Virus record (IMG/VR): IMGVR_UViG_3300005471_000011
Span: 1 to 64,000 of that record
Source: a virus
DNA length: 64,000 nucleotides
Strand: one strand, 5' to 3'
Below are positions 1 to 64,000 of the stretch, one piece after another (the stretch's first letter is position 1; each line of letters opens with the position of its first letter). The position numbers and the translations under genes were made by a program. Under the pieces are notes generated by a model. It did not search any database, was not told the origin of the DNA, and saw nothing but the letters and a program-made list of their open reading frames with translations.

Positions 1-2
1 TT

Positions 3-98
3 CCGCGTCAGCTAAAACCGAAAACTCGCGGTCAGTTGCTTCAACTTCTCGACCGACTCGACATCACCCCGGAAGGAAAACCAGATGGCCAAGCGTAA
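3..98 (+). CDS. C-terminal end of a truncated small protein
   Basis: The frame is open from the first base of the window to TAA at 96-98 and encodes about 31 residues (ending LDITPEGKPDGQA). It overlaps the start of the next gene by 14 nt, the tight packing seen throughout this genome. The start lies outside the window and no function can be given. Confidence 0.45.
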   Translation, partial: PRQLKPKTRGQLLQLLDRLDITPEGKPDGQA

Positions 99-300
99 GA
101 CGAAAGTGGAGGCGGTAGCAGCGTGGGCGTTTGAAATAGACAATCCAACGGAGGATCGCAAGGAACTGTGCTATTGGGCACTTCCGAACAAGATCGACTT
201 ACTACGTGAATCTCTGCCGTCGCCAGAAGCTAAGCCGGTTAAGGTTCGCATCATCCGTGATTCCGATTACCGCCGCCTCCTTCGGAGCAAACGCAAATGA
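85..300 (+). CDS. Small hypothetical phage protein, 71 aa
   Basis: The protein is basic at both ends (MAKRKTK..., ...LLRSKRK) with an acidic, aromatic middle. I recognise no domain. A GGAAGG-type ribosome site lies about 10 nt upstream of the ATG. The stop codon overlaps the next ATG (ATGA), so translation is probably coupled to 297-713. Confidence 0.6.
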   Translation: MAKRKTKVEAVAAWAFEIDNPTEDRKELCYWALPNKIDLLRESLPSPEAKPVKVRIIRDSDYRRLLRSKRK

Positions 301-713
301 GCAAGCTGCTGACGCGGGAAGAATTGGAGGCGTTTCGAGATGTGGAACCATCGGGACCAAACAGCGACCTTGACGCCATAATCGCCACAGCCAGGCACTA
401 CATGGCCGAGGCCCAGCGGCTCAAGCCAGCAGCCGACGCATGGAACCTGCTGTTTACTTCGCTCGAAGCCCTGACGGAATGCAAGCACGATCCAAAGGCA
501 CCGCGGGACGCGACGATTGATTCCTACATCGAAGTCTATCGGCGGTTGAAAGCGGAAAACCAGCGTCTCGCGGCGGTGGTGGAGAGGGTGAGATTACTGC
601 TCCCGTTTTGGCGAGAGAGCGCGAATGGAATGGAGTTTATTGGACAGTCGCAGTCCTCGCGAACGACGTTGGCCCGAGTCGAGCAACTGCAAGTCGCCCT
701 GGAAACGGAGTAA
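297..713 (+). CDS. Hypothetical protein with coiled-coil-like C-terminal half, 138 aa
   Basis: The start overlaps the preceding stop (ATGA). Residues about 75-105 are rich in Arg/Leu/Glu with heptad-like spacing, suggesting a helical or coiled-coil segment. No catalytic motif is visible. It sits in a run of small early-type genes and is probably an accessory phage protein of unknown function. Confidence 0.65.
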   Translation: MSKLLTREELEAFRDVEPSGPNSDLDAIIATARHYMAEAQRLKPAADAWNLLFTSLEALTECKHDPKAPRDATIDSYIEVYRRLKAENQRLAAVVERVRLLLPFWRESANGMEFIGQSQSSRTTLARVEQLQVALETE

Positions 714-716
714 GCG

Positions 717-887
717 ATGACAAAGACGTCAATTGAAACGCGAATCGTCAAAGCGATTATCGACGATCTCACTGACCGTCGCGGACTACGGCAAGCGTTC
801 GAGGAATGCGATGAGGAAGTGCAAAAAGAGATTTTCGCGGCATGGAAGAAGACCGTGCGGACGGAATTAAAGAAACCAACGGAGTAA
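717..887 (+). CDS. Small hypothetical protein, 56 aa
   Basis: A complete 56-codon frame (MTKTSIETRIVKAIIDDLTD...) begins 3 nt after the preceding stop and ends with TAA at 885-887. The composition is that of a compact helical acidic/basic protein (DDLTDRRGLRQAFEECDEEV). Similar short proteins are common in phage genomes without a known role. I judge it real from its position and natural composition. Confidence 0.6.
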   Translation: MTKTSIETRIVKAIIDDLTDRRGLRQAFEECDEEVQKEIFAAWKKTVRTELKKPTE

Positions 888-988
888 CCGATGGACGCGA
901 AGGAACGCCAATCCCATCTTGCATCCTGCTGCGCTTCGCACGTACACTGACGCCAGTATTTTACACCCGCCACAAAGGAGCCTTGAAA

Positions 989-1423
989 ATGTTGCTTTAC
1001 TTGGGTTTGAGCGTCCTCGTCGTTGCGATCCTGGTCGCGATCAGCTTCCTGTTCATGCTCCGCTGCGGCGTAGCTTGCGCCGCGTCCATGACTTACCTGG
1101 ATTTGCTCAAGGCGCTGTTGTCTCTTGGACCCAAGCTGCCGGCGATCTTGGCCTGGCTCCAGTCGGGGTTTGAGCTGTTCAAGGGGCTGCTGCCATCGGC
1201 AGATACCGGCGAACTGGCGATCACCGAGCTATCCGAGGAAGAGAAGGGTGCCGAGCGGCAGGTCGCGGACATCGTCGCCGGGCCTTCCGGCGCATTCGAT
1301 GGTTCTCGCTTGCGAGCGCTGTTCACGTTTTTGCAGGCCAGCGGTCTGGGGCCGATCCTGATTTCCTTGCTGACCAAGCTGGCAACCGGCGGCATGCTCC
1401 AGGAAAACGACGCCTCTTGCTAA
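989..1423 (+). CDS. Single-pass membrane protein, 144 aa
   Basis: The chosen ATG at 989 follows the recurrent ribosome leader AAAGGAGCCTTGAAA. Residues about 1-33 form a strong hydrophobic segment (LLYLGLSVLVVAILVAISF), followed by a second amphipathic/hydrophobic stretch around the LLKALLSLGPKL region. The C-terminal half carries an acidic patch and another hydrophobic helix (GPILISLLTKL). It is likely an inner-membrane accessory protein; a holin-like role is possible but unsupported. Confidence 0.6.
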   Translation: MLLYLGLSVLVVAILVAISFLFMLRCGVACAASMTYLDLLKALLSLGPKLPAILAWLQSGFELFKGLLPSADTGELAITELSEEEKGAERQVADIVAGPSGAFDGSRLRALFTFLQASGLGPILISLLTKLATGGMLQENDASC

Positions 1424-1463
1424 GGCGACTCGCGAAAGATCGCAACCACGAAAGGATTTCGCC

Positions 1464-2219
1464 ATGCCTGACTCACTAGAAATGAACACCGACAAGCTCG
1501 ACGACGAACTTGACAAATCAGTGACCGAAGGCGGGCTGATTTTCTGCGGTCAGAACGCGGCAAAGTTCGCGATCAACGGGACACGGTACGCTTGGCCAAA
1601 GAACCTTGGCGCGCCGCTGAAGTGGGCGATAGACTTCTCTCGTCTTGGAACCCTCGGCGGCGCGGACTGCAAGGAAGCGGCGACGGCTTGGTTCAGTGAA
1701 ATCTCTGCTGCGTGCGGTTTGGATTTCACGTACACGTCAAACCCCAAGACGGCGAACCTGCTCTACGTCTCGAAGCGACTGGACGGCCCGAGCGGGGTAC
1801 TCGCTCAAATGGATTTGCCGGTTGGCAATGTCAGCCTTGACAGCCAAATGGTCTGCCAGATGGATGACGGCGAGAACTGGCTGCTATCCGAATCGCAGGT
1901 CCAGGGCGGGATCGACTTCTTCCGCGTTGGATTGCACGAGACGTTGCACGGCGTTGGATTCGGCCATGAGCCCGTGAGCATCAAAGACCCCAGCATCGAG
2001 GCACCGATCTACAACTGGGCGATTCGGCACTTGCAGGTCATCGACAAGAAGGAGTTGGTGATCCGGTACGGCGAGCGAGTTGTCGTTCCATCGGACCCGG
2101 TCATTCCTGCGCCGGTTCCGGGATCGACGCCGATCATTTTGGAGAGCACCCAGATTTTGACGCAGGGTGCAAAGAAGTGGCAAGCCAAGACGACGACGAC
2201 ACTGACTCGCGTTGTTTGA
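1464..2219 (+). CDS. Metzincin/matrixin-like zinc metalloprotease, 251 aa
   Basis: The sequence has the full extended zinc site HExxHxxGxxH: H158, E159, H162, G165 and H168 in HETLHGVGFGHEP. This is the signature of metzincins such as matrixins. An upstream region (LKWAIDFSRLGTLGG, then CKEAATAWFSEIS) resembles the early part of the matrixin catalytic domain. No signal peptide is evident, so action in the virion or the host cytoplasm, or release at lysis, are all possible. Start ATG 1464 has AAAGGA 8-9 nt upstream. Substrate unknown; a peptidase role is known for the family, a phage role is inference. Confidence 0.75.
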   Translation: MPDSLEMNTDKLDDELDKSVTEGGLIFCGQNAAKFAINGTRYAWPKNLGAPLKWAIDFSRLGTLGGADCKEAATAWFSEISAACGLDFTYTSNPKTANLLYVSKRLDGPSGVLAQMDLPVGNVSLDSQMVCQMDDGENWLLSESQVQGGIDFFRVGLHETLHGVGFGHEPVSIKDPSIEAPIYNWAIRHLQVIDKKELVIRYGERVVVPSDPVIPAPVPGSTPIILESTQILTQGAKKWQAKTTTTLTRVV

Positions 2220-2246
2220 AATACCCACCATGAGAGATACCCAGGG

Positions 2247-2324
2247 CGGCGCTTCGGCGCTGCGGGATTCCTGACGGCGAACGCCGGAAGCCGTCAGCGG
2301 GCAACTGGGGGGACGCAGCCCCAG
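2247..2324 (+). ncRNA. Candidate structured RNA: three consecutive hairpins
   Basis: Three stems follow one another in a non-coding stretch. 2247-2262 is a 6-bp stem closed by a TTCG tetraloop. 2271-2278 pairs perfectly with 2290-2297 (CTGACGGC/GCCGTCAG). 2305-2310 pairs with 2319-2324 (CTGGGG/CCCCAG). No U-tract follows, so a simple terminator is unlikely. It lies between the metalloprotease gene and the tRNA-like cluster. I could not match it to a known ribozyme or riboswitch. Confidence 0.4.
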
Positions 2325-2464
2325 CCAAAACGAAAACCGGGTTTGGGAGGCACGCGACAACCGATCAGTATTGCTGGCTCCTACTAAGAACAGGCAATGC
2401 TGCTGGATGCCAAATGGCCGCGGAAGCGTGACAGCACTGCTCAGCGGAGAGACGCGGAGCTTAA

Positions 2465-2535
2465 GTCGGGGTAGCTCAGGTGGAAGAGCGCCGCCTGTCG
2501 CAGTCGTGGTCGCGGGTTCAAATCCCGCCAGCCTT
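2465..2535 (+). tRNA. tRNA-like unit 1 (Asp-GTC-like loop, defective anticodon stem)
   Basis: A D-arm (GCTC...GAGC) and a perfect T-arm (GCGGG-TTCAAAT-CCCGC, 2512-2528) are present. A loop reading CTGTCGC would give anticodon GTC, but the flanking bases do not form the anticodon stem. The 5' acceptor strand GTCGGGG (2465-2471) does not pair with the bases after its own T-arm; it pairs 7/7, with one G-U, with CCCCGGC at 2596-2602 at the end of unit 2. It may be a degenerate tRNA or half of a larger tRNA-like RNA. Confidence 0.4.
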
Positions 2536-2603
2536 CGGGCTGTAGCTCAGCCTGGCCAGAGCGCGACAAGCGGAGGTCGCTGGTTCAAATCCAGCCCCCG
2601 GCT
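2536..2603 (+). tRNA. tRNA-like unit 2 (truncated anticodon arm)
   Basis: A D-arm (GCTC...GAGC from 2545) and a perfect T-arm (GCTGG-TTCAAAT-CCAGC, 2579-2595) are present, but only about 10 nt lie where a 17-nt anticodon arm is expected. Its 5' side (GGCTG, 2538-2542) pairs with CAGCC (2529-2533) across a TTCG loop, joining it to unit 1 by a short hairpin. Its 3' strand pairs with the 5' end of unit 1. No CCA is encoded. It cannot act as an ordinary tRNA as read here. Confidence 0.35.
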
Positions 2604-2706
2604 CTGACTGGCGGTTTTGAAACGTGCGGAAGTAGGGGAGTCGGGAGCGGTAATGCAGCCATCCGCCGAAACCTATATCGAATCTCCCGCCAGCTTTATA
2701 AAATCC

Positions 2707-2787
2707 GGCGCGGTAGCTCAATTGGCAAGAGCACTCGCCTAGTTGACGAAAACGAGAGGTTGCGGTGTTCGAGTCCCGCCCGCGCCA
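2707..2787 (+). tRNA. tRNA-like gene with normal acceptor stem and enlarged anticodon loop
   Basis: The 7-bp acceptor GGCGCGG/CCGCGCC (2707-2713/2780-2786) is perfect, the D-arm is GCTC...GAGC, and the T-loop is TTCGAGT with one bulged T in the T-stem. The anticodon stem is CTCG/CGAG (2734-2737/2753-2756) but encloses about 15 nt instead of 7-9, so no anticodon can be assigned with confidence. TATAAAAT directly upstream (2697-2704) could be a -10 box. Confidence 0.55.
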
Positions 2788-2802
2788 CTAGGAGCCTCAA
2801 AT

Positions 2803-3570
2803 ATGTCGCGACTGCTGATCGTCGCTTTTGCCTTGCTCTACCAGCCAGCAATGGGAGCGGAGCTAAAGCTGGAGGGAAACGCCACGGAGCACAAGCTGGT
2901 CCACGTGACCAGCGACAAGTCTGGGACGTTTGTGGTGATCGGACCAGACCTGCTGACGATGAAGGTCCAGGCGTCGCTGGGTGATTTCAAGATGGGCAGC
3001 ACCAGCTTGAATCTGCGGGAGGCGCTGATCCTGGATGGCGGCAAGAGCGTCGCGTTCACGGGACCGCCGGGTGCCTACGTCGTGCTCCAGGTCGTCCAGG
3101 GCGAGGAGCAGCCGATCCACTTGGTTGTGACCGTCATGCCTTCCGGGGCTGCTACGCCGCCGCCAACGGTGTTCACGCCGCCTCCGCCACCGGTTCCAGA
3201 ATCGCCGCGACCGCCTGCAGCACCAACACCGCTCCAGCTACCAGCAGGCGTTTACGGCTTAGCGAAGTTCGCATTCGACCAAGCGCAGAACGTGCCGATA
3301 GCGGCTAGGAGCAAAGCGGCAGCGCTCGGCGCGAACTTCTACCAAGTTTCCAAGAGCGGCGACCTGGGCAAGTACCCAGACGGGCAGTCCGCGGTCAACG
3401 CGCTGAACTCGCTCAACGAGAAAGTGACGCCCGGCGACGGCCCGTGGTCATCGTTCTTTGACGCGATAAACGTCAGGCTCAAAAGGCTTCACGAAGAAAA
3501 CCAGTTCACCCTTGGTGATTACTTTATCGCCTGGGGCGAAATCGCTGTGGGATTGCAGGCGGTGAAATGA
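2803..3570 (+). CDS. Secreted or periplasmic protein with proline-rich hinge, 255 aa
   Basis: The ATG at 2803 follows AGGAGCCTC, the recurrent ribosome leader; an upstream in-frame ATG lies inside the tRNA-like gene and is rejected. Residues 1-18 are a signal peptide (MSRLLIVAFALLYQPAMGA). An N-terminal beta-rich region is followed by a Pro-rich linker (residues about 140-170) and a helical C-terminal domain. No enzyme motif is visible. Export through the host Sec system is inferred. Confidence 0.65.
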   Translation: MSRLLIVAFALLYQPAMGAELKLEGNATEHKLVHVTSDKSGTFVVIGPDLLTMKVQASLGDFKMGSTSLNLREALILDGGKSVAFTGPPGAYVVLQVVQGEEQPIHLVVTVMPSGAATPPPTVFTPPPPPVPESPRPPAAPTPLQLPAGVYGLAKFAFDQAQNVPIAARSKAAALGANFYQVSKSGDLGKYPDGQSAVNALNSLNEKVTPGDGPWSSFFDAINVRLKRLHEENQFTLGDYFIAWGEIAVGLQAVK

Positions 3571-3677
3571 TGCCAGCAATAATCCTAGCAGTGGAAGCAT
3601 GCGTCGCGATCATCGTGCTGATCCAAATGGCGTTATCCGACCCGTACCTTGAGAAGCACCACAGCGGGAGGGATTGA
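3567..3677 (+). CDS. Tiny membrane peptide, 36 aa
   Basis: A complete frame starts in an ATGA overlap with the preceding gene and ends at TGA 3675-3677. Residues 3-23 are hydrophobic (PAIILAVEACVAIIVLIQMAL), suggesting one membrane helix. It is too short for functional assignment; its position in the operon and natural composition support it. Confidence 0.5.
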   Translation: MMPAIILAVEACVAIIVLIQMALSDPYLEKHHSGRD

Positions 3678-3678
3678 C

Positions 3679-4005
3679 TTGAACCCCGTTGCCATCAAGT
3701 GCAAGTCGTCCATCGTTATCCGCTGCCGAGCGTGCGGGACGCACTTCATTGACCATGCACGCTGGAAGTGGAACGGCGACGTGAACAAGCCGACGCTCAC
3801 GCCATCGGTCAAAGAAACGTGCAATGATCCTGGGCATCCGAGCTACCAGCCGCAGGCGAAGTCGAGCTGCTGCCACTTCAACTTGAAGGCAGGAATCATC
3901 ACCTACCACGGCGACTGCTCGCACGGCCTGCGCGGTGACATGCCGCTGGAGCCATTCACGGACGAGCAGATCGCACACTACAATCAGCCGGGATATCAAG
4001 AATGA
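3679..4005 (+). CDS. DUF6527-like protein, 108 aa
   Basis: The TTG at 3679 follows GGGAGGGAT with good spacing and sits just after the previous stop, so I prefer it to the upstream ATG. The protein shows WKWNGDVNKPTLTPSV, a cysteine pair, and a HGDCSHGLRG-like segment, the pattern I associate with phage DUF6527 proteins (small, Cys/His-containing, function unknown). The C terminus overlaps the next gene by ATGA. Confidence 0.65.
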   Translation: MNPVAIKCKSSIVIRCRACGTHFIDHARWKWNGDVNKPTLTPSVKETCNDPGHPSYQPQAKSSCCHFNLKAGIITYHGDCSHGLRGDMPLEPFTDEQIAHYNQPGYQE

Positions 4006-4277
4006 CAAATTGCGAGGCTGAAAAGCTGCTGGCATTGACCGTTGAAGGCGACGCGATCCGCCGCCTGCTATCCGGCAATGATTCCCAGTGCTTTACGACT
4101 GAGCAATACGGAGAAGCCATCGATGCGGCGATTGCTGTATTTGCCGGCGCTACACGTGAAGAACTCGGTTTAGCGAAACCGGCAGCGGAGGTTCGCCGCC
4201 GTCAGCTCTTGGCATTTTCACCGATCACCGAAGTCAGTCCCGACGTTTGGACCCTGAAGTCCTTGGTTAATCCATGA
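4002..4277 (+). CDS. Hypothetical protein, 91 aa
   Basis: It starts in an ATGA overlap with the DUF6527-like gene. The sequence looks helical (EQYGEAIDAAIAVFAGATREEL) and has no motif I recognise. Position in an unbroken same-strand operon supports it as real. Confidence 0.55.
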   Translation: MTNCEAEKLLALTVEGDAIRRLLSGNDSQCFTTEQYGEAIDAAIAVFAGATREELGLAKPAAEVRRRQLLAFSPITEVSPDVWTLKSLVNP

Positions 4278-4290
4278 ACGGAGTGAGCCG

Positions 4291-6081
4291 ATGCAAACCA
4301 AAAGCGTTGTACGCCAAGTCGCTGAAGTATGGCTGATCGTCGCGGCGTTCATCGGGCTGATGATGCTGCTCGTGGGCGTCAAGCGAGCCCGAGGGGAGGA
4401 TGCCCAGGTGATCGGATTCTCGGCGAGCTGGTGCCCGAATTGTAAGAGTCCCAAGCAGCAGCAGGCGTGGGACACGCTGAAAACAAAAGCCGGCGCAGTG
4501 GTGTATGACATCGACCTCTATCCCGCCGAGGCAGCCAAGTGGCGAGTCTCGGCGGTGCCAACTACGCTCGTGGTGAGCGGGGGCCAAGAGCGGCAGCGGT
4601 TTAATGGCTTCGCACAAAGCGGAGATGTTCTTTCCGTCGTCCATCAGCTTGCCGCGCCGGCACGGGCGGTCCCGCCGGAGCGCAGCGCGCAGCAGGCGCA
4701 CATGCGTCTTGGCTCAAATTTATCCAAGGGATCGCTGCTACTGAGCCTGGGTGCGTCCAAAGCTATCGGGCCACCCGTGCGTCTAATCACAGAATCCGCC
4801 GAATCAGAAATCCGCGCCATGCTGCCGACGACGGACAACGACGCTATCAACGAGCTGCTGGCTGCGCCGGACTTGCTGTTCTACAACGAGCAGGTGATGC
4901 CGCAAGCTTACCAATTCCAAAACTCGTTTCACGATCCGCACCACAACATCGCGGACCCGCGCGAGAACGACAAATTCGGCAACGGCAACCTGGAGTTCCC
5001 GTGGCGCGTTCCCGGCGGCACCGAGAACGTCAAGGGACTGCAAGCGTATCGCTTCGTCCGCTTCCCGCAGAAGGACGACGGCAGCTATTGGCCGATGGTC
5101 ATGTTCGACGCACGCTATCCCGGCGTCCAGACTGGCGAGGCGCGCGGCGCGATTTCTGAGCATCAGTGGATGTACCCGCGCGGCACGGTGTTCGGGGAGC
5201 TACTGTGCATGGAGCACGGCGAGCTGCTTTATCCGTTCGAGTTGCGGCTGCGGTTCCGCGAGTCAACCTACTGGGAAGTGGACGCTTACCGACCGTTTCC
5301 CACGGCTGCCAAGCTGTCCGCGCGGATTAAGGAATTGCGGCCCGAATGGACGGCGGCACCGAAGCTGGCGAGCCTTGTCGAACACCTTGACGGCAGCCAG
5401 CAGATCGTCAATACGCGGTTCAGCGACAGCAACCCTACTCGCAGGGCCTTCTCCACGGTGGGCGGCATCGACGAGCTGCCGCCGATCAACGATGACGAAT
5501 TGGTTGCCGAACTACTGACGCGCGGCAAGTGGCAGAGCGCCGCCGGGGAGAGTTGGAAGACTGTGCGCGGCGTCGAGGCTCACGCGCCGACGGTCGCCAA
5601 GGGCGCAGGATTTCACGTCGTGCCGGAGCAGTATGGGGCGCATGCGTTTGGCGTGGATAGCGTCTCTTGCATGCACTGCCATGAGCACACGGGGATCGCC
5701 GTCCGAAACTTCGCCGCCAATCGTGGTTGGTACGGGCGAATCCGTGGAAGCGACGGGATTATCAGCTTCCACCCGATTGATCCAACGGCGATCTCGGCGA
5801 CCAAAGAGGCTACGCAGTACACGCTGGCAAACTTCGTGTCCAGCTATAAAGAGCGAGGCATGACCTTGACGGAGATTTTGGACCGCCAAGGGAGGTTGGA
5901 TGCCTTCACGTTGACGGTTCCTGGTCAGCGGGCGCAGCGTGTAGAGGCACCGCGAGCTGACGACAATTTGCCAGTGCGCTACCGGCCAGACTTCATTGCG
6001 GCTGGCATCGTGCTGGACTACGATCCCGCCAAGTGCCCCGAGGATCGCTACCAGAGGATCACCATGTTGGGGGTGCGATGA
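4291..6081 (+). CDS. Membrane-anchored thioredoxin-fold / c-type haem-site protein, 596 aa
   Basis: Residues about 12-30 are a membrane anchor. A thioredoxin fold follows, with active site C48-P-N-C51 in ASWCPNCK and the cis-proline P90 (VSAVPTT). The rest (about 130-596) is a large domain of unknown fold with one CxxCH haem-attachment motif at 460-464 (CMHCH). The order anchor, thioredoxin, then haem site implies an exported redox protein facing the periplasm. Thioredoxin and c-haem motifs are established; the joint role is inference. Such a protein is unusual in a phage and looks like host-derived cargo. Start ATG 4291 has GGAG 8 nt upstream. Confidence 0.7.
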   Translation: MQTKSVVRQVAEVWLIVAAFIGLMMLLVGVKRARGEDAQVIGFSASWCPNCKSPKQQQAWDTLKTKAGAVVYDIDLYPAEAAKWRVSAVPTTLVVSGGQERQRFNGFAQSGDVLSVVHQLAAPARAVPPERSAQQAHMRLGSNLSKGSLLLSLGASKAIGPPVRLITESAESEIRAMLPTTDNDAINELLAAPDLLFYNEQVMPQAYQFQNSFHDPHHNIADPRENDKFGNGNLEFPWRVPGGTENVKGLQAYRFVRFPQKDDGSYWPMVMFDARYPGVQTGEARGAISEHQWMYPRGTVFGELLCMEHGELLYPFELRLRFRESTYWEVDAYRPFPTAAKLSARIKELRPEWTAAPKLASLVEHLDGSQQIVNTRFSDSNPTRRAFSTVGGIDELPPINDDELVAELLTRGKWQSAAGESWKTVRGVEAHAPTVAKGAGFHVVPEQYGAHAFGVDSVSCMHCHEHTGIAVRNFAANRGWYGRIRGSDGIISFHPIDPTAISATKEATQYTLANFVSSYKERGMTLTEILDRQGRLDAFTLTVPGQRAQRVEAPRADDNLPVRYRPDFIAAGIVLDYDPAKCPEDRYQRITMLGVR

Positions 6082-6458
6082 ACCTACGCCGCTGGATTAG
6101 CGGGCCGCCAAATGCGCCCGGCCTGTGGATCGTCCAATGCAGTACTGGCGATTATGCAGTCTGGAGCGTCAAGATCAGCCTCCCGCCAGCGCCGCCGGAG
6201 CCGAACGACATCGTCAGCGGCGAGCTGACAGTCAAGATCGGTGACAGCGCCGAACAGACCATCGCCACAACCAAAGAACAAACCGAAGTCACTGGGCTGG
6301 AAGGTGCGCAAGGGGATCGCGTGCTCGCTTCCTTTGCCTACATCGACGATGCCGATAATCCTTCCGAGCATCCGTCAACCGTGGATGTCGTGCTGTCTGA
6401 CACGGTCCCGCCCGCCGATCCAGGGACGCTGGGATTGACGGTGACCGGGGAAACCTAG
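6078..6458 (+). CDS. Hypothetical beta-rich protein, 126 aa
   Basis: The ATG at 6078 overlaps the previous stop (ATGA) and is preferred to an upstream start inside the previous gene. The protein is rich in Val/Thr/Asp with a C-terminal VPPADPGTLGLTVTGE-like tail, resembling Ig/fibronectin-type beta-sandwich proteins of phages. No signal peptide. Possibly a small virion decoration or fibre-associated protein; this is inference. Confidence 0.55.
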   Translation: MNLRRWISGPPNAPGLWIVQCSTGDYAVWSVKISLPPAPPEPNDIVSGELTVKIGDSAEQTIATTKEQTEVTGLEGAQGDRVLASFAYIDDADNPSEHPSTVDVVLSDTVPPADPGTLGLTVTGET

Positions 6459-6460
6459 TC

Positions 6461-6490
6461 TTGACCGCCGCACACGTGCCACGGTAGATT
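6461..6490 (+). promoter_or_regulatory. Weak candidate sigma70 promoter
   Basis: TTGACC (6461-6466) and TAGATT (6485-6490) are separated by 18 bp in the 95-bp gap before the secreted protein gene. It is weaker than the recurrent promoters elsewhere. Confidence 0.3.
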
Positions 6491-6553
6491 TTCGGGCGTA
6501 AGGCTTGCACAGTTTAGTTACCGAAACCCGTTTCCACTTTGGAGGGAATTGAC

Positions 6554-7081
6554 ATGAAGAATCTTCTCAGTATCGCCATCGTGCTCGGCATGAGCGCGGC
6601 GACGTTCGCGATGGAGCCGCTTTTGCTTGGTGTGCCCAGCTACGTTTCGGCCGAAGCCAATGACGCCAGCAACTACCTGATCGCCCTGGCACCGCTCCAA
6701 GCACCGATCCAAAAGCAGCAGCTACAAGCACCCGTGCAAAAGTTGCAGCAAGTCCAAAAGTTGCAGCAGGTGCAAAAGCTCAGCTTGAAGGGTCACAGTT
6801 GCGCCATCTTCCCGGCACGACGGGAGCGGCTGCAGGAGATTCGCGCCACGCGCCAGCAGATTCGCGTCGATGAAGGCGTGCGGTTTCCGCTGCTGCGGCT
6901 CCGCGCCGATGACAGCGACCAGCCCGCTATTGAAGATGCGCAATTCGTGTCGCTCGTAACGCGCGAAGTCCAGGAGCGCACGGTCCAAGAGAACCCCAAC
7001 GGCAGCCAGTGCGGCTCCGATGGGCAATGCAACAGCGGTCAATGCACTGGCGGCGGGCGCGGCTTTTTCCATCGCCGGTAA
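6554..7081 (+). CDS. Secreted protein with Gln-Lys-Leu repeats, 175 aa
   Basis: ATG 6554 follows GGAGGGAATTGAC; the upstream ATG at 6539 overlaps this ribosome site. Residues 1-19 are a signal peptide (MKNLLSIAIVLGMSAATFA). Residues about 45-75 contain a short tandem repeat (QLQAPVQKLQQVQKL). The C terminus is a cysteine/glycine cluster (CGSDGQCNSGQC). No enzyme motif. A strong terminator follows, so it closes its operon. Confidence 0.6.
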   Translation: MKNLLSIAIVLGMSAATFAMEPLLLGVPSYVSAEANDASNYLIALAPLQAPIQKQQLQAPVQKLQQVQKLQQVQKLSLKGHSCAIFPARRERLQEIRATRQQIRVDEGVRFPLLRLRADDSDQPAIEDAQFVSLVTREVQERTVQENPNGSQCGSDGQCNSGQCTGGGRGFFHRR

Positions 7082-7121
7082 ATCAGCTTTCTCGCGTTGC
7101 TTCGGTTTGCTTCAGCCTGGA

Positions 7122-7156
7122 GCGGCCGGCAGATTTCACGCTGCCGGCCGCTTTTT
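7122..7156 (+). terminator. Strong rho-independent terminator
   Basis: GCGGCCGGCA (7122-7131) pairs perfectly with TGCCGGCCGC (7142-7151) around a 10-nt loop, followed by TTTTT. It ends the operon containing the secreted protein. Confidence 0.9.
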
Positions 7157-7169
7157 CGTAGGGTGCCAC

Positions 7170-7406
7170 ATGAAAGTCCCCGAGTGGTTTTGGTCGGGAA
7201 TTGTGATTGTCGCTCTTGTGGGCGCGGTCGGATTTACGGCAGAATGGACGCGCGAGGAGCTTACCGAGCAGCGGCACATCAACCAAGCCCAGGCCGATGC
7301 GCTCGCGAGCTTGCTCGTTGAAGTGGACCACTTGAAAGAGGACGTCAAGCGATTGGACGATCAGGGGCTAATGACATGGCGGAGACCGACCAGACAGTGT
7401 CCTTGA
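7170..7406 (+). CDS. Small membrane protein with coiled coil, 78 aa
   Basis: Residues 5-25 form a membrane helix (WFWSGIVIVALVGAVGF), followed by a helical segment (TEQRHINQAQADALASLLVE). It overlaps the next membrane protein by 31 nt. Paired overlapping small membrane proteins occur in phage lysis cassettes (holin/spanin), but no lysozyme is nearby, so a lysis role is only possible. Confidence 0.55.
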   Translation: MKVPEWFWSGIVIVALVGAVGFTAEWTREELTEQRHINQAQADALASLLVEVDHLKEDVKRLDDQGLMTWRRPTRQCP

Positions 7407-7843
7407 AAGAGCACCTGCTCGCGCTGTTGAATGAGCGGCAGTTGCGAACAGATTCGCGATTCGATGCCATCAACCGCATGCTGGACAGCGCCGAGGAGAG
7501 CGTTAAGAGCGAGCTGGCCGCCGCCAACCTGGCGACTCAGACCTCGATGGAGTCCTCTGAGAAGGCGGTGCTCAAAGCGGAAACTGCTGCGGAAAAAAGA
7601 TTTGAAGCCGTAAACGAATTTCGCGCGCAGCTTGCCGATCAACAGGCTACTCTTGCCCGCAAGGCCGAAGTCGAGATCAGGTTCTCCGCATTGGAGGACA
7701 AGCTCAACCGCTCCATCGCGCAGCAGCAGCTCGCCGCCGGCCGGGAAAGCGGCATCGGTTCAGCCTGGAGCGTGGTCATCGTCGTTGCAACGCTGGTCAT
7801 CGCCACGGCGGCTATCGTGGTAACGGTGTTGCTTAAAGGCTAG
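7376..7843 (+). CDS. Coiled-coil protein with C-terminal membrane anchor, 155 aa
   Basis: Residues about 10-120 are a long helical coiled coil (SSEKAVLKAETAAEKRFEAV) and residues about 130-153 are a membrane helix (WSVVIVVATLVIATAAIVV). This layout and the AEKRFEAVNEFRAQL region match a family common in phages, sometimes compared with XhlA-like lysis-associated proteins. Function unproven. It is the last gene before promoter 7846-7874. Confidence 0.65.
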   Translation: MAETDQTVSLKEHLLALLNERQLRTDSRFDAINRMLDSAEESVKSELAAANLATQTSMESSEKAVLKAETAAEKRFEAVNEFRAQLADQQATLARKAEVEIRFSALEDKLNRSIAQQQLAAGRESGIGSAWSVVIVVATLVIATAAIVVTVLLKG

Positions 7844-7845
7844 CA

Positions 7846-7874
7846 TTGACAAGCCGGTTGGTTTCCTGTAAAAT
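7846..7874 (+). promoter_or_regulatory. Sigma70-type promoter P1
   Basis: TTGACA (7846-7851), a 17-bp spacer, and TAAAAT (7869-7874) preceded by CTG. It belongs to the recurrent family of this genome and drives the AAA+ ATPase operon. Confidence 0.85.
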
Positions 7875-7937
7875 GCTGGCGTCCAAGGAATGGCGCAACC
7901 AGCGGCGGAGCCGCGGAGCACAAACAGGGGAACCAAA

Positions 7938-9458
7938 ATGGCTAAGACTTCCAAGGCGCAAGTTGCGCCGACAGCGAAAACGCTGATTCTTCAATTCAAG
8001 GCTGCCAAGCGCGTAGGAACACCAATCCTTGCGATTCAGACGCCGGATCAATTCGCGACGGTCAATCGCATCTCGGAGGCGATCAATGACACGCCGTTCG
8101 TGCTGTGGGACGTCATCCGGGGATTCACGGCGCTCAATGAACCAGGCAAGGCGGTGATCAGCCGCATCTGTCCCAATGGCGGCATTGACGCAGCCGGGCA
8201 CATCATGCTGGCGGCAGAGCATGCTGCGAATGCGCCGGGCGGCACGGTGTTCTTCTGCCTCAATGCGCAGCGGCACATCGATGAGGCACGCGGGGCGCAG
8301 GCGATTTCTAACCTGCGGGACCAGTTCAAGAAATCACCGGCGCGTATGCTGGTGTTGGTGGGTCCGCAGTTGCAGATGCCGGCGGAGCTACAGTCTGACG
8401 TGGTGACGTTCGACGAACCGCTGCCGGGCCAGGACGAGCTGGCGGATATCGTCAAGGCGATCTATCAAGCCAGCGACCAGGACGCCGCACCGGAGGTCGT
8501 TCTGCGGGCGGTGGAGGCCACGCAAGGCTTGCCGGCGTTCGCGGCCGAGCAGGTCACGGCGATGAGCATGACCAAGGACGGGTTGGACATCGACTCACTG
8601 TGGGAGAGGAAGCGCAAGCAGATCGAGCAGACGCCAGGACTTTCCGTGTCGCGGGAGGGAATCAAGTTCGCGGACCTGGGCGGGTTAGACACGATCAAAG
8701 ACTACCTGAAGTCGCTGATTGCTGGGCAGTCGCGTCCCAACGCCTGCATCTGGATCGATGAGATCGAGAAGCTGTTGGCCGGTAGTTCAGGCGACACCAG
8801 CGGCGTCACCCAGGACCAACTCGGCACGCTGCTGTCATACATGCAGGACAATCGCTGCACTGGGGTCTTGCTGGTTGGCGTTCCGGGTTCGGGGAAGTCG
8901 GCCGTCGCCAAGGCCACGGGCAACGAGGCGGGCATCCCGACGGTGAGGCTCGACCTGGGGGCGTGCAAAAATTCGCTGGTCGGCCAGAGTGAGCAGCAGC
9001 TCCGCAGCGCGCTGAAGGTGATCACGTCGATCAGCAACGGCACGACGCTATGGGTGGCGACCTGCAACAGCTTGGCGGCGCTGCCGCCGGAGCTACGCCG
9101 GAGGTTCAGGGCGGGGCTTTTCTATTTTGATCTGCCGCTGCCAGAGGAGCGAGCTGCGATCTGGAAGGTACACCGCAAGCGGCATGAGATCCAAGCAGGC
9201 GACAAGCAGCCAAACGACGACGGATGGACCGGCGCCGAAGTGGAGCAGTGCTGCGAGTTGGCTTGGAGGCTGCGCCGCCCATTAATGGAAGCAGCCAAGT
9301 TTGTCGTGCCGATCAGCCAGTCAGCGCCGGACCGGATCGAGCAGCTTCGCCAGCAGGCCGACGGGCGGTGGTTGAGCGCTTCCATGCCGGGGGTTTACCG
9401 TCGCAATCAGGAACCGGCGGTCGCAAGATCGCGATGGAGGACTAATGAACGCCAGTAA
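7938..9458 (+). CDS. AAA+ ATPase with permuted Walker motifs (Ycf46-like), 506 aa
   Basis: ATG 7938 follows GGGGAACC, a leader shared with three other genes. The N-terminal ~190 residues resemble the nucleotide-binding-like N domain of Ycf46 proteins (GPQLQMPAELQSDVVTFDEP). In the AAA+ core the Walker B segment (WIDEIEK, D274/E275) comes before the Walker A P-loop (GVPGSGKSA, K320), which is followed by sensor-1-like TCN (N377) and an arginine-finger region (PPELRRRF). In ordinary AAA+ proteins Walker A comes first. All elements are present, so a permuted but active ATPase is likely. The last ~20 residues may be affected by a frame change: another frame ends in GGRKIAMED with a TAATG junction to the next gene. 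DUF1257 and DUF2997 genes lie 7-9 kb downstream. Confidence 0.8.
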   Translation: MAKTSKAQVAPTAKTLILQFKAAKRVGTPILAIQTPDQFATVNRISEAINDTPFVLWDVIRGFTALNEPGKAVISRICPNGGIDAAGHIMLAAEHAANAPGGTVFFCLNAQRHIDEARGAQAISNLRDQFKKSPARMLVLVGPQLQMPAELQSDVVTFDEPLPGQDELADIVKAIYQASDQDAAPEVVLRAVEATQGLPAFAAEQVTAMSMTKDGLDIDSLWERKRKQIEQTPGLSVSREGIKFADLGGLDTIKDYLKSLIAGQSRPNACIWIDEIEKLLAGSSGDTSGVTQDQLGTLLSYMQDNRCTGVLLVGVPGSGKSAVAKATGNEAGIPTVRLDLGACKNSLVGQSEQQLRSALKVITSISNGTTLWVATCNSLAALPPELRRRFRAGLFYFDLPLPEERAAIWKVHRKRHEIQAGDKQPNDDGWTGAEVEQCCELAWRLRRPLMEAAKFVVPISQSAPDRIEQLRQQADGRWLSASMPGVYRRNQEPAVARSRWRTNERQ

Positions 9459-9846
9459 GCAAATCGCCCGGCTGCTCAACCGCATCGAAGTCCTGGAGAG
9501 GCGCAACGCATTGCTTCGCGCCGAGGTCGAGCGGCAGGCACACGGCGAGCAATTGCCGTGGACGAAGTTTGAGGTAGCCAACTTTGGCATCTTCGGCGAC
9601 GGGCAAGTCATCCGCCATCAGGACTGTACGGTGTACGTCAACTCACGGTATCAAGTCAGCGTGTTCGATATGGGCGACAACACGATGGCGCACCTATCCA
9701 GCGGATCAAGAGAAGCCAATCGACTTGGAGAACATTTCAGCGGAGCGACTGGCAGCCTTCGCGGGCCTGGAGGATTAAATGGCAACGCTGTTTTTAATCG
9801 AGCGACCAAAGCACAACAGTCCAGCGATCCGCGACGCGGCCATTGA
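9445..9846 (+). CDS. Hypothetical protein, frame probably interrupted, 133 aa as read
   Basis: The first ~85 residues (coiled-coil start IARLLNRIEVLERRNALLRA, then a beta-rich part with CTVYVNSRYQVSVFDMG) look natural. After about 9690 this frame loses natural composition, while the +1 frame becomes natural (EKPIDLENISAERLAAFAG) and stops at 9778, directly abutting the next ATG at 9779. The true product probably ends at 9778 after a +1 shift or an indel. Function unknown. Confidence 0.5.
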   Translation: MNASKQIARLLNRIEVLERRNALLRAEVERQAHGEQLPWTKFEVANFGIFGDGQVIRHQDCTVYVNSRYQVSVFDMGDNTMAHLSSGSREANRLGEHFSGATGSLRGPGGLNGNAVFNRATKAQQSSDPRRGH

Positions 9847-10297
9847 TACGATCTTGCCCGAGGTCCTGTCATGGCTCCAGAAAGACGGCATCGCGGAAGA
9901 TAGGCCCGAAGAAGTACGCGTCGATCTAGCCAACGCCTTGCATGGGCTGTCTGACGGCTATGAAGCGGCAAGATCGCTGGATCGCGACGGTTGGAGCCCC
10001 GACGCGCGATTGGTGGAGATATTAGACGGGTTTTCTTATGTAGAACATGCCGCGCATCGTAAGGCAGTCAAAGCTTGGGTCGTGGAGAGTGGCGAGTTTC
10101 TTAAACCCCAGTTTGAGGTAGGGCAGCAGGTGTCTTTCAAGCGTAACTTTGGCCGGGAAACCGTCACAGGAAAGATAGTATCTATCGATATGGAGAGCGC
10201 CACTTATACTGTTGAAAAGCCAGGCGATGGTATCACTAAAAACGGCTGCACGACGATTGGTTCAGTCATAAACTGGGAGGACGCGGAGGCAGCATAA
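9779..10297 (+). CDS. Hypothetical protein with C-terminal beta barrel-like domain, 172 aa
   Basis: The N-terminal half is helical. The C-terminal part (residues about 115-165, VGQQVSFKRNFGRETVTGKIV) resembles small SH3-like barrels often found in phage accessory proteins. No catalytic motif. The gene is followed by a strong hairpin. Confidence 0.55.
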   Translation: MATLFLIERPKHNSPAIRDAAIDTILPEVLSWLQKDGIAEDRPEEVRVDLANALHGLSDGYEAARSLDRDGWSPDARLVEILDGFSYVEHAAHRKAVKAWVVESGEFLKPQFEVGQQVSFKRNFGRETVTGKIVSIDMESATYTVEKPGDGITKNGCTTIGSVINWEDAEAA

Positions 10298-10346
10298 CCC
10301 GAACAGTTCTTGGGATCGGAGGTACGCGCCGGTCCCAGGTTCCCCA

Positions 10347-10379
10347 GGTCCGGTCAGCCGGGACTCGGCTGGCCGGGCC
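10347..10379 (+). terminator. Long GC-rich hairpin, terminator-like without U-tract
   Basis: GGTCCGGTCAGCCG (10347-10360) pairs with CGGCTGGCCGGGCC (10366-10379): a 14-bp stem with two G-U pairs and loop GGACT. It lies in the gap between genes at 10297 and 10405 and is followed by GCTCTTACAAAG, so termination efficiency is uncertain. It may also be a processing or regulatory structure. Confidence 0.5.
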
Positions 10380-10404
10380 GCTCTTACAAAGTGAACGGTA
10401 AATC

Positions 10405-10683
10405 ATGGGCGCACTTTGCGAACGTCGCACAGTCGGTGGCATCATAGAGGTTTGCTGCCATTACGTTTCATGGTGGTTCGACCTCGATGACGTGATGCTC
10501 ACTGATGAACTACGAAAGAGATTGGAGGCAGAGGCGGAAGAACGAGCGAAAGCGATGATTATTGAAGGCTTCCATAGCGGCGACCTGTGCCACTTCTACT
10601 GTGAAGAGAAACCGCGCACGATTACCGGACGTTTTGCTAAAGGCGAATACGAATTGTTCGGCTGGTGGAGCATTAAGAGTTAA
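10405..10683 (+). CDS. Hypothetical protein, 92 aa
   Basis: A Cys/Trp-rich small protein (CCHYVSWWFDLDDVML near the N terminus, helical KRLEAEAEERAKAM in the middle). No domain recognised. It overlaps the next gene by one base (TAATG). Confidence 0.5.
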   Translation: MGALCERRTVGGIIEVCCHYVSWWFDLDDVMLTDELRKRLEAEAEERAKAMIIEGFHSGDLCHFYCEEKPRTITGRFAKGEYELFGWWSIKS

Positions 10684-10991
10684 TGGACACTGACAAGCTG
10701 CCAGCACAACCGACGGTCGTCATAGGCAAGGGCAAGCTACTGCCTCCTCCCGATGGCTGCTGCCGGATATGTGCCAGGGCGCACGCGCCGGAGATGCCGC
10801 ACGACGCGCAGAGCGTGTTCTACCAGATGCGTTTCAAGATGCGCTACAAGCGGGAAGGCACTTGGCTTGACGCGATTTCACATTGTGCTGAGTATGTCCA
10901 GTTTCCTTGGAAGCGCGCCTTGCAGCGCGGCGGGCACTGGACGGAGCCGCCGGCTGGCGTGGAGCCAATCGCGGAAAGGATCGACGGGTGA
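10683..10991 (+). CDS. Hypothetical protein with cysteine pair, 102 aa
   Basis: The sequence CCRICARAH near residue 26 and a later Cys/Trp-containing helix suggest a small metal-binding or disulfide-free zinc protein. No known family recognised. It starts in a TAATG overlap. Confidence 0.5.
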   Translation: MDTDKLPAQPTVVIGKGKLLPPPDGCCRICARAHAPEMPHDAQSVFYQMRFKMRYKREGTWLDAISHCAEYVQFPWKRALQRGGHWTEPPAGVEPIAERIDG

Positions 10992-10994
10992 GAA

Positions 10995-11519
10995 ATGCCA
11001 GAGTGCGAAAACTGCTGTCGGAAATTTGGAACGATAGTGGGCGGTCTTTGTTTCGAGTGCGCAAATGACAGGAAGGCTTCTACGGGCAATGTTCCACCAT
11101 CATCGCCAATAGTACCGCAAAGCCTGCCTCTGGTCGTCGCATGGTCATTGCACACGCTGGGAGGCAAGCCGGTGCTCAAGCTGGAATGCCGGGGCGGGCG
11201 GTATTACAAGACCGGCGAAGTGCTCAGCGAAGAGGACCTGGAGTGGTTGATCGACGGCAACGAACCTAAAAAACGAAAGTTCCGCGGCGCGGTGCGTTCC
11301 TGCCTGACCGACTGGCGGGACGGAAAGCACGTTTACGTCATGGAGATCGCGATTGAATACCACGCGATGATCGCGTCCGGGGAGTACAAGCCCAGGATGG
11401 TTTACAAGAGCCAGCCGAATGAGAACCTCAGACGCGACACCCAGGCAAGGCCGGCGGCAGCCAAAACGATCCCGCCGCAGCCGCAGAAGATCAGGCACAT
11501 TCACCTCAGTGATGAGTGA
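10995..11519 (+). CDS. Zinc-ribbon-containing hypothetical protein, 174 aa
   Basis: The N terminus has two CxxC-type pairs (CENCCRKFG, then CFEC), consistent with a small zinc ribbon. A helical/beta region of unknown type follows (ECRGGRYYKTGEVLSEEDL). Adjacent genes at 10683 and 11539 are also Cys-rich, so this looks like a small-zinc-protein cluster. Confidence 0.55.
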   Translation: MPECENCCRKFGTIVGGLCFECANDRKASTGNVPPSSPIVPQSLPLVVAWSLHTLGGKPVLKLECRGGRYYKTGEVLSEEDLEWLIDGNEPKKRKFRGAVRSCLTDWRDGKHVYVMEIAIEYHAMIASGEYKPRMVYKSQPNENLRRDTQARPAAAKTIPPQPQKIRHIHLSDE

Positions 11520-11538
11520 AGCATGAAAACGGTAGCGA

Positions 11539-11673
11539 TTGAAAATCCGCTGTACGACCTGTGGAAGTCGTTCGGTTTGGTTCGCGACCGTCGGCGGTGT
11601 CGTCCGCGTGGTCTGTAAGAAGTGCGGCAAGTGGATCGGCAATAAATCCCCGCCAGAGAAGCAATCTAAATGA
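11539..11673 (+). CDS. Small zinc ribbon, 44 aa
   Basis: From a TTG at 11539 the frame encodes MKIRCTTCGSRSVWF...CKKCGKW, two CxxC knuckles typical of a zinc ribbon, and ends in an ATGA overlap with the next gene. Ribosome-site support for TTG is poor. An ATG at 11523 in another frame would give a better start if one frame change is assumed, so the 5' end is uncertain. Confidence 0.5.
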   Translation: MKIRCTTCGSRSVWFATVGGVVRVVCKKCGKWIGNKSPPEKQSK

Positions 11674-12116
11674 CCGCCAGCGGCTTGATCCTGTACGAAG
11701 GCCACAGCTTAATCGACGGCGAGTCAATCGTCTGCATTGCCACGGGCCTGAAGCAGCGCAGCTTGAACGCCAAGACCGGCCCGATGGTCCAGACTTGGAT
11801 TCTGCGCGACGACGTCTCACCGGAGGCCGCAGTTGCAACTGGCGAAGATCGATCAATCTGCGGTGACTGCAAATTGCGCGGCGTAATCCAAAGGCTCCAC
11901 AACCAAGAGCAGGTAAATCGCTTCCGGGGTTGTTACGTCTTCGTGCAGCAGGCCCCCCAAGCCGTCTGGGAAGCGTACAAGCGCGGCCTGCACGCGCCGG
12001 CGGCCACAGGCGATCTTGCAGGCCAATACGTCCGCGGCAGCTCGAATGCGCCGGCCATACAGGCTACACGCACCAATGGCGGGAGCGACGCGCCCAAGAG
12101 TACCGCAGCATGTTAA
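11670..12116 (+). CDS. N-terminal part of a split Cys-rich phage protein, 148 aa as read
   Basis: Residues 1-120 look natural (CGDCKLRG, CYVFVQQAPQAVWEAYKRG, GDLAGQYVRG). They correspond to the N-terminal half of a Cys-rich phage protein family whose members continue as GYTHQWRE... and MASV...RALGWRTFRV. Here that continuation lies in the -1 frame from about 12050 on, and the segment normally between the halves looks shortened. The tail after residue ~125 is therefore probably not real. Function of the family unknown to me. Confidence 0.5.
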   Translation: MTASGLILYEGHSLIDGESIVCIATGLKQRSLNAKTGPMVQTWILRDDVSPEAAVATGEDRSICGDCKLRGVIQRLHNQEQVNRFRGCYVFVQQAPQAVWEAYKRGLHAPAATGDLAGQYVRGSSNAPAIQATRTNGGSDAPKSTAAC

Positions 12117-12595
12117 TGGCCAGCGTGGAAAGCACGAAGGACGCAGCGGTTGCCCGCGCGATGGGTTGGCGCACCTTCCGCGTGGCGGTAACGGGTGAAG
12201 TCCCGGCCGCGGGCGAGTTTCATTGCCCAGCCACCGCAGAGCAAGGTCATCGCGAGACGTGCCAGACCTGCGGTGCCTGCGACGGTGCCGGGGACAATCC
12301 CGGTCGCGCCAACGTAATCATTTGGCCGCACGGTCCACCAGCGGCTGTCAAATCGTTCTATCGCACAGTGCGAGGCGATTCGAATGTGATTGTTCATCGC
12401 GAGCAGGCAAACGCTACCGACAGAGTGCTACTGGATGCGCTAGGGATGTCGGGGACCACCTCTGCGGCGGTGTTGGCGGACGCGACTGGTCGCAACCTGC
12501 AATCCGTGGCGACGCGGCTGTGGCACCTTCGGCAAATGGGGCTCGTGCGCAGAGTCGCGCGTGGGCAGTATGAATTGGCAAAGGAGCAAGCATGA
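12110..12595 (+). CDS. C-terminal part of the split Cys-rich protein fused to a winged-helix domain, 161 aa
   Basis: The open frame (which extends upstream into GYTHQWRERRAQEYRS) carries MASVESTKDAAVARAMGWR, then a cysteine cluster (CQTCGACDGAG, residues about 45-55) and a C-terminal winged helix (residues about 100-160, LADATGRNLQSVATRLWHLR). ATG 12110 is the first usable start if translated separately. The cysteine cluster suggests metal binding. It overlaps the next gene by ATGA. Confidence 0.5.
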   Translation: MLMASVESTKDAAVARAMGWRTFRVAVTGEVPAAGEFHCPATAEQGHRETCQTCGACDGAGDNPGRANVIIWPHGPPAAVKSFYRTVRGDSNVIVHREQANATDRVLLDALGMSGTTSAAVLADATGRNLQSVATRLWHLRQMGLVRRVARGQYELAKEQA

Positions 12596-13464
12596 CAAAA
12601 ACGCTGGGCGTGATTGGCGGGGGAGTTCTGGGACGCGCGGTAGCTCGCGGATTTCTGGAGCACCTTGAGGTCAAGGTATTCGACACGATCAAGGAGCGAG
12701 CGACGCATTCGCTAGAGGAAGCAGCGACGTGCGACATCGTGATGATCTGCCTGCCGACACCAGCCAAGCTGGACGGGCGCTGCGACACAAAAGCCATCGA
12801 CGACTTCCTGGACGTGGCGTTCACGCATGAATGGTGGCGACCGGATAGCTGCTACGTCATTCGATCTACTACACCAGTCGGGTACACCCAAGATCAAGCT
12901 CACAGCACCGACTTTGAGCGACCGCTGCTCCATAGTCCGGAGTCGCTGACTGCACGATGTGCCTTGACCGATTTCCAGATTCCGGCGAGGAACATCATCG
13001 GCATGCCTGGAAAGGGACACTGGATGCCGGCGAGCCCAGTAATCTACGAGGCATTCAAGCGGCTGAAGTCTGTTTATGAAAATCGTTTTCCTGGCGTCCC
13101 GGTGCTCGACATGGATGCGCGAGAATCCGAACTGGTAAAGTTGGCGTGCAATTCATTTTTCGCCGCCAAGGTCACGCTGTTCAACCTGTTCGCCGAGATG
13201 GCCAAGGCTAAAGACCTGGACTGGGAGACCGTGCGCGCCGGAATCTTGAGCGACGGCAGAATTGCGCATGCTCACACGGCGGTTCCGGGACCGTCTGGGG
13301 AGCGAGGCTACGCCGGAAGCTGCTTGGATAAGGACTTGGCGGACTTGTATCGCTGCTGCGAGGACGCCGCCGTGGATGCGGAAATCCTGCGGCAAGTCCT
13401 GGAGAGAAACAAGCTCACGCGGTCAGAAGCCGGCCTGAAAACCGCCGAAATTTCGCTATTTTAG
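12592..13464 (+). CDS. UDP-glucose/GDP-mannose dehydrogenase-like enzyme, short form, 290 aa
   Basis: A Rossmann NAD site is at the N terminus (GVIGGGVLGRA). The central helix ESELVKLACNSFFAAKVTLF matches the UGD dimer/middle domain. The catalytic-cysteine motif is GYAGSCLDKDL with C244. The family oxidises a UDP- or GDP-sugar C6 hydroxyl to a uronic acid in two NAD-dependent steps. At 290 aa it lacks most of the C-terminal sugar-nucleotide domain (usual length about 390-440), so substrate and even activity are uncertain. Start overlaps the previous stop (ATGA). The phage also carries a CMP-sugar synthetase-like gene at 35965, suggesting glycan modification. Confidence 0.75.
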   Translation: MTKTLGVIGGGVLGRAVARGFLEHLEVKVFDTIKERATHSLEEAATCDIVMICLPTPAKLDGRCDTKAIDDFLDVAFTHEWWRPDSCYVIRSTTPVGYTQDQAHSTDFERPLLHSPESLTARCALTDFQIPARNIIGMPGKGHWMPASPVIYEAFKRLKSVYENRFPGVPVLDMDARESELVKLACNSFFAAKVTLFNLFAEMAKAKDLDWETVRAGILSDGRIAHAHTAVPGPSGERGYAGSCLDKDLADLYRCCEDAAVDAEILRQVLERNKLTRSEAGLKTAEISLF

Positions 13465-13469
13465 CGCTA

Positions 13470-13498
13470 TTGACAAAGAACCTGGCAATCTGTAAAAT
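13470..13498 (+). promoter_or_regulatory. Sigma70-type promoter P2
   Basis: TTGACA (13470-13475), 17-bp spacer, TAAAAT (13493-13498). About 60 bp around it, including the downstream AGCGAATACC, is nearly repeated at promoter 24262-24290. Confidence 0.9.
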
Positions 13499-13582
13499 AA
13501 TCGCATGCGACAAGCGAATACCCTACAGACGCACGCAACCGACCGCTGGCGGGGACCAGCGGAGAGCCACAAGGGGAACCAA

Positions 13583-13777
13583 ATGAGCCAACGCGAAATG
13601 AACCAGATTCTGATCGACGAGATCAACGACTACCTGCGGCTTTGCGACGCCGACTTAGCCGGCTATGGCTTGCGGCGGGAATCTCTAGAATACCGGCTCG
13701 AAGTGCTGCTTCAGGAGCAGGGCACCCATGCCGGCTACCTGCGGGGTGAGATTGCTGCCTTGGCATTGGTACGCTAG
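13583..13777 (+). CDS. Hypothetical protein, 64 aa
   Basis: ATG 13583 follows CACAAGGGGAACCAA, the leader shared with three other genes; an in-frame ATG at 13505 coincides with the expected transcript start and is not used. The protein is short and helical (LIDEINDYLRLCDADLAGYG). Function unknown. Confidence 0.6.
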   Translation: MSQREMNQILIDEINDYLRLCDADLAGYGLRRESLEYRLEVLLQEQGTHAGYLRGEIAALALVR

Positions 13778-13790
13778 GCACGAACCTGAC

Positions 13791-13816
13791 GGCTGCCGCC
13801 GGAACAGACGGCAGCC
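13791..13816 (+). terminator. Terminator-like hairpin
   Basis: GGCTGCCG (13791-13798) pairs perfectly with CGGCAGCC (13809-13816). No U-tract follows. It lies in the 107-bp gap before 13885, ahead of another GAGCACAAGGGAACC leader. Confidence 0.45.
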
Positions 13817-13884
13817 AGACGGCCCGCGCCTCAGCGGAAACCGACTGTCAGCGGATTACTGGCGGAGAGCACAAGGGAACCATC

Positions 13885-14220
13885 ATGCAAGCCACAGCCA
13901 AGCGGCACGTATCGGATTTTTTCCCAATCCAGCCAGATGAAACGATCTGCGAGTTCCTGGAGCGGGTGGTCAGCGTCCGGCTTTCCAAGTACGAGTACAG
14001 CCGGTCGGGTTACGAGATCGACATCGCCAACACGCATGTCATTACCGACATTGCTGGCTACCGCTGGGACGACCAGTGTGCCGAGCAGCCGGAGCCGGCA
14101 GACGGGGCGGAGTTTCGGTTCTCGAAGTTCATCGGCGGACCGTTTTGCAGCAACTTCAGCATGCTCGCTCGCGCCTACCGCGAGGACGACGAAGTGGTAT
14201 TTGAGGTGGAGTTGGTGTAG
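13885..14220 (+). CDS. Hypothetical protein, 111 aa
   Basis: The start follows GGAGAGCACAAGGGAACC with normal spacing. The protein is acidic with mixed alpha/beta character (ETICEFLERVVSVRLSKYEY). No motif recognised. Confidence 0.55.
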   Translation: MQATAKRHVSDFFPIQPDETICEFLERVVSVRLSKYEYSRSGYEIDIANTHVITDIAGYRWDDQCAEQPEPADGAEFRFSKFIGGPFCSNFSMLARAYREDDEVVFEVELV

Positions 14221-14251
14221 CCGACCCATGTCTCAGGGCAAGGAGGCCCTT

Positions 14252-14356
14252 ATGATTACCGCAGCAGAATGGATTCTGGCCCTGACATTATCTCAGGTCG
14301 CGGCGGCACCGCTGGCCTGGGAACTTTGGAAAACGAGCAAGCGATGGCGGAAGTAA
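14252..14356 (+). CDS. Tiny protein, 34 aa
   Basis: ATG 14252 has AAGGAGG 7 nt upstream, one of the best ribosome sites in the region. The peptide (MITAAEWILALTLSQVAAAP...) has one hydrophobic helix that could insert in the membrane. It overlaps the next gene by 13 nt. Confidence 0.55.
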   Translation: MITAAEWILALTLSQVAAAPLAWELWKTSKRWRK

Positions 14357-14634
14357 AGCAAGAGACGCGACTGGAGCAAATCCATCGCTGCGTGGCATGG
14401 ATCGAGCGGAACCAATGCGCCGATGCGGTAGGCCAGATTGCGCCGTGCGACGTAACGCAGCCGATGATTTGGCTGGACAAAGTCGAGCACCTTAGACGTT
14501 TCTTTCCCGGCGCAGACGCAAAAGTCACGACGCGCAGCGGCACTAGCTACTATGAGGTGCTCGCGGAAGGCATCCGCTTCTTCGCCGTGGAGCACCATTG
14601 GGAAGGCGAAAAACAAGAGACCATGAAGCTTTAA
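14344..14634 (+). CDS. Hypothetical protein, 96 aa
   Basis: ATG 14344 lies inside the end of the preceding tiny gene. The sequence is mixed alpha/beta with a C-terminal FAVEHHWEGEKQE. No known domain. Confidence 0.55.
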   Translation: MAEVKQETRLEQIHRCVAWIERNQCADAVGQIAPCDVTQPMIWLDKVEHLRRFFPGADAKVTTRSGTSYYEVLAEGIRFFAVEHHWEGEKQETMKL

Positions 14635-14650
14635 CAAAGGACCACCCCGT

Positions 14651-15712
14651 ATGACGCTCGCCGCCGATGACCAAGCCGTATTCCCGAATTCAGAGGAAGC
14701 TGTTTTCGCTGAACAGCCCGATGGAACTATTGGGCCAGTGGAAGCATCGCCTGAACCGCAGCCCGTCACGCCCCAGGCAATCGCTGTCCAATTGCGCAAG
14801 GACATGAGCGCCGTGCGGCTGCACCGCGGCAAGTGGGGCATCAGCAAGAAGCTGGACCGGGACCAGACCGATCGCGCAGCCTTGGCGTTCAACGCGGACG
14901 GCAAGGCGCTGTCCGCGTCCAAGAAGATCGTCAACAGCAAGGACGACTGCCTGCGCAAGGTCAACGGCACGCTTGCCGAGGCGGTCCACTATTGGAAGTC
15001 GGTCACGATCCCCTACCCCGAAGATGGCGTGCGGCTGATCCGGCGGGAGCGGATCGACAAGTTCAACGAGACGATGACCGGCCTGCGCCAGCAGCTCCGC
15101 GCGGAGGCGCAGGAACTGGAGGCCAAGTACCAAGAGTTGGTCGAGGAGGCCAAGGGACGGCTGGGCGAGCTTTACAACGAGAACGACTACCCAGCCAGCG
15201 TCAAGGCGCTCTATCGGCTGGAGTGGGACTTCCCATCGGTCGAACCGCCCCCTCATCTGCTCGAAGTGGCACCGCAGGTTTACGCGCAGGAGATGGCCCG
15301 CATCCAGGCCCGCTTCGAGCTGGCGGTATCGCTGACTGAGGATGCCTTCGCGGACCAGTTCGCCAAGCTGCTGGAGAAGCTGACGCGGCAGTTATCGTTC
15401 GGCGAGCCGGAGATGGACCCAGCGACCGGCCAGATGGTGCGCAAGCCAAAGGCGTTCTACGAGTCCTCCATCGAAGGGTTGCAGGAATTCTTCGACCGCT
15501 TCAAGGCGCTGAACGTGGGAGGTTCCGAGGAGCTGGAGGCGTTAATCGCGGAAGCCAAGGCGGTTGTCGGGACGACGGACGCTAAGACGATCCGCAAGGA
15601 CGTGGCGACGCGCGGCGCCATCGAGCACGGGCTGGCCGACGTGGCGAACAAGCTCAACCAGATGATGCAGGTGCGGCCGATCCGGCAGATGAATCTTCTG
15701 GACGAAGAATAG
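14651..15712 (+). CDS. DUF3150-like protein, 353 aa
   Basis: The RLHRGKWGISKKLDRDQ stretch followed by a long helical middle (RQQLRAEAQELEAKYQELVE) and a C-terminal helical region resembles phage DUF3150 proteins, which often accompany AAA+ ATPase genes in phages. No enzyme motif is visible. It lies between the permuted AAA+ gene and the DUF1257/DUF2997 pair, which supports a shared role as ATPase partners; this is inference. Confidence 0.6.
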   Translation: MTLAADDQAVFPNSEEAVFAEQPDGTIGPVEASPEPQPVTPQAIAVQLRKDMSAVRLHRGKWGISKKLDRDQTDRAALAFNADGKALSASKKIVNSKDDCLRKVNGTLAEAVHYWKSVTIPYPEDGVRLIRRERIDKFNETMTGLRQQLRAEAQELEAKYQELVEEAKGRLGELYNENDYPASVKALYRLEWDFPSVEPPPHLLEVAPQVYAQEMARIQARFELAVSLTEDAFADQFAKLLEKLTRQLSFGEPEMDPATGQMVRKPKAFYESSIEGLQEFFDRFKALNVGGSEELEALIAEAKAVVGTTDAKTIRKDVATRGAIEHGLADVANKLNQMMQVRPIRQMNLLDEE

Positions 15713-15721
15713 GTGCCACGA

Positions 15722-15946
15722 ATGGATGTCACGGACATGCTGCGAAATCTGTGCGCGTTCATCGGCGCGTATTTCATGCTTTGTGGGATCGCCAAGCTGC
15801 ACGTCGCCATCCGGGAGCGGCTCATTATCGCCAGGAAGTTGCGGGAGCTGGAAGCTGCCAGGGACCGGGCGATAATCCAGGAGCGATTGGCGGTCAAAAG
15901 AAAGAGGCGACTCTCGGTGCAATTCACGCGATACAAGGACAACTAA
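15722..15946 (+). CDS. Small membrane protein, 74 aa
   Basis: ATG 15722 is preferred; a GTG at 15713 directly after the previous stop is possible. Residues 8-25 are hydrophobic (NLCAFIGAYFMLCGIAKL), followed by a strongly basic helix (RKLRELEAARDRAII). Confidence 0.5.
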   Translation: MDVTDMLRNLCAFIGAYFMLCGIAKLHVAIRERLIIARKLRELEAARDRAIIQERLAVKRKRRLSVQFTRYKDN

Positions 15947-15947
15947 C

Positions 15948-16100
15948 ATGACAAGCGACGACCAGGAAACCACGCAAGAGCTAGAGCGGCAGTGGGTACG
16001 CCGGGAATCGGAGCTGGACTGGCTTTACTTCGCCGTGGCGGCTGTGTGCGGCGGGATTGTGTTGTTGGTTATCATCGCCTGTTTGTACAAGGGTAACTAG
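15948..16100 (+). CDS. Small membrane protein, 50 aa
   Basis: A complete frame with a charged N-terminal helix (EELERQWVRRESEL-like) and a membrane segment (residues 25-46, LYFAVAAVCGGIVLLVIIA). It begins 1 nt after the previous stop and is followed by ATG 16103. Confidence 0.55.
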   Translation: MTSDDQETTQELERQWVRRESELDWLYFAVAAVCGGIVLLVIIACLYKGN

Positions 16101-16102
16101 CG

Positions 16103-16318
16103 ATGCAACCACTGACAATTCGCTTCCTCGAAGCCTACAAGGATCAACTTTCCCCGGACGTGCGGGCCAAGCAGGCGGTCATCGGTCCGGCGGGGACAGT
16201 GGAAGAGATCATCGAGGCGCTTGCTCGGCAGATCGAATCCTCGCCGACGGCGGCTGACATCGCTGCCAACCGCGCAGAGGTGGAGCGGTTCGTCGCGGGA
16301 GTCCTGGGGTTGGCGTAG
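16103..16318 (+). CDS. Hypothetical protein, 71 aa
   Basis: A small helical protein (VEEIIEALARQIESSPTAAD). Its stop is immediately followed by the -35 box of promoter P3, so it closes the operon. Confidence 0.55.
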   Translation: MQPLTIRFLEAYKDQLSPDVRAKQAVIGPAGTVEEIIEALARQIESSPTAADIAANRAEVERFVAGVLGLA

Positions 16319-16347
16319 TTGACGCAACGCCGTTCATCCTGTAAAAT
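16319..16347 (+). promoter_or_regulatory. Sigma70-type promoter P3
   Basis: TTGACG (16319-16324), 17-bp spacer, TAAAAT (16342-16347). It precedes a 216-nt leader and the DUF1257 gene. Confidence 0.85.
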
Positions 16348-16563
16348 GCTGGCTACGATTTATCCCAAATTGCATTGCGACCTTCCGCTCTTCAGTCAAT
16401 TGAGTACGCCGCACGTTCCCGCAATCGCTCACCTCGTACTCTGGCCAATCGGGGACTGGCTTCCATTGTTCTTCCATCAAATCGCCTCACTTCCATTTCG
16501 AAGCACTGTGCGAATAATAAAAGCTGGCGAGCATTGGACGCAACGAGAAGCAAGGGGTGAATT
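16348..16563 (+). other. Long untranslated leader before the DUF1257 gene
   Basis: The 216 nt between promoter P3 and the GTG start contain an open + strand frame of poor composition and no good start. A short stem GCCA/TGGC occurs near 16443, but I see no strong terminator or known riboswitch. It is pyrimidine-rich compared with neighbours. It may be a regulatory 5' UTR or hold a small RNA. Confidence 0.35.
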
Positions 16564-16998
16564 GTGAGCCATATATCTGAAATTTCGTTGGAGTTCAAGG
16601 ATTTGGATTGTATCGACGCTGCGTGTAAAGAGCTTGGTCTTGAATTAGTTCGCGGCAAAACGAGTTACAAATGGTGGGGAAAATGGATGAAAGATTCGCC
16701 GCTGCCTCCGGGCGTCAAGGAAGAAGACCTGGGCAAGTGCGACCACGCCATCAGGATTCCGGGCAACTCCAAAGCCTACGAGATCGGCGTCTGCAAGCTG
16801 GCTAACGGCAACTACTCGCTGCGCTGGGACTTCTGGCAGGGCGGCTACGGCATGCAGGACAAGGTCGGCGCGAACGCTGGCAAGCTGAGCCAGCTTTATG
16901 GAGTGCATGTTGCGGCAAAGGCGGCTCGCAAGCAAGGCTATTCAGTCCAGAGAAGGCAATTGCAGGACGGAAGAATTCAATTGATGTGCAGTCGATAA
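16564..16998 (+). CDS. DUF1257 (Ycf35-like) protein, 144 aa
   Basis: The protein starts MSHISEISLEFKDLDCIDAA, the typical opening of DUF1257 proteins, and keeps the family layout of an N-terminal ferredoxin-like strand/helix and a C-terminal helical half (LSQLYGVHVAAKAARKQGY). DUF1257 is conserved in cyanobacteria and plastids (Ycf35) without a known reaction. The GTG start has AAGGGGTGAATT upstream. It is followed within 80 bp by DUF2997, its usual neighbour. Confidence 0.8.
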   Translation: MSHISEISLEFKDLDCIDAACKELGLELVRGKTSYKWWGKWMKDSPLPPGVKEEDLGKCDHAIRIPGNSKAYEIGVCKLANGNYSLRWDFWQGGYGMQDKVGANAGKLSQLYGVHVAAKAARKQGYSVQRRQLQDGRIQLMCSR

Positions 16999-17076
16999 TT
17001 CCGGCAGGTCGCGTCTTGGCTCGCAATCGACCGGTCCGGAGTGTCAGGGCAGGCAACTGAGAAGAGGCAAATACAA

Positions 17077-17271
17077 ATGGCAGCGATCATCATCACAATC
17101 GCGGATGGCGGCGCGACCGAGATTAAAGTCCAGGGCTGCGCCGGCCCGAGTTGCCAGAGCTTGACCGAGTCCATTGAGAAGGCGCTAGGAGTTAAGACCG
17201 CTGACGCCAAGACGCATGAGTACCACGCGGCAGTCACTCAGGGCCAGCGGGCTCAGGCTGGCGCGAAATGA
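17077..17271 (+). CDS. DUF2997 protein, 64 aa
   Basis: The sequence MAAIIITIADGGATEIKVQGCAGPSCQSLTE... matches DUF2997: two beta strands, then a CxGxxC-like turn and a helix. DUF2997 genes commonly sit beside DUF1257 and an AAA+ ATPase in bacteria and phages; here the DUF1257 gene is immediately upstream. The function of the set is unknown. Start ATG 17077 is preferred to ATG 17041 because of GAGG upstream. Confidence 0.8.
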   Translation: MAAIIITIADGGATEIKVQGCAGPSCQSLTESIEKALGVKTADAKTHEYHAAVTQGQRAQAGAK

Positions 17272-17414
17272 CCACAGCGATTCGGATGATGGTGATCGTT
17301 GGATTGTTGGTTGGATGCGCTGGAATTGTGCGGGGGATTCCGTCGCCGTGGTGCTACGTCGCGTGCCTCCTGCTGGGCGCAATGATTTATCCGATTGGTG
17401 ACAAATGCTCATGA
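17268..17414 (+). CDS. Two-segment small membrane protein, 48 aa
   Basis: It starts in an ATGA overlap with DUF2997. Two hydrophobic stretches (residues 6-20 and 28-44) suggest a helical hairpin in the membrane. Holin-like size, but no further evidence. Confidence 0.5.
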   Translation: MTTAIRMMVIVGLLVGCAGIVRGIPSPWCYVACLLLGAMIYPIGDKCS

Positions 17415-17752
17415 CGATAAGCGAAGGCGGGCGCATCGAGCAGATCGCCGGGCACGGGCCGGACCTGAGCGGCGAAGGCCAGCAGCAGTTGCGGCGCGCG
17501 AGCTGGGTCGAGCCGTGCTCGCTGCCGCTGCGGCTGGCGTTCCACCTACTGCGGCGCTGGGAATGGTTGGCGACCTACATGACCGACGGCGATCCACACG
17601 AGGATTTTATTTCAGCCTGGACACGGTCCTGGCGCTGCCATTGGCGGGTGCGGATCATCGGCGGTCCGGTGCTCGCAGGCACGTGGCGCGACCGAGCAGA
17701 AGCCATCGCGGCGGAGGTCGCTTGGCTGGAGCGAGAAAGGTTCGGCGCATGA
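17411..17752 (+). CDS. Hypothetical phage protein, 113 aa
   Basis: ATG 17411 overlaps the previous stop (ATGA); ATG 17405 is an alternative. The RRASWVEPCSLPLRLAFHLL segment and the C-terminal VAWLERERFG pattern occur in small phage proteins of unknown function. Tryptophan-rich middle. Confidence 0.55.
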   Translation: MTISEGGRIEQIAGHGPDLSGEGQQQLRRASWVEPCSLPLRLAFHLLRRWEWLATYMTDGDPHEDFISAWTRSWRCHWRVRIIGGPVLAGTWRDRAEAIAAEVAWLERERFGA

Positions 17753-17922
17753 CCGATCTGGAGCGAATAGCGGATTGCCTGCGCAAGCAGAGGGATATTT
17801 TCGGTGACGAACTTGTAGAGACACCACATCCGGCGACGGTGGAAGCAGTTTGCGAGGCCATTGAAGAGCTTTGCAGCCAACTGCGAGCGAACCAAGAAGA
17901 TTCATACGGGAGCGATCTGTGA
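17749..17922 (+). CDS. Hypothetical helical protein, 57 aa
   Basis: Starts in an ATGA overlap and ends in a GTGA overlap with the next gene, the best support for this frame. Helical and acidic (ATVEAVCEAIEELCSQLRAN). Function unknown. Confidence 0.5.
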   Translation: MTDLERIADCLRKQRDIFGDELVETPHPATVEAVCEAIEELCSQLRANQEDSYGSDL

Positions 17923-18131
17923 TCCATTTTCAGGCAGGTGACCGCGTCAAGCTGGCCAGCATGAAAGACCCGTCGCCGATCCCGGTTGGGACTTGCGGCA
18001 CGGTGCTCTCCAGCAATGCGATTGGCAATCCGCCAGACGACCCAGTCCAGTATTCCATCAAGTGGGATGCGCCGCACGACCGGCGCAGCCTGATGGCGGT
18101 CTGCCCGCCGGACGTGCTGGAGAAAGCATGA
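17919..18131 (+). CDS. DUF4314-like protein, 70 aa
   Basis: The GTG start overlaps the previous stop. The sequence (GDRVKLASMKDPSPIPVGT, then IKWD...RSLMAV.PPD) is the DUF4314 pattern, a small SH3-like barrel common in phages, role unknown. Confidence 0.7.
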   Translation: MIHFQAGDRVKLASMKDPSPIPVGTCGTVLSSNAIGNPPDDPVQYSIKWDAPHDRRSLMAVCPPDVLEKA

Positions 18132-18370
18132 TGCTGCCGAGAACGTCCACCCCAGCGACCAGGACTATTGAAACGCAGGTCAACGAAATCGTAGTGTCGT
18201 TCACTGAGGAACAGGTGCGGCAGGCGATCATGCGGCAATGGGGCAGCCATCCGGTCGGGCCGGAAGAATACACGATCCCGCAAAACGCTCGGCTGGTGGT
18301 TCGCGTCACCGAAGATGCTAATGGGATCAAAAACCATTTCGCATTGACCTGGGATGAGCCGATCAAATGA
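18128..18370 (+). CDS. Hypothetical protein, 80 aa
   Basis: Starts in an ATGA overlap with DUF4314. Contains an amphipathic helix (TEEQVRQAIMRQWGSH) and a beta-rich C-terminal half. No known domain. Confidence 0.5.
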   Translation: MMLPRTSTPATRTIETQVNEIVVSFTEEQVRQAIMRQWGSHPVGPEEYTIPQNARLVVRVTEDANGIKNHFALTWDEPIK

Positions 18371-18598
18371 ACCCGCCCGTCAACAAGCAGATGTGCAAGA
18401 CCTGCCCATTCCGCGAAGGCGGGATCACCGATCTGCCACAGCACCGGCAAGGATGCGTTGACCAAGCGGATCGGACCAGCGGGACTCTGCCGTGGCGCCA
18501 GGGACTTGCAGCTCCGGTATTTCGCCATGATCGGATTCATTGAATCAGATACCGATGAAGCGTGGCAGAAGAAGTGCCGCGAAATGGGGTTAGCATGA
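18367..18598 (+). pseudogene. Frame-broken small Cys protein (CKTCPFR family)
   Basis: The first ~20 residues (MCKTCPFREGG) and a later segment in the +1 frame (ICHSTGKDALT..., CRGARDLQLRYF, AWQKKCREMG, stop 18596-18598) are the two conserved ends of one known small phage protein type with four cysteines. As read, frame 1 runs only to a stop at 18543 with unnatural composition. Either an indel near 18430 or a short deletion has broken the gene. The downstream frame ends in an ATGA overlap with 18595, which supports the reading. Confidence 0.55.
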
Positions 18599-18846
18599 GG
18601 CCAGCACTGTTCGAGATCGACGAAAACGAGAGCAGCGAGAAGCAGATCGTCATCCGCGACGCGGGGGACCACGCGATTTGCTCGACCGTCACCAACGACG
18701 CCGAGCGTGTGGTCGCCAAGCTCTATGGCATGGGCCGCTTGCTGCCCGGCCAGAAGTTGTTGTACTACGACAGCGAAGGAGAGTTGACCCAGTTACTTTG
18801 GTTCAGAGAGGGATATTTCGGCGGCTATGCGTCACCGGAAGCATGA
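18595..18846 (+). CDS. Hypothetical protein, 83 aa
   Basis: ATG 18595 overlaps the stop of the broken frame upstream. The protein (LFEIDENESSEKQIVIRDAG, LLPGQKLLYYDSEGELTQLL) is beta-rich and acidic, of a type common in phage early regions. Function unknown. Confidence 0.55.
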   Translation: MRPALFEIDENESSEKQIVIRDAGDHAICSTVTNDAERVVAKLYGMGRLLPGQKLLYYDSEGELTQLLWFREGYFGGYASPEA

Positions 18847-18855
18847 GGAGCGCCA

Positions 18856-19095
18856 ATGCCAAAATGGATGAAGCCCCAAGAGGAGATGCCGGATGTGGAA
18901 GCCGGCGACAGAATCCTGGTGATTGTCCGTGAGCGGGAGGAGGTTGAATCTCCTCTCGAAAACAAACTGCTCATCCTTGAAGCAACCGAAGACGGATGGT
19001 TCTCCCCAGACCCGGATTACGCCGGCTATTCAGTGACCGATGGCATCCTGTGGTCAGCGGAAAAAGACGTGTGCCAGATAGCGAACATCGTGTGA
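18856..19095 (+). CDS. Hypothetical protein, 79 aa
   Basis: GAGG upstream of ATG 18856. An acidic, beta-rich small protein (AGDRILVIVREREEVESP). A terminator follows, so it ends its operon. Confidence 0.55.
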   Translation: MPKWMKPQEEMPDVEAGDRILVIVREREEVESPLENKLLILEATEDGWFSPDPDYAGYSVTDGILWSAEKDVCQIANIV

Positions 19096-19129
19096 ACAAC
19101 TCGCATTGCCTGCCTTGTAGGTCGGCAGT

Positions 19130-19166
19130 CCCGGCGAAGCTACCTGCCTTGCCGAGCCGGGTTTTT
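19130..19166 (+). terminator. Rho-independent terminator
   Basis: CCCGGC (19130-19135) pairs with GCCGGG (19156-19161), followed by TTTTT. The loop is about 20 nt. Confidence 0.65.
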
Positions 19167-19200
19167 GAATCAAGCTTTTTAATCAACGCGGGGAGCCTCC

Positions 19201-19548
19201 ATGCCACAGTCCAAGCTACGAAACGGCCGCACGAAAATCCTGCTCTACAAAGCGGAGATGGGCCAGCTACACGCCTCGCGAGGCATCGCAGATTTCATCG
19301 CCCGCAATGCCGGGCAAGGAACTGCGCTGCAAAGCAAGGCAGCGGCGACGGTCGAGTGGATGGACGGGCTACTGAAGGCGCTGGAGCCGGAACCTGAAAG
19401 GCCGCTGCTGGAGCCGCTGGAAACACCGCCAGCGCCGCCGCCGGCAGCAGAACCGCAAGTGGAGCCAGTGACGCCAGCCAAGAAGGGACGCAAGCCGAAA
19501 AACGGCGACTCTGGCAGTGGCACGGGAAATGCTAACAGCTCCGGGTGA
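19201..19548 (+). CDS. Hypothetical protein with Pro/Glu/Ala-rich tail, 115 aa
   Basis: The start follows GGGGAGCCTCC. The N-terminal 60 residues are helical; the C-terminal half is low-complexity (EPLETPPAPPPAAEPQ, KKGRKPKNGDSGSG), likely disordered. No function. Confidence 0.5.
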   Translation: MPQSKLRNGRTKILLYKAEMGQLHASRGIADFIARNAGQGTALQSKAAATVEWMDGLLKALEPEPERPLLEPLETPPAPPPAAEPQVEPVTPAKKGRKPKNGDSGSGTGNANSSG

Positions 19549-19631
19549 ACCACGCGGCTGCTGATCTGCTCATTGCGATGGAGCAATGCCGCGAGGGATC
19601 GTGGCGGGCCAATCCCGGAAGGCCCCTTTGA
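19545..19631 (+). CDS. Possible tiny protein, 28 aa
   Basis: A GTG in a GTGA overlap with the previous gene opens a 28-codon frame (VNHAAADLLIAMEQCREGSW...). Support is only the overlap and natural composition. Confidence 0.25.
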   Translation: MNHAAADLLIAMEQCREGSWRANPGRPL

Positions 19632-19659
19632 ATCAGATGGGAACAGAGGAGCCTCAGTT

Positions 19660-19962
19660 ATGATCTGCGAACGCTACGAAAGCATCGACGCCGCCGTCCA
19701 GGGTGCCTTGGATCGGCTCAAGCACGGCGGCAACGGGCCAGACCACGTGCTGATGGACGCCACGGGGTCCATCCGTCCCACCGGGTTCATGGACAAGGGC
19801 TGGACTGAGTGCGCCTGCGTTCTGGTGGGCAACAACGGCTGGCTGCTGGGCTGCCGGCGCGCCTTGTACGACTCTGCCAAGGAACTGTGGCCGGGCAAGT
19901 GGGTGGCGGTGATCTGCTACGCCAACACGCCGCACCGGGTGGTGATCAAGCTGGCGCGATGA
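19660..19962 (+). CDS. Hypothetical protein, 100 aa
   Basis: ATG 19660 follows GAGGAGCCTCAGTT, the recurrent leader; the earlier in-frame ATG is rejected. Mixed alpha/beta protein with a Gly/Trp-rich centre (GNNGWLLGCRRALYDSAKEL). Its stop overlaps the -35 region of promoter 19959. Confidence 0.6.
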   Translation: MICERYESIDAAVQGALDRLKHGGNGPDHVLMDATGSIRPTGFMDKGWTECACVLVGNNGWLLGCRRALYDSAKELWPGKWVAVICYANTPHRVVIKLAR

Positions 19963-19987
19963 CAAATTGGCAGCGGGTTTGTAAGAT
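19959..19987 (+). promoter_or_regulatory. Sigma70-type promoter P4
   Basis: ATGACA (19959-19964), 17-bp spacer, TAAGAT (19982-19987). The -10 box ends only 6 nt before ATG 19994, so the message may be leaderless or nearly so. Confidence 0.65.
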
Positions 19988-19993
19988 ATCGGC

Positions 19994-20788
19994 ATGGGAG
20001 CCACAACGAAGAAGAAAAGCAGCCGGTCAATTCTGCGGCGCGACAACCGCATTCTCAAAGCGTTCTCGTCTGGCATGACGACCCGCCAGATCGAGGAGCG
20101 GGAGGGCATCAGCCGCCAGCGAATCCATGCCATCCTAAAGCGGTTCTCCGGCCGCGCCAGCCCGTTTAAGAAGTTCGCCCGCGACCTACGAGCTAAGCAG
20201 GCAAGGGAGGCCCGCAAGGCTGCGCAGGCTTCCCAGCAGGCATGCCGCGAAGCTTTAGGCATTCCGCTTGCCAAGGTCGCGGAAGAACTAGGCGCCAATG
20301 CACGCTGTCTGCTGTTCCTCGTCCAGGACGGGCGAGTGCCATTCATCAACCGCTTCGGCTCGCGGTGGTACATGGACCAGCGCTCGGTGGACTTCCTCCA
20401 GGAATGGCCGATGAACGTGGGTGGGAAGACCGGCAGCGCGTTAGCGGCGGAGATGCGACGTGCCGCAGCAGAGCTAGACCCAGCATGTGCCGAGCGCCAG
20501 CGAGGAGCGAAGCCAGCCAAGCGTCCCAGGCGACCCAAGCGACTCGCGCAGATTTGGGACCGCACGGTGGGATCGGACGTGGGTCGCACGCTTCAGTTCT
20601 TCGCACATCTCGGCAAAAGCCAGATGTTCAAATTCTCCACGCGCATGCTGGCGGTCGTGTCCCGCATGGAGCTGCGCCGCGCCGTCCAGATCATGCGGCT
20701 GCTGGAGGAGCACAAGGTGCTAAGTCGCCACGGCGGCGGGTTCATCAGCTACGACCGACCTGTTGACGAGAAGTCATTGAGCGTGTAA
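19994..20788 (+). CDS. HTH DNA-binding protein, 264 aa
   Basis: Basic N terminus, then an HTH (MTTRQIEEREGISRQRIHAI, residues about 28-50) of the kind in sigma-like or resolvase-like regulators. The middle (KVAEELGANARCLLFLVQDG) may be a second HTH/excisionase-like motif, and the C-terminal part (FSTRMLAVVSRMELRRAVQI) a helical or winged domain. It is the first gene of the recombination operon and has its own promoter, so it is probably a phage regulator or replication-initiation factor; which one is not decided. Confidence 0.6.
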   Translation: MGATTKKKSSRSILRRDNRILKAFSSGMTTRQIEEREGISRQRIHAILKRFSGRASPFKKFARDLRAKQAREARKAAQASQQACREALGIPLAKVAEELGANARCLLFLVQDGRVPFINRFGSRWYMDQRSVDFLQEWPMNVGGKTGSALAAEMRRAAAELDPACAERQRGAKPAKRPRRPKRLAQIWDRTVGSDVGRTLQFFAHLGKSQMFKFSTRMLAVVSRMELRRAVQIMRLLEEHKVLSRHGGGFISYDRPVDEKSLSV

Positions 20789-20791
20789 AAT
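20763..20791 (+). promoter_or_regulatory. Sigma70-type promoter P5
   Basis: TTGACG (20763-20768), 17-bp spacer, TAAAAT (20786-20791), 6 nt before ATG 20798. The promoter overlaps the end of the preceding gene, and the transcript may be leaderless. Confidence 0.85.
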
Positions 20792-20797
20792 ACCGGC

Positions 20798-21064
20798 ATG
20801 CTTACTTGCGGAATCTGCAATACGGGAATCGGCGACTGCACTTGCCCTGGTCGCGATGACCAACTAAGGGCCGTTGCGTACAACCCTGAAAGCCATGTCG
20901 CTTTCAAATGGTGCCGCAAGTGCGATAAGCACTACGCTCGTTGCCGCTGCGATCCACCGGAATTCTACGTCATTCTGGCTGGCAAGGATCAGACGACTCA
21001 TTTCATGCAAGGCGTCACCACCCTCGGCGGCAATCGCATTGCCCCAGACCTGGAGAAACGATGA
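20798..21064 (+). CDS. Double zinc-knuckle protein, 88 aa
   Basis: Two CxxC-type sets (CGICNTGIGDCTCPG near the N terminus and CRKCDKHYARCRC in the middle) predict zinc binding. It precedes the exonuclease gene with an ATGA overlap, so it may be a partner in DNA metabolism; this is inference. Confidence 0.6.
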   Translation: MLTCGICNTGIGDCTCPGRDDQLRAVAYNPESHVAFKWCRKCDKHYARCRCDPPEFYVILAGKDQTTHFMQGVTTLGGNRIAPDLEKR

Positions 21065-21906
21065 ACAACGCAGATCGTCCGCACCGCAGCCCTTCCCAGA
21101 TCGGTTCTTATCTCCGCTGCGGTGAAGCTTGGCGTCGCATCTACCTGGAGCACGAGCGACCGCCGCCGTTTATCTCCATGCTGACCGGGACCGGCATGCA
21201 CAAGGGAGCGCAGGTCAACTTCGAGCAGAAGATCGAATCACACGTGGACCTGCCAGTGCCGCAGATCGTGGACGCAGCGGTTGCTGGATTCGACGCAGCC
21301 GTGGCAAAGGACGGCGTCACGCTGACGGACAAGGAGAAGCCGGCCGGGCAGGAAATGGCAGTCGGCGCAGCGCGCGACAACGTCGCCAAGCTGGCGGCAG
21401 CGTTCGCGATCATGCAAGCACCAGACTACCAACCGATAGCCGTTGAGCAGCGAGTACGAATCCCCGTGCCGCGGTCCACGCATGACCTGCTGGGCGTGAT
21501 GGACTTCGTCGGGACCGTCCGTGGCGTCACTGGCCAACGGGTGCGCGATTGGAAGACCGGCAAGCGAAAAAAGAGCGCGGTGGACGCGGCTGAATCCACG
21601 CAGTTGACGTTCTACGCTGCGGCGCATCAGGTCCACTACGGTGCGCCGCCGGCTGACGTAGGCTTGGACGTGCTGATCATCAAGTCTAAAGGCATCGAGC
21701 GCCAGGAGCTTGTCGAGCAGCGAGACGAGAAAGACTTTCAGGCGCTGGCCGCGACGTTGAACACGATGGAGCGCGGCATCAAAGCTGGCATTTTCCTGCC
21801 GGCGGTGCCGGACGCCTATTGGTGCCGGTCATGTGTGTTCCGACCGACGTGCCCCTATGTCAACAACGCCCGCGTCGAGGCGGCAAAAGCGGCGGAGGAA
21901 GAGTGA
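21061..21906 (+). CDS. PD-(D/E)XK exonuclease of the Cas4/AddB type, 281 aa
   Basis: Catalytic motifs D148 (LLGVMDFVG) and D163-x-K165 (RDWKTGK) and the QLTFYAAA motif define a RecB-like nuclease. Four cysteines (C20, C255, C258, C264) in the Cas4/AddB pattern (SYLRCGEAW; WCRSCVFRPTCPY) suggest an iron-sulfur cluster. With the RecT gene 600 bp downstream it forms a two-gene phage recombination system: the nuclease resects ends and the annealase pairs strands. No CRISPR array or Cas1 is present, so Cas4 adaptation is not implied. Confidence 0.8.
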   Translation: MNNADRPHRSPSQIGSYLRCGEAWRRIYLEHERPPPFISMLTGTGMHKGAQVNFEQKIESHVDLPVPQIVDAAVAGFDAAVAKDGVTLTDKEKPAGQEMAVGAARDNVAKLAAAFAIMQAPDYQPIAVEQRVRIPVPRSTHDLLGVMDFVGTVRGVTGQRVRDWKTGKRKKSAVDAAESTQLTFYAAAHQVHYGAPPADVGLDVLIIKSKGIERQELVEQRDEKDFQALAATLNTMERGIKAGIFLPAVPDAYWCRSCVFRPTCPYVNNARVEAAKAAEEE

Positions 21907-22172
21907 GCGATCCCAAGGGCACCGCCGCGATCCCCGACTTCCAGACATGGATGGCCGAGACCTTCCAGCGGGTGGAGTCCGGTCAGTACATCGACGTATC
22001 GCGCAAGTACAGGCTGGTGATCAACCCAATCCGTTATCAGGTATCGCTGGACGCGGACCAAGCGCGCGAGCTGGCGTGGCAGTTGCGCAAAGCGTTCTGC
22101 CCGTGCTGCGGCGGCACGGGGTTCAACGAGCAAACCAATTCAAATTGCGAAGCGTGTTTCATGCCTTTCTGA
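21903..22172 (+). CDS. Zinc-ribbon-tailed hypothetical protein, 89 aa
   Basis: GTG start overlaps the exonuclease stop (GTGA). The C terminus carries CPCCGGTGF...NCEAC, a CxxCxGxG/CxxC-type zinc site. The N-terminal part is helical/beta (QTWMAETFQRVESGQYIDV). Function unknown; located within the recombination operon. Confidence 0.55.
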   Translation: MSDPKGTAAIPDFQTWMAETFQRVESGQYIDVSRKYRLVINPIRYQVSLDADQARELAWQLRKAFCPCCGGTGFNEQTNSNCEACFMPF

Positions 22173-22184
22173 AGGGATCGAACG

Positions 22185-22343
22185 ATGCGGCGTTACAAAG
22201 ACGGCTGCGGTCACGTTTACGAAATCCCGGACGAGTACGTGGAAGCCTTTGAGCGGCGCAGACGACCTCTGCTGATCGCAGCAATCGCACTCAAGCTGAT
22301 CTTCCTGGCGGCGCTCTTGGCAATCGCCTGGAGCCGCCAATGA
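22185..22343 (+). CDS. Small membrane protein, 52 aa
   Basis: A complete frame with a soluble N-terminal half and a membrane helix at residues 29-48 (LLIAAIALKLIFLAALLAIAW). GAAGGG lies 9 nt upstream of ATG 22185. It ends in an ATGA overlap. Confidence 0.55.
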   Translation: MRRYKDGCGHVYEIPDEYVEAFERRRRPLLIAAIALKLIFLAALLAIAWSRQ

Positions 22344-22504
22344 CCGTTGAGCGATTGATCGAGTTTTTGAAGGATTGTGACCCGCAAGCAATTGTCAAAG
22401 TCCTTGGAGACGACGGCGGACATTTACCGCTCGCTGGCTTTGAGATTATGCCGGACGGATCGCTAGAGCTGTGGCCCGACGACGATGATGAAGATGAAGA
22501 GTAG
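22340..22504 (+). CDS. Small acidic protein, 54 aa
   Basis: Starts in an ATGA overlap and ends in a run of Asp/Glu (WPDDDDEDEE). The MTVERLIEFLKDCDPQAIVKV opening is common among short phage proteins of unknown role. Confidence 0.6.
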   Translation: MTVERLIEFLKDCDPQAIVKVLGDDGGHLPLAGFEIMPDGSLELWPDDDDEDEE

Positions 22505-22526
22505 CCAATTTTTAAGGAGCCTCCCA

Positions 22527-23654
22527 ATGACCCAGACAGCGCAACGACCGCAGAACCAAATGCGAACCAGCCAGCCAGCGGCCAAGCCGGAATCGCCTCC
22601 CGATACGGAAGAGTCGCTTTTCCAAAAACTGCTCCAGCAGAAGCACACCTACACGCCATTCGGCGAGAGCGAGGAGATGACGCTGACGCCGTGGCACGTC
22701 CAGCAGTTCCTTGCGGTCCCGACAAAGCAAGGGCATCTGCCAACGGTTCAGGATTGCGTGAAGTTCTGCATCATGTGTCGTCAGCGACAGCTCAACCCGT
22801 GGGCTGGCGACTGCTACATGATCGGCTACGACACTGAGGACGGTCCCAAGTTCAGCGTGGTCACGGCGATCCAGGCGTTGCTTTCGCGCGCGGAGTTGAA
22901 TGCAGCCTTCGACGGCATGGAGAGCGGCGTGGTTGTCCAGCGCGCGGAAGTTCTGGATGGAGGCAAGGCGACCCAGGTGATCGAGGAGCGGCAGGGCGAC
23001 TTGACTCTTACGGGGGAAACGTTGCTTGGCGGCTGGTCTCGCGTGTATCGCAAAGACCGCAAGATCACGTTTTACCAGCGGCTCAAGCTTGGCACCTACG
23101 ACAAGGGCAATAAGCAATGGAGAAAGGACGGCGCCGGAATGATCTGCAAATGCGCTGAGGCTGGCGCGCTGCGACAGGCTTTCCCCAGCGTCATCGGCGG
23201 GCTGTATCTACGAGACGAGATCGAGGCATTCGCAACGCCATCGGCACCCAAGCCAGCGAACACTGAAGGCGACGTCAACCTGGACGTGCTGACCGGGCAT
23301 GCTCCGATCATCACGCCAGCGCCGGCAGTCGGCGAGGCGAATGGCACCGCGCCGGTCCACGACGGCACGGCCGGCGAGGACCATCCCGACGACGTGTCCC
23401 AGGAGGAGCAAGCCACCGGCGAAGCCGAGTCCAGCCAGCTCCCCAGCGAGGAAGACCTCCTTGGCTGGCTCCACGACGTGGACACCGCGCAGACCAACGG
23501 CGCGCTGGACAAGCTGGCGAATGATCCCGGCCTGAATGCTTTATCGCCCAACGTGCGGGACAAGATTCTCAGGTCCATCGGGGAGCGTCGGTCGCAGCTC
23601 AAGGCCAAGAACGGCGGCGGCAAGCAACCAGCGCTGCCAGGGGCGCAGCAATGA
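22527..23654 (+). CDS. recT: RecT-family single-strand annealing protein, 375 aa
   Basis: The core region (TLTPWHVQQFLAVPTKQG, VKFCIMCRQRQLNPWAGD, FSVVTAIQALLSRAEL, CAEAGALRQAFPSVIGGLY) matches the RecT/Redbeta-like RecT superfamily. RecT anneals complementary single strands in phage recombination. The C-terminal ~130 residues are acidic, low-complexity (HPDDVSQEEQATGEAESSQL) and end in a helical domain, perhaps an SSB- or partner-binding tail. ATG 22527 follows AAGGAGCCTCCC. The exonuclease at 21061 is its likely partner. Confidence 0.9.
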   Translation: MTQTAQRPQNQMRTSQPAAKPESPPDTEESLFQKLLQQKHTYTPFGESEEMTLTPWHVQQFLAVPTKQGHLPTVQDCVKFCIMCRQRQLNPWAGDCYMIGYDTEDGPKFSVVTAIQALLSRAELNAAFDGMESGVVVQRAEVLDGGKATQVIEERQGDLTLTGETLLGGWSRVYRKDRKITFYQRLKLGTYDKGNKQWRKDGAGMICKCAEAGALRQAFPSVIGGLYLRDEIEAFATPSAPKPANTEGDVNLDVLTGHAPIITPAPAVGEANGTAPVHDGTAGEDHPDDVSQEEQATGEAESSQLPSEEDLLGWLHDVDTAQTNGALDKLANDPGLNALSPNVRDKILRSIGERRSQLKAKNGGGKQPALPGAQQ

Positions 23655-24184
23655 CGAACGAACAGCTCGATCAGCATCTCGGCAGGAAGCTTGTGCGCCT
23701 GGATTATAATTTCAGCGTCAGCCCCGCCGTCGCGGTGATCATCGAATCTGGTCAGGACGAGCACGAACTAGCTAAGTCGCTGACTGAAAAGATCGAGGTT
23801 GCGCTACAGGAGTTGACGCTGTTCCACGAGTTCTCGTGCAAGCGCAGCGAGACCTTTGGCTGCGTCTCTGTGCTGAGTAGCGCGGTGATCGTTCCGCACG
23901 CCGAGCGGACTGCCGCCGCGCTAAAATCTTGGGATGACCTGGCCAATGCGCTGGCACCGGGATTCGAGCGGCAGCGGTCGGAGCTTGCAGCCAAGCACGC
24001 CAGCGATCCCAACAATGGGACGCTAGGTTGGTGGCGCGTCGAGGGCCTGCGTCATTCGGCTCTTGTGCGGGCCAGCAGCGCCGCCGAGGCGATCAGCAAG
24101 GCGTCCTGTGCGGTCGATCCATCCTGGGAATCGCCGGGCGCCGAGTTCATCGGCACCGAACTTCCAGACGTGGTGTCCTGCTAA
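23651..24184 (+). CDS. Hypothetical protein in the recT operon, 177 aa
   Basis: Starts in an ATGA overlap with recT. It has an N-terminal beta/alpha part and a C-terminal region with WWRVEGLRHSALVRASSAAEA. No domain recognised. A terminator follows, so it closes the recombination operon. Confidence 0.55.
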   Translation: MTNEQLDQHLGRKLVRLDYNFSVSPAVAVIIESGQDEHELAKSLTEKIEVALQELTLFHEFSCKRSETFGCVSVLSSAVIVPHAERTAAALKSWDDLANALAPGFERQRSELAAKHASDPNNGTLGWWRVEGLRHSALVRASSAAEAISKASCAVDPSWESPGAEFIGTELPDVVSC

Positions 24185-24199
24185 AACTCGAAATCCAGA

Positions 24200-24225
24200 A
24201 AACGCCATAACTCTACACGGCGTTT
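24200..24225 (+). terminator. Terminator-like hairpin
   Basis: AAACGCC (24200-24206) pairs with GGCGTTT (24219-24225), followed by CGCTTTGCG. It separates the recT operon from promoter P6. Confidence 0.5.
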
Positions 24226-24261
24226 CGCTTTGCGCTATACAGAAACTACAATTTCGCTCTA

Positions 24262-24290
24262 TTGACAGAAGCATCTGCAATCTGTAAAAT
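24262..24290 (+). promoter_or_regulatory. Sigma70-type promoter P6
   Basis: TTGACA (24262-24267), 17-bp spacer, TAAAAT (24285-24290). Upstream AATTTCGCT and downstream AGCGAATACC are shared with P2. Confidence 0.9.
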
Positions 24291-24350
24291 AATGGCATGA
24301 CGCGAGCGAATACCAAGCAGGGAAACGAACCACGAACCACAGAGCCAGCA

Positions 24351-24491
24351 ATGAAAGTCAGGATCATAGGAAACGAACAGATCGGATACCGCTTAGTACG
24401 GGCCGACAATAGTCGGGTGGTCGGATTCGACCGCCTATACAGCGGTGTGACGCAAATCGCGTATAGCAATGGCTGGAAAATCATTCGGTAA
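24351..24491 (+). CDS. Small hypothetical protein, 46 aa
   Basis: ATG 24351 is chosen because ATG 24297 falls at the expected transcription start. The peptide is basic and beta-rich (MKVRIIGNEQIGYRLVRADN). The ribosome site is weak. Confidence 0.45.
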   Translation: MKVRIIGNEQIGYRLVRADNSRVVGFDRLYSGVTQIAYSNGWKIIR

Positions 24492-24551
24492 ATGCGGCAC
24501 GGTCCGCAAGCCGCCCACGGGCATCCAGTGGGAGAGCACAAAGGGAACCGG

Positions 24552-24866
24552 ATGAACATTATTTATCTTTCAACTGACCGAAGGCACGCTGAAGCATGGA
24601 ACAATGGAAACCGCTGCCGCACATCATCCATCGAAGTCAATGGACTGGCAAAGGCAGTCGCGGACTGTGTGGAATACCTGCAATCGTGGAGCGGGAGAGA
24701 TGTAAAGATTGGGCGAGATGTAAAGATTGGGCGAGATGTCGAGCAGGCACTAGCCGCCATTTATCCCGGATGCGATCCAGATAAGCGATGCGTGCACGGG
24801 GAAAAGTGGGGCGGTGGAACCTGTAAGCATTGCGACAGCTACAACAATCGGCTGGGCAACCAATGA
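24552..24866 (+). CDS. Hypothetical protein with short tandem repeat and C-terminal Cys/His site, 104 aa
   Basis: ATG 24552 follows GAGCACAAAGGGAACCGG. The coding sequence has an 18-bp unit repeated in tandem around 24703-24740, giving GRDVKIGRDVKIGRDVE. The C terminus (CVHGEKWGGGTCKHCDSY) could bind zinc. The first ~40 residues are beta-rich. Function unknown. Confidence 0.55.
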   Translation: MNIIYLSTDRRHAEAWNNGNRCRTSSIEVNGLAKAVADCVEYLQSWSGRDVKIGRDVKIGRDVEQALAAIYPGCDPDKRCVHGEKWGGGTCKHCDSYNNRLGNQ

Positions 24867-25147
24867 AACCAATCTGCGTCAAGTGCCAGCGGTTCTACCG
24901 CATTGAGCGGAACGGAACCCCGTTCGTCGAAAACATGCCAACCAGCCCGGCGGTGCCAGCCGGGACTGAGCGGCCCGATTTATGGACAGCGTACAAATTG
25001 TGGCTCGGCGACCTCTGGAAGTGTGAAGGTTGCGGATCGCAGATCATCGTCGGCACTGGAGCCGATCCAGTAGCAGAGCATTTCGAGCCGGACTTCGCAT
25101 TCATGCGAAATCTGCACGGCGCGGAGATCCAAGTCAACGATTGCTAA
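24863..25147 (+). CDS. Zinc-ribbon phage protein, 94 aa
   Basis: Starts in an ATGA overlap. CVKCQRFYRIERNG at the N terminus and WKCEGCGSQIIVG in the centre form a CxxC...CxxC ribbon of a type common in phages. No proven function. Confidence 0.65.
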   Translation: MKPICVKCQRFYRIERNGTPFVENMPTSPAVPAGTERPDLWTAYKLWLGDLWKCEGCGSQIIVGTGADPVAEHFEPDFAFMRNLHGAEIQVNDC

Positions 25148-25155
25148 ATCGGCGC

Positions 25156-25180
25156 TGCCGGCGGCCGTTCTCAGCCGGCA
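25156..25180 (+). terminator. Terminator-like hairpin
   Basis: TGCCGGC (25156-25162) pairs perfectly with GCCGGCA (25174-25180), followed by AGAGTTT. It lies directly upstream of the MutS-like/HARE gene leader. Confidence 0.5.
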
Positions 25181-25204
25181 AGAGTTTCATGGGGAGCCTC
25201 AAGC

Positions 25205-26605
25205 ATGAAGAAAACCAAGACGGCACCGAAGCCGCAGAAGAAGCCGGACAAGACAGCCAAGCCGCTGGTGTTCAAAGCCGGGGACGCGGTGGAGTTCCGC
25301 TTCACGGAGGGCGCGCCGCGCCCGGAAGGGGACGCGGTGGTCCTCAAGGCGGACGCGGTGAGCAAGGGCCGCATGATGTACCTGCTCGAAGTCAAGCAGG
25401 TGCTGGTCGGCAAGCCAGACTCGCTGCGCAACCCAGATGGGGAGTTGTGGGCGCAGGACGGCGAGCTGTTCAAGCTGGGAACGCGGGCCAAGGTTCCGCC
25501 GGTCGTGCCGCTGGCAGACGTGCGGAAAGAAACCGCAGCGGCGGTCAAGGAGAAGCCGCTGGCCAAGGGGATGCCGGCAGGCTTCAAGGAAGCCAAGGCG
25601 AGCACGGGCGGCGCCTTGCTGTTGTTTCGCGCCGGGCACGTCCTGGAGGCGTTCAACGGCGACGCGGCTATTCTGGTCTCGGTGCTCAAGGCGGACCTCC
25701 AGCAGCGCGATGAGGTAGGGTTCGCCGAGATCAACGCGGATGACCTGGAGGCGGCGCTGGCCAAGTTGGTCAAAGCTGGTCACCGTGTTGCGATCCTGGA
25801 GCAGGTCGAAGGCAAGGAAGCAAACGTCGTCGCGGAGCCTTCCAAGGAAGGCAGCCGGGAGAATCCGATCCCGGCAGGCAAAGCGGCGACGGCGGCTGCC
25901 TGCGTCATCCTCCACGAGGAAACCAAGGGGCGATGCGACCTGATCATGCTGGCGGGCAAGTATCATAACGGCCACCGCAAGCAGATCATGGTCAAGCTGC
26001 TGGGACGGGAGCCAAAGCACGACGAGTACGGCGTCCATGACCTACGGCGGGCGTTCGCCCAGGCAATGAAGCTCGACTGCCCCAGCGAGGAAGCGGAACT
26101 CGAGCGCATCGCGGAGCGGTGCATCGAGATCGTCGCGGAGATCGACAAGCACGAGCAAGCCTTGGCGGAAACCGGCGCGCCGGTCATTGCCAAGCAAGTC
26201 CAGCGGGAAGAAGCTGCGGAACCAGCCGAAGAAAATCAGGCCAGCGCCGGCGCGGCCAATCCAACCACCCCAGAAGCAGAGGAAGATTTCATGGCGAAGG
26301 CATCCAAGAAAGCGTTGAAGAAGACCGGCAAGGAACCGAAGGTTGAAAAGGCGAACGGCAAGCCGAAGGCGGATCGTGGGTTGTCCCTGCTCGACGCAGC
26401 CCACAAGATCTTGCAGGGGCGGACCAAGCCAATGACGACCAAGGAGCTGGTCGCCACGGCGCGTGAGCGGAATCTCTGGACGAGCCCAGCGGGCAAGACG
26501 CCCGAGGCGACGCTCAGCGCGGCGATCAACACAGAGATCAGCAAGAAGGGTAAGGACAGCCGGTTCGAGAAGCCGGAACCCGGAAAGTTTCTGGCAGCGA
26601 AGTAG
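25205..26605 (+). CDS. MutS domain I-like / HARE-HTH fusion protein, 466 aa
   Basis: Residues about 20-100 are a beta-rich domain of unknown type. Residues about 132-202 resemble the mismatch-recognition domain I of MutS (LLLFRAGHVLEAFNGDAAIL, then DLEAALAKLVKAGHRVAILEQVE), but no MutS ATPase follows. Residues about 240-330 are unassigned. The C terminus (about 394-466, LLDAAHKILQGRTKPMTTKE) is a HARE-HTH (HB1/ASXL-type) domain, a predicted DNA-binding module. The combination suggests recognition of altered or modified DNA; this is inference. ATG 25205 follows GGGGAGCCTC. Internal Met at 26291 could give a separate HTH-only product. Confidence 0.7.
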   Translation: MKKTKTAPKPQKKPDKTAKPLVFKAGDAVEFRFTEGAPRPEGDAVVLKADAVSKGRMMYLLEVKQVLVGKPDSLRNPDGELWAQDGELFKLGTRAKVPPVVPLADVRKETAAAVKEKPLAKGMPAGFKEAKASTGGALLLFRAGHVLEAFNGDAAILVSVLKADLQQRDEVGFAEINADDLEAALAKLVKAGHRVAILEQVEGKEANVVAEPSKEGSRENPIPAGKAATAAACVILHEETKGRCDLIMLAGKYHNGHRKQIMVKLLGREPKHDEYGVHDLRRAFAQAMKLDCPSEEAELERIAERCIEIVAEIDKHEQALAETGAPVIAKQVQREEAAEPAEENQASAGAANPTTPEAEEDFMAKASKKALKKTGKEPKVEKANGKPKADRGLSLLDAAHKILQGRTKPMTTKELVATARERNLWTSPAGKTPEATLSAAINTEISKKGKDSRFEKPEPGKFLAAK

Positions 26606-26621
26606 CTCGCTAGATTGCGGC

Positions 26622-27263
26622 TCAAGCCTCCGGCTGGCACAATGCCTCCGGAGGCTTGTTGATTGCGCGGAGCATTCGCGGGCTCTTCTCTGCTTTTCTG
26701 TGGCACACAAAGCAGAGTGTGATCAAATTATTCAGAGCATTCGCCCGACGCCAGTTGCCTCGGAATCTTCCATTAGGCTTGCGATGGTGGACGTGAATGT
26801 CTCGTTTTCCTTGCACTCGCTTTCTTCCGCAAAGCCTGCATGTATAGTGATCTCTGATCAGCGCCTTGCTTCTTTGTCGTCTCCAATTCGGACCGTAATC
26901 TTGTCTTCGACCGCCTCCTGTCGTGAATGCTGGATTGTTCGATCCGATGATAAATCTCGCACGGCACTTCAGGTTGCAGTAAAATCGGCGTTGCCTTTTT
27001 GCCTTCGACGGATACACTCGCAATTCCGCGTGACAGAACGTGCATTGGACTTGCACCTTTTTAGCGCCGGCTCGCTTGGCTACGCTGTGACATTTTTGAG
27101 AGCAATAAATGTTCTTAGTAAAACGGGACCGCTTTCGCACAACATCCTTGCCGCAAATACTGCACGAACGCCTCTCGAATGAAAGCCTACCTGCGGCTGC
27201 ACATCGCTTGGAACAAAACGTCGCGGCAAACTTAGCGAGCCTCCATTTGTGAATTATGAACAA
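26622..27263 (-). CDS. HNH endonuclease with zinc fingers (free-standing homing-type), 213 aa
   Basis: The only clear minus-strand gene. Three CxxC-type knuckles (CSKRC, CSICGKDVVRKRSRFTKNIYC, CTFCHAEL...CNLKC) precede an HNH nuclease domain (CRLCGRK, DIHVHHRKPNG, ANALNNLITLCFVCHRKAE). HNH enzymes of this kind nick or cut DNA and often act as homing endonucleases next to their target gene. Its opposite orientation, convergent to one gene and divergent from the methyltransferase, whose start it overlaps by 8 nt, suggests insertion as a mobile gene. Confidence 0.85.
   Translation of the reverse strand: MFIIHKWRLAKFAATFCSKRCAAAGRLSFERRSCSICGKDVVRKRSRFTKNIYCSQKCHSVAKRAGAKKVQVQCTFCHAELRVYPSKAKRQRRFYCNLKCRARFIIGSNNPAFTTGGGRRQDYGPNWRRQRSKALIRDHYTCRLCGRKRVQGKRDIHVHHRKPNGRFRGNWRRANALNNLITLCFVCHRKAEKSPRMLRAINKPPEALCQPEA
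26623..26658. terminator. Bidirectional hairpin between convergent genes
   Basis: CAAGCCTCCGG (26623-26633) pairs perfectly with CCGGAGGCTTG (26648-26658). It lies between the stop of the + strand MutS-like gene and within the last codons of the minus-strand HNH gene, placed to stop transcription from both sides. U-tracts are weak. Confidence 0.6.
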
Positions 27264-28602
27264 TCCACCGCAATGCGAGCCCCCGCTGAAGCTTGTATGG
27301 ATGTCGCCATCGGACTTGGCCGAGAATCCACAAAACTGGAGGACTCATCCGGAATCGCAGGCGGGAGCGTTGTCGGAGGTGATCGGAGATGTTGGGTGGG
27401 CTGGCGTGTGCTTGGTGAATTCCAGGACAAACCGTCTCATCGACGGTCACTTACGAAAGAAGATCGCGCTCGCCCGTGGGGACGAGCGAATCCCTGTCTT
27501 GATCGGGGATTGGAGCGAAGAGCAGGAGAAGCGAATACTCTTAACTTTGGACCCAATCGGGTCTATGGCGACAGCGTCCAAAGAGCAGCTCGACGCATTG
27601 TTGCGAGAGGTGTCGGCGAGCGGCCAGGACACAGCTCGCATGCTGCAGGGGATCGCGAAGGCGAACAAGATCGACTGGGCGGCCATCGCTACAGCTAACC
27701 CAGCGATCACAGCAGGGTTTCCAAGCGGCCAAGTTATTGAGGATGAAGTGCCGGAGCCTCCGGCGATCCCAGTGGTTCAGACTGGAGAGCTATGGCTGCT
27801 CGGTGAGCACAGGCTTCTCTGTGGAGACGCAACGAATCCAGAGGACGTTCAGCGAATCTTAAATGGCAGCAAGGTCTCCTGCGTCTTCACCGACCCACCC
27901 TATGGGGTCTCTGTGGCGGCGAAGAACCGTCTGCTAAACACCGTCCAGCCTTCTGGACGGTGTTTAGCAGACGTCGTGGACGACGATCTATCTCCCGAAG
28001 ATTTGGAGGCGCGGTTACTCCCTGCGTTTGTCAATATCCGAGAGCTTGCGATGGCTGACGACTGCACGGTTTTCCTGACGGCTCCCCAGGGAGGGGAGTT
28101 GGGTATGATGATGATGATGATGCAAAAGGCGGGCCTGAAGGTTCGTCACGTTTTGATTTGGGTCAAGAATCAGCCGACGTTCTCGATGGGGCGGTTGGAC
28201 TACGACTACCAGCACGAGCCGATCTTGCTGACATGGCTCGCGCGTCACAAGCGACCAATGGCGGGCCAGCACCGGACGAGCATCTGGCCAATCAACAAAC
28301 CAAGAGCATCTCCAGACCATCCGACGATGAAGCCTGTTGCTCTTTACGCCAACGCCTATTTGAACAACAGCGACCAAGGCGATTGCGTTTTTGATCCCTA
28401 TTGCGGGAGTGGAACCGCATTCGCCGCAGCGGAGCAGGTAGGGCGGAAATGCAGGGGAATCGAGGTCGAGCCAAAATACTGTGATGTGACACTCCAGAGG
28501 TGGCAGTCGCTAACTGGCAAGCAGGCAATCCGCGAGGATGGGATCGCCTACGACACCCTCCGAGCAGAAGCCAACTTGACGCAGCCAGCGCCAATCAGCT
28601 AA
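27256..28602 (+). CDS. ParB-like domain plus DNA adenine/cytosine-N4 methyltransferase, 448 aa
   Basis: Residues about 10-90 are ParB/sulfiredoxin-like (ENPQNWRTHPESQ, RLIDGHLRKK). The methyltransferase follows, with catalytic motif IV DPPYG (D213) ahead of SAM motif I FDPYCGSGT (D380), the beta-class order for N6-adenine or N4-cytosine enzymes. Such ParB-MTase fusions are common in phages and protect DNA from host restriction. Two oddities: a perfect 21-bp inverted repeat just after the DPPY motif, and six consecutive Met codons at about 28104-28121. Confidence 0.9.
   Translation: MNNPPQCEPPLKLVWMSPSDLAENPQNWRTHPESQAGALSEVIGDVGWAGVCLVNSRTNRLIDGHLRKKIALARGDERIPVLIGDWSEEQEKRILLTLDPIGSMATASKEQLDALLREVSASGQDTARMLQGIAKANKIDWAAIATANPAITAGFPSGQVIEDEVPEPPAIPVVQTGELWLLGEHRLLCGDATNPEDVQRILNGSKVSCVFTDPPYGVSVAAKNRLLNTVQPSGRCLADVVDDDLSPEDLEARLLPAFVNIRELAMADDCTVFLTAPQGGELGMMMMMMQKAGLKVRHVLIWVKNQPTFSMGRLDYDYQHEPILLTWLARHKRPMAGQHRTSIWPINKPRASPDHPTMKPVALYANAYLNNSDQGDCVFDPYCGSGTAFAAAEQVGRKCRGIEVEPKYCDVTLQRWQSLTGKQAIREDGIAYDTLRAEANLTQPAPIS
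27928..27973 (+). repeat. Perfect 21-bp inverted repeat inside the methyltransferase gene
   Basis: 27928-27948 is the exact reverse complement of 27953-27973, with a 4-nt CCTT loop. It remains in frame within the coding sequence and encodes about 15 residues shortly after the DPPY motif. Confidence 0.95.
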
Positions 28603-28638
28603 TTTATCTCTTCGTCCCGCTAAGCCTCAAAGCCTCGA

Positions 28639-29433
28639 ATGACCGGCCTCATGGGTTGGCAAAGGAACCGCAAGAAGCAGCGCCATCACCGGCGCGGCGG
28701 CAAGTCGGTTCATTCAGACCAAGAGCCACGATCTTATTCACGCAACGGCCGGGGTGGCGGGCGTCGCAAGTACCAGCATGCCGAGCGCGTGGCAAGGGAA
28801 ATCGACGAGAAAGTTCCCGCCCCAGGTGGTGACCGGGTCATAGTCCCGACGGCCGCCGGGCCAGAAATACCGCCCGTGGTTGCACAGGAGCCGCAAACGG
28901 GCGTTGCAGCCGACAATTCGGCTATCGGGGCAGGGGGCGACCCGCCAATGCCGAACACGGCACTTCTGGAGTCCCAAAGCCAAGTGGTGCCGGACACGCG
29001 ATTGCTTAGGCGTGCCGTGCGGGACAAGCGGTTCAAGACCCCCAAGGAGCTAACGGAGGGCGTGCTTCGCAAGTTGGGGCACCAGGCGTTGGGGCTACCG
29101 TGGCGGAACCCGGTGACCGGCGAGGAGGAAAAAAGCGGCCAGTACACGCCGGCGCAATTGAAGGCGGCGGCAGACACGCTGATCGGCGTGGAGCGGATGA
29201 ACCAACATGACGAGCACCATGACGACCGGCAGGAATACGACGCCAAGCGGCTGGAGTATTACGACCGCGCGCTTGCCTTGCGTGCCAAGATGCCGATCCC
29301 GCTGATGGGTGCTCACATGCACCGGGACGCAGACGGGTCCACGGATGTTTCGGTCATGGTTTACGTTCCGGACAACGGGCGCGACCCGGACGGCATCGAG
29401 CCGGTTGACATGCCACCGGAGCTGCTGGAGTGA
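28639..29433 (+). CDS. Candidate small terminase subunit, 264 aa
   Basis: It lies directly upstream of the large terminase with a GTGA overlap. The N-terminal ~60 residues are strongly basic (RNRKKQRHHRRGGKSVHSD), then a Pro/Gly-rich linker, then a helical C-terminal half (KTPKELTEGVLRKLGHQALG; QLKAAADTLIGVERMNQ). Position and DNA-binding character fit a TerS, but no TerS motif is certain. Confidence 0.45.
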   Translation: MTGLMGWQRNRKKQRHHRRGGKSVHSDQEPRSYSRNGRGGGRRKYQHAERVAREIDEKVPAPGGDRVIVPTAAGPEIPPVVAQEPQTGVAADNSAIGAGGDPPMPNTALLESQSQVVPDTRLLRRAVRDKRFKTPKELTEGVLRKLGHQALGLPWRNPVTGEEEKSGQYTPAQLKAAADTLIGVERMNQHDEHHDDRQEYDAKRLEYYDRALALRAKMPIPLMGAHMHRDADGSTDVSVMVYVPDNGRDPDGIEPVDMPPELLE

Positions 29434-31049
29434 ACGAGCCAGCCAAAATAATCGGACCCCAGAAGGGACCGCAGACGGTTTTCTTATCGAGCAACGCCGA
29501 TATTGCTGTGTACGGCGGTGCTGCTGGCGGCGGAAAGACTTTTGCTCTGCTGATGCAGCCGTTGCGGCACATCAAGAATCCCGGCTTCGGAGCCGTGATC
29601 TTTCGGCGCACGAACCCGCAGATCGTCGCCGAGGGAGGAATGTGGGACCAGTCCCACCAGCTCTACAGCTACATCAAGGACGCCAAGCCTTACTACGGGC
29701 AGTCCCGGCAGTGGGTGTTCCGCAGCGGAGCGAAGATCACCTTCGCGCACATGGAGCACGAGAAGAACAAGCAAGACTGGGACAGCTCACAGATTCCGCT
29801 GATCGAGTTCGACGAGCTGACCAGCTTCTCGGAGAGCATGTTCGTTTACATGCTGACACGCAATCGCTCGACGTGCGGCATCAAGCCATACATGCGGGCG
29901 GCGTGCAATCCGGACGCGGAATCGTGGGTCGCCAAATGGGTGGAATGGTGGATCGACCAGGACACCGGTTATCCGATCCTGGAGAGGTCGGGGATCATCC
30001 GGTGGTTCGTGCGCGACGGCGACACGATGCTTTGGTTCGCCGACAAGGCACAGGCGGTTCATTGGCTGCTGGCAAACCGAGAGTTCAAAGGCGCCAAGAC
30101 GCCGCAGGAGCAAGCGGAGGCAATTCCAAAGTCGTTCACGTTCGTTCCCGCCAACCTAGACGACAACAAGATCCTGGACACGATCAATCCAGAGTATCGC
30201 GCCAACCTTTTGGCGATGACCCAGGTGGAAAGGGAGCGGTTGCTCAAGGGCAACTGGAAAATCCGCCCATCCGCTGGCCTGAAGTTCCCGCGCGACAAGT
30301 GGGTGACGACGATCCAAGGCAACCCAATCATCGCGGTGCCGCCGGGGCTTCGCTTCTTGCGGTTCTGGGATAAGGCATACACCGAGGGTGGTTCCGGGGC
30401 GCGAACGGCAGGGGTGCTGATGGGAGAATTGTCCATCCACCAAGCGCGCGCCCAAGGCTTGCCGCAGTTCTGGATCGTTCACGGAGAGGCGGGAAGGTGG
30501 GGCGACGCGGAGCGCGAATCCAACATGCGCATGCGGGCGGACATGGACCAGAAGATGTACGGCAACGTCATCATCGGGATCGAGCAGGAAGGCGGCGCCG
30601 GCAAGCAGGCAGCCAGAGCATCGGTCGTCAACCTTGCCGGCCATTCGGTCTATTCAGAACATCCGACGTCAAAAAAGCATCTCCGCTGGACGCCGCTCGC
30701 CAGCCAGCAGCAGATCGGAAACGTGGCAATCGTCACCGACGGGTGGGACTGGGCGCAATTCGTCCGGGAGCTGGATGCGCTCGCTGGCGACGAGGACCTC
30801 GACAAAAACAAGCTGCGAGACTATGCCGACGCCGCCGCCGGCGCTTTCAAGGGATTGACCAATACAACAGGAATGGTGCTTGGCGAATTGATGTGCAGCG
30901 GCGACCCGGAAGAAGAAGCCGAATCCAGGCGGCCATTCACTCCAAAAGAGATCGAGGAGCTACCCGATGACCTGCGAGAGCTGATCGAAGAAACCAACGC
31001 CGTGGTCAAGGAGCGAGGCGAGCACCGCTGGAACCAGGACGACTGGTGA
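29430..31049 (+). CDS. terL: Terminase large subunit, 539 aa
   Basis: ATPase: Walker A GGAAGGGKT (K36), Walker B LIEFDE (D128, E129), adenine-binding region near the N terminus. Nuclease: RFWDKAY, GIEQEGGAGK and a late acidic site (KLRDYADAAAGAF). This is the packaging motor that cuts and pumps DNA through the portal. The length is typical. GTG start in an overlap with the preceding gene. An internal promoter follows its stop. Confidence 0.95.
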   Translation: MNEPAKIIGPQKGPQTVFLSSNADIAVYGGAAGGGKTFALLMQPLRHIKNPGFGAVIFRRTNPQIVAEGGMWDQSHQLYSYIKDAKPYYGQSRQWVFRSGAKITFAHMEHEKNKQDWDSSQIPLIEFDELTSFSESMFVYMLTRNRSTCGIKPYMRAACNPDAESWVAKWVEWWIDQDTGYPILERSGIIRWFVRDGDTMLWFADKAQAVHWLLANREFKGAKTPQEQAEAIPKSFTFVPANLDDNKILDTINPEYRANLLAMTQVERERLLKGNWKIRPSAGLKFPRDKWVTTIQGNPIIAVPPGLRFLRFWDKAYTEGGSGARTAGVLMGELSIHQARAQGLPQFWIVHGEAGRWGDAERESNMRMRADMDQKMYGNVIIGIEQEGGAGKQAARASVVNLAGHSVYSEHPTSKKHLRWTPLASQQQIGNVAIVTDGWDWAQFVRELDALAGDEDLDKNKLRDYADAAAGAFKGLTNTTGMVLGELMCSGDPEEEAESRRPFTPKEIEELPDDLRELIEETNAVVKERGEHRWNQDDW

Positions 31050-31077
31050 TTGCGGCGGCACTGCCAAGCTGTAAAAT
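31050..31077 (+). promoter_or_regulatory. Sigma70-type promoter P7 (weak -35)
   Basis: TTGCGG (31050-31055), 16-bp spacer, TAAAAT (31072-31077) preceded by GCTG as in the other promoters. It lies between terL and the next gene. Confidence 0.6.
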
Positions 31078-31100
31078 GCTGGCTCAAAGGAGCCTCACCC

Positions 31101-31649
31101 ATGTCAGAGATTGACCCGAATGCTGTTGGATCGTCCGAACCGCCACAAGCCACCGGCAAGCCTGCCGACGTCAAAGGCAGAACCGTCGGCATCAAGAAGT
31201 GCGATTCCTGCGACGGCGCGCACGAGGGCGTGGCGATGCAAGCCTTCGTCCGCCAGAACTCGCCGTTCACCCATTGGTTCACGTGCCCGGTTACGGGTGA
31301 TGCAGTGCCGGTTTCATTGGTCGGATTGACCAGCGGCGACGCGATCAATCTGGAAAGCCGCGTGCTCCAGCGGTTCGTCGAGGCACAGATCTCCGGGCGC
31401 TACGTCGTGCTGGTATCCTTCGTTAATGCTGAAGGCAAGCTGATGTTCAACTGCATCAATAACCATCTTCCGCACGGGGATTACTTCGGTGAGCCGGGGC
31501 GTAAGGGGTTGTTCGACCTAATCCGCGACGCTTTCGAGAACATCGTTGGTCCGCAGCAACCCAAGGAAATGAAGCAGGCGTCTCCGGTGCCGGTCAGCGC
31601 GGGCGTCATTCCAGGTCTGGAGCCGAACATCAACCATCTTCCAGGCTAA
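31101..31649 (+). CDS. Hypothetical protein with N-terminal Cys pair, 182 aa
   Basis: ATG 31101 follows AAAGGAGCCTCACCC. CDSCDGAHEG near residue 34 may be part of a zinc site; the rest is beta-rich, with GKLMFNCINNHLPHGDYFG. No known family. Located between terminase and portal. Confidence 0.55.
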   Translation: MSEIDPNAVGSSEPPQATGKPADVKGRTVGIKKCDSCDGAHEGVAMQAFVRQNSPFTHWFTCPVTGDAVPVSLVGLTSGDAINLESRVLQRFVEAQISGRYVVLVSFVNAEGKLMFNCINNHLPHGDYFGEPGRKGLFDLIRDAFENIVGPQQPKEMKQASPVPVSAGVIPGLEPNINHLPG

Positions 31650-31651
31650 CA

Positions 31652-31924
31652 ATGCGAGCAGCATGGAAGGCGGCATTTCACTCCGTGATCCGGTTCATGG
31701 CATGGCTACTGCGACGCGCCGCCGATGAATCGCTGGTAATACAATTGGCGGACCTGCGCCAAGAGCTGGCCAGCGAGAAGTCCAAGCGAACCATCGTAGA
31801 ATACGAGGTCGAGCTGCTCCACGGCAAGCTGCGGCGCATCCAGGAGCACGACAAAACCGACGCGGAAATCTCTGTCATCCGGCGCGGGTTAGTGCGCCGC
31901 GAAGAGGAAGCGAGGCCCGAATGA
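31652..31924 (+). CDS. Membrane-associated coiled-coil protein, 90 aa
   Basis: Residues about 10-20 are weakly hydrophobic (VIRFMAWLLRRA); residues 25-80 form a coiled coil (LRQELASEKSKRTIVEYEVE). The next gene is a tiny membrane protein in an ATGA overlap, so the pair may act together in the envelope, possibly in lysis. Confidence 0.5.
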   Translation: MRAAWKAAFHSVIRFMAWLLRRAADESLVIQLADLRQELASEKSKRTIVEYEVELLHGKLRRIQEHDKTDAEISVIRRGLVRREEEARPE

Positions 31925-32022
31925 TCACCGCAATCCTGATTGCCCAGGTGCTGGGATTCGTCATCGGCTGCGGGCTTGCGCTGGCGGCTTTCTTCTATAT
32001 CGCCTATAAACTCTCCAGGTGA
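31921..32022 (+). CDS. Tiny membrane protein, 33 aa
   Basis: A complete frame that is almost entirely one membrane helix (ILIAQVLGFVIGCGLALAAF) with a short basic tail, starting in an ATGA overlap. Confidence 0.5.
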   Translation: MITAILIAQVLGFVIGCGLALAAFFYIAYKLSR

Positions 32023-32045
32023 GCTAATCTCCCTGGAGAGCAGTC

Positions 32046-34604
32046 ATGGGATTCGCCGAATGCAAACAGCGCCGTGATGGCGAACTGATGGTTGTTGAGC
32101 GCCGCGCCTATTCCAGCGGATCACCCGGCGGGCTGTCTGAAATGATCAGCGGCACTGGGGGCGCGATCAACCTCGCGCAAGGCTACCGCCAGCAGGCGAA
32201 ATCCCGCGAGGCGATGCGCCACTTCAAGGGCTGGGTCTGGTCCGCGACCACCTTGATTGCCAAGCGCTGCGCCGGGCAGCCGTGGATGGCGGGGCACTAT
32301 GAAGAGTCACCACCCGACGCCGGCAAGCGTCCCGGCAGGCTGGGAATCAAGCGGTATATGCGGTATGACAAGGGGCTGATTCCCAGGCTCCAGCGCAAGG
32401 CACCCCAGCACGCGGAAGTCGAGCCGGACCAGAACCATCGCGTGCTGTGGGACTTGGATCGTCCCAATCCACAGCAGGGCAAGTTCGAGCTAGTCTATTT
32501 CTCGGTGCTCAACCTGCTGCTGACCGGGGAGTGGTTCTGGGTTGGCGGCATCAAAGAAGCGGACGACGATACCGACGCGGAAGACGACCGCCAGGTTGGT
32601 GAAATGGAAGTATGGGCGGTCCCATCCGCGTGGATGTCGCGCGATGAGGAGACGGGCGGCTGGAAGATGCAGACGGGCATTGGCGCCGAGGAGATCAAGC
32701 TGCCCAAGGAGAACGTGGCGCGCGGCTACTTCCCGGACCCCAGCGATCCCAAGGGCTGCGGCTCGCCGCTGGCATCTTGCATTCAGGCAGTGCGGATCGA
32801 CGAGTACATCCTTTCCAGCCAGGAACAGAGCTTTGCACGCGGCATCGACCCCAAGATTGCGCTGGTCGTCGGTTCCCAGCCAGGACCGGACGGTGGCAAG
32901 GGCACGCGCCCCAGGCTGGTAGGCGCCCAGCGCCGGCAGATGATCCGCGCCATTCGGCAAGTGTGGTCCCAAACGGTCAATGCGGGCGACCCGGCAATTT
33001 TGGATGGATTGATCGAGGACATCAAGAAGCTCCAGTTCGCGCCCAACGAAATGGATTGGCAAAACTCCGGCAAGATCATCAAGGACCGGATCATGCAGAC
33101 GTTCGGCGTCAATCCGATCACGCTGGGGGAAGTCACGCCTGCCAACAAAGCGCAAGCGGTCGTTGCCGAAACAAACCTTTGCACCAACGCATTGAATCCG
33201 ATCATCGAGAACCTGTCCTGCGCAGCTTCGGAGTTCTTCACGCCGTTCTATGACGATGGCAGCAAGCTGGCAGTCTGGCTGGAGAAAGCCATTCCCAAGG
33301 ACGATGAGCGGGAGGACAGACAATGGTCAGACGCACGCAAGAACGGCGACGTCACTGGAGAAGAAGTCCGCCAGCGTTTGGGATTGGAGGCAAAAGAGGA
33401 AGCGGAACGCAGCGTGCTACTGAGCAATCCCCAGGCGATGACGACGGTCGCCAATATCGCTGCGCAGGTCAGCGGCGGAACGCTGGAGCGGGAGGCGGCG
33501 GTAGCGATCATCGCCGAGTTCTTGCAGATCGCGCCGGAAGTCGCCGAGAAGATGATCCCGGAGCAGGGCGAGCCACCGGCAGCACAACCAGAGGCAAAGC
33601 CGCTTGGCGGCAGTGACGGGAAAAACTCGGCCGCAATGCGTTCGCCTTGGTCGATACGTGCGGTGAGCTTAAAGTCTTTCCGTGGCAAGATTGCCAGGGA
33701 GTTCGTCAAGTCCGCGCACGCGGCACAAGCAGATCGCCTAGAGCGTTCGATGGCGGCACCCATCGCCAAGTGGGTCAGCGACTCGGTCGATCACGCGATG
33801 GCCGGGATATTCGGTGCGCAATGGCTGCCCAGGCCAACCGAGGCCAAGGCGCAGGCAGACGCGCTGCTGGCGGCGCATTTCAGCGTGGACCGATGGACGG
33901 GCGAGCTGGCGAAGCTGCTGGGCAAGCCGTCCTCTCGCGCGTTCGTCGAGGGAGCCATCGCCGAGCACCGCATGGCACAGGCAGCGCTGCGGCGCAGGAA
34001 CCGCGACAAGGCAACCGCTGGCGAGTTCGCGTCCGAAGTCACCGGGGAAGTCTGGTTCGACGTGGATATCCCGGAATGGATCATTTCAGCAGCGCGAGCG
34101 TTCTTGGATGCGGCGTTCAACCAACCCTATTGGCTAGAGGTGGCGCAGACGACGCTCAACGACATGGCGATAGCTCTCGGCAATGCCATTTTTGAGGGCA
34201 AGAGCATCCCGCAAATTCGAGACGCGCTGATCGAGCAGTTCGGCTCGGCATACGGCAAGGCGCGAGCGACTTTGATCGCACGGACGGAAGTCGGCGGAGC
34301 GCTGAATGCGGGTGCCATCGCTTCGATCAAGCACACCTACGAGGGAACGGACCTGAAGCCAACCAAGGTCTGGCAATCGGTGCTCGGGCCAACGACGCGG
34401 GAGGAGCACGCGGACGCGGACGGTCAGGAAGTTCCCGTCGATGACAAATTTACCGTTGGCGGTGAGCTATGCGACCATCCCGGTGATGTTAGCTTGTCAA
34501 TTGGAAATCGCGCGAATTGCCAATGTTTCTGCACAGCAGGGCTGGTAGGCGCAGAACTATCAGACGAGGATGCGCAGCGGATCGAGGAAAGCATCGAAGA
34601 ATGA
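32046..34604 (+). CDS. Portal protein fused to MuF-type head morphogenesis domain, 852 aa
   Basis: Residues about 1-500 read as an HK97-type portal (KSREAMRHFKGWVWSATTLI, KIIKDRIMQTFGVNPITLGE, then a stem/crown helical region). The C-terminal ~150 residues carry a phage Mu F-like minor head domain (ARATLIARTEVGGALNAGAI, HADADGQEVPVDDKF, GNRANCQCFC). Portal and MuF are usually two genes; here they are one polypeptide, so the MuF domain would be carried at 12 copies on the portal ring. Start ATG 32046 has GGAGAGCAGTC upstream. Confidence 0.9.
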   Translation: MGFAECKQRRDGELMVVERRAYSSGSPGGLSEMISGTGGAINLAQGYRQQAKSREAMRHFKGWVWSATTLIAKRCAGQPWMAGHYEESPPDAGKRPGRLGIKRYMRYDKGLIPRLQRKAPQHAEVEPDQNHRVLWDLDRPNPQQGKFELVYFSVLNLLLTGEWFWVGGIKEADDDTDAEDDRQVGEMEVWAVPSAWMSRDEETGGWKMQTGIGAEEIKLPKENVARGYFPDPSDPKGCGSPLASCIQAVRIDEYILSSQEQSFARGIDPKIALVVGSQPGPDGGKGTRPRLVGAQRRQMIRAIRQVWSQTVNAGDPAILDGLIEDIKKLQFAPNEMDWQNSGKIIKDRIMQTFGVNPITLGEVTPANKAQAVVAETNLCTNALNPIIENLSCAASEFFTPFYDDGSKLAVWLEKAIPKDDEREDRQWSDARKNGDVTGEEVRQRLGLEAKEEAERSVLLSNPQAMTTVANIAAQVSGGTLEREAAVAIIAEFLQIAPEVAEKMIPEQGEPPAAQPEAKPLGGSDGKNSAAMRSPWSIRAVSLKSFRGKIAREFVKSAHAAQADRLERSMAAPIAKWVSDSVDHAMAGIFGAQWLPRPTEAKAQADALLAAHFSVDRWTGELAKLLGKPSSRAFVEGAIAEHRMAQAALRRRNRDKATAGEFASEVTGEVWFDVDIPEWIISAARAFLDAAFNQPYWLEVAQTTLNDMAIALGNAIFEGKSIPQIRDALIEQFGSAYGKARATLIARTEVGGALNAGAIASIKHTYEGTDLKPTKVWQSVLGPTTREEHADADGQEVPVDDKFTVGGELCDHPGDVSLSIGNRANCQCFCTAGLVGAELSDEDAQRIEESIEE

Positions 34605-34858
34605 TAGACGCACTAGTCGGTCATCTCGTCGGCGATTATCTGCTCCAAAATGACTGGATGGCGGCAGGCAAAAAGCGGTCGCACTTTATTTGCGCGGTTC
34701 ACGTCGGCATTTACACGGCGGCTGTTTGCATCATGGCACAGTGGCCGCTCTGGACCATCCCGGCAGTCTTCATCCCGCATTTCCTGATTGACCGCTGGCA
34801 ATTCGTGCCGTGGTACATGAAAACAATCAGGCAGCCGTTTATCGACAACAATCTTTGA
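34601..34858 (+). CDS. DUF3307 membrane protein, 85 aa
   Basis: The opening MIDALVGHLVGDYLLQNDWMA is characteristic of DUF3307, small phage/bacterial membrane proteins of unknown function with conserved His/Asp. Two or three hydrophobic segments follow (VHVGIYTAAVCIMAQW; LWTIPAVFIPHFLIDRW). ATGA overlap with the portal gene. Confidence 0.75.
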   Translation: MIDALVGHLVGDYLLQNDWMAAGKKRSHFICAVHVGIYTAAVCIMAQWPLWTIPAVFIPHFLIDRWQFVPWYMKTIRQPFIDNNL

Positions 34859-34929
34859 CCACGGAGCCATCGGCGGCTCCATGAAAACGTGTTTCACATT
34901 CTCTGCCTCTGGATCACTTGGAAGTTCAC

Positions 34930-35613
34930 GTGAAGCCCTTCGACATTGCCGCGATCATCAACGACGCCGAGTACATGCGCTACGTGCGCAACGTGCTGCG
35001 TCCGGCACGCATCGGCGGAATGCGGCGGCGAGCCATTCTCGCGGCGCTCTATCGCGCGTGGCAGGCATCCGGCTTGCCGTCAATCACCGGCGTCGAGGTC
35101 GGCGTCAAGCACGGCACCATGTCACACCAGGTTCTGGCGCACCTTCCATGCGTCTCCAAGCTGGTCATGGTGGACCCCTGGGAAGAATACCCACAGGACC
35201 ACAAGGACCGCGCCAAGTACAACTACGCCAGCCGGGACAACTCCGCATGGGAGCAGCTCTATCGCCGGGCTTCTAGTCACGTGGCGCAGTTCGGCGACCG
35301 CGCGGACATCTGGCGCATGACCAGCGTGGACGCGGCACGCAGATGCTTCGAGTCACAGGACCAGCATTTCTTCGTGTACCTAGATGCGCGGCACCAGTAC
35401 GACGACGTTCTGGAGGATTGTGAAGTCTGGTGGGATAACGTGCTTCCGGGCGGCTTGCTCTGCGGGGATGACTTTTACCCGGCAGGACATGATCGCCGCC
35501 CAAGCGCCATGCAAGTGAGCACGGCTATCGAGGAGTTTGCGCGGCGCAAGGGCCTGCCGGTGGTGCCTCTGCACCGCAACTTCTTCATTGCTAAACCGCT
35601 AGTTGACGGTTGA
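34930..35613 (+). CDS. Class I SAM-dependent methyltransferase-like protein, 227 aa
   Basis: A Rossmann-type pattern is visible: GVEVGVKHGTMSHQVL (motif I-like), KLVMVDPWEEYP (acidic loop binding SAM ribose), and YLDARHQYDDVLEDCEVWWD...LLCGDDF, as in Methyltransf_24-type enzymes that act on small molecules or glycans. GTG 34930 or TTG 34918 may start it; I prefer GTG (GGAA 6 nt upstream). It precedes a sugar-nucleotide enzyme gene, so glycan methylation is a plausible role. Confidence 0.65.
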   Translation: MKPFDIAAIINDAEYMRYVRNVLRPARIGGMRRRAILAALYRAWQASGLPSITGVEVGVKHGTMSHQVLAHLPCVSKLVMVDPWEEYPQDHKDRAKYNYASRDNSAWEQLYRRASSHVAQFGDRADIWRMTSVDAARRCFESQDQHFFVYLDARHQYDDVLEDCEVWWDNVLPGGLLCGDDFYPAGHDRRPSAMQVSTAIEEFARRKGLPVVPLHRNFFIAKPLVDG

Positions 35614-35631
35614 TAGCGGAGTCTGTAAAAT
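35603..35631 (+). promoter_or_regulatory. Sigma70-type promoter P8
   Basis: TTGACG (35603-35608), 17-bp spacer, TAAAAT (35626-35631). The -35 overlaps the end of the methyltransferase gene. Confidence 0.85.
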
Positions 35632-35660
35632 ACACGCGCTGCCAAGACCATTACCCGCGA

Positions 35661-35760
35661 TGACCGTCGGGAGCGTGACAGCCGGCAGCAAGTAGGTTTT
35701 CGGGGGCTGTCAGCGCTGAATCCTTGCACGCCAAGCCTGCCGAACGGTCACGCTACTTGC
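35661..35760 (+). promoter_or_regulatory. Structured leader RNA with competing helices
   Basis: An outer stem pairs 35661-35670 with 35740-35750 (10 bp, one bulge) and encloses hairpin 35676-35683/35705-35712 (TGACAGCC/GGCTGTCA). Alternative perfect 8-bp helices 35672-35679/35747-35754 and 35688-35695/35753-35760 compete with these. It sits between promoter P8 and the HTH gene, a layout expected of an attenuator or riboswitch-like control element. No known class recognised. Confidence 0.45.
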
Positions 35761-35773
35761 CGAGGCACCCAGG

Positions 35774-35968
35774 CTGAACGCGCAGTGCCGCGAGATCTTG
35801 GCGCGTCTCCAGCAGGGGCGGGCCAGCAACCGAGAGTTGGCGGCAATTGCGCTGAAATACACGGGCCGGATCAGTGACCTGCGCAAGCCGTCAGCGGGCG
35901 GTCACAAGATCGTAGTCGTGGAGCGAAATCGAGAGACCGGACTAACGTGGTATGAGCTGCAACCATGA
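35774..35968 (+). CDS. Small HTH protein with probable CTG start, 64 aa
   Basis: The frame (LNAQCREILARLQQGRASNR, ELAAIALKYTGRISDLRK, VERNRETGLTWYEL) is a small winged HTH of a type common in phages, whose members start at the equivalent of the N-A-Q residues. No ATG, GTG or TTG exists between the upstream stop and this point, so CTG 35774, with GAGG 8 nt upstream, is the likely start. Ends in an ATGA overlap with the next gene. Confidence 0.6.
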   Translation: MNAQCREILARLQQGRASNRELAAIALKYTGRISDLRKPSAGGHKIVVVERNRETGLTWYELQP

Positions 35969-36747
35969 AAATTTTGGTAATTATCCCAGCCCGCCTGGAC
36001 AGCAAGCGGCTGCCGCGCAAGCTGCTGCTGAGTGAGACGGGCAAGCCGCTGATCCAGCATGTAATCGAAAGATGTTCGCAATCAGTGATCGGACGCACTC
36101 GTGACGACCTTGGCCGGTTCAACATCGTCGTCATGTCTCGCGATCCTGAGTTGCTGAGCATTGCCGGAGAATGCGGCGCGGCGGTATGGCTGTGCATTCG
36201 CGAGTATCTCAATGGAACAAGCCGGGCAACGGAGCTGTTTGAAGATTGCGCCGTCTGCCTGGGCTGGGACGTGGTATGCATCGTCCAAGCCGACTACCCA
36301 GAAATCCATCCCGAGCTAATCGACCAAGTCATCAGCGAGCTAGAGCGGCATCCCGAATGGGACTGCGCGACGGCGGCAGAAAAACTAAACATCGCGAATG
36401 CGGACGCGCTGCAATCGGCGGATCGTGTCAAGGTTCTACTGACCCCTGACGGGATGGCGGCGGACTTCACGCGGCACCCGCTTTACGACCTGCGTCTGCG
36501 ATTCAAGAACGGAAATTACGTCGTAGCAGGCCCGCACGTCGGCATCTACGCTTATCGCCGGGACGCATTGCTCCGCTACGCAGCCGCCGGCCCGTGCGAG
36601 CGAGAGGTTAGCGAGTCGCTGGAGCAACTGCGGGCGCTGCACCTGGGAATGCGAATGGGCGTGGTGCTGACTGGCCATGCACCGGCAGGCATCGACACCC
36701 GCGAGGACTATGAAGCGTTTGTCGCACGCTGGAAGGCAAAGCAATAA
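35965..36747 (+). CDS. CMP-KDO synthetase-like cytidylyltransferase, 260 aa
   Basis: The N terminus MKILVIIPARLDSKRLPRKL is the nucleotide-binding signature of CMP-KDO/CMP-acylneuraminate synthetases (KdsB/NeuA-like). Later segments (VVCIVQADYPEIHPELIDQV, then GIYAYRRDALLRY) fit the metal- and sugar-binding parts of the KdsB fold. These enzymes activate an acidic sugar with CTP. In a phage it suggests modification of host surface or virion glycans, together with the UGD-like and methyltransferase genes. Start in an ATGA overlap. Confidence 0.8.
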   Translation: MKILVIIPARLDSKRLPRKLLLSETGKPLIQHVIERCSQSVIGRTRDDLGRFNIVVMSRDPELLSIAGECGAAVWLCIREYLNGTSRATELFEDCAVCLGWDVVCIVQADYPEIHPELIDQVISELERHPEWDCATAAEKLNIANADALQSADRVKVLLTPDGMAADFTRHPLYDLRLRFKNGNYVVAGPHVGIYAYRRDALLRYAAAGPCEREVSESLEQLRALHLGMRMGVVLTGHAPAGIDTREDYEAFVARWKAKQ

Positions 36748-37083
36748 ATGGTCACGCGCGATGACATGCTGGTAGCCTCAGACCTGCTCCAGGATCGCGG
36801 CTTTGACTCTGCGGCAATGCTGCTGCGCTGGCACGCGGAAGTGATGGAGCCTGGGCACGAATACCAGGACGATGCGTGGCGACAGGACTGGGAGCCGGAT
36901 TTGTCATCGTCGAGCGAGTCAAGCGAATCCAGCACCAGCGAGCTAAGCACCAGCACGAGTTCCACGCCGAGTTCTTCTAGCAGCACCAGCAGTCCGATAA
37001 GTTCATCTTCAGACCCGCCAATGCGCAGGCAGCGAATGCGAGCACGGCGGGCAACGGCTAGGCGAAGGATCGGGCGACGATAA
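36748..37083 (+). CDS. Small protein with serine-rich segment and basic tail, 111 aa
   Basis: Residues 1-50 are an ordinary helical domain. Residues about 52-90 are a Ser/Thr-rich tract of the same type as in four other proteins here. The C terminus is arginine-rich (MRRQRMRARRATARRRIGRR). The smallest member of the serine-rich family, possibly a virion or DNA/RNA-binding protein; function unknown. Confidence 0.6.
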   Translation: MVTRDDMLVASDLLQDRGFDSAAMLLRWHAEVMEPGHEYQDDAWRQDWEPDLSSSSESSESSTSELSTSTSSTPSSSSSTSSPISSSSDPPMRRQRMRARRATARRRIGRR

Positions 37084-37280
37084 TGGAAAGTCTGAAAGTA
37101 AAACGGGACCATGATGCAGCAGCGCAACGTTTGATAGACGATTTGTCACAGAGTCTTGTCTCTGCCGAACGGAAGATAAAAGAAACACTGGCACTGGCAC
37201 GCCGGCACAGCTCACCTGCGACGAATCCCGGTGCGCACGCGCTGGCGAACAAGATCATCCAAATCCTGGAGGAGCCGTGA
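37083..37280 (+). CDS. Small helical protein, 65 aa
   Basis: TAATG overlap with the preceding gene. Helical throughout (AAAQRLIDDLSQSLVSAERK). No motif. Ends in a GTGA overlap. Confidence 0.5.
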   Translation: MESLKVKRDHDAAAQRLIDDLSQSLVSAERKIKETLALARRHSSPATNPGAHALANKIIQILEEP

Positions 37281-37605
37281 CCAATAATCCTACGCAAATC
37301 AGCATGTCGCTCTTGCGGGCGCTAGGCATTCCAGGAGAGCGAATCCGCTCAGTAGATCTGCATTTTGATTTCTCCGGAACGCTGCCAGTAGCCACAGTGT
37401 AGAATATCTCCTTACAAAGCAGCAGGCAGATGCCGTCGGTGCGGTGGTAAAGAAATTCAAGTTGATCCCGATGGAGCAAACCGAACGATGCCAAATATGC
37501 GGGACTGACCCCGTTGCATTTATTGGCGGCATTGCTGCATTTTATGCCGAAGGCCACGTTGACCAGGATGATCCCGAATATCCCAAACCGCTAAATCACA
37601 AATGA
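37277..37605 (+). pseudogene. Frame-broken hypothetical protein
   Basis: A GTG start in a GTGA overlap encodes ...RIRSVDLHFDFSGTLPVATV, then hits TAG at 37400-37402. In the -1 frame the text continues naturally (VEYLLTKQQADAVGAVVKKF, a CxxC pair CQIC, and a C-terminal acidic end) to TGA 37603-37605, which overlaps the next ATG. Reading through with one missing base at about 37399 gives one coherent ~109-residue protein. Indel, mutation or programmed shift cannot be told apart here. Confidence 0.6.
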
Positions 37606-37979
37606 TGCTCTACAGCTCCAGCGAGATGCTTGGCCTCGTGGCCAAGGTGTACCTCCAGCAAGCGTCCTTAGTCATCGGCAAGGCAGCCAAAAAAGCCGGC
37701 AAGCCGGTGGGCCAGTTCATGGACGCCGCGCCCGAGGTGGCGAAGCGCGGGCTGAAGCTGACGCGCACGCTTCACAAGCGGTTCGAGCGAGGCGACTACC
37801 GGCACACCGAGGCGGAGCTGGCGATGCTTGAAGCCTACTGCGAGTGGCTGATCGACACGGCCCAGACGCTGGGCGGGCACCCGGTGCGGGAGTTCAAGAT
37901 CAACCGCGCCAGCATGATGCAGCACCGGCCGTTGGACCGGACCTATGCCGAGGTCATCGGCGCAGTGAGGCAACTGTGA
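37602..37979 (+). CDS. Hypothetical helical protein, 125 aa
   Basis: ATGA overlap with the broken gene upstream. Mostly helical with a basic middle (KAAKKAGKPVGQFMDAAPEV). No family recognised. Confidence 0.5.
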   Translation: MMLYSSSEMLGLVAKVYLQQASLVIGKAAKKAGKPVGQFMDAAPEVAKRGLKLTRTLHKRFERGDYRHTEAELAMLEAYCEWLIDTAQTLGGHPVREFKINRASMMQHRPLDRTYAEVIGAVRQL

Positions 37980-37992
37980 AAGGGATATAAAG

Positions 37993-38685
37993 ATGGCAAT
38001 TGACATCACCGCTGTATCTAGGCTAAAGCATGCCGACTTGCACAATGCGGCAAAAAAGCTCGGCGGACAATCGGCGCTGGCTAAATTCCTCGGAGTTCAC
38101 GTTTGCGAGATTGGACAATGGTGCAATCTCAGAAAAACACCGCCAAAATCCTGGCCGCCTGAAAGGCTAAATGAAATCGAGCGTAAGCTGTTCGAATTGA
38201 CGAACAAAACTTTAGATCAGCTTTTCCCAAAAGAGCTTCAGGATGCGGAGGAATTCCTGAAGGCACGCAAGGTTATTGAGACGACGAGAACAGTTGAAGT
38301 GGCGGCTTTAATCCGATACGCCGAGAGAACCGCCGAGCGGCTTTCATTTAGCAACGATTCGCAAGCAGAAAAGCTTCACGATCTTGAAGTGCTGAAGGAA
38401 CGGATTCGGAAGTCCATGAAAACGCTTTCGGACCGTGAAAATAAAATACTTGAACTGCGATTTGGACTTAACGGCTGCGAGACGCATACGCTTGCAGAAG
38501 TGGGTAGCGTTCTAGGAATAACCGGAGCACGTGTTAGGCAAATAGAATCGAAGGCTATTCGCAAATTGCAACAGCCCAGCCGATCATTTGAATTAGTTGC
38601 GTTTGCCCCAGAACGAATTGGAGCTTTGCCGCCTTACCAGCAGCCAAGGGAAGTGTGGCCAAGTGAGTTAATAGCTGACGGATAG
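37993..38685 (+). CDS. Sigma70 region 4-like regulator with XRE-like N-terminal HTH, 230 aa
   Basis: Residues about 145-195 match sigma region 4 (LSDRENKILELRFGL, then TLAEVGSVLGITGARVRQIE), the part that reads the -35 box. Residues about 24-45 (GGQSALAKFLGVHVCEIGQW) resemble an XRE-type HTH. Region 2 and core-binding segments are not visible, so it is not a complete sigma factor. It may compete with or redirect host sigma at -35 elements. AAAGGGATATAAAG precedes the ATG. Confidence 0.75.
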   Translation: MAIDITAVSRLKHADLHNAAKKLGGQSALAKFLGVHVCEIGQWCNLRKTPPKSWPPERLNEIERKLFELTNKTLDQLFPKELQDAEEFLKARKVIETTRTVEVAALIRYAERTAERLSFSNDSQAEKLHDLEVLKERIRKSMKTLSDRENKILELRFGLNGCETHTLAEVGSVLGITGARVRQIESKAIRKLQQPSRSFELVAFAPERIGALPPYQQPREVWPSELIADG

Positions 38686-38719
38686 TCCGCAGCAGTGCCA
38701 TCTGTTACAACTTTCTCGC

Positions 38720-38959
38720 ATGGCACCGCAGATCACCGCTGGCCGGCAGATACCCGACACCGACGCCGACCGCTGCCAGCAAGAGCTGGACATCCTCAAG
38801 ACCCAGATAGCGCCGGCCATCCTGGCGGAGTTCACTTCCCGCGTCGTGGCGCGCTGCTATGGCAGCTTCCAAGCCAGTTTCAAGTTCACGGACGGGCAGG
38901 TGACGGGCTTTCAAATCTCCGGCCTAAGCGAGAAGAGGCTTGACCGGACGAGTGGATAA
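38720..38959 (+). CDS. Hypothetical protein, 79 aa
   Basis: Acidic helical N terminus and a beta-rich C-terminal half (SFQASFKFTDGQVTGFQISG). No known domain. Promoter 38940-38969 overlaps its end. Confidence 0.5.
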   Translation: MAPQITAGRQIPDTDADRCQQELDILKTQIAPAILAEFTSRVVARCYGSFQASFKFTDGQVTGFQISGLSEKRLDRTSG

Positions 38960-38969
38960 AGTGTAAAAC
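38940..38969 (+). promoter_or_regulatory. Sigma70-type promoter P9 (variant)
   Basis: TTGACC (38940-38945), 18-bp spacer, TAAAAC (38964-38969). It precedes the serine-rich/capsid-protease operon. Confidence 0.6.
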
Positions 38970-39014
38970 CCTCAAGAGTTAGGAACGCGCCCGAGTTATT
39001 CGGTGAGCAACCGG

Positions 39015-39090
39015 AAGCCGGGGCGTTGCCGCGATCAAGTAGTGCTGGACTTAGCCCCAGCGCGTACAGAGAGCGACGACGCCCCGGCTT
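39015..39090 (+). other. Long-range inverted repeat in the leader
   Basis: AAGCCGGGGCG (39015-39025) pairs perfectly with CGCCCCGGCTT (39080-39090), enclosing 54 nt, followed by TCGTCGTTTC. It lies between promoter P9 and GTG 39112. It may be an attenuator or terminator-like stem. Confidence 0.45.
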
Positions 39091-39111
39091 TCGTCGTTTC
39101 AGGACCAATCC

Positions 39112-40119
39112 GTGGCAAAACAAATCACGTTCGCCCTGGGAACAGCGGGAAACCTGTCAGCGCGGACGTTGACGATCCGCGCCATGGTCAATGGGGACTA
39201 CACCGACCACCTGACCACCCAAGCGCTGGCGGGCACGGTCGAGGAAGCCACGGCGGTGATCCCGGACGACTTGAACTGTGAAGCGGTGCTGATCGACCGC
39301 CGCAGCGAGTTCACGATGGCACCGGTGGTGCTGCATTTCGTGACGTCTTCGCAGATTTACCGGGATGTTCAAAGCTCCGCCGCGCCGCGATCCATCAGCG
39401 CGGGCATGCTGCGGATCGTGGACGTGGAGGAGTTGAGCGAATCGTCGGCCAGCTCGCTATCGACAAGCACGCTGAGTTCGGTCAGCAGCAGCAGCACGAG
39501 CACTTTGAGCAGCAGCTCGACAAGTTCTGTCTCCAGTAGTTCGTCCAGCCTCAGTTCCGTTAGCTCTTCCAGCAGCACTCGCAGCTCACTCAGTTCCGTT
39601 AGTTCGTCTAGCTCTAGCCATTCGACGAGCAGCGTCTCAAGCCCCAGCTCGGCCAGCAGCAGCTCGACCTCTTCGGTGTCGAGCAGCAGCAGCAGCCGGT
39701 CCACGGCATCCAGCGTGTCCAGCAGTTCCACGAGCACGCTTACGAGTTCCAGCGTCAGCTCGTCCAGTACATCGACTGTGTCAAGCTCCAGCTCAAGCAC
39801 GACGCAGACGATCAGCAGCAAATCCACGCTGTCCAGCTCGACTCGCAGCAGCAGCTCGTCCGTTACCGCGTCGAGCTTGTCGAGTTCGAGCACTTCATCC
39901 GTGTCAAGCAGCAGCTCCTCGCGCAGCCGCTCCAGCGTCAGCACGGCATCGTCATCCTCAACAAGCAGCCCTTCCACCCTATCCTCGTCGTCGAGTTCTA
40001 CGTTCAGCACTGCCTCGTCCAGTTCGAGCAGCGCCTCGTCCAGTTCGAGCAGCGTTTCTTCGTCAAGTTCAAGTACATCGTCGCTCAGCTCATCTTCGAG
40101 CAGCGTCGGCGACCTGTAG
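39112..40119 (+). CDS. Serine-rich repeat protein, probable virion component, 335 aa
   Basis: Residues 1-110 form a small beta-rich domain (FALGTAGNLSARTLTIRAMV). Residues about 112-333 are an almost pure Ser/Thr/Val tract of SSSSSTSSVSS-type units, whose codons are mixed (AGC, TCG, TCC, AGT) so the DNA is less repetitive than the protein. GTG start. A two-residue acidic-Leu end closes it. Likely an extended stalk, perhaps O-glycosylated; that is inference. Confidence 0.75.
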   Translation: MAKQITFALGTAGNLSARTLTIRAMVNGDYTDHLTTQALAGTVEEATAVIPDDLNCEAVLIDRRSEFTMAPVVLHFVTSSQIYRDVQSSAAPRSISAGMLRIVDVEELSESSASSLSTSTLSSVSSSSTSTLSSSSTSSVSSSSSSLSSVSSSSSTRSSLSSVSSSSSSHSTSSVSSPSSASSSSTSSVSSSSSSRSTASSVSSSSTSTLTSSSVSSSSTSTVSSSSSSTTQTISSKSTLSSSTRSSSSSVTASSLSSSSTSSVSSSSSSRSRSSVSTASSSSTSSPSTLSSSSSSTFSTASSSSSSASSSSSSVSSSSSSTSSLSSSSSSVGDL

Positions 40120-40134
40120 CAAAGGAACCTAAGT

Positions 40135-40788
40135 ATGCCGATCCGCATCAACCTTCCCGCCGCAGCCCGCATGATCCAGCAGAAGTCCCCTGCGGAGTTG
40201 ACCGGCGTTTACGTCGCCGTCGCAACCAAGTGCAAGGAGCTGAAGCTCACTCCGGGCCGTCGCGACACGGTGGCACCGCAGCCGTCCACCGGGGAAGGCA
40301 ACATCAACTTCCGAACTCTGATCCAGTTCGCTGAATCAGTGGAGCCTCATCCGGAGAATGAGCCGGAGGCGCCGAAGATTCTGGAGCAGGACAAGCTGCG
40401 TGACGGCGACAGCCAAGAGGTAATCGACGCGAAGGCATCGACCCAGCAGCGCAAGACGCAGGATCAGAGACGATTCGAAGCGGCGAAGGCAGAACGCAAC
40501 GAGAACCACCGGGCGTTGCGGGTTCTGCTGGGAGCTTTGACGGCGCGGTTCACTACGGCCGGCATTCCGCTGCCGGAGATCCCCAAGACAGCAGCGGAAA
40601 TTGCTGCGGCCGATAAAGTCGCGGCCGACAAGAAAGCCGCTGATGACAAGGCAGCGGCCGATAAAGTCGCCGCGGAGAATGCTTCATCCCAGGTGCCGGC
40701 GCAGCAAATGAAAGCGCCGGCAGCGCCGCCCAAGGTTGGAGCACCGCCACAACCACCGGCAGGGCGCAGGGGTCCTCCTGTTGGCTAA
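40135..40788 (+). CDS. Hypothetical protein with Ala/Lys-rich coil, 217 aa
   Basis: Residues about 155-185 are a repeated AADKVAADKKAADDKAA coil, flanked by an N-terminal domain and a Pro-rich C-terminal tail (APPKVGAPPQPPAGRRGPP). It lies just before the prohead protease, a place where head decoration or scaffold-like proteins occur; no direct proof. Confidence 0.55.
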   Translation: MPIRINLPAAARMIQQKSPAELTGVYVAVATKCKELKLTPGRRDTVAPQPSTGEGNINFRTLIQFAESVEPHPENEPEAPKILEQDKLRDGDSQEVIDAKASTQQRKTQDQRRFEAAKAERNENHRALRVLLGALTARFTTAGIPLPEIPKTAAEIAAADKVAADKKAADDKAAADKVAAENASSQVPAQQMKAPAAPPKVGAPPQPPAGRRGPPVG

Positions 40789-40813
40789 CGCACATTTCAT
40801 GGATGAGACGGCA

Positions 40814-40842
40814 GCCGCGGCCGGAAAACGCGGCATATTTTG
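40814..40842 (+). terminator. Terminator-like hairpin
   Basis: GCCGCG (40814-40819) pairs with CGCGGC (40829-40834), followed by ATATTTT. It separates the preceding gene from the protease-ATPase gene. Confidence 0.5.
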
Positions 40843-40855
40843 AGAGCCAAGAGTC

Positions 40856-43834
40856 ATGCCGATTCCAAAACCCAACGACGGCGAATCCGAGTCCGACTTC
40901 CACGCACGCTGCATGGAAGCTATCGGCGGAGAATACGAGCCGGACCAAGCCAACGCGATCTGCTTTTCGCAGTATCGCGGCGACAAGCGGTCCGTGATGC
41001 TCTCGATGGTCAAGGGTCGCACGTCGGGCGAGTTCGGCTACGGCATCACCACGGCGGATCGGTATGTGGAGCAGGTGATCAAATCCTGCGGCGTGGAAGC
41101 CTCGCTGTTCAACGGCCCGGCGGCGCAGGTCGCGGCGGCGATGAAGCACGCGGCTGGCATGCTGGCGTTCTGCGGCAAGGACCAGCGCCAGGACAAGATC
41201 GAAACCGGCATGGCGGCGATGCGCAAGTTGATCGGCATGGAGCCGCCGGTGCACTCCATGATGGCAATCGTCCACCGGCTAACGACGCCGCGAGAGGACC
41301 GGGACGGCGACACGCTCCAGACCAAGGGCGCACGTCCCGACCCCAAGATGCCGTTCCTGTGGCAGCATGTGTCCACGATCCCCATCGGCAAGCTGGCGCG
41401 GGTGCTAGAGCACACGGAAGAAGTGCTGAAGATGGCGACCGTGCTCCTGGACTTGAACTCGCTGACATCAGATGTCGGCAAGCTGTTTGAGGCAGAGGCG
41501 CTGCGGTTCAGTCACGGGTTCATCCCGACCAACTTTGAGGAGCGCAAGGGCGGTCCGATGGCACGGTTCAACGTGCTGGAGTTCGATGTGGTCGAGGAGT
41601 CCGCCGTCAGCGTGCCTTCCAATGTGGACGCGGAAGTGGAGCTGTTCAGCCGAGGCAAGCTCTCCAGCGATCTGGTCAAGTCCCACGCGAAGTCGCTGTT
41701 CGACGCGCGTATCAAATCCATGCCAGTAACCGACAAGGCCAAGGCGATTTTCGAGAAGGAATCCAGCGGCAAGGGATTCCCTCGCTGTGAGGTCTGCGGG
41801 CAGATCGCCAAGCTGGAGGGCACCAAGCGATGCAAGGCGTGCCGCAGCGGCAAAAAGGAAACCAGCAACCTCGTCCGCAAGATGTTCGACATCGCGACCC
41901 AGCGAGTCGAACCGACGACGATGGAATGCGACTGGGCGGCGCGGTACATCGGCTGCTCGGTCAAGGACCTGCACATCCATTCCACGTCGGCGCGCGGGAT
42001 TATGGTGGGCGGATTTCTCAAGGGGCTGGAACTGGCATGCCAGGAATTTCAGTGCAGCGACACCCGCAACATCAAAGGCGAATCGGAGTCGCCGCCGGTC
42101 TTTGAAACCAAAGAGATCGACAGCAGCACGCGGCAGAACTTCCTGGTGGAAGGCATCCGATTCTGGCACGGCGAAGGCTATAAGATCGTCACGCGCGTGG
42201 AGCCGTACTGGGATTCCCAGCAGCTCGTCGTTTACGCCGAAGAGGGCGAGCAGGCGCAGAAAATCATCGACGATGCCTGGGAATGGCTGGCCAAGAACAA
42301 CCCGCTCAAGGGGCAGGCGTTCGCGCTGACGGGAAGTTGGATCAGCAAGAGCGGCATTGGCTGGGACGACGTGTTCCTGGAAAAGAAGATCGAGGATTCC
42401 CTCAAACGCACGGTGCGGGTCATCAATGAAAAAGGCATTGACGCTGCCAACCGCGGCCTCATTCTTAGTGGCCCACCGGGTACGGGAAAAACTTTGTCCG
42501 CGCGGGTCATGCTCAACGAGACGAAGAACACCACGTTCATCTGGGTTAGCCCCAAGGACTTTTATCGCGGCGGCGGCTTCATGGAGGCGTTCTCGCTGGC
42601 GCGCCAGCTTGCCCCGACGGTGCTGATGTTCGAGGACATCGACAACTGGATTGACCGGTACTCGGTGGACCTGATCAAAGCGGAGATGGACGGGCTGCAA
42701 GAGTCCACGGGCGTTGTAACGATCCTGACGACCAACTTCCCGGACCAGTTGCCGGCGGCGCTGATCGACCGACCCGGTCGTTTCCATGACGTGCTGGAAA
42801 TCCACTTGCCGTCCAAGGACGTGCGGTTGCGGATGCTCCAGAAGTGGGCTGCGGATGCCACTCTGGACGCTTTGGCGGCGATGGCAGAGGAGACGGAGGG
42901 CTACAGCGGGGCGCACGTGTATGAGTTGTGCAGCTTCGCCAAGGTGCTCAAGGACGAAGACGGCAGCACGCTCGATGAAGCACTGACCAAGGCGTTTGCC
43001 AAGGTTAAGGATCAGCGCGAACTGATCAATCAGAACCAACTTGCCGGCAGCAGCTACCGTCCAAGCCGCCGGGATATCACTGACTTGGTCGCTAAAGGCT
43101 GGACGCGAGAAGAACGAATCACCGAAGGCGGAATTCAATACCGCCTCACAAAAGGAGTGGCGGCAATGGACACCAAGATCGGCGATGTGCTGCCCATGAT
43201 CGGCCCCATCCCACATGAAGGGGAAGCAGCGGCTGATTTCCAGTCGCGCTGCATCCTCGATCCAACAATGCTTGGCAACTACCCGACGGTGTCGGACCGG
43301 GAGAGCGCCTGCCGAATTTTGTTCTCTCGCGGCGACGGCATCTTCGCGGCAGCCAAGCCAACGACCAAGGAAGTCGGCACGTGCAAGGAATGCAGCAAGG
43401 AGATGGAACTCAATCCCCAAGGCTTGTGCGCCGAGTGCGCCAGGAAACGCGACGCCGCCGGCTACGACGAGAGCGGCCAACCGAAGTCGGCACCGGTTCA
43501 GATCAAGGCAGGGCGCGTGCTGTCCAAGCGAAACATCGAGCGGCTCAGCGAAGCGCTCAAGCGGCACCAGGAAGGCATCGAGCGGATCAAGGGCGTGCTG
43601 GACGACGCCAACCCGACCGAAGAAGTCGCACCAACGGAGCCAGGTGCCAATGCACCGCTCGCCGGACCAGATCACGTGATGACCCAGGCGGTGCTGCTGG
43701 TCGCCGAGGACCGCGCCGCGCGGGACAAACTGCGCAAGGCCATCGATGCGTTCGATTTGGCGGACGAAGAGGAGCAGAAATCATCGGATTACGAATCACT
43801 GTTCGAAGAGGCGTTAGTTGCGGAAACGGCTTGA
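40856..43834 (+). CDS. Prohead protease-AAA+ ATPase fusion with zinc ribbons, 992 aa
   Basis: In order: a small phage domain (1-45, DGESESDFHARCMEAIGGEY, ending AICFSQYRGD); an HK97-type prohead protease (catalytic H171 in FLWQHVS, S219 in RFSHGF, and VVEESAVSVPSN); a zinc ribbon (C311, C314, plus CKAC about 327-330); a linker domain (about 345-520); an AAA+ ATPase with Walker A GPPGTGKT (K545), Walker B MFEDID (E593, D594) and RPGRF arginine-finger region; a repeat of the first domain (768-815); a second zinc ribbon (C843, C846, CAEC); and an acidic helical C-terminal tail that could act as scaffold. The major capsid gene follows directly, the normal place of the protease. A capsid protease carrying its own AAA+ module is unusual. 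No stop or frame change is seen between the modules. Confidence 0.85.
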   Translation: MPIPKPNDGESESDFHARCMEAIGGEYEPDQANAICFSQYRGDKRSVMLSMVKGRTSGEFGYGITTADRYVEQVIKSCGVEASLFNGPAAQVAAAMKHAAGMLAFCGKDQRQDKIETGMAAMRKLIGMEPPVHSMMAIVHRLTTPREDRDGDTLQTKGARPDPKMPFLWQHVSTIPIGKLARVLEHTEEVLKMATVLLDLNSLTSDVGKLFEAEALRFSHGFIPTNFEERKGGPMARFNVLEFDVVEESAVSVPSNVDAEVELFSRGKLSSDLVKSHAKSLFDARIKSMPVTDKAKAIFEKESSGKGFPRCEVCGQIAKLEGTKRCKACRSGKKETSNLVRKMFDIATQRVEPTTMECDWAARYIGCSVKDLHIHSTSARGIMVGGFLKGLELACQEFQCSDTRNIKGESESPPVFETKEIDSSTRQNFLVEGIRFWHGEGYKIVTRVEPYWDSQQLVVYAEEGEQAQKIIDDAWEWLAKNNPLKGQAFALTGSWISKSGIGWDDVFLEKKIEDSLKRTVRVINEKGIDAANRGLILSGPPGTGKTLSARVMLNETKNTTFIWVSPKDFYRGGGFMEAFSLARQLAPTVLMFEDIDNWIDRYSVDLIKAEMDGLQESTGVVTILTTNFPDQLPAALIDRPGRFHDVLEIHLPSKDVRLRMLQKWAADATLDALAAMAEETEGYSGAHVYELCSFAKVLKDEDGSTLDEALTKAFAKVKDQRELINQNQLAGSSYRPSRRDITDLVAKGWTREERITEGGIQYRLTKGVAAMDTKIGDVLPMIGPIPHEGEAAADFQSRCILDPTMLGNYPTVSDRESACRILFSRGDGIFAAAKPTTKEVGTCKECSKEMELNPQGLCAECARKRDAAGYDESGQPKSAPVQIKAGRVLSKRNIERLSEALKRHQEGIERIKGVLDDANPTEEVAPTEPGANAPLAGPDHVMTQAVLLVAEDRAARDKLRKAIDAFDLADEEEQKSSDYESLFEEALVAETA

Positions 43835-43906
43835 CGCCGCCCGCAGTGTTCCATAGACGGGCCGCTGCTGCGGCGATAGAACTGTAACCTTCCTAGGAGA
43901 ATGATC

Positions 43907-45535
43907 ATGAAAGTCACGAGCCAATTGAAGGCGTGGCTCCAGAGCGAAAAAGGCGTCAAGCCGGACGCGACGGAGCAGGACTACCGACAGGCCGCCGCCA
44001 AGGCGCTGACGGATGACACCAACCCGCTGTCTGCGGAGAAGTTTGCGGAGCTGACGGCAGGGGAGGCAGTAAAGCCCGCCAACGCCATGCTGGCGATGAT
44101 GGAGAAGATGAACGCCCGGCTGGACGAGCAAGATGCTCGTTTCAAGAGCATAGAGACAGGTGGTCACCGCGCGGAAGCACCGATCGTTCCAGCCGGCTTG
44201 AAAGCGGCGATCATGGGCGGTGCCAGCGAGATCCCCGACGCCAGCGGTCAGCCGCGCATCAAGCGAGCGGCGGAGCGCTACAACAAGGCGCGCGGCGAGC
44301 TGCGATTCCCGGAGCCGGAGATCAAGAACGAGCGGTATGCCCTGCATCCCCGCAAGGGCCAGCTCGCCAGCTACGGCTCCGCCGGTCGCCATTGCGGCGA
44401 GTTTCAGGTCGGGCAACTTTCCGAGCTGGAGAAGGCTTGCTGCGGCTCATTCATCAAGTTCAGCATCCACAAGGCAGCCAACGGCTTTGGTCCGCCGGTG
44501 CCGCACAACCTGCGCATGAACGATCAAGACTGGGACTTGGTCCAGTACATGATCGAGGAGTGCGAGTGGGGCGGTGTGCTCCACGGGGAAGGCAGCGACT
44601 TCGAAGGCGCGGTCGGCTTGAACGGCAAGCAGCGCCTGATCAAGGGCGCGCAGTTCAACATGCAGAAGGCGCTGCTGGACGATAACACGTCCGGCGGTCT
44701 GGAAGCGGCGCCGATCTTCTTCGACGAGATGCTGATCACCACGCCGCTGCTTCACGGGGAATTGTTCCCGTCGGTGGAAGTTATCAACGTCACGCGCGGG
44801 CGGCGCATCGAGGGCGTCACGATGTCCAACGTGACCCTCGGCGCGGCGACGGAAGGTTCCACGATCACTCTGTTCAACACCGCAGCTTTCATTGCGGCGT
44901 TCGACACGACGATCTTCGTGTGCATGGGTGCCATCGAAATCGGTCTGGACTTCCTGTCCGACTCTCCGATTGACATTGCCGGCGCGGTGGCCAAGAGCTA
45001 CCAGGAGCGGCTGCTGTCCTGGCTGGACGAGCAGATCGCCATCGGCGACGGCACCACGGAGCCGGAAGGTTTGCTTAACAGCGGTGCCACGTCCGTCGGT
45101 TCCACCAACACGTCGGCAGGTCCTTGGACGATTGGCGATGAGTTGGCGCTGATGTTCGCCGTGGCCAAGCAGTATCAAACTGGCTTTGACCGCTCGCGTA
45201 TCCGCTACAGCGGCAACGAAGTGACGTACCGCCGGCTGCGGTCGATCCAGGTGACGACCTCGGATCAGCGACTCGTCCAGGGCATGGACGTGCGGTCGTA
45301 CATGATCCTGGACCAGCCTTACGCCGTGAACGGCAACTGGACCAACCGCCAGCTTGCCTACGCGAATCTGGCTCGTTACCGGATGTATCGCCGCCTTGGC
45401 ATGACCGTCCGCTGGGAAACCGCCGGCGCCACACTGGGTCGCAGCAACACCGGTTTGCTGATTGCCCGCTCGCGTTGGGGTGGGCAGTTGACGGACGCGC
45501 TGGCCGCTTCTCTTTGCACCGACGGCATGTCGTAA
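43907..45535 (+). CDS. Major capsid protein, HK97-fold, 542 aa
   Basis: Position after the prohead protease, an N-terminal helical delta-domain-like region (KGVKPDATEQDYRQAAAKAL, then MLAMMEKMNARLDEQ) that the protease would remove, and a C-terminal region typical of HK97 capsids (YQERLLSWLDEQIAIGDGT, then SYMILDQPYAVNG, LARYRMYRRLGMTVRWE). ATG 43907 gives the better spacing from AGGAG than ATG 43901. Confidence 0.9.
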   Translation: MKVTSQLKAWLQSEKGVKPDATEQDYRQAAAKALTDDTNPLSAEKFAELTAGEAVKPANAMLAMMEKMNARLDEQDARFKSIETGGHRAEAPIVPAGLKAAIMGGASEIPDASGQPRIKRAAERYNKARGELRFPEPEIKNERYALHPRKGQLASYGSAGRHCGEFQVGQLSELEKACCGSFIKFSIHKAANGFGPPVPHNLRMNDQDWDLVQYMIEECEWGGVLHGEGSDFEGAVGLNGKQRLIKGAQFNMQKALLDDNTSGGLEAAPIFFDEMLITTPLLHGELFPSVEVINVTRGRRIEGVTMSNVTLGAATEGSTITLFNTAAFIAAFDTTIFVCMGAIEIGLDFLSDSPIDIAGAVAKSYQERLLSWLDEQIAIGDGTTEPEGLLNSGATSVGSTNTSAGPWTIGDELALMFAVAKQYQTGFDRSRIRYSGNEVTYRRLRSIQVTTSDQRLVQGMDVRSYMILDQPYAVNGNWTNRQLAYANLARYRMYRRLGMTVRWETAGATLGRSNTGLLIARSRWGGQLTDALAASLCTDGMS

Positions 45536-45558
45536 TGATGCCGTGACAAACCATCGAG

Positions 45559-45582
45559 CCTGTCAGCAGGAACGCTGGCAGG
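45559..45582 (+). terminator. Hairpin after the capsid gene
   Basis: CCTGTCAGC (45559-45567) pairs with GCTGGCAGG (45574-45582), 9 bp with one G-U, followed by CCGATTTCC. It may weaken read-through so that capsid protein is made in excess. Confidence 0.45.
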
Positions 45583-45619
45583 CCGATTTCCCGCGTGTTT
45601 CATTTCTTAGGAGCCTCAC

Positions 45620-46306
45620 ATGAGCAACGAAGGTCAAGGGTCGAGTCAGCCTCCGCCTGAGCAGAAGAACCAGCCGCAGCGCGCGCGCTGGCCGGATGTG
45701 CTCACGGTGGAGTTTGGCAACGATCACCAGACGGTCCAGGTGGTCATCAACAGCAAGCCCATCGACGGTCCCGTTCGTGGGTCGTTCAACAAGGGGCGCA
45801 TGGGCAGCCGCAAGCACCGCGCCAGCTCCTCCAACAACGCCTACGAGGAGGGAACGCTGCTGGGCATGCGCACGCTTTCCGACGCTACAAACCGAATCCC
45901 TGACATGCCAGGAATAAGGCTGGTACTGGACTGCCAGCGACGCACGGCGATCCTGTTTGATCCCTGCGAGCCGGGCGGGGACGGGGAAGCGGCGATGAAA
46001 GCCTACAACGTATTCGCGGAGTCCAAGCAGTTCCCAGGCTTCGACGTAGCGGCACCCGTTCGCCGCCGGGAATACAAGAAGCTGGAGGACGACCAGATGA
46101 AGTCCATCCTGGTCGAGCTTCGCAACAAGCTGGATGGCGGCATGCTGAGCGTCGTCAGCGGAGATCTTCCGAGCATGGAAGCCATCGACAAGATGGCGGG
46201 GCGAGAGATTTACGACCCGTGGAACACCGATGGTCCCAAGCCCAAGTACAAGGATGAGCTAGGCAAGTGGCGTGAAAGCCGCGAGCGACTGGCCTCGCAG
46301 TTCTAA
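45620..46306 (+). CDS. Hypothetical protein after capsid, 228 aa
   Basis: ATG 45620 follows AGGAGCCTCAC. Disordered N terminus, then a mixed domain (LTVEFGNDHQTVQVVINSKP, PGIRLVLDCQRRTAILFD) and a helical C-terminal third. Its place directly after the capsid gene suggests a head-associated role. A strong terminator follows. Confidence 0.55.
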   Translation: MSNEGQGSSQPPPEQKNQPQRARWPDVLTVEFGNDHQTVQVVINSKPIDGPVRGSFNKGRMGSRKHRASSSNNAYEEGTLLGMRTLSDATNRIPDMPGIRLVLDCQRRTAILFDPCEPGGDGEAAMKAYNVFAESKQFPGFDVAAPVRRREYKKLEDDQMKSILVELRNKLDGGMLSVVSGDLPSMEAIDKMAGREIYDPWNTDGPKPKYKDELGKWRESRERLASQF

Positions 46307-46360
46307 ATCATTTGAGCCAGCACGGCTGTGGGATGAGGCTCCTCCGGCCTTGCAGCGGGA

Positions 46361-46408
46361 CCGAGCAAGCCGGGCCAGTAACCCTGGACCCGGCTGCTCG
46401 GCTTTTTT
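46361..46408 (+). terminator. Strong rho-independent terminator
   Basis: CCGAGCA-A-GCCGGG (46361-46374) pairs with CCCGGCTGCTCGG (46389-46401), 13 bp with one bulge, followed by C and TTTTTT. It ends the capsid operon. Confidence 0.9.
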
Positions 46409-46420
46409 GGAGTGTAAACC

Positions 46421-46582
46421 ATGCCGGGGACGCAAGACAAGGCGCAGCGGCCGGCGGAGCAGGCAGGGAAGTGCCAGCATTGCTCCGGCACCGGGACGAC
46501 GAAGAAGGCAAACGGCGCAAAGGTCGCGTGCATGCACTGCCGAGGAACGGGCAGCGCGGCGCGCGGCTATGTGACCAAGTAA
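46421..46582 (+). CDS. Mini DnaJ-type zinc protein, 53 aa
   Basis: A complete frame with two CxxCxGxG motifs (CQHCSGTG at residue 18 and CMHCRGTG at residue 37), the zinc-binding repeat of the DnaJ central domain. There is no J-domain or substrate-binding domain. GGAGTGTAAACC precedes the ATG. It could bind zinc and unfolded or partner proteins during assembly; role inferred. Confidence 0.65.
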   Translation: MPGTQDKAQRPAEQAGKCQHCSGTGTTKKANGAKVACMHCRGTGSAARGYVTK

Positions 46583-46613
46583 AGTTCGGGGCATTCATGG
46601 ACGCAATCAGGCG

Positions 46614-46901
46614 ATGGACGGCGACCCGTTGCATTCTGAACAGCTAATGCGGCTGACCATCGCGGTTGAAAAACTCGCGAGCGAGGTCGCCAACCAGACC
46701 AGGGTGATTAATGATTCAACCCAAAAAATAGCCGAGATTGAGGAGCGGATTGCCGGCGAGAACGGCATATCAACCAGGTTGGCCGTTGGCGAGGATCGCT
46801 TGAAGCGGCTCAGCACGACGGTGTACGGGACGATTGCTGTGGTCGGGACGGAGTTCATTGGTTTCGTGTTCATTATCCTCGAAAGACTGCTCAAGCGATG
46901 A
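46614..46901 (+). CDS. Coiled-coil protein with C-terminal membrane helix, holin/XhlA-like, 95 aa
   Basis: Residues about 10-50 are a coiled coil (VEKLASEVANQTRVINDSTQ) and residues 70-90 a membrane helix (YGTIAVVGTEFIGFVFIIL). The layout fits XhlA-type lysis proteins or holins, but no endolysin gene is recognised nearby. ATGA overlap with the PAS gene. Confidence 0.55.
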   Translation: MDGDPLHSEQLMRLTIAVEKLASEVANQTRVINDSTQKIAEIEERIAGENGISTRLAVGEDRLKRLSTTVYGTIAVVGTEFIGFVFIILERLLKR

Positions 46902-47401
46902 CGATGTCTGAAAGCATTAACACAGACTCCGTCGCTTCCGTCATCGAGGAACTGAAGGGAATCAGGGCAGCGCTGCGAGGCGAGCGCAAGATCGGCGCCC
47001 TGCCCATCATGCTTCAGGATGTGCTGTCGAGCGTGCCGCTGCTGATCGTCGATATGGATAGCGGCAAAATCCTGTACGCGACGGAAGAAGCGGATGATCT
47101 GTTCGGCTACATCCCAGGCGAGTTAGCCGGCAAAGACTTGCACGTTTTGATCCCCAAGGAACTCCGGGATCGGCATCGTGAACATCTTCAGAAATACCGC
47201 GAGTGGCCTCGCAAACGCCGGATGGGGATATTCGGGATGGATTTAATGGGACTGCACCGGGATGGCCATACGTTTCATTTGGCGATTGGGCTCGTGCCGC
47301 GCGTCGTGGATGAGCAACGCATCGTCATCGCAACGATCTTCGACGCGGATACTTCCGTGGAACCATCGCTGCATTACGACGCGGGAGGGTTGAAGCATTG
47401 A
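46898..47401 (+). CDS. PAS-domain protein, 167 aa
   Basis: Residues about 37-155 form a PAS domain (SVPLLIVDMDSGKILYATEE, ADDLFGYIPGELAGKDLHVL, REHLQKYRE, then DGHTFHLAIGLVPR). PAS domains sense small ligands, light or redox state, or mediate protein contacts. There is no kinase, cyclase or other output domain, so it is a free-standing sensor or adaptor. It lies between two small membrane proteins. Confidence 0.8.
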   Translation: MTMSESINTDSVASVIEELKGIRAALRGERKIGALPIMLQDVLSSVPLLIVDMDSGKILYATEEADDLFGYIPGELAGKDLHVLIPKELRDRHREHLQKYREWPRKRRMGIFGMDLMGLHRDGHTFHLAIGLVPRVVDEQRIVIATIFDADTSVEPSLHYDAGGLKH

Positions 47402-47595
47402 ACCCGCAGTCCAATCAATTTGTGGTGGCAGTGTTAATCGGGTTGGCGCTGGTCTCGCCTTGGTTCGGCGTCATAACAGTGTGGGTCTTGGTCAACGGGT
47501 TGTCGAAACGGTTCGATTATTTCCAGGGCTATTGGGAGAGCAGGCTGGCGAAGCGAGACAGCACAGTCAAGGATGCGCAGGTAGCTCAGAAGTGA
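47398..47595 (+). CDS. Small membrane protein, 65 aa
   Basis: TTG start overlaps the PAS-gene stop (TTGA); the preceding GGGAGGGTT is a good ribosome site. Residues 8-33 are a membrane helix (FVVAVLIGLALVSPWFGVIT), followed by a charged helix. Possibly part of a lysis or envelope cassette. Confidence 0.55.
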   Translation: MNPQSNQFVVAVLIGLALVSPWFGVITVWVLVNGLSKRFDYFQGYWESRLAKRDSTVKDAQVAQK

Positions 47596-47631
47596 GATTG
47601 CCGATGCGCAGAGCGATGACAAGAGCGACTC

Positions 47632-50600
47632 ATGCGGACAAAGCGAAAACTCATCTTCGTGCCGGCGGCAGCGGAAGGGCCTAGTAATTTCCCGTCTGGA
47701 GCTATTGGCATTTTTCTCTTAGGCGGTGGCAGCGGCGACACGATTCCTAATCTCGTCTCTGGTATATCTGACCTGACGCTCGTCGGCTCGGAAGACCCGC
47801 CCGACGACGCTTCGAATCCGCCAGGCAATCACGATGCCATAAGATTCGATGGCAAGTTGACGCTCAACTCCGGCATCGGACCAACCTACACGCATACCTT
47901 CCCGCTCGACTACACGAAGGGCACCTACGCGGTCAGCGAGCCATTTCCCAATACGTTCGGGAGTGGCGGGACGTGGGGAGTTAGGTTCCGCTCAGCGCCG
48001 TGGGTGTTTTACGGAGAAGGAGAGTACCTCCCGATGGCAAGTGCCGGACAGATGGGCATTTGCACTTTCCGGCCTTACGACATGGCTACCGAGAGTGAGC
48101 TGTACCCCAACATCGAGGACGGCGCGCGGTATCTTAGATTCATCCGGTATGATCCTACCCCCGGCCAGCTCTTTATGGTTGCTGGAGAGGGCAACCCGGA
48201 ACTCGGCCCGAACTCAGACAGGATCGACGCGGTTGACGCCTATCCTGACTACGGCATGAGCGACATGGACGTTGACCATATCGCTATCGTCTCGTTCACG
48301 CCTGAGTACGTAAAGCTTTACGTTGACAATGTGCTGGTTGGCACGACTACTCGTCAGACAGAGAACTACGAAACTGACTATTTAACGATCCAGCTTGGCC
48401 TTCACAACCTGATTCATTCTTCGGAGCGATGCTACTTCGACGGCGAGTTGAACTGGCTTGCCGTCTATGACAGAACGCTGACGGGCGATGCGACAAACGA
48501 AGGGGAAAACCCGACCGGAGAAATCAACGCTCTGTATGAGGCGATGGCCGCTGAGCCGGGCACGTATCCGACTTACGAGTCCATCGTCCTCCCGCACGAC
48601 ACGATTCCCAATCTAGCCGTCTCGGCTGACACCAAGGCCATAAGCAGCGGGCCGTGGTCTAGTTCTGCTACTTGGGATAACGGGCTGCCGGCTGCTGGCG
48701 ACACTTGGGGAATCTGCGCTGGGATCGTCGTTGACTATGACATGGGCAACGACACGACTCGCTATCGGGCGGGCGGTATCGCTCCCACAGGACGGTTGAG
48801 GTTTCCGCGAGACGCAGACAGCCAACTCTGGATTCAGCACCTGATGGAGTATTGGGACGAGGATAGCGGCAAGCTCGGCTGGCTGGACATGGGCACGGAG
48901 ACGAATCCCATCCAAGCAGCATTCACCTGCGAGACCATTATTCTCAATGAACCGCTGGAAACAGGAACAGCAGCGTCTCCCGGTGTTGACCCCAAGCAGT
49001 ACGGCAACGGTTTGATTTCTCTTGGCAAGTGGACGGCGAAAGGTAAGGAACGCACGCGGCTGCTGCGACTGGGTGCCGAGCCGCAGGCGACGGATACGAC
49101 GCTCACTCTCTCGGCGACTCCGACCGGCTGGGAGGACGGCGACGATCTTCTCATACCCGACAGCCGCCAGCTTGATTCCAGCACCTATCTAGGAAACTAT
49201 GCCTCACATTGGGAGATTCGGCAGCAGGCCAGTCGCAGCGGGACGGTGGTGACGCTTGACTCCGCTTTGAGCTACGACCATCCAGGCGGTGAGTCCAACT
49301 ACAGCGTCGGGCAAGGGACCGGTGAGGCGGACTTTCTGCCGCACGTCGCGAATCTGACGAGCAACGTCATTGTGCGGTCGGAGGACGGGACCGGAACTCG
49401 TGGGCATATCTTCGTGACGCATCGGGCACATCTTGATATCTGCGACATCCGAATCTCGCAGATGGGCCGGACGGCTAATGGGCCGGCGTCCAGCGGCACA
49501 CAGGGATTAAACAACACGATCCTCGGCAAGACTGTAACTGGGGCGACGAACGCCAGCCCAATCGTCGTCACGGTCTCCGACGACTTCACCGAACTGCGGA
49601 ACCTGCTCCACAATGGTGATGAGGTCTATATCTCTGGCGTCGGTGGCAACACGGCAGCCAACGGCACGTTCACTATCGCCAACGTAACGCTGGGGCTGTT
49701 CGTATATACGTTCGAGCTTGTCGGAACGACTGGGAACGGCGCATACACCAGCGGTGGAACTGTCAACCACATCGGCACGAATCAGATCGGCCGGTATGCC
49801 TTCCACGCTCACCACTTGTATGGACCCGTGAACGGCGTCGGTGACTTCTCGACCGAGACCGCTGACTTGGTATTGGAGGCGACAACAGCCACTGGCGACT
49901 CTATCTTGGCGGCCACCGGATCAGCGGGACCTGACCCAATCGACCTGACAGGCGTCCAGCGTCAGGGAAGGATCGAGCGGGTAGTGATCGACGATCCGTT
50001 GCCGGCCCCGCCTTCGGCCACGCTGCCGGCGTCGAAGTGGGGCATGACAGTCCACGGTACGGGCTACCTGGAAATCAAGGACTGCGTTGTTTTGCACTAT
50101 GCCGGTTCTGGAGGTGCCATTGAGGATGGCAGCGAGAAGCACAATGCATTCATCCGCGTCGCCAACTTTAGCTGCATTGGAGACGTGAGCGCCCGCGAGA
50201 CGGACGGTCGCTCCGGCACCGGCATCTTTGGCATCGGCTTCAACAACTTCTTCATCGACTGCGTGTCCGCCGGCTGCGCTGGCAAGTACAGCGGCATCGT
50301 CTCTGGTTCGGGCTATCTGCTCTTTGTTCCCCCGTCTTCTACAGCCAACACGCGCCAGCCGCTGTATCCGGGTGCGGACGTCCACGACGGCACGGAGGGC
50401 GTGGATTACGAGTTGGTCAACATCTTGGAACAGCCAATCGCTGCGTTCTATCGCAATGAGGCATACGGTGCCATCGCCGCAGCTATTGACATCTGGCACC
50501 TCGGCAGCGGTGGGTACAGCACGGTGGACGTGACGCCTACCGTGCTGCTGGAGTGCGTGAGTTGGCACGCCTGGGAAGAGGGTCTAGCGTTCCTCTACCC

Positions 50601-51288
50601 GACCTCAAATCTCATCATCGACGGCTGCGTGTATCGGGGCGACACCACCGCGGGAGAACCAACGTATCGCGGACTGATGTGGGGCGACTACTGGAATGGC
50701 GGCGACTCCCACATTCGCAACTGCGACTTCCGTGGATGCATGGATGGGATTAGCGGGAACACCAACATTCACGGTACTCTGAGGATCGAGAACGTCAATC
50801 TGCTGGTGAAGCAACACGGCATTGCGATTGATACGCCGTCAACGCCGGGCACGGGCAGCGGCTCCGGGGACCAGGAAATCCGCATCGTCAACTGCCCGGA
50901 GGTGACGTTCTACGGCTCGGTGAGCCCGCGATATGAAATCGCGATGGTTTATTCGATTGCCGCTGGCAATACCAACCTGCGTGTGTTGCAGGCGGTGTAC
51001 ATCGAGGACTACCACCAAGTCACTGATGACAACTTCCGCTTGTATTACGAGGAGCAGCTCAGCACATACGTGATGCCGCAGTCCGTCGGCTCACCGACGT
51101 TCCTCACAGCTTGCCCAGAGGCTGATTTGACGAACGCGGAAGCCTACGTGGCCTACCACCAGGACGGCACCGCCAAGAGTCCGCCGGGCAGTTTAGGTGA
51201 CAGCGAAGGCTGTGCGATTGCGGGGGCGGTCGCTCCAGACGACTATACGACGCGAGCAGAGATTCTCGGTCTCATCGACGAAAGCTAG
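47632..51288 (+). CDS. Large tail fibre/adhesin with LamG-like and beta-helix domains, 1218 aa
   Basis: Residues about 60-290 look like a LamG/concanavalin-type sandwich (DAIRFDGKLTLNSG, KLYVDNVLVGTT, LNWLAVYDRTLTG). Residues about 330-560 resemble a G8-like domain (AAGDTWGICAGIVVDYDMGN). The remainder (about 560-1180) is a parallel beta-helix region rich in Asn/Gly/Ile (FVTHRAHLDICDIRI; YLEIKDCVVLHYAG; LRIENVNLLV). This architecture is common for receptor-binding fibres and glycan-degrading spikes. ATG 47632 is the first in frame; ribosome site weak. Confidence 0.75.
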   Translation: MRTKRKLIFVPAAAEGPSNFPSGAIGIFLLGGGSGDTIPNLVSGISDLTLVGSEDPPDDASNPPGNHDAIRFDGKLTLNSGIGPTYTHTFPLDYTKGTYAVSEPFPNTFGSGGTWGVRFRSAPWVFYGEGEYLPMASAGQMGICTFRPYDMATESELYPNIEDGARYLRFIRYDPTPGQLFMVAGEGNPELGPNSDRIDAVDAYPDYGMSDMDVDHIAIVSFTPEYVKLYVDNVLVGTTTRQTENYETDYLTIQLGLHNLIHSSERCYFDGELNWLAVYDRTLTGDATNEGENPTGEINALYEAMAAEPGTYPTYESIVLPHDTIPNLAVSADTKAISSGPWSSSATWDNGLPAAGDTWGICAGIVVDYDMGNDTTRYRAGGIAPTGRLRFPRDADSQLWIQHLMEYWDEDSGKLGWLDMGTETNPIQAAFTCETIILNEPLETGTAASPGVDPKQYGNGLISLGKWTAKGKERTRLLRLGAEPQATDTTLTLSATPTGWEDGDDLLIPDSRQLDSSTYLGNYASHWEIRQQASRSGTVVTLDSALSYDHPGGESNYSVGQGTGEADFLPHVANLTSNVIVRSEDGTGTRGHIFVTHRAHLDICDIRISQMGRTANGPASSGTQGLNNTILGKTVTGATNASPIVVTVSDDFTELRNLLHNGDEVYISGVGGNTAANGTFTIANVTLGLFVYTFELVGTTGNGAYTSGGTVNHIGTNQIGRYAFHAHHLYGPVNGVGDFSTETADLVLEATTATGDSILAATGSAGPDPIDLTGVQRQGRIERVVIDDPLPAPPSATLPASKWGMTVHGTGYLEIKDCVVLHYAGSGGAIEDGSEKHNAFIRVANFSCIGDVSARETDGRSGTGIFGIGFNNFFIDCVSAGCAGKYSGIVSGSGYLLFVPPSSTANTRQPLYPGADVHDGTEGVDYELVNILEQPIAAFYRNEAYGAIAAAIDIWHLGSGGYSTVDVTPTVLLECVSWHAWEEGLAFLYPTSNLIIDGCVYRGDTTAGEPTYRGLMWGDYWNGGDSHIRNCDFRGCMDGISGNTNIHGTLRIENVNLLVKQHGIAIDTPSTPGTGSGSGDQEIRIVNCPEVTFYGSVSPRYEIAMVYSIAAGNTNLRVLQAVYIEDYHQVTDDNFRLYYEEQLSTYVMPQSVGSPTFLTACPEADLTNAEAYVAYHQDGTAKSPPGSLGDSEGCAIAGAVAPDDYTTRAEILGLIDES

Positions 51289-51293
51289 AACCA

Positions 51294-52118
51294 ATGGCAT
51301 GGACCCAGCAAGTCGAGGACACTTTTACTGGTAGTTTTACCGACCAGATCGCCGGTCGGACCCCAGATACGCAGGGATCAGCTTGGGGGGCTGATCAAGG
51401 GACGGCTGCCGACTGGGTTATTGATGTAACACCCGACGCAATCGACATCGGGGCTTCCGGCGACACTTGGATACTGAACACGACAGCGCTGGCCGACAAG
51501 CAGGCGGCGGAAGTCGTGATGAAGGATGCGCAAGGGATCATCGGCGTCGGCGTGCGGCTGGACGCTTCCGGCAACGGCTACATGGCTCGTTGGGACAGCC
51601 GAGCAATCGCTCAGGATTTGCAGCTTTCCAAGATTTCTTCGGGGACGTTTTCCAGTCTAGGCAGTTACACGTCTGCAAATGGTGCTGATGGCGACGTGTT
51701 AAGAATTGAGGTTGATGGAACATCGTTGACCGTGCTAATCAACGGTTCTGTGGTAATAGGCCCGACGACGGATGCAACTTACAGTTCTGGCAACGCCGGA
51801 ATGTGGACGAATGCGGCAACGAACGGAAAGATCAACTCGTTTAAGGCTTTTGACGAGGCGGCTGATGAAAGCAGCTCCAGTGCGTCCTCGTCAAGCACTA
51901 GCAGCGTTTCGTCCAGTTCGACATCCTCCGCGAGCAGCTCCAGCACGAGTACGGTCAGTTCGTCATCGACGAGCAGCGAATCGTCCTCTTCGACATCTTC
52001 TGCATCCTCTAGTTCCACGTCTTCAGCGTCCAGCTCGTCAAGTTCTTCGAGCGCCGACGTTATCGCTTTTGTCCCCATCCTGAAACGGAGATACGTCCAT
52101 GAGAGTTTATACGCTTGA
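51294..52118 (+). CDS. LamG-like protein with serine-rich tail, 274 aa
   Basis: Residues 1-190 are a LamG-type beta sandwich (GVGVRLDASGNGYMARWDSR; SLTVLINGSVVIGPT). Residues about 193-252 are the Ser/Thr tract. The last ~20 residues (DVIAFVPILKRRYVHESLYA) are a short basic beta segment like those interrupting the tracts in 52929-55421. Probable fibre or head/tail decoration. It overlaps the next gene by 20 nt. Confidence 0.7.
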   Translation: MAWTQQVEDTFTGSFTDQIAGRTPDTQGSAWGADQGTAADWVIDVTPDAIDIGASGDTWILNTTALADKQAAEVVMKDAQGIIGVGVRLDASGNGYMARWDSRAIAQDLQLSKISSGTFSSLGSYTSANGADGDVLRIEVDGTSLTVLINGSVVIGPTTDATYSSGNAGMWTNAATNGKINSFKAFDEAADESSSSASSSSTSSVSSSSTSSASSSSTSTVSSSSTSSESSSSTSSASSSSTSSASSSSSSSSADVIAFVPILKRRYVHESLYA

Positions 52119-52587
52119 GCATCAGATCGCGGCGCTGAACCCGGCGGCTGGCGACAGCCTGCTGATCATCGAGCTGCCCAGTGATCTCGTCGTCGCGATC
52201 TTTAAGGTCGGGGTTTACAATCTCGACAATGACGTGCACGAAATGATCGACGTGGGGCTGTTCCGCGTCAACAACAAGGGCAGCCTTGCGGGCGGTGGCT
52301 CAGCGCCAACGCCGCGCCTGCATGACGGCGGCGATGTAGCCAGCAGCGTGGTTGTCTATGAAGCAGGCAACACTGGCATGGCAACGGAGCCGACGAGCTG
52401 GTTTTCCAATCCATACGATCAGCAGGGCGTGTCGAATCTATCCGGCTACGAGCGGGAATGGCCGCGCGACGTGTCGAAATGCCCGATCCTCAGCCCCAGC
52501 CAATTGGCTGGCCTGCGCCTGATGACGGCAGTATCCACGGGATTCAAAGCCCAGTGCCTGATTGAGTTCGCCGAGATCGGAGGCTAG
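52099..52587 (+). CDS. Hypothetical virion-region protein, 162 aa
   Basis: Beta-rich protein (DSLLIIELPSDLVVAIFKVG) within the structural gene block. GGAGATACGTCC precedes ATG 52099. No known family, likely a virion or fibre accessory protein. Confidence 0.5.
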   Translation: MRVYTLEHQIAALNPAAGDSLLIIELPSDLVVAIFKVGVYNLDNDVHEMIDVGLFRVNNKGSLAGGGSAPTPRLHDGGDVASSVVVYEAGNTGMATEPTSWFSNPYDQQGVSNLSGYEREWPRDVSKCPILSPSQLAGLRLMTAVSTGFKAQCLIEFAEIGG

Positions 52588-52611
52588 TACGAATGACATG
52601 GAGGCGCAGCA

Positions 52612-52929
52612 ATGGTCACGTGGAAAATCTATTACGGGGACGCGAGCACGTTTTCCAATGAGGACGGGCCGCCTGAATCTGCGCCATGCGGCCGAGTCAT
52701 CTGCGTAGCGTTCTACGACGAGGACAATCGCCGCAAACTCTGCCATCAAGCGGACTTCTACATCTGGGACAAAGGCCGCTGGTTCTCCGCCAGCGATTCC
52801 GGTTTCTGGCAGTACATGGGCGAGCCAGGTTTCAAGGTCGTGAAGTTCGGCCGTGAGATCGGCGACTTGGAATACCGGCGGATCATGTCGGCAGCAATGA
52901 ACGACCTGCCGCTGGAGAACGCCGACTAA
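52612..52929 (+). CDS. Hypothetical phage protein, 105 aa
   Basis: The pattern WKIYYGDASTFSNEDGPPES...GRVICVAFYDEDNRRK...YIWDKGRW.ADSGFWQY occurs in small phage proteins near tail genes, of unknown role. GGAGGCGCAGC precedes the ATG. TAATG overlap with the next gene. Confidence 0.6.
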   Translation: MVTWKIYYGDASTFSNEDGPPESAPCGRVICVAFYDEDNRRKLCHQADFYIWDKGRWFSASDSGFWQYMGEPGFKVVKFGREIGDLEYRRIMSAAMNDLPLENAD

Positions 52930-55421
52930 TGACATGCCCGGCCGCATTCAACCAGAAAGCTTTTCGCGGCCGAAACGACGACGGCAACGAGACGACTGCC
53001 ACCTGGAAGGCGAACCAGAACACCAACTGGACGCAACTCGTTGACGTCAATTTCCGGGTGCGGTTTGAGATCCAGGAGACGGCCGCTTGCGCGGGGGCCA
53101 ACAAGGTTTGGCGCCTGCAATACAACCGCAATTCCGCTGGCTGGGTTGACGTCAGCGGTTCCAGCAACGTCGTGCGCGCATCCGCGTCCGCGAATTTAGC
53201 GGACGGTGCAAACCTGACCGACCAGCTCACGGTTGGGACCGGGACGTTCATCGGCGCGACTGGCTTCGACGAAGTGGACGGCAATGCCGGCGGTGCCTCG
53301 ATGGACGTGGCCGCGTCCGGCCATTCGGAGTGCGAGTTTTCCGTACAACTGCGCTCGGCCGATGTGTCGGACGGCGACGCGATTCAGCTTCGCGTCAGCG
53401 ACGCCGGGACGGCAATCGCCGCATACGATGCGACGCCTAGCATGACCGCAGACGTGCAAAGCGCCAGCTCTGCAAGCTCGGTCAGCAGTTCCAGCACCAG
53501 CAGCATTTCATCGTCCTCGACGAGTTCTGCGTCATCATCGTCAACGAGTTCCGCAAGCTCAGTCAGCAGCTCTAGTACCTCGTCGGCAAGCTCCAGCAGC
53601 ACGTCGTCAGCCTCAAGTGTTTCCAGTTCATCAACCTCCAGCGCCAGTTCTGTTTCGTCGGAATCATCTTCCAGTACGAGCAGCGAATCTTCGTCGAGCA
53701 CAAGCACGGCCAGCTCACTGTCTTCATCATCAACTTCGTCGGCCAGCTCGGTATCAAGCAGCAGTTCTAGTACCTCGCAGAGCGCCGGCGGTACCAGCTA
53801 TCGTTACGTCATCACGCGGCGGACGACGCGGTTCCTGTACGAGGAATATCCGCTGCCAAGAACAGCCGCGGATCGCCTGGCACCACAGGAGGAAGAAAGC
53901 AGCAATAGTTCTAGCTCGACCTCCAGCGCAAGTTCTTCGTCAACGTCTAGCGCTTCGTCCTCAAGCACGAGCACGGAATCATCGAGCGTCAGCAGCTCCT
54001 CGACATCCACGGCTTCAAGCAGCTCAACCTCGTCGGCGTCGTCGAGCAGCACGAGCACCGCTTCCTCGCTGAGTAGCGAATCCAGCGTCAGTTCGGTTTC
54101 GAGTTCCTCTACTAGCAGCGAGTCATCAAGCAGTACGTCCTCGGCAAGTAGTATTTCGTCATCGAGCACCAGTAGCGCCAGTTCTGTTTCCAGCAGCTCA
54201 ACATCCTCACCGACAAGCGAATCCAGCGCTAGTTCGGTGTCCAGCTCCAGCGTCAGTAGCTCATCCACCTCCAGCGAATCATCTTCCAGTACATCGTCGA
54301 TCAGCTCTAGCTCCACAAGCACTGCCTCCACAAGTTCTTCTGGCGTTGGCCCAACCATCGTTTATGTGGTGATCCGGCGAACCATGCGGTTTGCTAAGCC
54401 GGAAGATGATCGCTCGGACGCCGTCATCGTCGAAACGACTGTTGTCGAAGATGAGGAGTCGAGTTCATCCACAGCCAGCAGCGTTTCTTCGTCGAGCACA
54501 AGTTCCGCCAGCTCCAGCTCGACATCCACTGTTTCTTCATCCTCGACCAGCTCGGCAAGTTCGGTCAGTTCGGTCAGTAGTAGCTCCACTTCATCCGCTT
54601 CTTCAAGCAGCACGTCGAGCGTCTCAATCGCCAGTTCGCTGAGTTCGGTTTCCAGCTTATCGACATCAAGCATCTCGTCGTCTAGCACCAGTACCGCGAG
54701 TAGCAGCGTTTCATCCTCTAGCACTAGCAGTGCGAGCAGCAGCTCGACATCCAGCGCATCCTCAAGCAGCACGTCAACGCAAAGCAGCTCAGTATCGAGT
54801 TCTTCTACGTCGAGCATTTCAAGCAGCTCTACGTCGTCGATCAGCTCTAGCTCAACGTCAACCGAAAGCAGTTCCCAGTCGGTGGACGAGTCAACGTCCA
54901 GCACGCGATCTTCGTCCAGCACGTCGAGCATTTCGAGTTCATCGACCTCCTCCGCATCGTCGATCAGCTCCGTCAGCAGCAGCTCGACCTCCAGCGTTAG
55001 CTCGGCATCCTCCGCCAGCTCGTCTAGCACGAGCACCGCGTCGAGTTTGTCCAGCTCCTCAACGTCCTCGGTCAGCAGCGTTAGTTCTGTTTCAAGTTCA
55101 AGCACCTCAAGCGTCAGCAGCGCATCGACGCTCAGCTCCTCTTCGACGAGTTCAATCTCCAGCCTGTCCTCGGCCAGCTCGCAAAGTTCCTCCAGCACCA
55201 GCTCGGCAAGCAGTTCCTCGACAAGCAGCATCTCCTCATCGAGCACGAGTAGCCTGTCTTCTCAAAGCAGTTCCAGCCTTTCCACGAGTTCCAGCTCCAG
55301 CGGTTTGGGATTGTTTCCGGCCTGCGCAGGTGCTACAAGGGTTGGGATTGCTCACGCGGGAGCACGACGGGTAGGACCATACACTGCGGGGGCGCAGCGC
55401 AAGTCGGAGGAACGCGAATGA
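52929..55421 (+). CDS. Long serine-rich repeat virion protein, 830 aa
   Basis: Residues 1-175 are a folded beta-rich domain (WRLQYNRNSAGWVDVSGSSN). Three Ser/Thr tracts (about 176-290, 325-470 and 515-790) follow, separated by two short similar modules, TSYRYVITRRTTRF and TIVYVVIRRTMRF. The C terminus is a small Gly/Ala/Arg segment (ACAGATRVGIAHAGARRVG). The repeats contain SSSTSS-, ASSS- and VSSS-type units with mixed serine codons. Antisense frames over these tracts are artefacts. Likely an extended stalk or fibre on the virion. Confidence 0.8.
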   Translation: MTCPAAFNQKAFRGRNDDGNETTATWKANQNTNWTQLVDVNFRVRFEIQETAACAGANKVWRLQYNRNSAGWVDVSGSSNVVRASASANLADGANLTDQLTVGTGTFIGATGFDEVDGNAGGASMDVAASGHSECEFSVQLRSADVSDGDAIQLRVSDAGTAIAAYDATPSMTADVQSASSASSVSSSSTSSISSSSTSSASSSSTSSASSVSSSSTSSASSSSTSSASSVSSSSTSSASSVSSESSSSTSSESSSSTSTASSLSSSSTSSASSVSSSSSSTSQSAGGTSYRYVITRRTTRFLYEEYPLPRTAADRLAPQEEESSNSSSSTSSASSSSTSSASSSSTSTESSSVSSSSTSTASSSSTSSASSSSTSTASSLSSESSVSSVSSSSTSSESSSSTSSASSISSSSTSSASSVSSSSTSSPTSESSASSVSSSSVSSSSTSSESSSSTSSISSSSTSTASTSSSGVGPTIVYVVIRRTMRFAKPEDDRSDAVIVETTVVEDEESSSSTASSVSSSSTSSASSSSTSTVSSSSTSSASSVSSVSSSSTSSASSSSTSSVSIASSLSSVSSLSTSSISSSSTSTASSSVSSSSTSSASSSSTSSASSSSTSTQSSSVSSSSTSSISSSSTSSISSSSTSTESSSQSVDESTSSTRSSSSTSSISSSSTSSASSISSVSSSSTSSVSSASSASSSSTSTASSLSSSSTSSVSSVSSVSSSSTSSVSSASTLSSSSTSSISSLSSASSQSSSSTSSASSSSTSSISSSSTSSLSSQSSSSLSTSSSSSGLGLFPACAGATRVGIAHAGARRVGPYTAGAQRKSEERE

Positions 55422-55798
55422 CGGTTGCCAACAATGCGGGGCTGACGTTCTACGCCGAGCGCAACCGCAAGTGCGTGTTCGAGGTGCCAATCGGGGAAGC
55501 GGACCTTGACGACGCTTTGATCGCCAGCGACGACAATGTTCGCGTCAAGATCGGGCGCAATGGGCAGGCACCGCTTCTAGAAATCCAAAGCGCCAGCGCA
55601 ACGGACAACGGGAGCATCTGCACGGCCGCCAACCCAACTATTGTCACCATCGCGGCCGGGGACATGACTTTCGCCGCCGGCATCTACGATATGGAGGTTC
55701 TGATCATCGACAAGTCGGAAGCCAACGCGCCGAAGAAGGCGGAGACCGGCGTGTTTGTCTTGCGTGAATCTTTCGGCGGAGATGTTGGGCTAACGTAA
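55418..55798 (+). CDS. Hypothetical virion-region protein, 126 aa
   Basis: ATGA overlap with the serine-rich gene. Beta-rich (NRKCVFEVPIGEADLDDALI; AAGIYDMEVLIIDKSE), resembling small baseplate or fibre-associated proteins. No family certain. Confidence 0.5.
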   Translation: MTVANNAGLTFYAERNRKCVFEVPIGEADLDDALIASDDNVRVKIGRNGQAPLLEIQSASATDNGSICTAANPTIVTIAAGDMTFAAGIYDMEVLIIDKSEANAPKKAETGVFVLRESFGGDVGLT

Positions 55799-55809
55799 AT
55801 GGTGCCACT

Positions 55810-56634
55810 ATGATTGTCCTTGAGGCTGAACTTCGCGGGGCGCTGGGATTGCTGCCGAACATCACCGACGTGCAGCGGGTGCGGTGCACGCTGGCGCTGC
55901 TGGGCGGGCACGCTGCCGTGCGGACCTATATCCACTACGACCCCGAGCAAAAGGCAGGTATTGCTGAGTTCTACCCCAGGAACGAGCTGAGCGCCGTAGA
56001 AAGCCTTGACGGCACGTGGGACGTGTCCGGCGGCAAGGCTGTCTTTGAAGGCGACACGCTGCTCGGAAGGTATTTGCAACTTCAGCGGCTTCCGGTTCGT
56101 GCAGTCACTGATCTTCGCGTTGACCTGGACGCACGCAGCGGGCAAGGAGCAGGGGATTTTGCATCCGATACCATCTGGACCGTCGGCGAGGACTACTGGG
56201 TGGAGTGGGACCAGGCGAATGTGTGCTTATCGGGGCAGTTGATCAGCGACCGCGGTTGGCCAGCATCCATCGGTAAGGTCCGCGTCGTCTATCGCGCGGG
56301 CTATAGTCCAATCGAGTTCAATGGTCCGGCGGCGGAAAGCGACACCGATGGCGAGGATGTCATCACGACGCAAGGGATTGACGCCAGCGCGCTGAAGTAC
56401 GGCTGCCTGATGGCTTGCGTCGCCAAGTTCCATACCCTTAGCTCGTGGGCGGTCAACTCGATCACCGGATCGCTCACCACCGGTCCGCTCCAGAGCGAAC
56501 GCATGGGCGACTACAACTATACGCTCGCCAATCCCCAGGCTTCGTCGCTAGTCGCCGGCATGGCAAATACGCTGCCGAACGAGATCAAAGAATACCTTGA
56601 GCCCTTCGTCAATTATGGGATTCTCGTTGGATGA
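55810..56634 (+). CDS. Head-tail connector (gp6-like adaptor), 274 aa
   Basis: The C-terminal ~90 residues (DASALKYGCLMACVAKFHTL, ITGSLTTGPLQSERMGDYNY, PNEIKEYLEPFVNYGILV) match the helical adaptor proteins that dock below the portal in HK97-like phages. The N-terminal ~180 residues include a WTVGEDYWVEWDQ segment and are longer than usual. It heads the connector block. Confidence 0.65.
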   Translation: MIVLEAELRGALGLLPNITDVQRVRCTLALLGGHAAVRTYIHYDPEQKAGIAEFYPRNELSAVESLDGTWDVSGGKAVFEGDTLLGRYLQLQRLPVRAVTDLRVDLDARSGQGAGDFASDTIWTVGEDYWVEWDQANVCLSGQLISDRGWPASIGKVRVVYRAGYSPIEFNGPAAESDTDGEDVITTQGIDASALKYGCLMACVAKFHTLSSWAVNSITGSLTTGPLQSERMGDYNYTLANPQASSLVAGMANTLPNEIKEYLEPFVNYGILVG

Positions 56635-56825
56635 GCTTGCCGACAAACCTGTACTGCGAATGCGGACGCATCGCACTTTACGCGCGGAACGTACAAGGCA
56701 AGGCACGAGCGCAAAGCGTCTGCCGGGAGTGCCACGAGCAGGAAGTCCGCAACAGCATTCGCGAGCCTGGTTTTATTGAGTCTCGCGCCGAGCGCATCAT
56801 CCGCAAGCCGATTGGGTCTGTATGA
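56631..56825 (+). CDS. Small zinc-ribbon protein, 64 aa
   Basis: ATGA overlap with the connector. CECG near residue 9 and CREC near 33 form a two-knuckle zinc site. The C terminus is basic. Unknown role within the connector block. Ends in an ATGA overlap. Confidence 0.55.
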   Translation: MSLPTNLYCECGRIALYARNVQGKARAQSVCRECHEQEVRNSIREPGFIESRAERIIRKPIGSV

Positions 56826-57283
56826 TCTACAAACTGACGGAACAAGTCTGGTGGGGCAACTGGGAATCGCCAGTGGAGGCCGGGCGGGATGTTCGCTGCA
56901 TCATCAATGTTGCACATAGCTTCAGCCGCCGCCGAGGACGGAATGCCTATTGGGCGCGCCAAGAGCAGGTCCCGTGGGAGACGATTACCTTTCGATTTGC
57001 CAAGAAGGACCGGATGGATGTGACGCCTGAATACCTGGCAGCAATAGCGTCCGCCGTTGATTCAGCAGTGCTTCTCGGCAAGCTGCCAATCTTGACGCAT
57101 TGCCAGATGGGCGGGCATCGCGGGCCAACCACTGCCTTGTTCGTCGCGTGGCATTTGGCGGGCAGAACGCGATCCGCCTTCAATGAGCTGCACGCCAAGG
57201 CGCTGAAGTTGTTCCCGCGTCTCGCCAACGGCAGCAATTTTTACAAGTCAACGCTGGCTTTCTGCGAAGTGAACAGCCGATGA
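56822..57283 (+). CDS. Dual-specificity/tyrosine phosphatase-like protein, 153 aa
   Basis: The CX5R signature is intact: C94-QMGGH-R100 in HCQMGGHRGPTTALFVAWHL, followed by a helix as in DSP/PTP enzymes. The N-terminal half (IYKLTEQVWWGNWES, VRCIINVAHSF) resembles the start of the DSP fold. The family hydrolyses phosphotyrosine or other phosphoesters. It lies inside the head-tail connector cassette with ATGA overlaps on both sides, so it is expressed with virion genes. Confidence 0.75.
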   Translation: MIYKLTEQVWWGNWESPVEAGRDVRCIINVAHSFSRRRGRNAYWARQEQVPWETITFRFAKKDRMDVTPEYLAAIASAVDSAVLLGKLPILTHCQMGGHRGPTTALFVAWHLAGRTRSAFNELHAKALKLFPRLANGSNFYKSTLAFCEVNSR

Positions 57284-57633
57284 GCCTGCTCGACAACTTT
57301 CCGCACACGATTGACTTAGCCAGGGCGACGTACAGCGTTGGCGGCTACGGTGGCGACAAGCATACGCTGACGAGCTTCATTACGGGAGAAGCCGCGTGGG
57401 TTCAGGTCGCTTCGCAAAAAGAAATCGCGGAGTTCGCAAAGAAAGACCAGGACGTCAGCCACAAGATTTACCTTCGCCGCGATCCAGGACTTCAGCTTGA
57501 CGACGATATCTTGGTCCACGGCGGACCCTACGACGGCAAGCACCTAAAGGCGAAGAGCTGGGCGGACGCGACGGCTGGCCTTGGGTACGCATGGAAGTTG
57601 TTCGCATCCCTCAACCGCGAGTCGCAAGCATGA
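57280..57633 (+). CDS. Head-tail joining/closure protein, 117 aa
   Basis: Position, length and the late pattern GLQLDDDILVHGGPYDGKHL...AWKLFA match the phage head-tail joining (head closure) proteins. Overlaps neighbours by ATGA at both ends. Confidence 0.65.
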   Translation: MSLLDNFPHTIDLARATYSVGGYGGDKHTLTSFITGEAAWVQVASQKEIAEFAKKDQDVSHKIYLRRDPGLQLDDDILVHGGPYDGKHLKAKSWADATAGLGYAWKLFASLNRESQA

Positions 57634-57971
57634 ACGTCGTTGGATTCGCCTCGCTGGATGATTTCATCGGCGAGCTGCGCCGCGAGAAAAACAACATCGC
57701 CGACCGCATCGTGCGCTGGCACGAGAACCGCAGCCCGGAGCAGGAAGAACAGCTAACATTTCACTTGGAAGTCTGGGCGACAGCCATCGCCAAGTGCGAG
57801 GACAATGACTACCTGCTGGAGTTCGAAGCGGCGGCGGGACGGGACAGCGAGATCGACGGGGACCGCTCCAGCGAAGCCAGCCAGCGGGCGGCGACGGCAC
57901 GCGCCAAGCTAGCGGAAGCGTGCGACGACCTGGGGCTGCAACTGCGTCCCGGCAAGATTGAGGTCTGCTAG
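57630..57971 (+). CDS. Hypothetical connector-block protein, 113 aa
   Basis: ATG 57630 in an ATGA overlap; the upstream in-frame ATG is rejected. Helical and acidic (FIGELRREKNNIADRIVRWH). Function unknown. Confidence 0.5.
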   Translation: MNVVGFASLDDFIGELRREKNNIADRIVRWHENRSPEQEEQLTFHLEVWATAIAKCEDNDYLLEFEAAAGRDSEIDGDRSSEASQRAATARAKLAEACDDLGLQLRPGKIEVC

Positions 57972-58451
57972 ATGGCGAAGCTGCCAAATTCGCGCATGCC
58001 GCTGGAAGCGTTCAACGCCCGCACGCTCAAAAATTGGAACCTCAAGCGGATCAAGTTCGACGTTCGGCTCAACCTGAACATCGACCGGCTGGTTGCCAAT
58101 ACCAAGCTGACGGTCGCGCAGAGGATCAAGATTGCAGGCCAGCTACTGCGCGACGGCGTTGTGGTAAATTTGTCCCGCCCAGTCCGCAAGTACCGCAGCA
58201 AGCGCACCGGCAAGATGGTGGTCGATCCCAAGAGCCGCAGCGTGCGCGGGGAATTCCCGCGTGCCGATACGACGCGGCTTCTCAAGGACATCTACCATCT
58301 CTTCCGGTCGGAGGAGCTTGCCAGCTACGTAGGCACGCGCCTGCTATACGGGAAGATTCTGGAAACGAGAATGGATCGTTCGTTCCTGCGCCGCACACTG
58401 AATGAGCTGCGCGGAAAATTGCTGATGATCGTCCGGGGAAGCAAGCTATAA
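57972..58451 (+). CDS. HK97 gp10-like tail component, 159 aa
   Basis: Abuts the previous stop. A basic protein (KNWNLKRIKFDVRLNLNIDR; SRPVRKYRSKRTGKMV) whose position between the closure protein and the tail terminator, and length, match gp10-like minor tail proteins. Sequence-level support is moderate. Confidence 0.5.
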   Translation: MAKLPNSRMPLEAFNARTLKNWNLKRIKFDVRLNLNIDRLVANTKLTVAQRIKIAGQLLRDGVVVNLSRPVRKYRSKRTGKMVVDPKSRSVRGEFPRADTTRLLKDIYHLFRSEELASYVGTRLLYGKILETRMDRSFLRRTLNELRGKLLMIVRGSKL

Positions 58452-58458
58452 TCCGGCC

Positions 58459-58977
58459 ATGACAATTAACCCCCGCGGCAGTTGGTCCATCCATAAGGCA
58501 ATCGAAGAGCGCTGGGTGGACAAGGGCTTGGACACAGCATTCCGCGCCGAGTGGCCCACCCCGGCTACCACGCAGTATCTCAGCCTGAACGATTCAGAGG
58601 CGCGCCCCGGCAAGCCGATCCATCCGACGCCGTATTGCGTCTATGAGGTTGGCGAGCCAATCATCCTGAGCCACAGCACGGGCGCGGCAGATGACGACGT
58701 TCCGGTGGATACCCATCGCAAGTACATCGACGTTCCTGTGCAGTTCACGATCTACGCCATACAGAAGGGTGCTTTAAACGGCAAAGAGATGGCTGTCCAG
58801 TTCGCCAAGCTTGTCGCCCGGCAATTCGACAGGGCTTTATATACGCTTGAGGAGGACGAGCAGATCGACGTGATGATCGATCCCGACTTCGGCACCAGGC
58901 AGGATGACCAGACCTGGTCCTGGACGCTCCAGTACCGCATCAGAATCGAAGGCAAGTATCTGATCGCCTTGTCTTGA
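58459..58977 (+). CDS. Tail terminator/completion-like protein, 172 aa
   Basis: Contains IHKAIEERWVDKGLDTAFRA, then PYCVYEVGEP, and TWSWTLQYRIRIEGKYLIAL near the end, a pattern of phage tail-completion proteins placed before the tail tube. A structured gap (hairpin 58991-59009) follows. Confidence 0.6.
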   Translation: MTINPRGSWSIHKAIEERWVDKGLDTAFRAEWPTPATTQYLSLNDSEARPGKPIHPTPYCVYEVGEPIILSHSTGAADDDVPVDTHRKYIDVPVQFTIYAIQKGALNGKEMAVQFAKLVARQFDRALYTLEEDEQIDVMIDPDFGTRQDDQTWSWTLQYRIRIEGKYLIALS

Positions 58978-58990
58978 GCGTTACGGCTTG

Positions 58991-59009
58991 ACCCGCCGGA
59001 GAGGCGGGT
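58991..59009 (+). terminator. Short hairpin in the gap before the tail protein gene
   Basis: ACCCGCC (58991-58997) pairs with GGCGGGT (59003-59009), loop GGAGA. No U-tract. The rest of the gap (59010-59105) shows nothing convincing. Confidence 0.4.
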
Positions 59010-59105
59010 GCTACAACTACGCTCTGCATTCGGACCCGGCGCGAGCATTCCGCTCGCAACGCCTCGCCGCTGGTTCGCACCTTCCTTGGGAAGCGGTGCG
59101 CGGCG

Positions 59106-59873
59106 ATGAACCGAAGCGCGAGCGGCAAGATTCGGCTAACGCTGGAATCCACGCTGGTCAACTTGCTTGACAGCCAAGTCCCGGCGACCTGCTCCGTCGG
59201 CGCGGACTTCTCGGCCACGCTGAACAACGGCATCGAAGCTGACCAGTTTAACCGCGCCTGGGCAAGCGGGGACCGGGCGCTTTCTTCCGGCGCAAGCGAG
59301 ACGCTCGACCTTTACCAAATGACCGGCATGGACATCGGTGCCGGAGCGGGCAATGACGGCTTGGGGTTGGCGTGCCTTTTTGAAGAGATCGTCGCCATTG
59401 TGATCAATGTTTCGGCAGGGACCGGGGCGCTGGAAATCGAGCCCGGTGGCGCAAGTGGGTTGACGGCACTGGGGATATTGACGGCGGCGCTGGGCGGCGC
59501 GTTGAGCTTGAACGACTCACTGGTGCGGATTGCCAGATCGGCCGGCGGGATCGACCTATCCTCGACCAAGAAAAATGTCAAGTTCACTGCCAACGGTGGG
59601 CCGGTCACATACTCCGTGACGATCTTCGGACGCCATGACGACGAGGAAAGCTCATCTTCCAGCAGCAGCTCCACCAGTTCGCTGTCTTCTTCGAGCACGT
59701 CGTCCGTAAGCAGCGAGTCGTCCAGTAGCACCGCAAGCTCCAGCACAACTTCAACTTTGAGCAGCGTCAGCAGCTCTAGCACGTCGAGCGTTTCTTCGTC
59801 GAGCACTTCATCCGCGAGCAGTTCGTCTTCATCCACTAGCACAGCGAGCAGCAGCTCGTCCAGCAGTTCCTAG
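59106..59873 (+). CDS. Tail-region protein with serine-rich tail, 255 aa
   Basis: Residues 1-178 are a beta-rich domain (ALEIEPGGASGLTALGILTA; GPVTYSVTIFGRHDD). Residues about 180-255 are the Ser/Thr tract, which here ends the protein. It is the only serine-rich member in the tail block, next to the tail tube candidate, so it may decorate the tail. Confidence 0.65.
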   Translation: MNRSASGKIRLTLESTLVNLLDSQVPATCSVGADFSATLNNGIEADQFNRAWASGDRALSSGASETLDLYQMTGMDIGAGAGNDGLGLACLFEEIVAIVINVSAGTGALEIEPGGASGLTALGILTAALGGALSLNDSLVRIARSAGGIDLSSTKKNVKFTANGGPVTYSVTIFGRHDDEESSSSSSSSTSSLSSSSTSSVSSESSSSTASSSTTSTLSSVSSSSTSSVSSSSTSSASSSSSSTSTASSSSSSSS

Positions 59874-59888
59874 TAAGGAAACACCACG

Positions 59889-60323
59889 ATGAGCGGTCAA
59901 TCTGCAATCAACGGCAAGTACGGCAAAGCCGTCATCGATGGGACGCTTGTTACGCGCCTGACCAATTGGCGTATCAATCCCATCGCAACGACCAGCGTGT
60001 GGGCGGACAGCGAGAGCGCTGGCTACGCCAACAGCTTGACGGCGCGCAAGCACGCCACGGGCACCATCGGCGGCAAGTTCGACACCAACAAGAAGCCGTA
60101 CACGATCTTCGACGTCGGCGATAACGTCATCTTGGCGCTGTTCAATGAGCTTTCCAGCACGCTCTACTGGCTGTTCCTTTCCGCGAACATCACTTCCTTC
60201 GAAATGGAAACCGACATCGACGGTTTGACCGTGGTTGGATGGACGGCCAACTGGGAAGCGGACGGCATTTTCTACAGCCCGTCGCAAAACAAGCCCATCG
60301 CGGTGACACTGCCATCGTCTTAG
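59889..60323 (+). CDS. Tail tube (major tail) protein candidate, 144 aa
   Basis: Position directly before the tail-assembly chaperones, length, and a beta-rich pattern (KYGKAVIDGTLVTRLTNWRI; GTIGGKFDTNKK; NITSFEMETDIDGLTVVGWT) fit a siphovirus major tail protein. AAGGAAACACCACG precedes the ATG. Confidence 0.7.
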   Translation: MSGQSAINGKYGKAVIDGTLVTRLTNWRINPIATTSVWADSESAGYANSLTARKHATGTIGGKFDTNKKPYTIFDVGDNVILALFNELSSTLYWLFLSANITSFEMETDIDGLTVVGWTANWEADGIFYSPSQNKPIAVTLPSS

Positions 60324-60353
60324 TGAATCGAGCAAGACCGGAGGAGCCTACCT

Positions 60354-60863
60354 TTGGAATCGAACGGAAAGAGCCTCAGCGCCGGCTGCCGCAAGCGGCG
60401 CAACATGCCCATGCAGGACGGGACGCATGTGGAGCTTTACGCTCTGCTGCTGACCGATTTAGCGTTTCTTCAGGAAGAAGCGGCGCACGCCAGGCGCAGG
60501 GAGCTGATCGAAACCTACGTGCGGAATATCGACCTGCTGCCGGATACAATGTCGCCGGAGCAAAAGCTGGAAATCATCAAGGACGCTTTCAGGCGTGCGG
60601 AGGATATTCGCGCCGACACCATCGGCATTGCTGGCGGTGATCAGTGGGCGGACAACACGATGCGAGGGTTGCTCACGCAAATCTGGGTCAGCCTGCGACC
60701 GGGCATACCTGGATTGACGTTTGACCAGACCGCCGAGATGTGGTCCCAGCGCAGCCGCGAAGAGGTCCAGGCAACCGCCGCAGCGGTCCAGGAGATAAGC
60801 AAGCCAACCCTGGGAAACGCATTGCCCCCGGCGGAGATGGCTCCGGCGGGGGCGGGCCGATAG
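60354..60863 (+). CDS. Tail assembly chaperone, short form (gpG-like), 169 aa
   Basis: TTG start with GGAGGAGCC 8 nt upstream. Helical protein (EQKLEIIKDAFRRAEDIRAD; AEMWSQRSREEVQATAAAVQ). The stop at 60861-60863 is bypassed in part by the -1 shift at 60812-60818. In lambda-like phages this short form and its extended form bind the tape measure. Confidence 0.75.
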   Translation: MESNGKSLSAGCRKRRNMPMQDGTHVELYALLLTDLAFLQEEAAHARRRELIETYVRNIDLLPDTMSPEQKLEIIKDAFRRAEDIRADTIGIAGGDQWADNTMRGLLTQIWVSLRPGIPGLTFDQTAEMWSQRSREEVQATAAAVQEISKPTLGNALPPAEMAPAGAGR

Positions 60864-61162
60864 CCTGGGCCAGAATCTTTCGCACGATCTACGTCGAGTC
60901 AATGGGCCGCGTGCTGCCAAACGACCTGGAGCAGCTCACGCTGGACCAATTCTTGATAACATGGCTGAGCAATGAGGAGCTTGGCGCGGGCAAGACGAGC
61001 TTCACACCGGAGGAAGCAGCGGAGAAAGGACTGGACGTGGAAGTGGGCGGCAAGACCGGGGTGCAAATCGCGCTAGAGAAAGCCGCCAAGAAGCGGCGCG
61101 CCGAGGCTCGCGCAGCGCGGATCGCCAAGCGTGCGGCGCGCAAGGAGGTCGCCAATGGCTGA
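60354..61162 (+). CDS. Tail assembly chaperone, frameshift-extended form (gpGT-like), about 269 aa
   Basis: A -1 shift on GGGAAAC (60812-60818) joins 155 residues of the short form to 114 residues encoded up to 61162 (GPIAWARIFRTIYVESMGRV; LDQFLITWLSNEELGAGK), ending in a basic, Ala-rich helix. This is the T part that links the chaperone to tail tube subunits in lambda. The ATG at 60740 in this frame is not a real start. Confidence 0.75.
60812..60818 (+). promoter_or_regulatory. Programmed -1 frameshift site
   Basis: G GGA AAC lies exactly in frame with the short form, the X XXY YYZ class used by lambda G/GT (GGGAAAG). About 7 nt downstream GCCCCCG can pair with CGGGGGC around a 16-nt loop, a likely stimulatory hairpin. 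Confidence 0.85.
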
Positions 61163-62429
61163 CATGCTGGGCGAAGCCTACGTTGTCATCCGCGCCAGCA
61201 TGGACAAGGTGCGCGGCGACTCCGCCAAAGCAGGCGATGAGATCAAGCGCAGCCTGCTACAATCGCTGACAGGTTTTGATCTGCCGGAAGGCATTTCCCC
61301 GAAGATGATTGCCGGGGTTGGCGCTGCTGCGCTGGCAGCGGCCGGTGCCTATGGGGTGTTTCGGACGGCCCAAGCCGAGTGGAACGAGAACATCAAGGAA
61401 GGCACAAAGCTATCCGAGGAGTTCAGTAAAGCTGAGGCGCGGCGGCGGGCGGCGCTGGAGGTCAACAGCCGAGTCGGGTTCAACGTCAGCGAGCTGCGAG
61501 AACAGGCCAAGGTCATCGACGACGCAGTTGCCGGTTCCAAAGCGAAGATCACGGAAGCCCAAACTCAACTGTTGGCTTTCCGAAACATTCAAGGCGACAA
61601 CTTCAAACGGGCCACGAAGGACGCGGTGGATTTGGCGGCGGCGATTGGCTCGGACTTGCCATCGGCGGCGCATCTCTTGGGGCGTTCGCTGAGCGATCCG
61701 GAGCGCGGCATGATGCATCTACGCCGGGCAGGCGTGCTGCTGACGGATACTCAACAGAAGCTCGTGCGGCAGTTCGCCGCCGCCGGCCAATCGGCCAAGG
61801 CGCAGGAAGTCTTGCTAGGCGCCCTAGAAAACCAATACGGCGGATTCGCTGAGAAAGCCGTGCGACCATTAGACCGCCTGAAAAGCGAGCTGGAAGACGT
61901 GCGGAGAAAGATCGGCGACATCATGCAGGAGCGAAAGCCGCTGCTGCTGCAAGTAGAGATTGCTTTCGCGCATGGACAATTGGGGTTGGAGGACGAAGTC
62001 CAGAACCTTCTCACGCCGTTGTCGAAGGCGCTGAACACGACCAGCGACAAGCTGATCAATGGACTAATCGAAAACTCAGCTCGGACATGGGTGATGCTCC
62101 AATCTATGTTTTTTGGTCCGGCTGGCCCAGCAATGATTCTACTTGGAAGGCTGCAACGTGCTCGTCAAAAGCAGTTCGCAGATGCGATGCCGGGCAAGGA
62201 TGGTCATGGCGGTTTGGCACCAGAACCTCCAGAGCGGGAGACGCCGCAGGGAGTCTTCACCGCCATCCAATTATCTAACAAGCTCGACGAAATATACCGC
62301 GGCGACAACCAGCGGAAACTTCTGGATCTGACGGCTGAGGGCAACCAGATCGCCAAGGACGGGTTCAGCACTTTGGCCGAACGACTGAAGCCGCAGAACG
62401 ATACCATCCCCGTCGCGAGGCCCCGATGA
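61155..62429 (+). CDS. Tape measure protein, short, 424 aa
   Basis: ATG 61155 overlaps the end of the extended chaperone. Long helical sequence with a hydrophobic segment near residues 50-70 (MIAGVGAAALAAAGAYGVF) and coiled-coil stretches (EEFSKAEARRRAALEV; LKSELEDVRRKIGDIMQ). Position after G/GT is diagnostic. At 424 aa it predicts a short tail, on the order of 60 nm by the usual 0.15 nm per residue rule. Confidence 0.8.
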   Translation: MADMLGEAYVVIRASMDKVRGDSAKAGDEIKRSLLQSLTGFDLPEGISPKMIAGVGAAALAAAGAYGVFRTAQAEWNENIKEGTKLSEEFSKAEARRRAALEVNSRVGFNVSELREQAKVIDDAVAGSKAKITEAQTQLLAFRNIQGDNFKRATKDAVDLAAAIGSDLPSAAHLLGRSLSDPERGMMHLRRAGVLLTDTQQKLVRQFAAAGQSAKAQEVLLGALENQYGGFAEKAVRPLDRLKSELEDVRRKIGDIMQERKPLLLQVEIAFAHGQLGLEDEVQNLLTPLSKALNTTSDKLINGLIENSARTWVMLQSMFFGPAGPAMILLGRLQRARQKQFADAMPGKDGHGGLAPEPPERETPQGVFTAIQLSNKLDEIYRGDNQRKLLDLTAEGNQIAKDGFSTLAERLKPQNDTIPVARPR

Positions 62430-63451
62430 CCGCAACCTCGGAGCTAACTCGTTCGCGCTTCTCGACGCCAAGGGGGATCAAGTACGCGCTGACCAAGGGG
62501 CCGGACTTCCAGCGCGAAGCGCACGGCAAGACAACGGCCGAAGCTACCTATCGGGTTTACGGGCGGCAGGTATTGGACTTTATCGACGAGATGTTGCCGC
62601 TGCCTTTCATCCGGGACGGCAAGATCATCCAGCCACAGATAACAAGGATAAGAAATACCGTCAGCCAGGCCGGCGGCGGATATCTGTCAGCGGCGCGAAT
62701 CAGTTCCGTCGCGATGGCGGAGCCGGATGGCATCGGGATTATCGATCCATTCAAGCTAGATACGAATGCGGACAGTTTGACAAACGGCCATCAGACCTAC
62801 AGCCGCTATGCGCTGGTGACGATCCAGTACGAGAGCAACATTGACGCGGCGTGGAGCGGCGACCGCACCAACAAGGATGACCCGGTTCGGTTCCTGGACA
62901 TGACAGTTGGTGCGAATTTTGAGTTCTATTCCATCAAGTCGAACAGCAACTTACTCGGAGCCTCTCCTGAATTATCCGTGTCCGCCGGTGCGGCAGTCGC
63001 AACTCCGATCAAAGACCTGACCGCTCCAGTCGTCTATTTACGTCCGCTGGTCGAACACACTGGCCATTGGGCCTGGGCCGTGAACCCAAACTTCGGAAAA
63101 ATATGGGAGCAACTTGGCTCGGTCAATTCGAAGAAGCTGAGCTACATCAAGGATGCCGAGCCGGAGACGGTGATGTTCATGGGGATCGCTGGCAGGCAGG
63201 AATACCGCCATGCCGGGAACTCACGGACGCTTCGCACGTGGGCGCTTGATTTTAGGTTTCTTCAGCGGCAGATTCGCGCACCGGCAATCGTCAACGGACT
63301 GGAGTCAACGGTGCTCTGCGGTTGGAATCACACCTACGATGCCAGCACGCAAAGCTTCATCCGGCTGTATCGAAGGCCAAGTCCAAACGCTTCTCGCGTT
63401 CCTCTGTATCGGCTTTCCGACTTCTCTGACCTCTATGAGACTGGGCCATAA
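62426..63451 (+). CDS. Tail protein after the tape measure, 341 aa
   Basis: ATGA overlap with the tape measure gene. Beta-rich protein (DPVRFLDMTVGANFEFYSIK; HTGHWAWAVNPNFGKIWEQL). The position suggests a distal tail or baseplate-hub component; sequence evidence alone is weak. Confidence 0.55.
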   Translation: MTATSELTRSRFSTPRGIKYALTKGPDFQREAHGKTTAEATYRVYGRQVLDFIDEMLPLPFIRDGKIIQPQITRIRNTVSQAGGGYLSAARISSVAMAEPDGIGIIDPFKLDTNADSLTNGHQTYSRYALVTIQYESNIDAAWSGDRTNKDDPVRFLDMTVGANFEFYSIKSNSNLLGASPELSVSAGAAVATPIKDLTAPVVYLRPLVEHTGHWAWAVNPNFGKIWEQLGSVNSKKLSYIKDAEPETVMFMGIAGRQEYRHAGNSRTLRTWALDFRFLQRQIRAPAIVNGLESTVLCGWNHTYDASTQSFIRLYRRPSPNASRVPLYRLSDFSDLYETGP

Positions 63452-64000
63452 TGCTTCGCGCAGACTTCCGCGACACACCGATGATCCCGACCGGGGGACT
63501 GCTCAATGAGATGAGCGGTGGCGTCAACGCTGTCCAACCCGCTGGGCTATCGAGCTTCAATCAGGGGATATTTGGAAAGCACGTCGGGACGCCAGAAACG
63601 ATCATCGGTACGGCGGTGATCACGGATGACAGCAACCTCTGCCAGATTCCTGCAGGCCAGACGGAGACAGATGCCCCATGCGGGCGCGAAGGAAAGTACG
63701 CGGCGGTCTTTCGCTACCACGACGGCAACCGCTGGCAGAACCGCGAGACGGTGCTGCGGATCGACGCGGGAGGCTACCACAATGGTACGCCTGGGCAAGG
63801 CAACATCCCCATCTACGGCGTCGGCGACGTCGTCCCGGCGTTCTACGATCAGCAGAGGCTGTGGTGCATCCCCATCCAGTCGCCGCCCGACAGGGATTGC
63901 GTGGCGGCGTTCCGCGGGCAGACAAATCAAGGCGTGCCGCGCGGCCAAGCGGGGGACTGCCTATCTCCGGATGCTGCGGAGGTTCATTGCCAGCAGTTCC
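63451..64000 (+). CDS. Partial tail/baseplate protein, at least 183 aa
   Basis: Starts in a TAATG overlap and stays open to the end of the window. The sequence (MLRADFRDTPMIPTGGLLNE; YGVGDVVPAFYDQQRLWCIP) is mixed alpha/beta and rich in Gly and Pro. Probably the next tail-tip gene; truncated by the window edge. Confidence 0.6.
   Translation, partial: MLRADFRDTPMIPTGGLLNEMSGGVNAVQPAGLSSFNQGIFGKHVGTPETIIGTAVITDDSNLCQIPAGQTETDAPCGREGKYAAVFRYHDGNRWQNRETVLRIDAGGYHNGTPGQGNIPIYGVGDVVPAFYDQQRLWCIPIQSPPDRDCVAAFRGQTNQGVPRGQAGDCLSPDAAEVHCQQF

Follow-up and report, generated by a model that had tools for sequence, protein, structure and literature searches.

Bacterial Y RNAs of the YrlA family (Rfam RF02553) combine a basal stem, which holds the Ro60/Rsr protein, with a tRNA-like domain, to which PNPase binds and which DusA and TruB modify (PMC8394870). 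It has been proposed that the tRNA-like domain competitively inhibits an anticodon nuclease (PMC7790460). In CKA15, a relative of the Listeria phages A511 and P100, abundant RNAs have been reported and are suspected of being Y RNAs (PMC12282133). In the YrlA effector module the parts of a tRNA appear in permuted order, as a T-arm, a closed acceptor-like hairpin and a D-arm, resulting in mimicry of a tRNA that has no anticodon; copies of YrlA exist also in phages. Tandem or overlapping tRNA genes of phages, the tRNA-like domain of tmRNA, and arrays of capped tRNA-like modules next to RtcB, RtcR and Band_7 genes in bacterial chromosomes are further systems with which the RNA analysed here can be compared. 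It lies near the start of a stretch of 64,000 nucleotides (the window), taken from a 104-kb virus record with terminase, portal and RecT genes. A two-headed tRNA-like RNA is not described in the literature searched, which did not extend to the principal Y-RNA papers and therefore limits any claim of novelty.

By inspection of the sequence, two tRNA-like units with whole D- and T-arms stand in tandem. An earlier note on this DNA proposed that their outer acceptor strands pair with each other, that neither unit has an acceptor stem of its own, and that the inner strands form a separate capped hairpin. All three proposals hold: the outer strands form seven of seven pairs (one of them U-G), the units' own acceptors reach only 3/7 in the first and 2/7 in the second, and the hairpin carries a cUUCGg cap. 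Neither unit contains an anticodon stem with a 7-nt loop; instead, the two linkers pair together as CCGC-c-TGTCGC / GCGACA-a-GCGG (4 bp, a C.A mismatch and 6 bp, -19.3 kcal/mol), which adds a third swapped element. The topology is that of two tRNA tops placed back to back on a common helix, one open and one capped. The open head comprises the acceptor stem with the true 5' and 3' ends, the first D-arm and the second T-arm, and the capped head comprises the first T-arm, the tetraloop hairpin and the second D-arm (Table 1); the acceptor stem, D-arm and T-arm of a tRNA are all present, with arms drawn from both units. Judged from these pairings, the open head is a normal tRNA shell, and the capped head is predicted to be circularly permuted, with a tetraloop capping its acceptor stem, as happens in the Y-RNA effector module. 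The inter-head helix, the capped head's likeness to a bacterial Y RNA and the absence of Ro60 (see below) had escaped the earlier note. The discriminator position is occupied by U and CCA is absent from the 3' end, which makes CCA addition and aminoacylation doubtful. Neither unit is called by ARAGORN or by Rfam at gathering thresholds, and a scan for promoters and terminators gave no signal above chance.

Table 1. Positions of the features discussed in the text; coordinates are those of the window unless a locus is named.
Feature	Position	Strand	Evidence
Entire two-headed tRNA-like RNA, 138 nt plus discriminator-like T2603	2465..2603	+	Covariance model R1 (123 bits), covariation, folding
Open head, 5' acceptor strand GTCGGGG, partner 2596-2602	2465..2471	+	Helix 1: 94.5% of cells paired, two-sided changes in 7/7 pairs
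Open head, D-arm GCTC-AGGTGGAA-GAGC	2474..2489	+	Folding, covariation
Inter-head helix, 5' strand CCGC-c-TGTCGC (linker 1), in the place of the anticodon arm	2491..2501	+	Helices 3-4, shuffling
Spacer AGTCGTGGTC preceding the first T-arm	2502..2511	+	YrlA match, register comparison
Capped head, T-arm GCGGG-TTCAAAT-CCCGC	2512..2528	+	Folding, YrlA match, covariation
Capped head, acceptor-like hairpin CAGCC-UUCG-GGCUG	2529..2542	+	Helix 6: two-sided changes in 5/5 pairs
Capped head, D-arm GCTC-AGCCTGGCCA-GAGC	2545..2562	+	YrlA match, covariation
Inter-head helix, 3' strand GCGACA-a-GCGG (linker 2)	2563..2573	+	Pairing, covariation
Open head, variable region AGGTC, 5 nt	2574..2578	+	Folding, alignment
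Open head, T-arm GCTGG-TTCAAAT-CCAGC	2579..2595	+	Folding, covariation
Open head, 3' acceptor strand CCCCGGC, no encoded CCA after it	2596..2602	+	Sequence, pairing, covariation
Rfam RF02553 (YrlA) match below threshold, 41.4 bits (cut-off 69), model positions 18-91	2499..2572	+	Rfam search
Extra tRNA-shell RNA of a Bacteroides prophage	L126 2558-4287	-	
Extra tRNA-shell RNA of a Bacteroides prophage	L146 4356-4616	-	
Extra tRNA-shell RNA of a Bacteroides prophage	L065 1128-1467	+	
Chromosomal capped-module arrays	L071 ~960, L085 ~6740, L076 ~6390, L116 ~970, L088 ~3540, L119 ~6980		

Judged from this one sequence, the pairings are only modestly above chance. When the strands are shuffled, full 7/7 acceptor pairing arises in 4.8% of cases and a linker duplex of the same quality in 3%, and with such a composition-matched chance of about 3-5% per stem a single sequence proves little; the whole fold has a z of -3.8. 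The unconstrained minimum free energy fold (-70.1) keeps the outer stem, the first D-arm, the inter-head helix and both T-arms and refolds the capped hairpin and the second D-arm, which when enforced give -64.6. Support for the predicted capped head thus comes from comparison, with two-sided changes in all five pairs of its helix, and not from energy. The inter-head helix also has an alternative register, in which GTCGT (2503-2507) could pair with GCGAC (2563-2567); it is the less stable of the two (-55.4 vs -63.9 kcal/mol for the main one) and the nearer to YrlA geometry. Folding both halves jointly rather than separately gains 16.4 kcal/mol in the window and 9.4-20.2 kcal/mol in its relatives. 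In 150 ordinary adjacent tRNA pairs the gain averages 0.9 kcal/mol and does not exceed 8.8 kcal/mol, so that joint-fold energy sets the two-headed class apart from them.

Relatives were sought in viral contigs and cellular genomes with patterns anchored on the D- and T-loops and blind to the acceptor and linker sequence. In the chains analysed, viral contigs and Bacteroides prophages contribute 15 distinct sequences whose outer pairing, 5-7/7, is higher than the own pairing of each unit. Six more consist of tandem units of which one or both keep their own acceptor, and two fit neither class clearly. As outer pairing served to assign the classes, it was a selection step, and the inter-head helix stood outside it. 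In an alignment of 13 distinct sequences (A1) the two-headed structure has 92.2% of its cells paired and two-sided changes in 26 of 40 pairs, with a covariation score of 0.537 vs at most 0.156 for slid-partner controls. Such changes affect 7/7 acceptor pairs, 5/5 hairpin pairs and 7/10 pairs of the inter-head helix, which was not used for selection and is 75-81% paired. The ordinary two-tRNA fold, imposed on the same alignment, leaves its acceptor helices 45.5% and 41.4% paired, i.e. at the background of the slid controls. A usable anticodon loop is present in no two-headed member, and some relatives are called by tRNA finders as tRNAs with long inserts. The search of other genomes has turned up compensatory changes in all three swapped stems, and comparison of relatives establishes the two-headed fold where the single sequence could not. 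It is highly probable, on this comparative evidence, that the locus specifies one RNA of about 140 nt, in which two tRNA top halves face apart and are joined by a helix that replaces the anticodon arms; the single RNA with two D/T modules and one open acceptor stem that the earlier note envisaged agrees with the comparison.

The relatives comprise ten further distinct virus records and Bacteroides genomes, where the copies adjoin phage-type genes (that of B. xylanisolvens sits amid them). The complete genome of B. xylanisolvens XB1A contains the RNA, with an expected length of about 133 nt. A covariance model (R1) finds a single copy, at 124-133 bits, in 5/99 Bacteroides genomes and a match in 1/395 Bacteroidota. 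No two-headed RNA was found with it in 398 Pseudomonadota genomes, once matches near 85 bits to ordinary tandem tRNAs had been set aside; these span 164-174 nt, as ordinary tandem tRNAs do, so that for any R1 score under about 90 bits the pairing has to be checked. The Listeria phages A511 and P100 contain no two-headed RNA (best score 54.8 bits). DNA similarity to known phages is confined to ordinary tRNA stretches, a DNA similarity query with one relative (L030) gave one partial match, a similarity search of plasmids gave none with a query possibly not centred on the RNA, an exact-motif search for near relatives of the subfamily formed by the window and L011 returned L011 alone, and no syntenic relative was found via the neighbouring 596-aa protein. 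Unrelated members have no neighbour gene in common, which is as expected for an RNA that acts on host proteins; exceptions are the Bacteroides group and three loci (L010, L013 and L057) with a few common phage genes, the large terminase among them. The two-headed RNA is a rare, phage-borne element.

Among the nearest described systems is YrlA, whose effector module (T-arm, closed acceptor-like hairpin and D-arm) is present in the window RNA. The match is limited to part of the 114 positions of the Rfam model and stays below its gathering score; matches of 19-41 bits occur in 10/11 two-headed virus records, G023 being the sole one without. The basal stem that binds Ro60/Rsr is absent; in its place the ends of the RNA build a complete tRNA shell, made up of D- and T-arms and an acceptor stem that is left open. 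No Ro60 (TROVE) gene was found in any of the 11 two-headed virus records, the 104-kb record of the window included; since virus records may be fragments, this absence is not proof. Viral loci with a UUCG-capped module, which served as a control, are mostly one-headed, and 26/40 such records encode Ro60; the contrast with two-headed records has p = 9e-5, and p = 0.001 for records longer than 40 kb. Bacteroides genomes G031-G034, which bear the RNA, are without TROVE/Ro60, and the host genome G030 encodes it. The two-headed form thus resembles a Y-RNA effector domain in shape, yet is not classed as a Y RNA. One-headed UUCG-capped permuted modules have been identified in about 50 viral contigs (L208-L260) of up to 512 kb. 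A 120-kb viral contig (L022, record G019; 60468-60874 and 61615-62553) contains a TROVE gene and, within the roughly 1.2 kb upstream of it, three tandem YrlA-like modules, which together likely constitute a phage Y-RNA array with its own Ro60.

The outer shell corresponds to tRNA (RF00005) in its 7-bp acceptor, D-arm, 5-nt variable region, T-arm and canonical loops, and differs in having a second head of about 70 nt instead of an anticodon arm and no encoded CCA. The tRNA-like domain of tmRNA likewise consists of a tRNA top with a long helix in the place of the anticodon arm, but the window RNA has a D-arm and a second head and lacks the tag reading frame and pseudoknots; ARAGORN finds no tmRNA in the window, and the Rfam tmRNA model matches a T-arm only. 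Ordinary tandem or overlapping phage tRNAs (L005, L034, L035) exhibit the same D-T-D-T order and short spacing, but each of their units has its own acceptor (6-7/7) and an anticodon stem of 4-5 bp, which the window units do not. In L005 (3432-3569) and L035 (about 1029-1163) the tRNA genes overlap, in that some bases belong both to the 3' acceptor strand of the first and to the 5' strand of the second. Tandem tRNA-like units with their own acceptors, short anticodon stems and loops of about 4 nt occur in Motilimonas and one more genome (L149, 3544-3676; L164, from 1182). The same type of capped permuted-elbow module recurs in chromosomal arrays of Flavobacterium, Sphingobacterium, Acidovorax, Pseudoalteromonas, Chryseosolibacter and Clostridium, which adjoin Band_7, RtcB or RtcR genes, in some cases with a sigma-54-like promoter. 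These arrays differ from the window RNA in carrying several capped modules on a longer transcript, probably driven by sigma-54, with no open acceptor stem closing them. Their scanned loci give no Y-RNA family match above cut-off, and among the array-bearing bacterial genomes searched only that of Flavobacterium encodes Ro60. Their position beside RtcB, RtcR and Band_7 points to the same area of biology as the competitive-inhibitor role proposed for YrlA.

Degenerate tRNAs are frequent in phage tRNA clusters, and the locus could in principle be a recombination scar or a pair of tRNA pseudogenes, decayed or frame-shifted, with strands that match each other by chance, as the per-stem chance level of the single sequence would allow. 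This explanation is most improbable and, on the comparative evidence, already contradicted, as the swapped pairings carry compensatory changes in the 13 aligned sequences, the own pairings lie at background, and the five Bacteroides genomes keep one intact copy each. As the design recurs in several Bacteroides genomes and in no fewer than 11 unrelated virus records, and each swapped stem shows compensatory changes, we reject the recombination product that the earlier note had offered among its possibilities; the same design in different sequences from at least ten other phages and prophages looks like a real tRNA mimic and not like two broken tRNA genes, and "tRNA mimic", also offered there, is the correct category. 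Very unlikely, too, is a precursor from which the middle is excised like a tRNA intron, leaving the outer shell as a working tRNA. The shell by itself makes a good tRNA body, an Asp-like GUC loop could be present in the 5' linker CCGCCTGTCGC of the window, and the Rfam tRNA model treats each of the RNAs of L126 and L065 as a single tRNA that contains a long insert; the insert, however, folds as a conserved second head and is no intron, an anticodon-like loop is missing from other members (e.g. L030, ACCGTGTGTGGTGG), identity elements are inconsistent, and RtcB, the would-be partner, is absent from all virus records and patchy in hosts.

Two further alternatives concern function, and we regard both as unlikely. 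According to one of them, the RNA is a Ro60-type Y RNA with a fortuitously tRNA-like basal stem, which tethers PNPase to a Ro60-like ring encoded by the host or by a part of the phage that is missing. The YrlA match of the capped head, the TROVE/Ro60 genes in many phages with one-headed modules and the module array upstream of TROVE in G019 agree with it; the sub-threshold score, the tRNA shell in place of the Ro60-binding stem and the lack of TROVE in the 11 virus records and in G031-G034 do not. According to the other, which has a similarly low probability, the RNA serves anti-defence, as a dedicated sponge for an abortive-infection toxin of the host by which tRNAs are cut or capped via the acceptor or elbow. 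It would fit a phage-borne RNA with no dedicated protein partner, the anticodon-less tRNA shells that adjoin it in Bacteroides prophages, and the role of anticodon-nuclease competitor proposed for the YrlA tRNA-like domain (PMC7790460); on the other hand, no defence gene or toxin is linked to the RNA, and anticodon nucleases require the anticodon arm that it lacks.

The reading we prefer as a whole, a two-headed architecture together with a Ro60-independent decoy or adaptor function, appears rather probable; its functional part, a decoy or adaptor during infection or lysogeny, is put forward tentatively. By analogy with the biology of tRNA and YrlA, RNase P would trim the open head, to which CCA might then be added, and each of the two elbows would be modified and bound by enzymes that recognise a tRNA by its elbow and acceptor and not by its anticodon. 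The RNA would then occupy, or bring together, two such proteins during infection or lysogeny and act outside translation, as a decoy or adaptor independent of Ro60; candidate targets are host nucleases such as PNPase and enzymes that process, repair or damage tRNA. The decoy suggested in the earlier note may be regarded as a live hypothesis, against which it counts that two heads are not required of a decoy. In its fullest form, which is possible though somewhat speculative, the RNA would be a two-ended tRNA-elbow mimic, i.e. a Y-RNA effector head mounted on a tRNA shell and freed from Ro60, which seizes or bridges host tRNA-handling enzymes with the neighbouring anticodon-less shells. So read, it would represent a previously undescribed class of phage RNA, serving counter-defence or a takeover of RNA decay and repair. 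If this is true, tRNA mimicry by RNAs of bacteria and phages would reach further than Y RNAs and their partner Ro60, and there would be a compact natural RNA that shows two tRNA elbows simultaneously. It raises the testable question of which host factor reads an anticodon-less tRNA elbow and why phages carry such an RNA, and suggests that many "degenerate tRNAs" of phages are functional structured RNAs overlooked by annotation.

Several other elements accompany RNAs of this type. The sole tRNA called by ARAGORN in the window, "tRNA-Thr(agt)" at 2707-2788, has a 15-nt anticodon loop (CTCG-CCTAGTTGACGAAAA-CGAG) and one additional base in the T-arm, and is probably a further anticodon-less tRNA shell, not a decoding tRNA. 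The spacer between it and the two-headed RNA (2604-2706) contains one closed fold (CTGGCGG/CCGCCAG) and may be an additional degenerate tRNA-like RNA. Bacteroides prophages with the two-headed RNA also encode extra RNAs with good tRNA shells and abnormal anticodon arms, which have a 4-nt loop, a 15-nt loop, a loop able to pair with the variable arm, or an insert of about 90 nt. Elsewhere in the window, two ORFs (39112-40119 and 52929-55421) contain long Ser/Thr-rich low-complexity repeats (SSSSTSS...) and possibly encode virion or tail-associated proteins.
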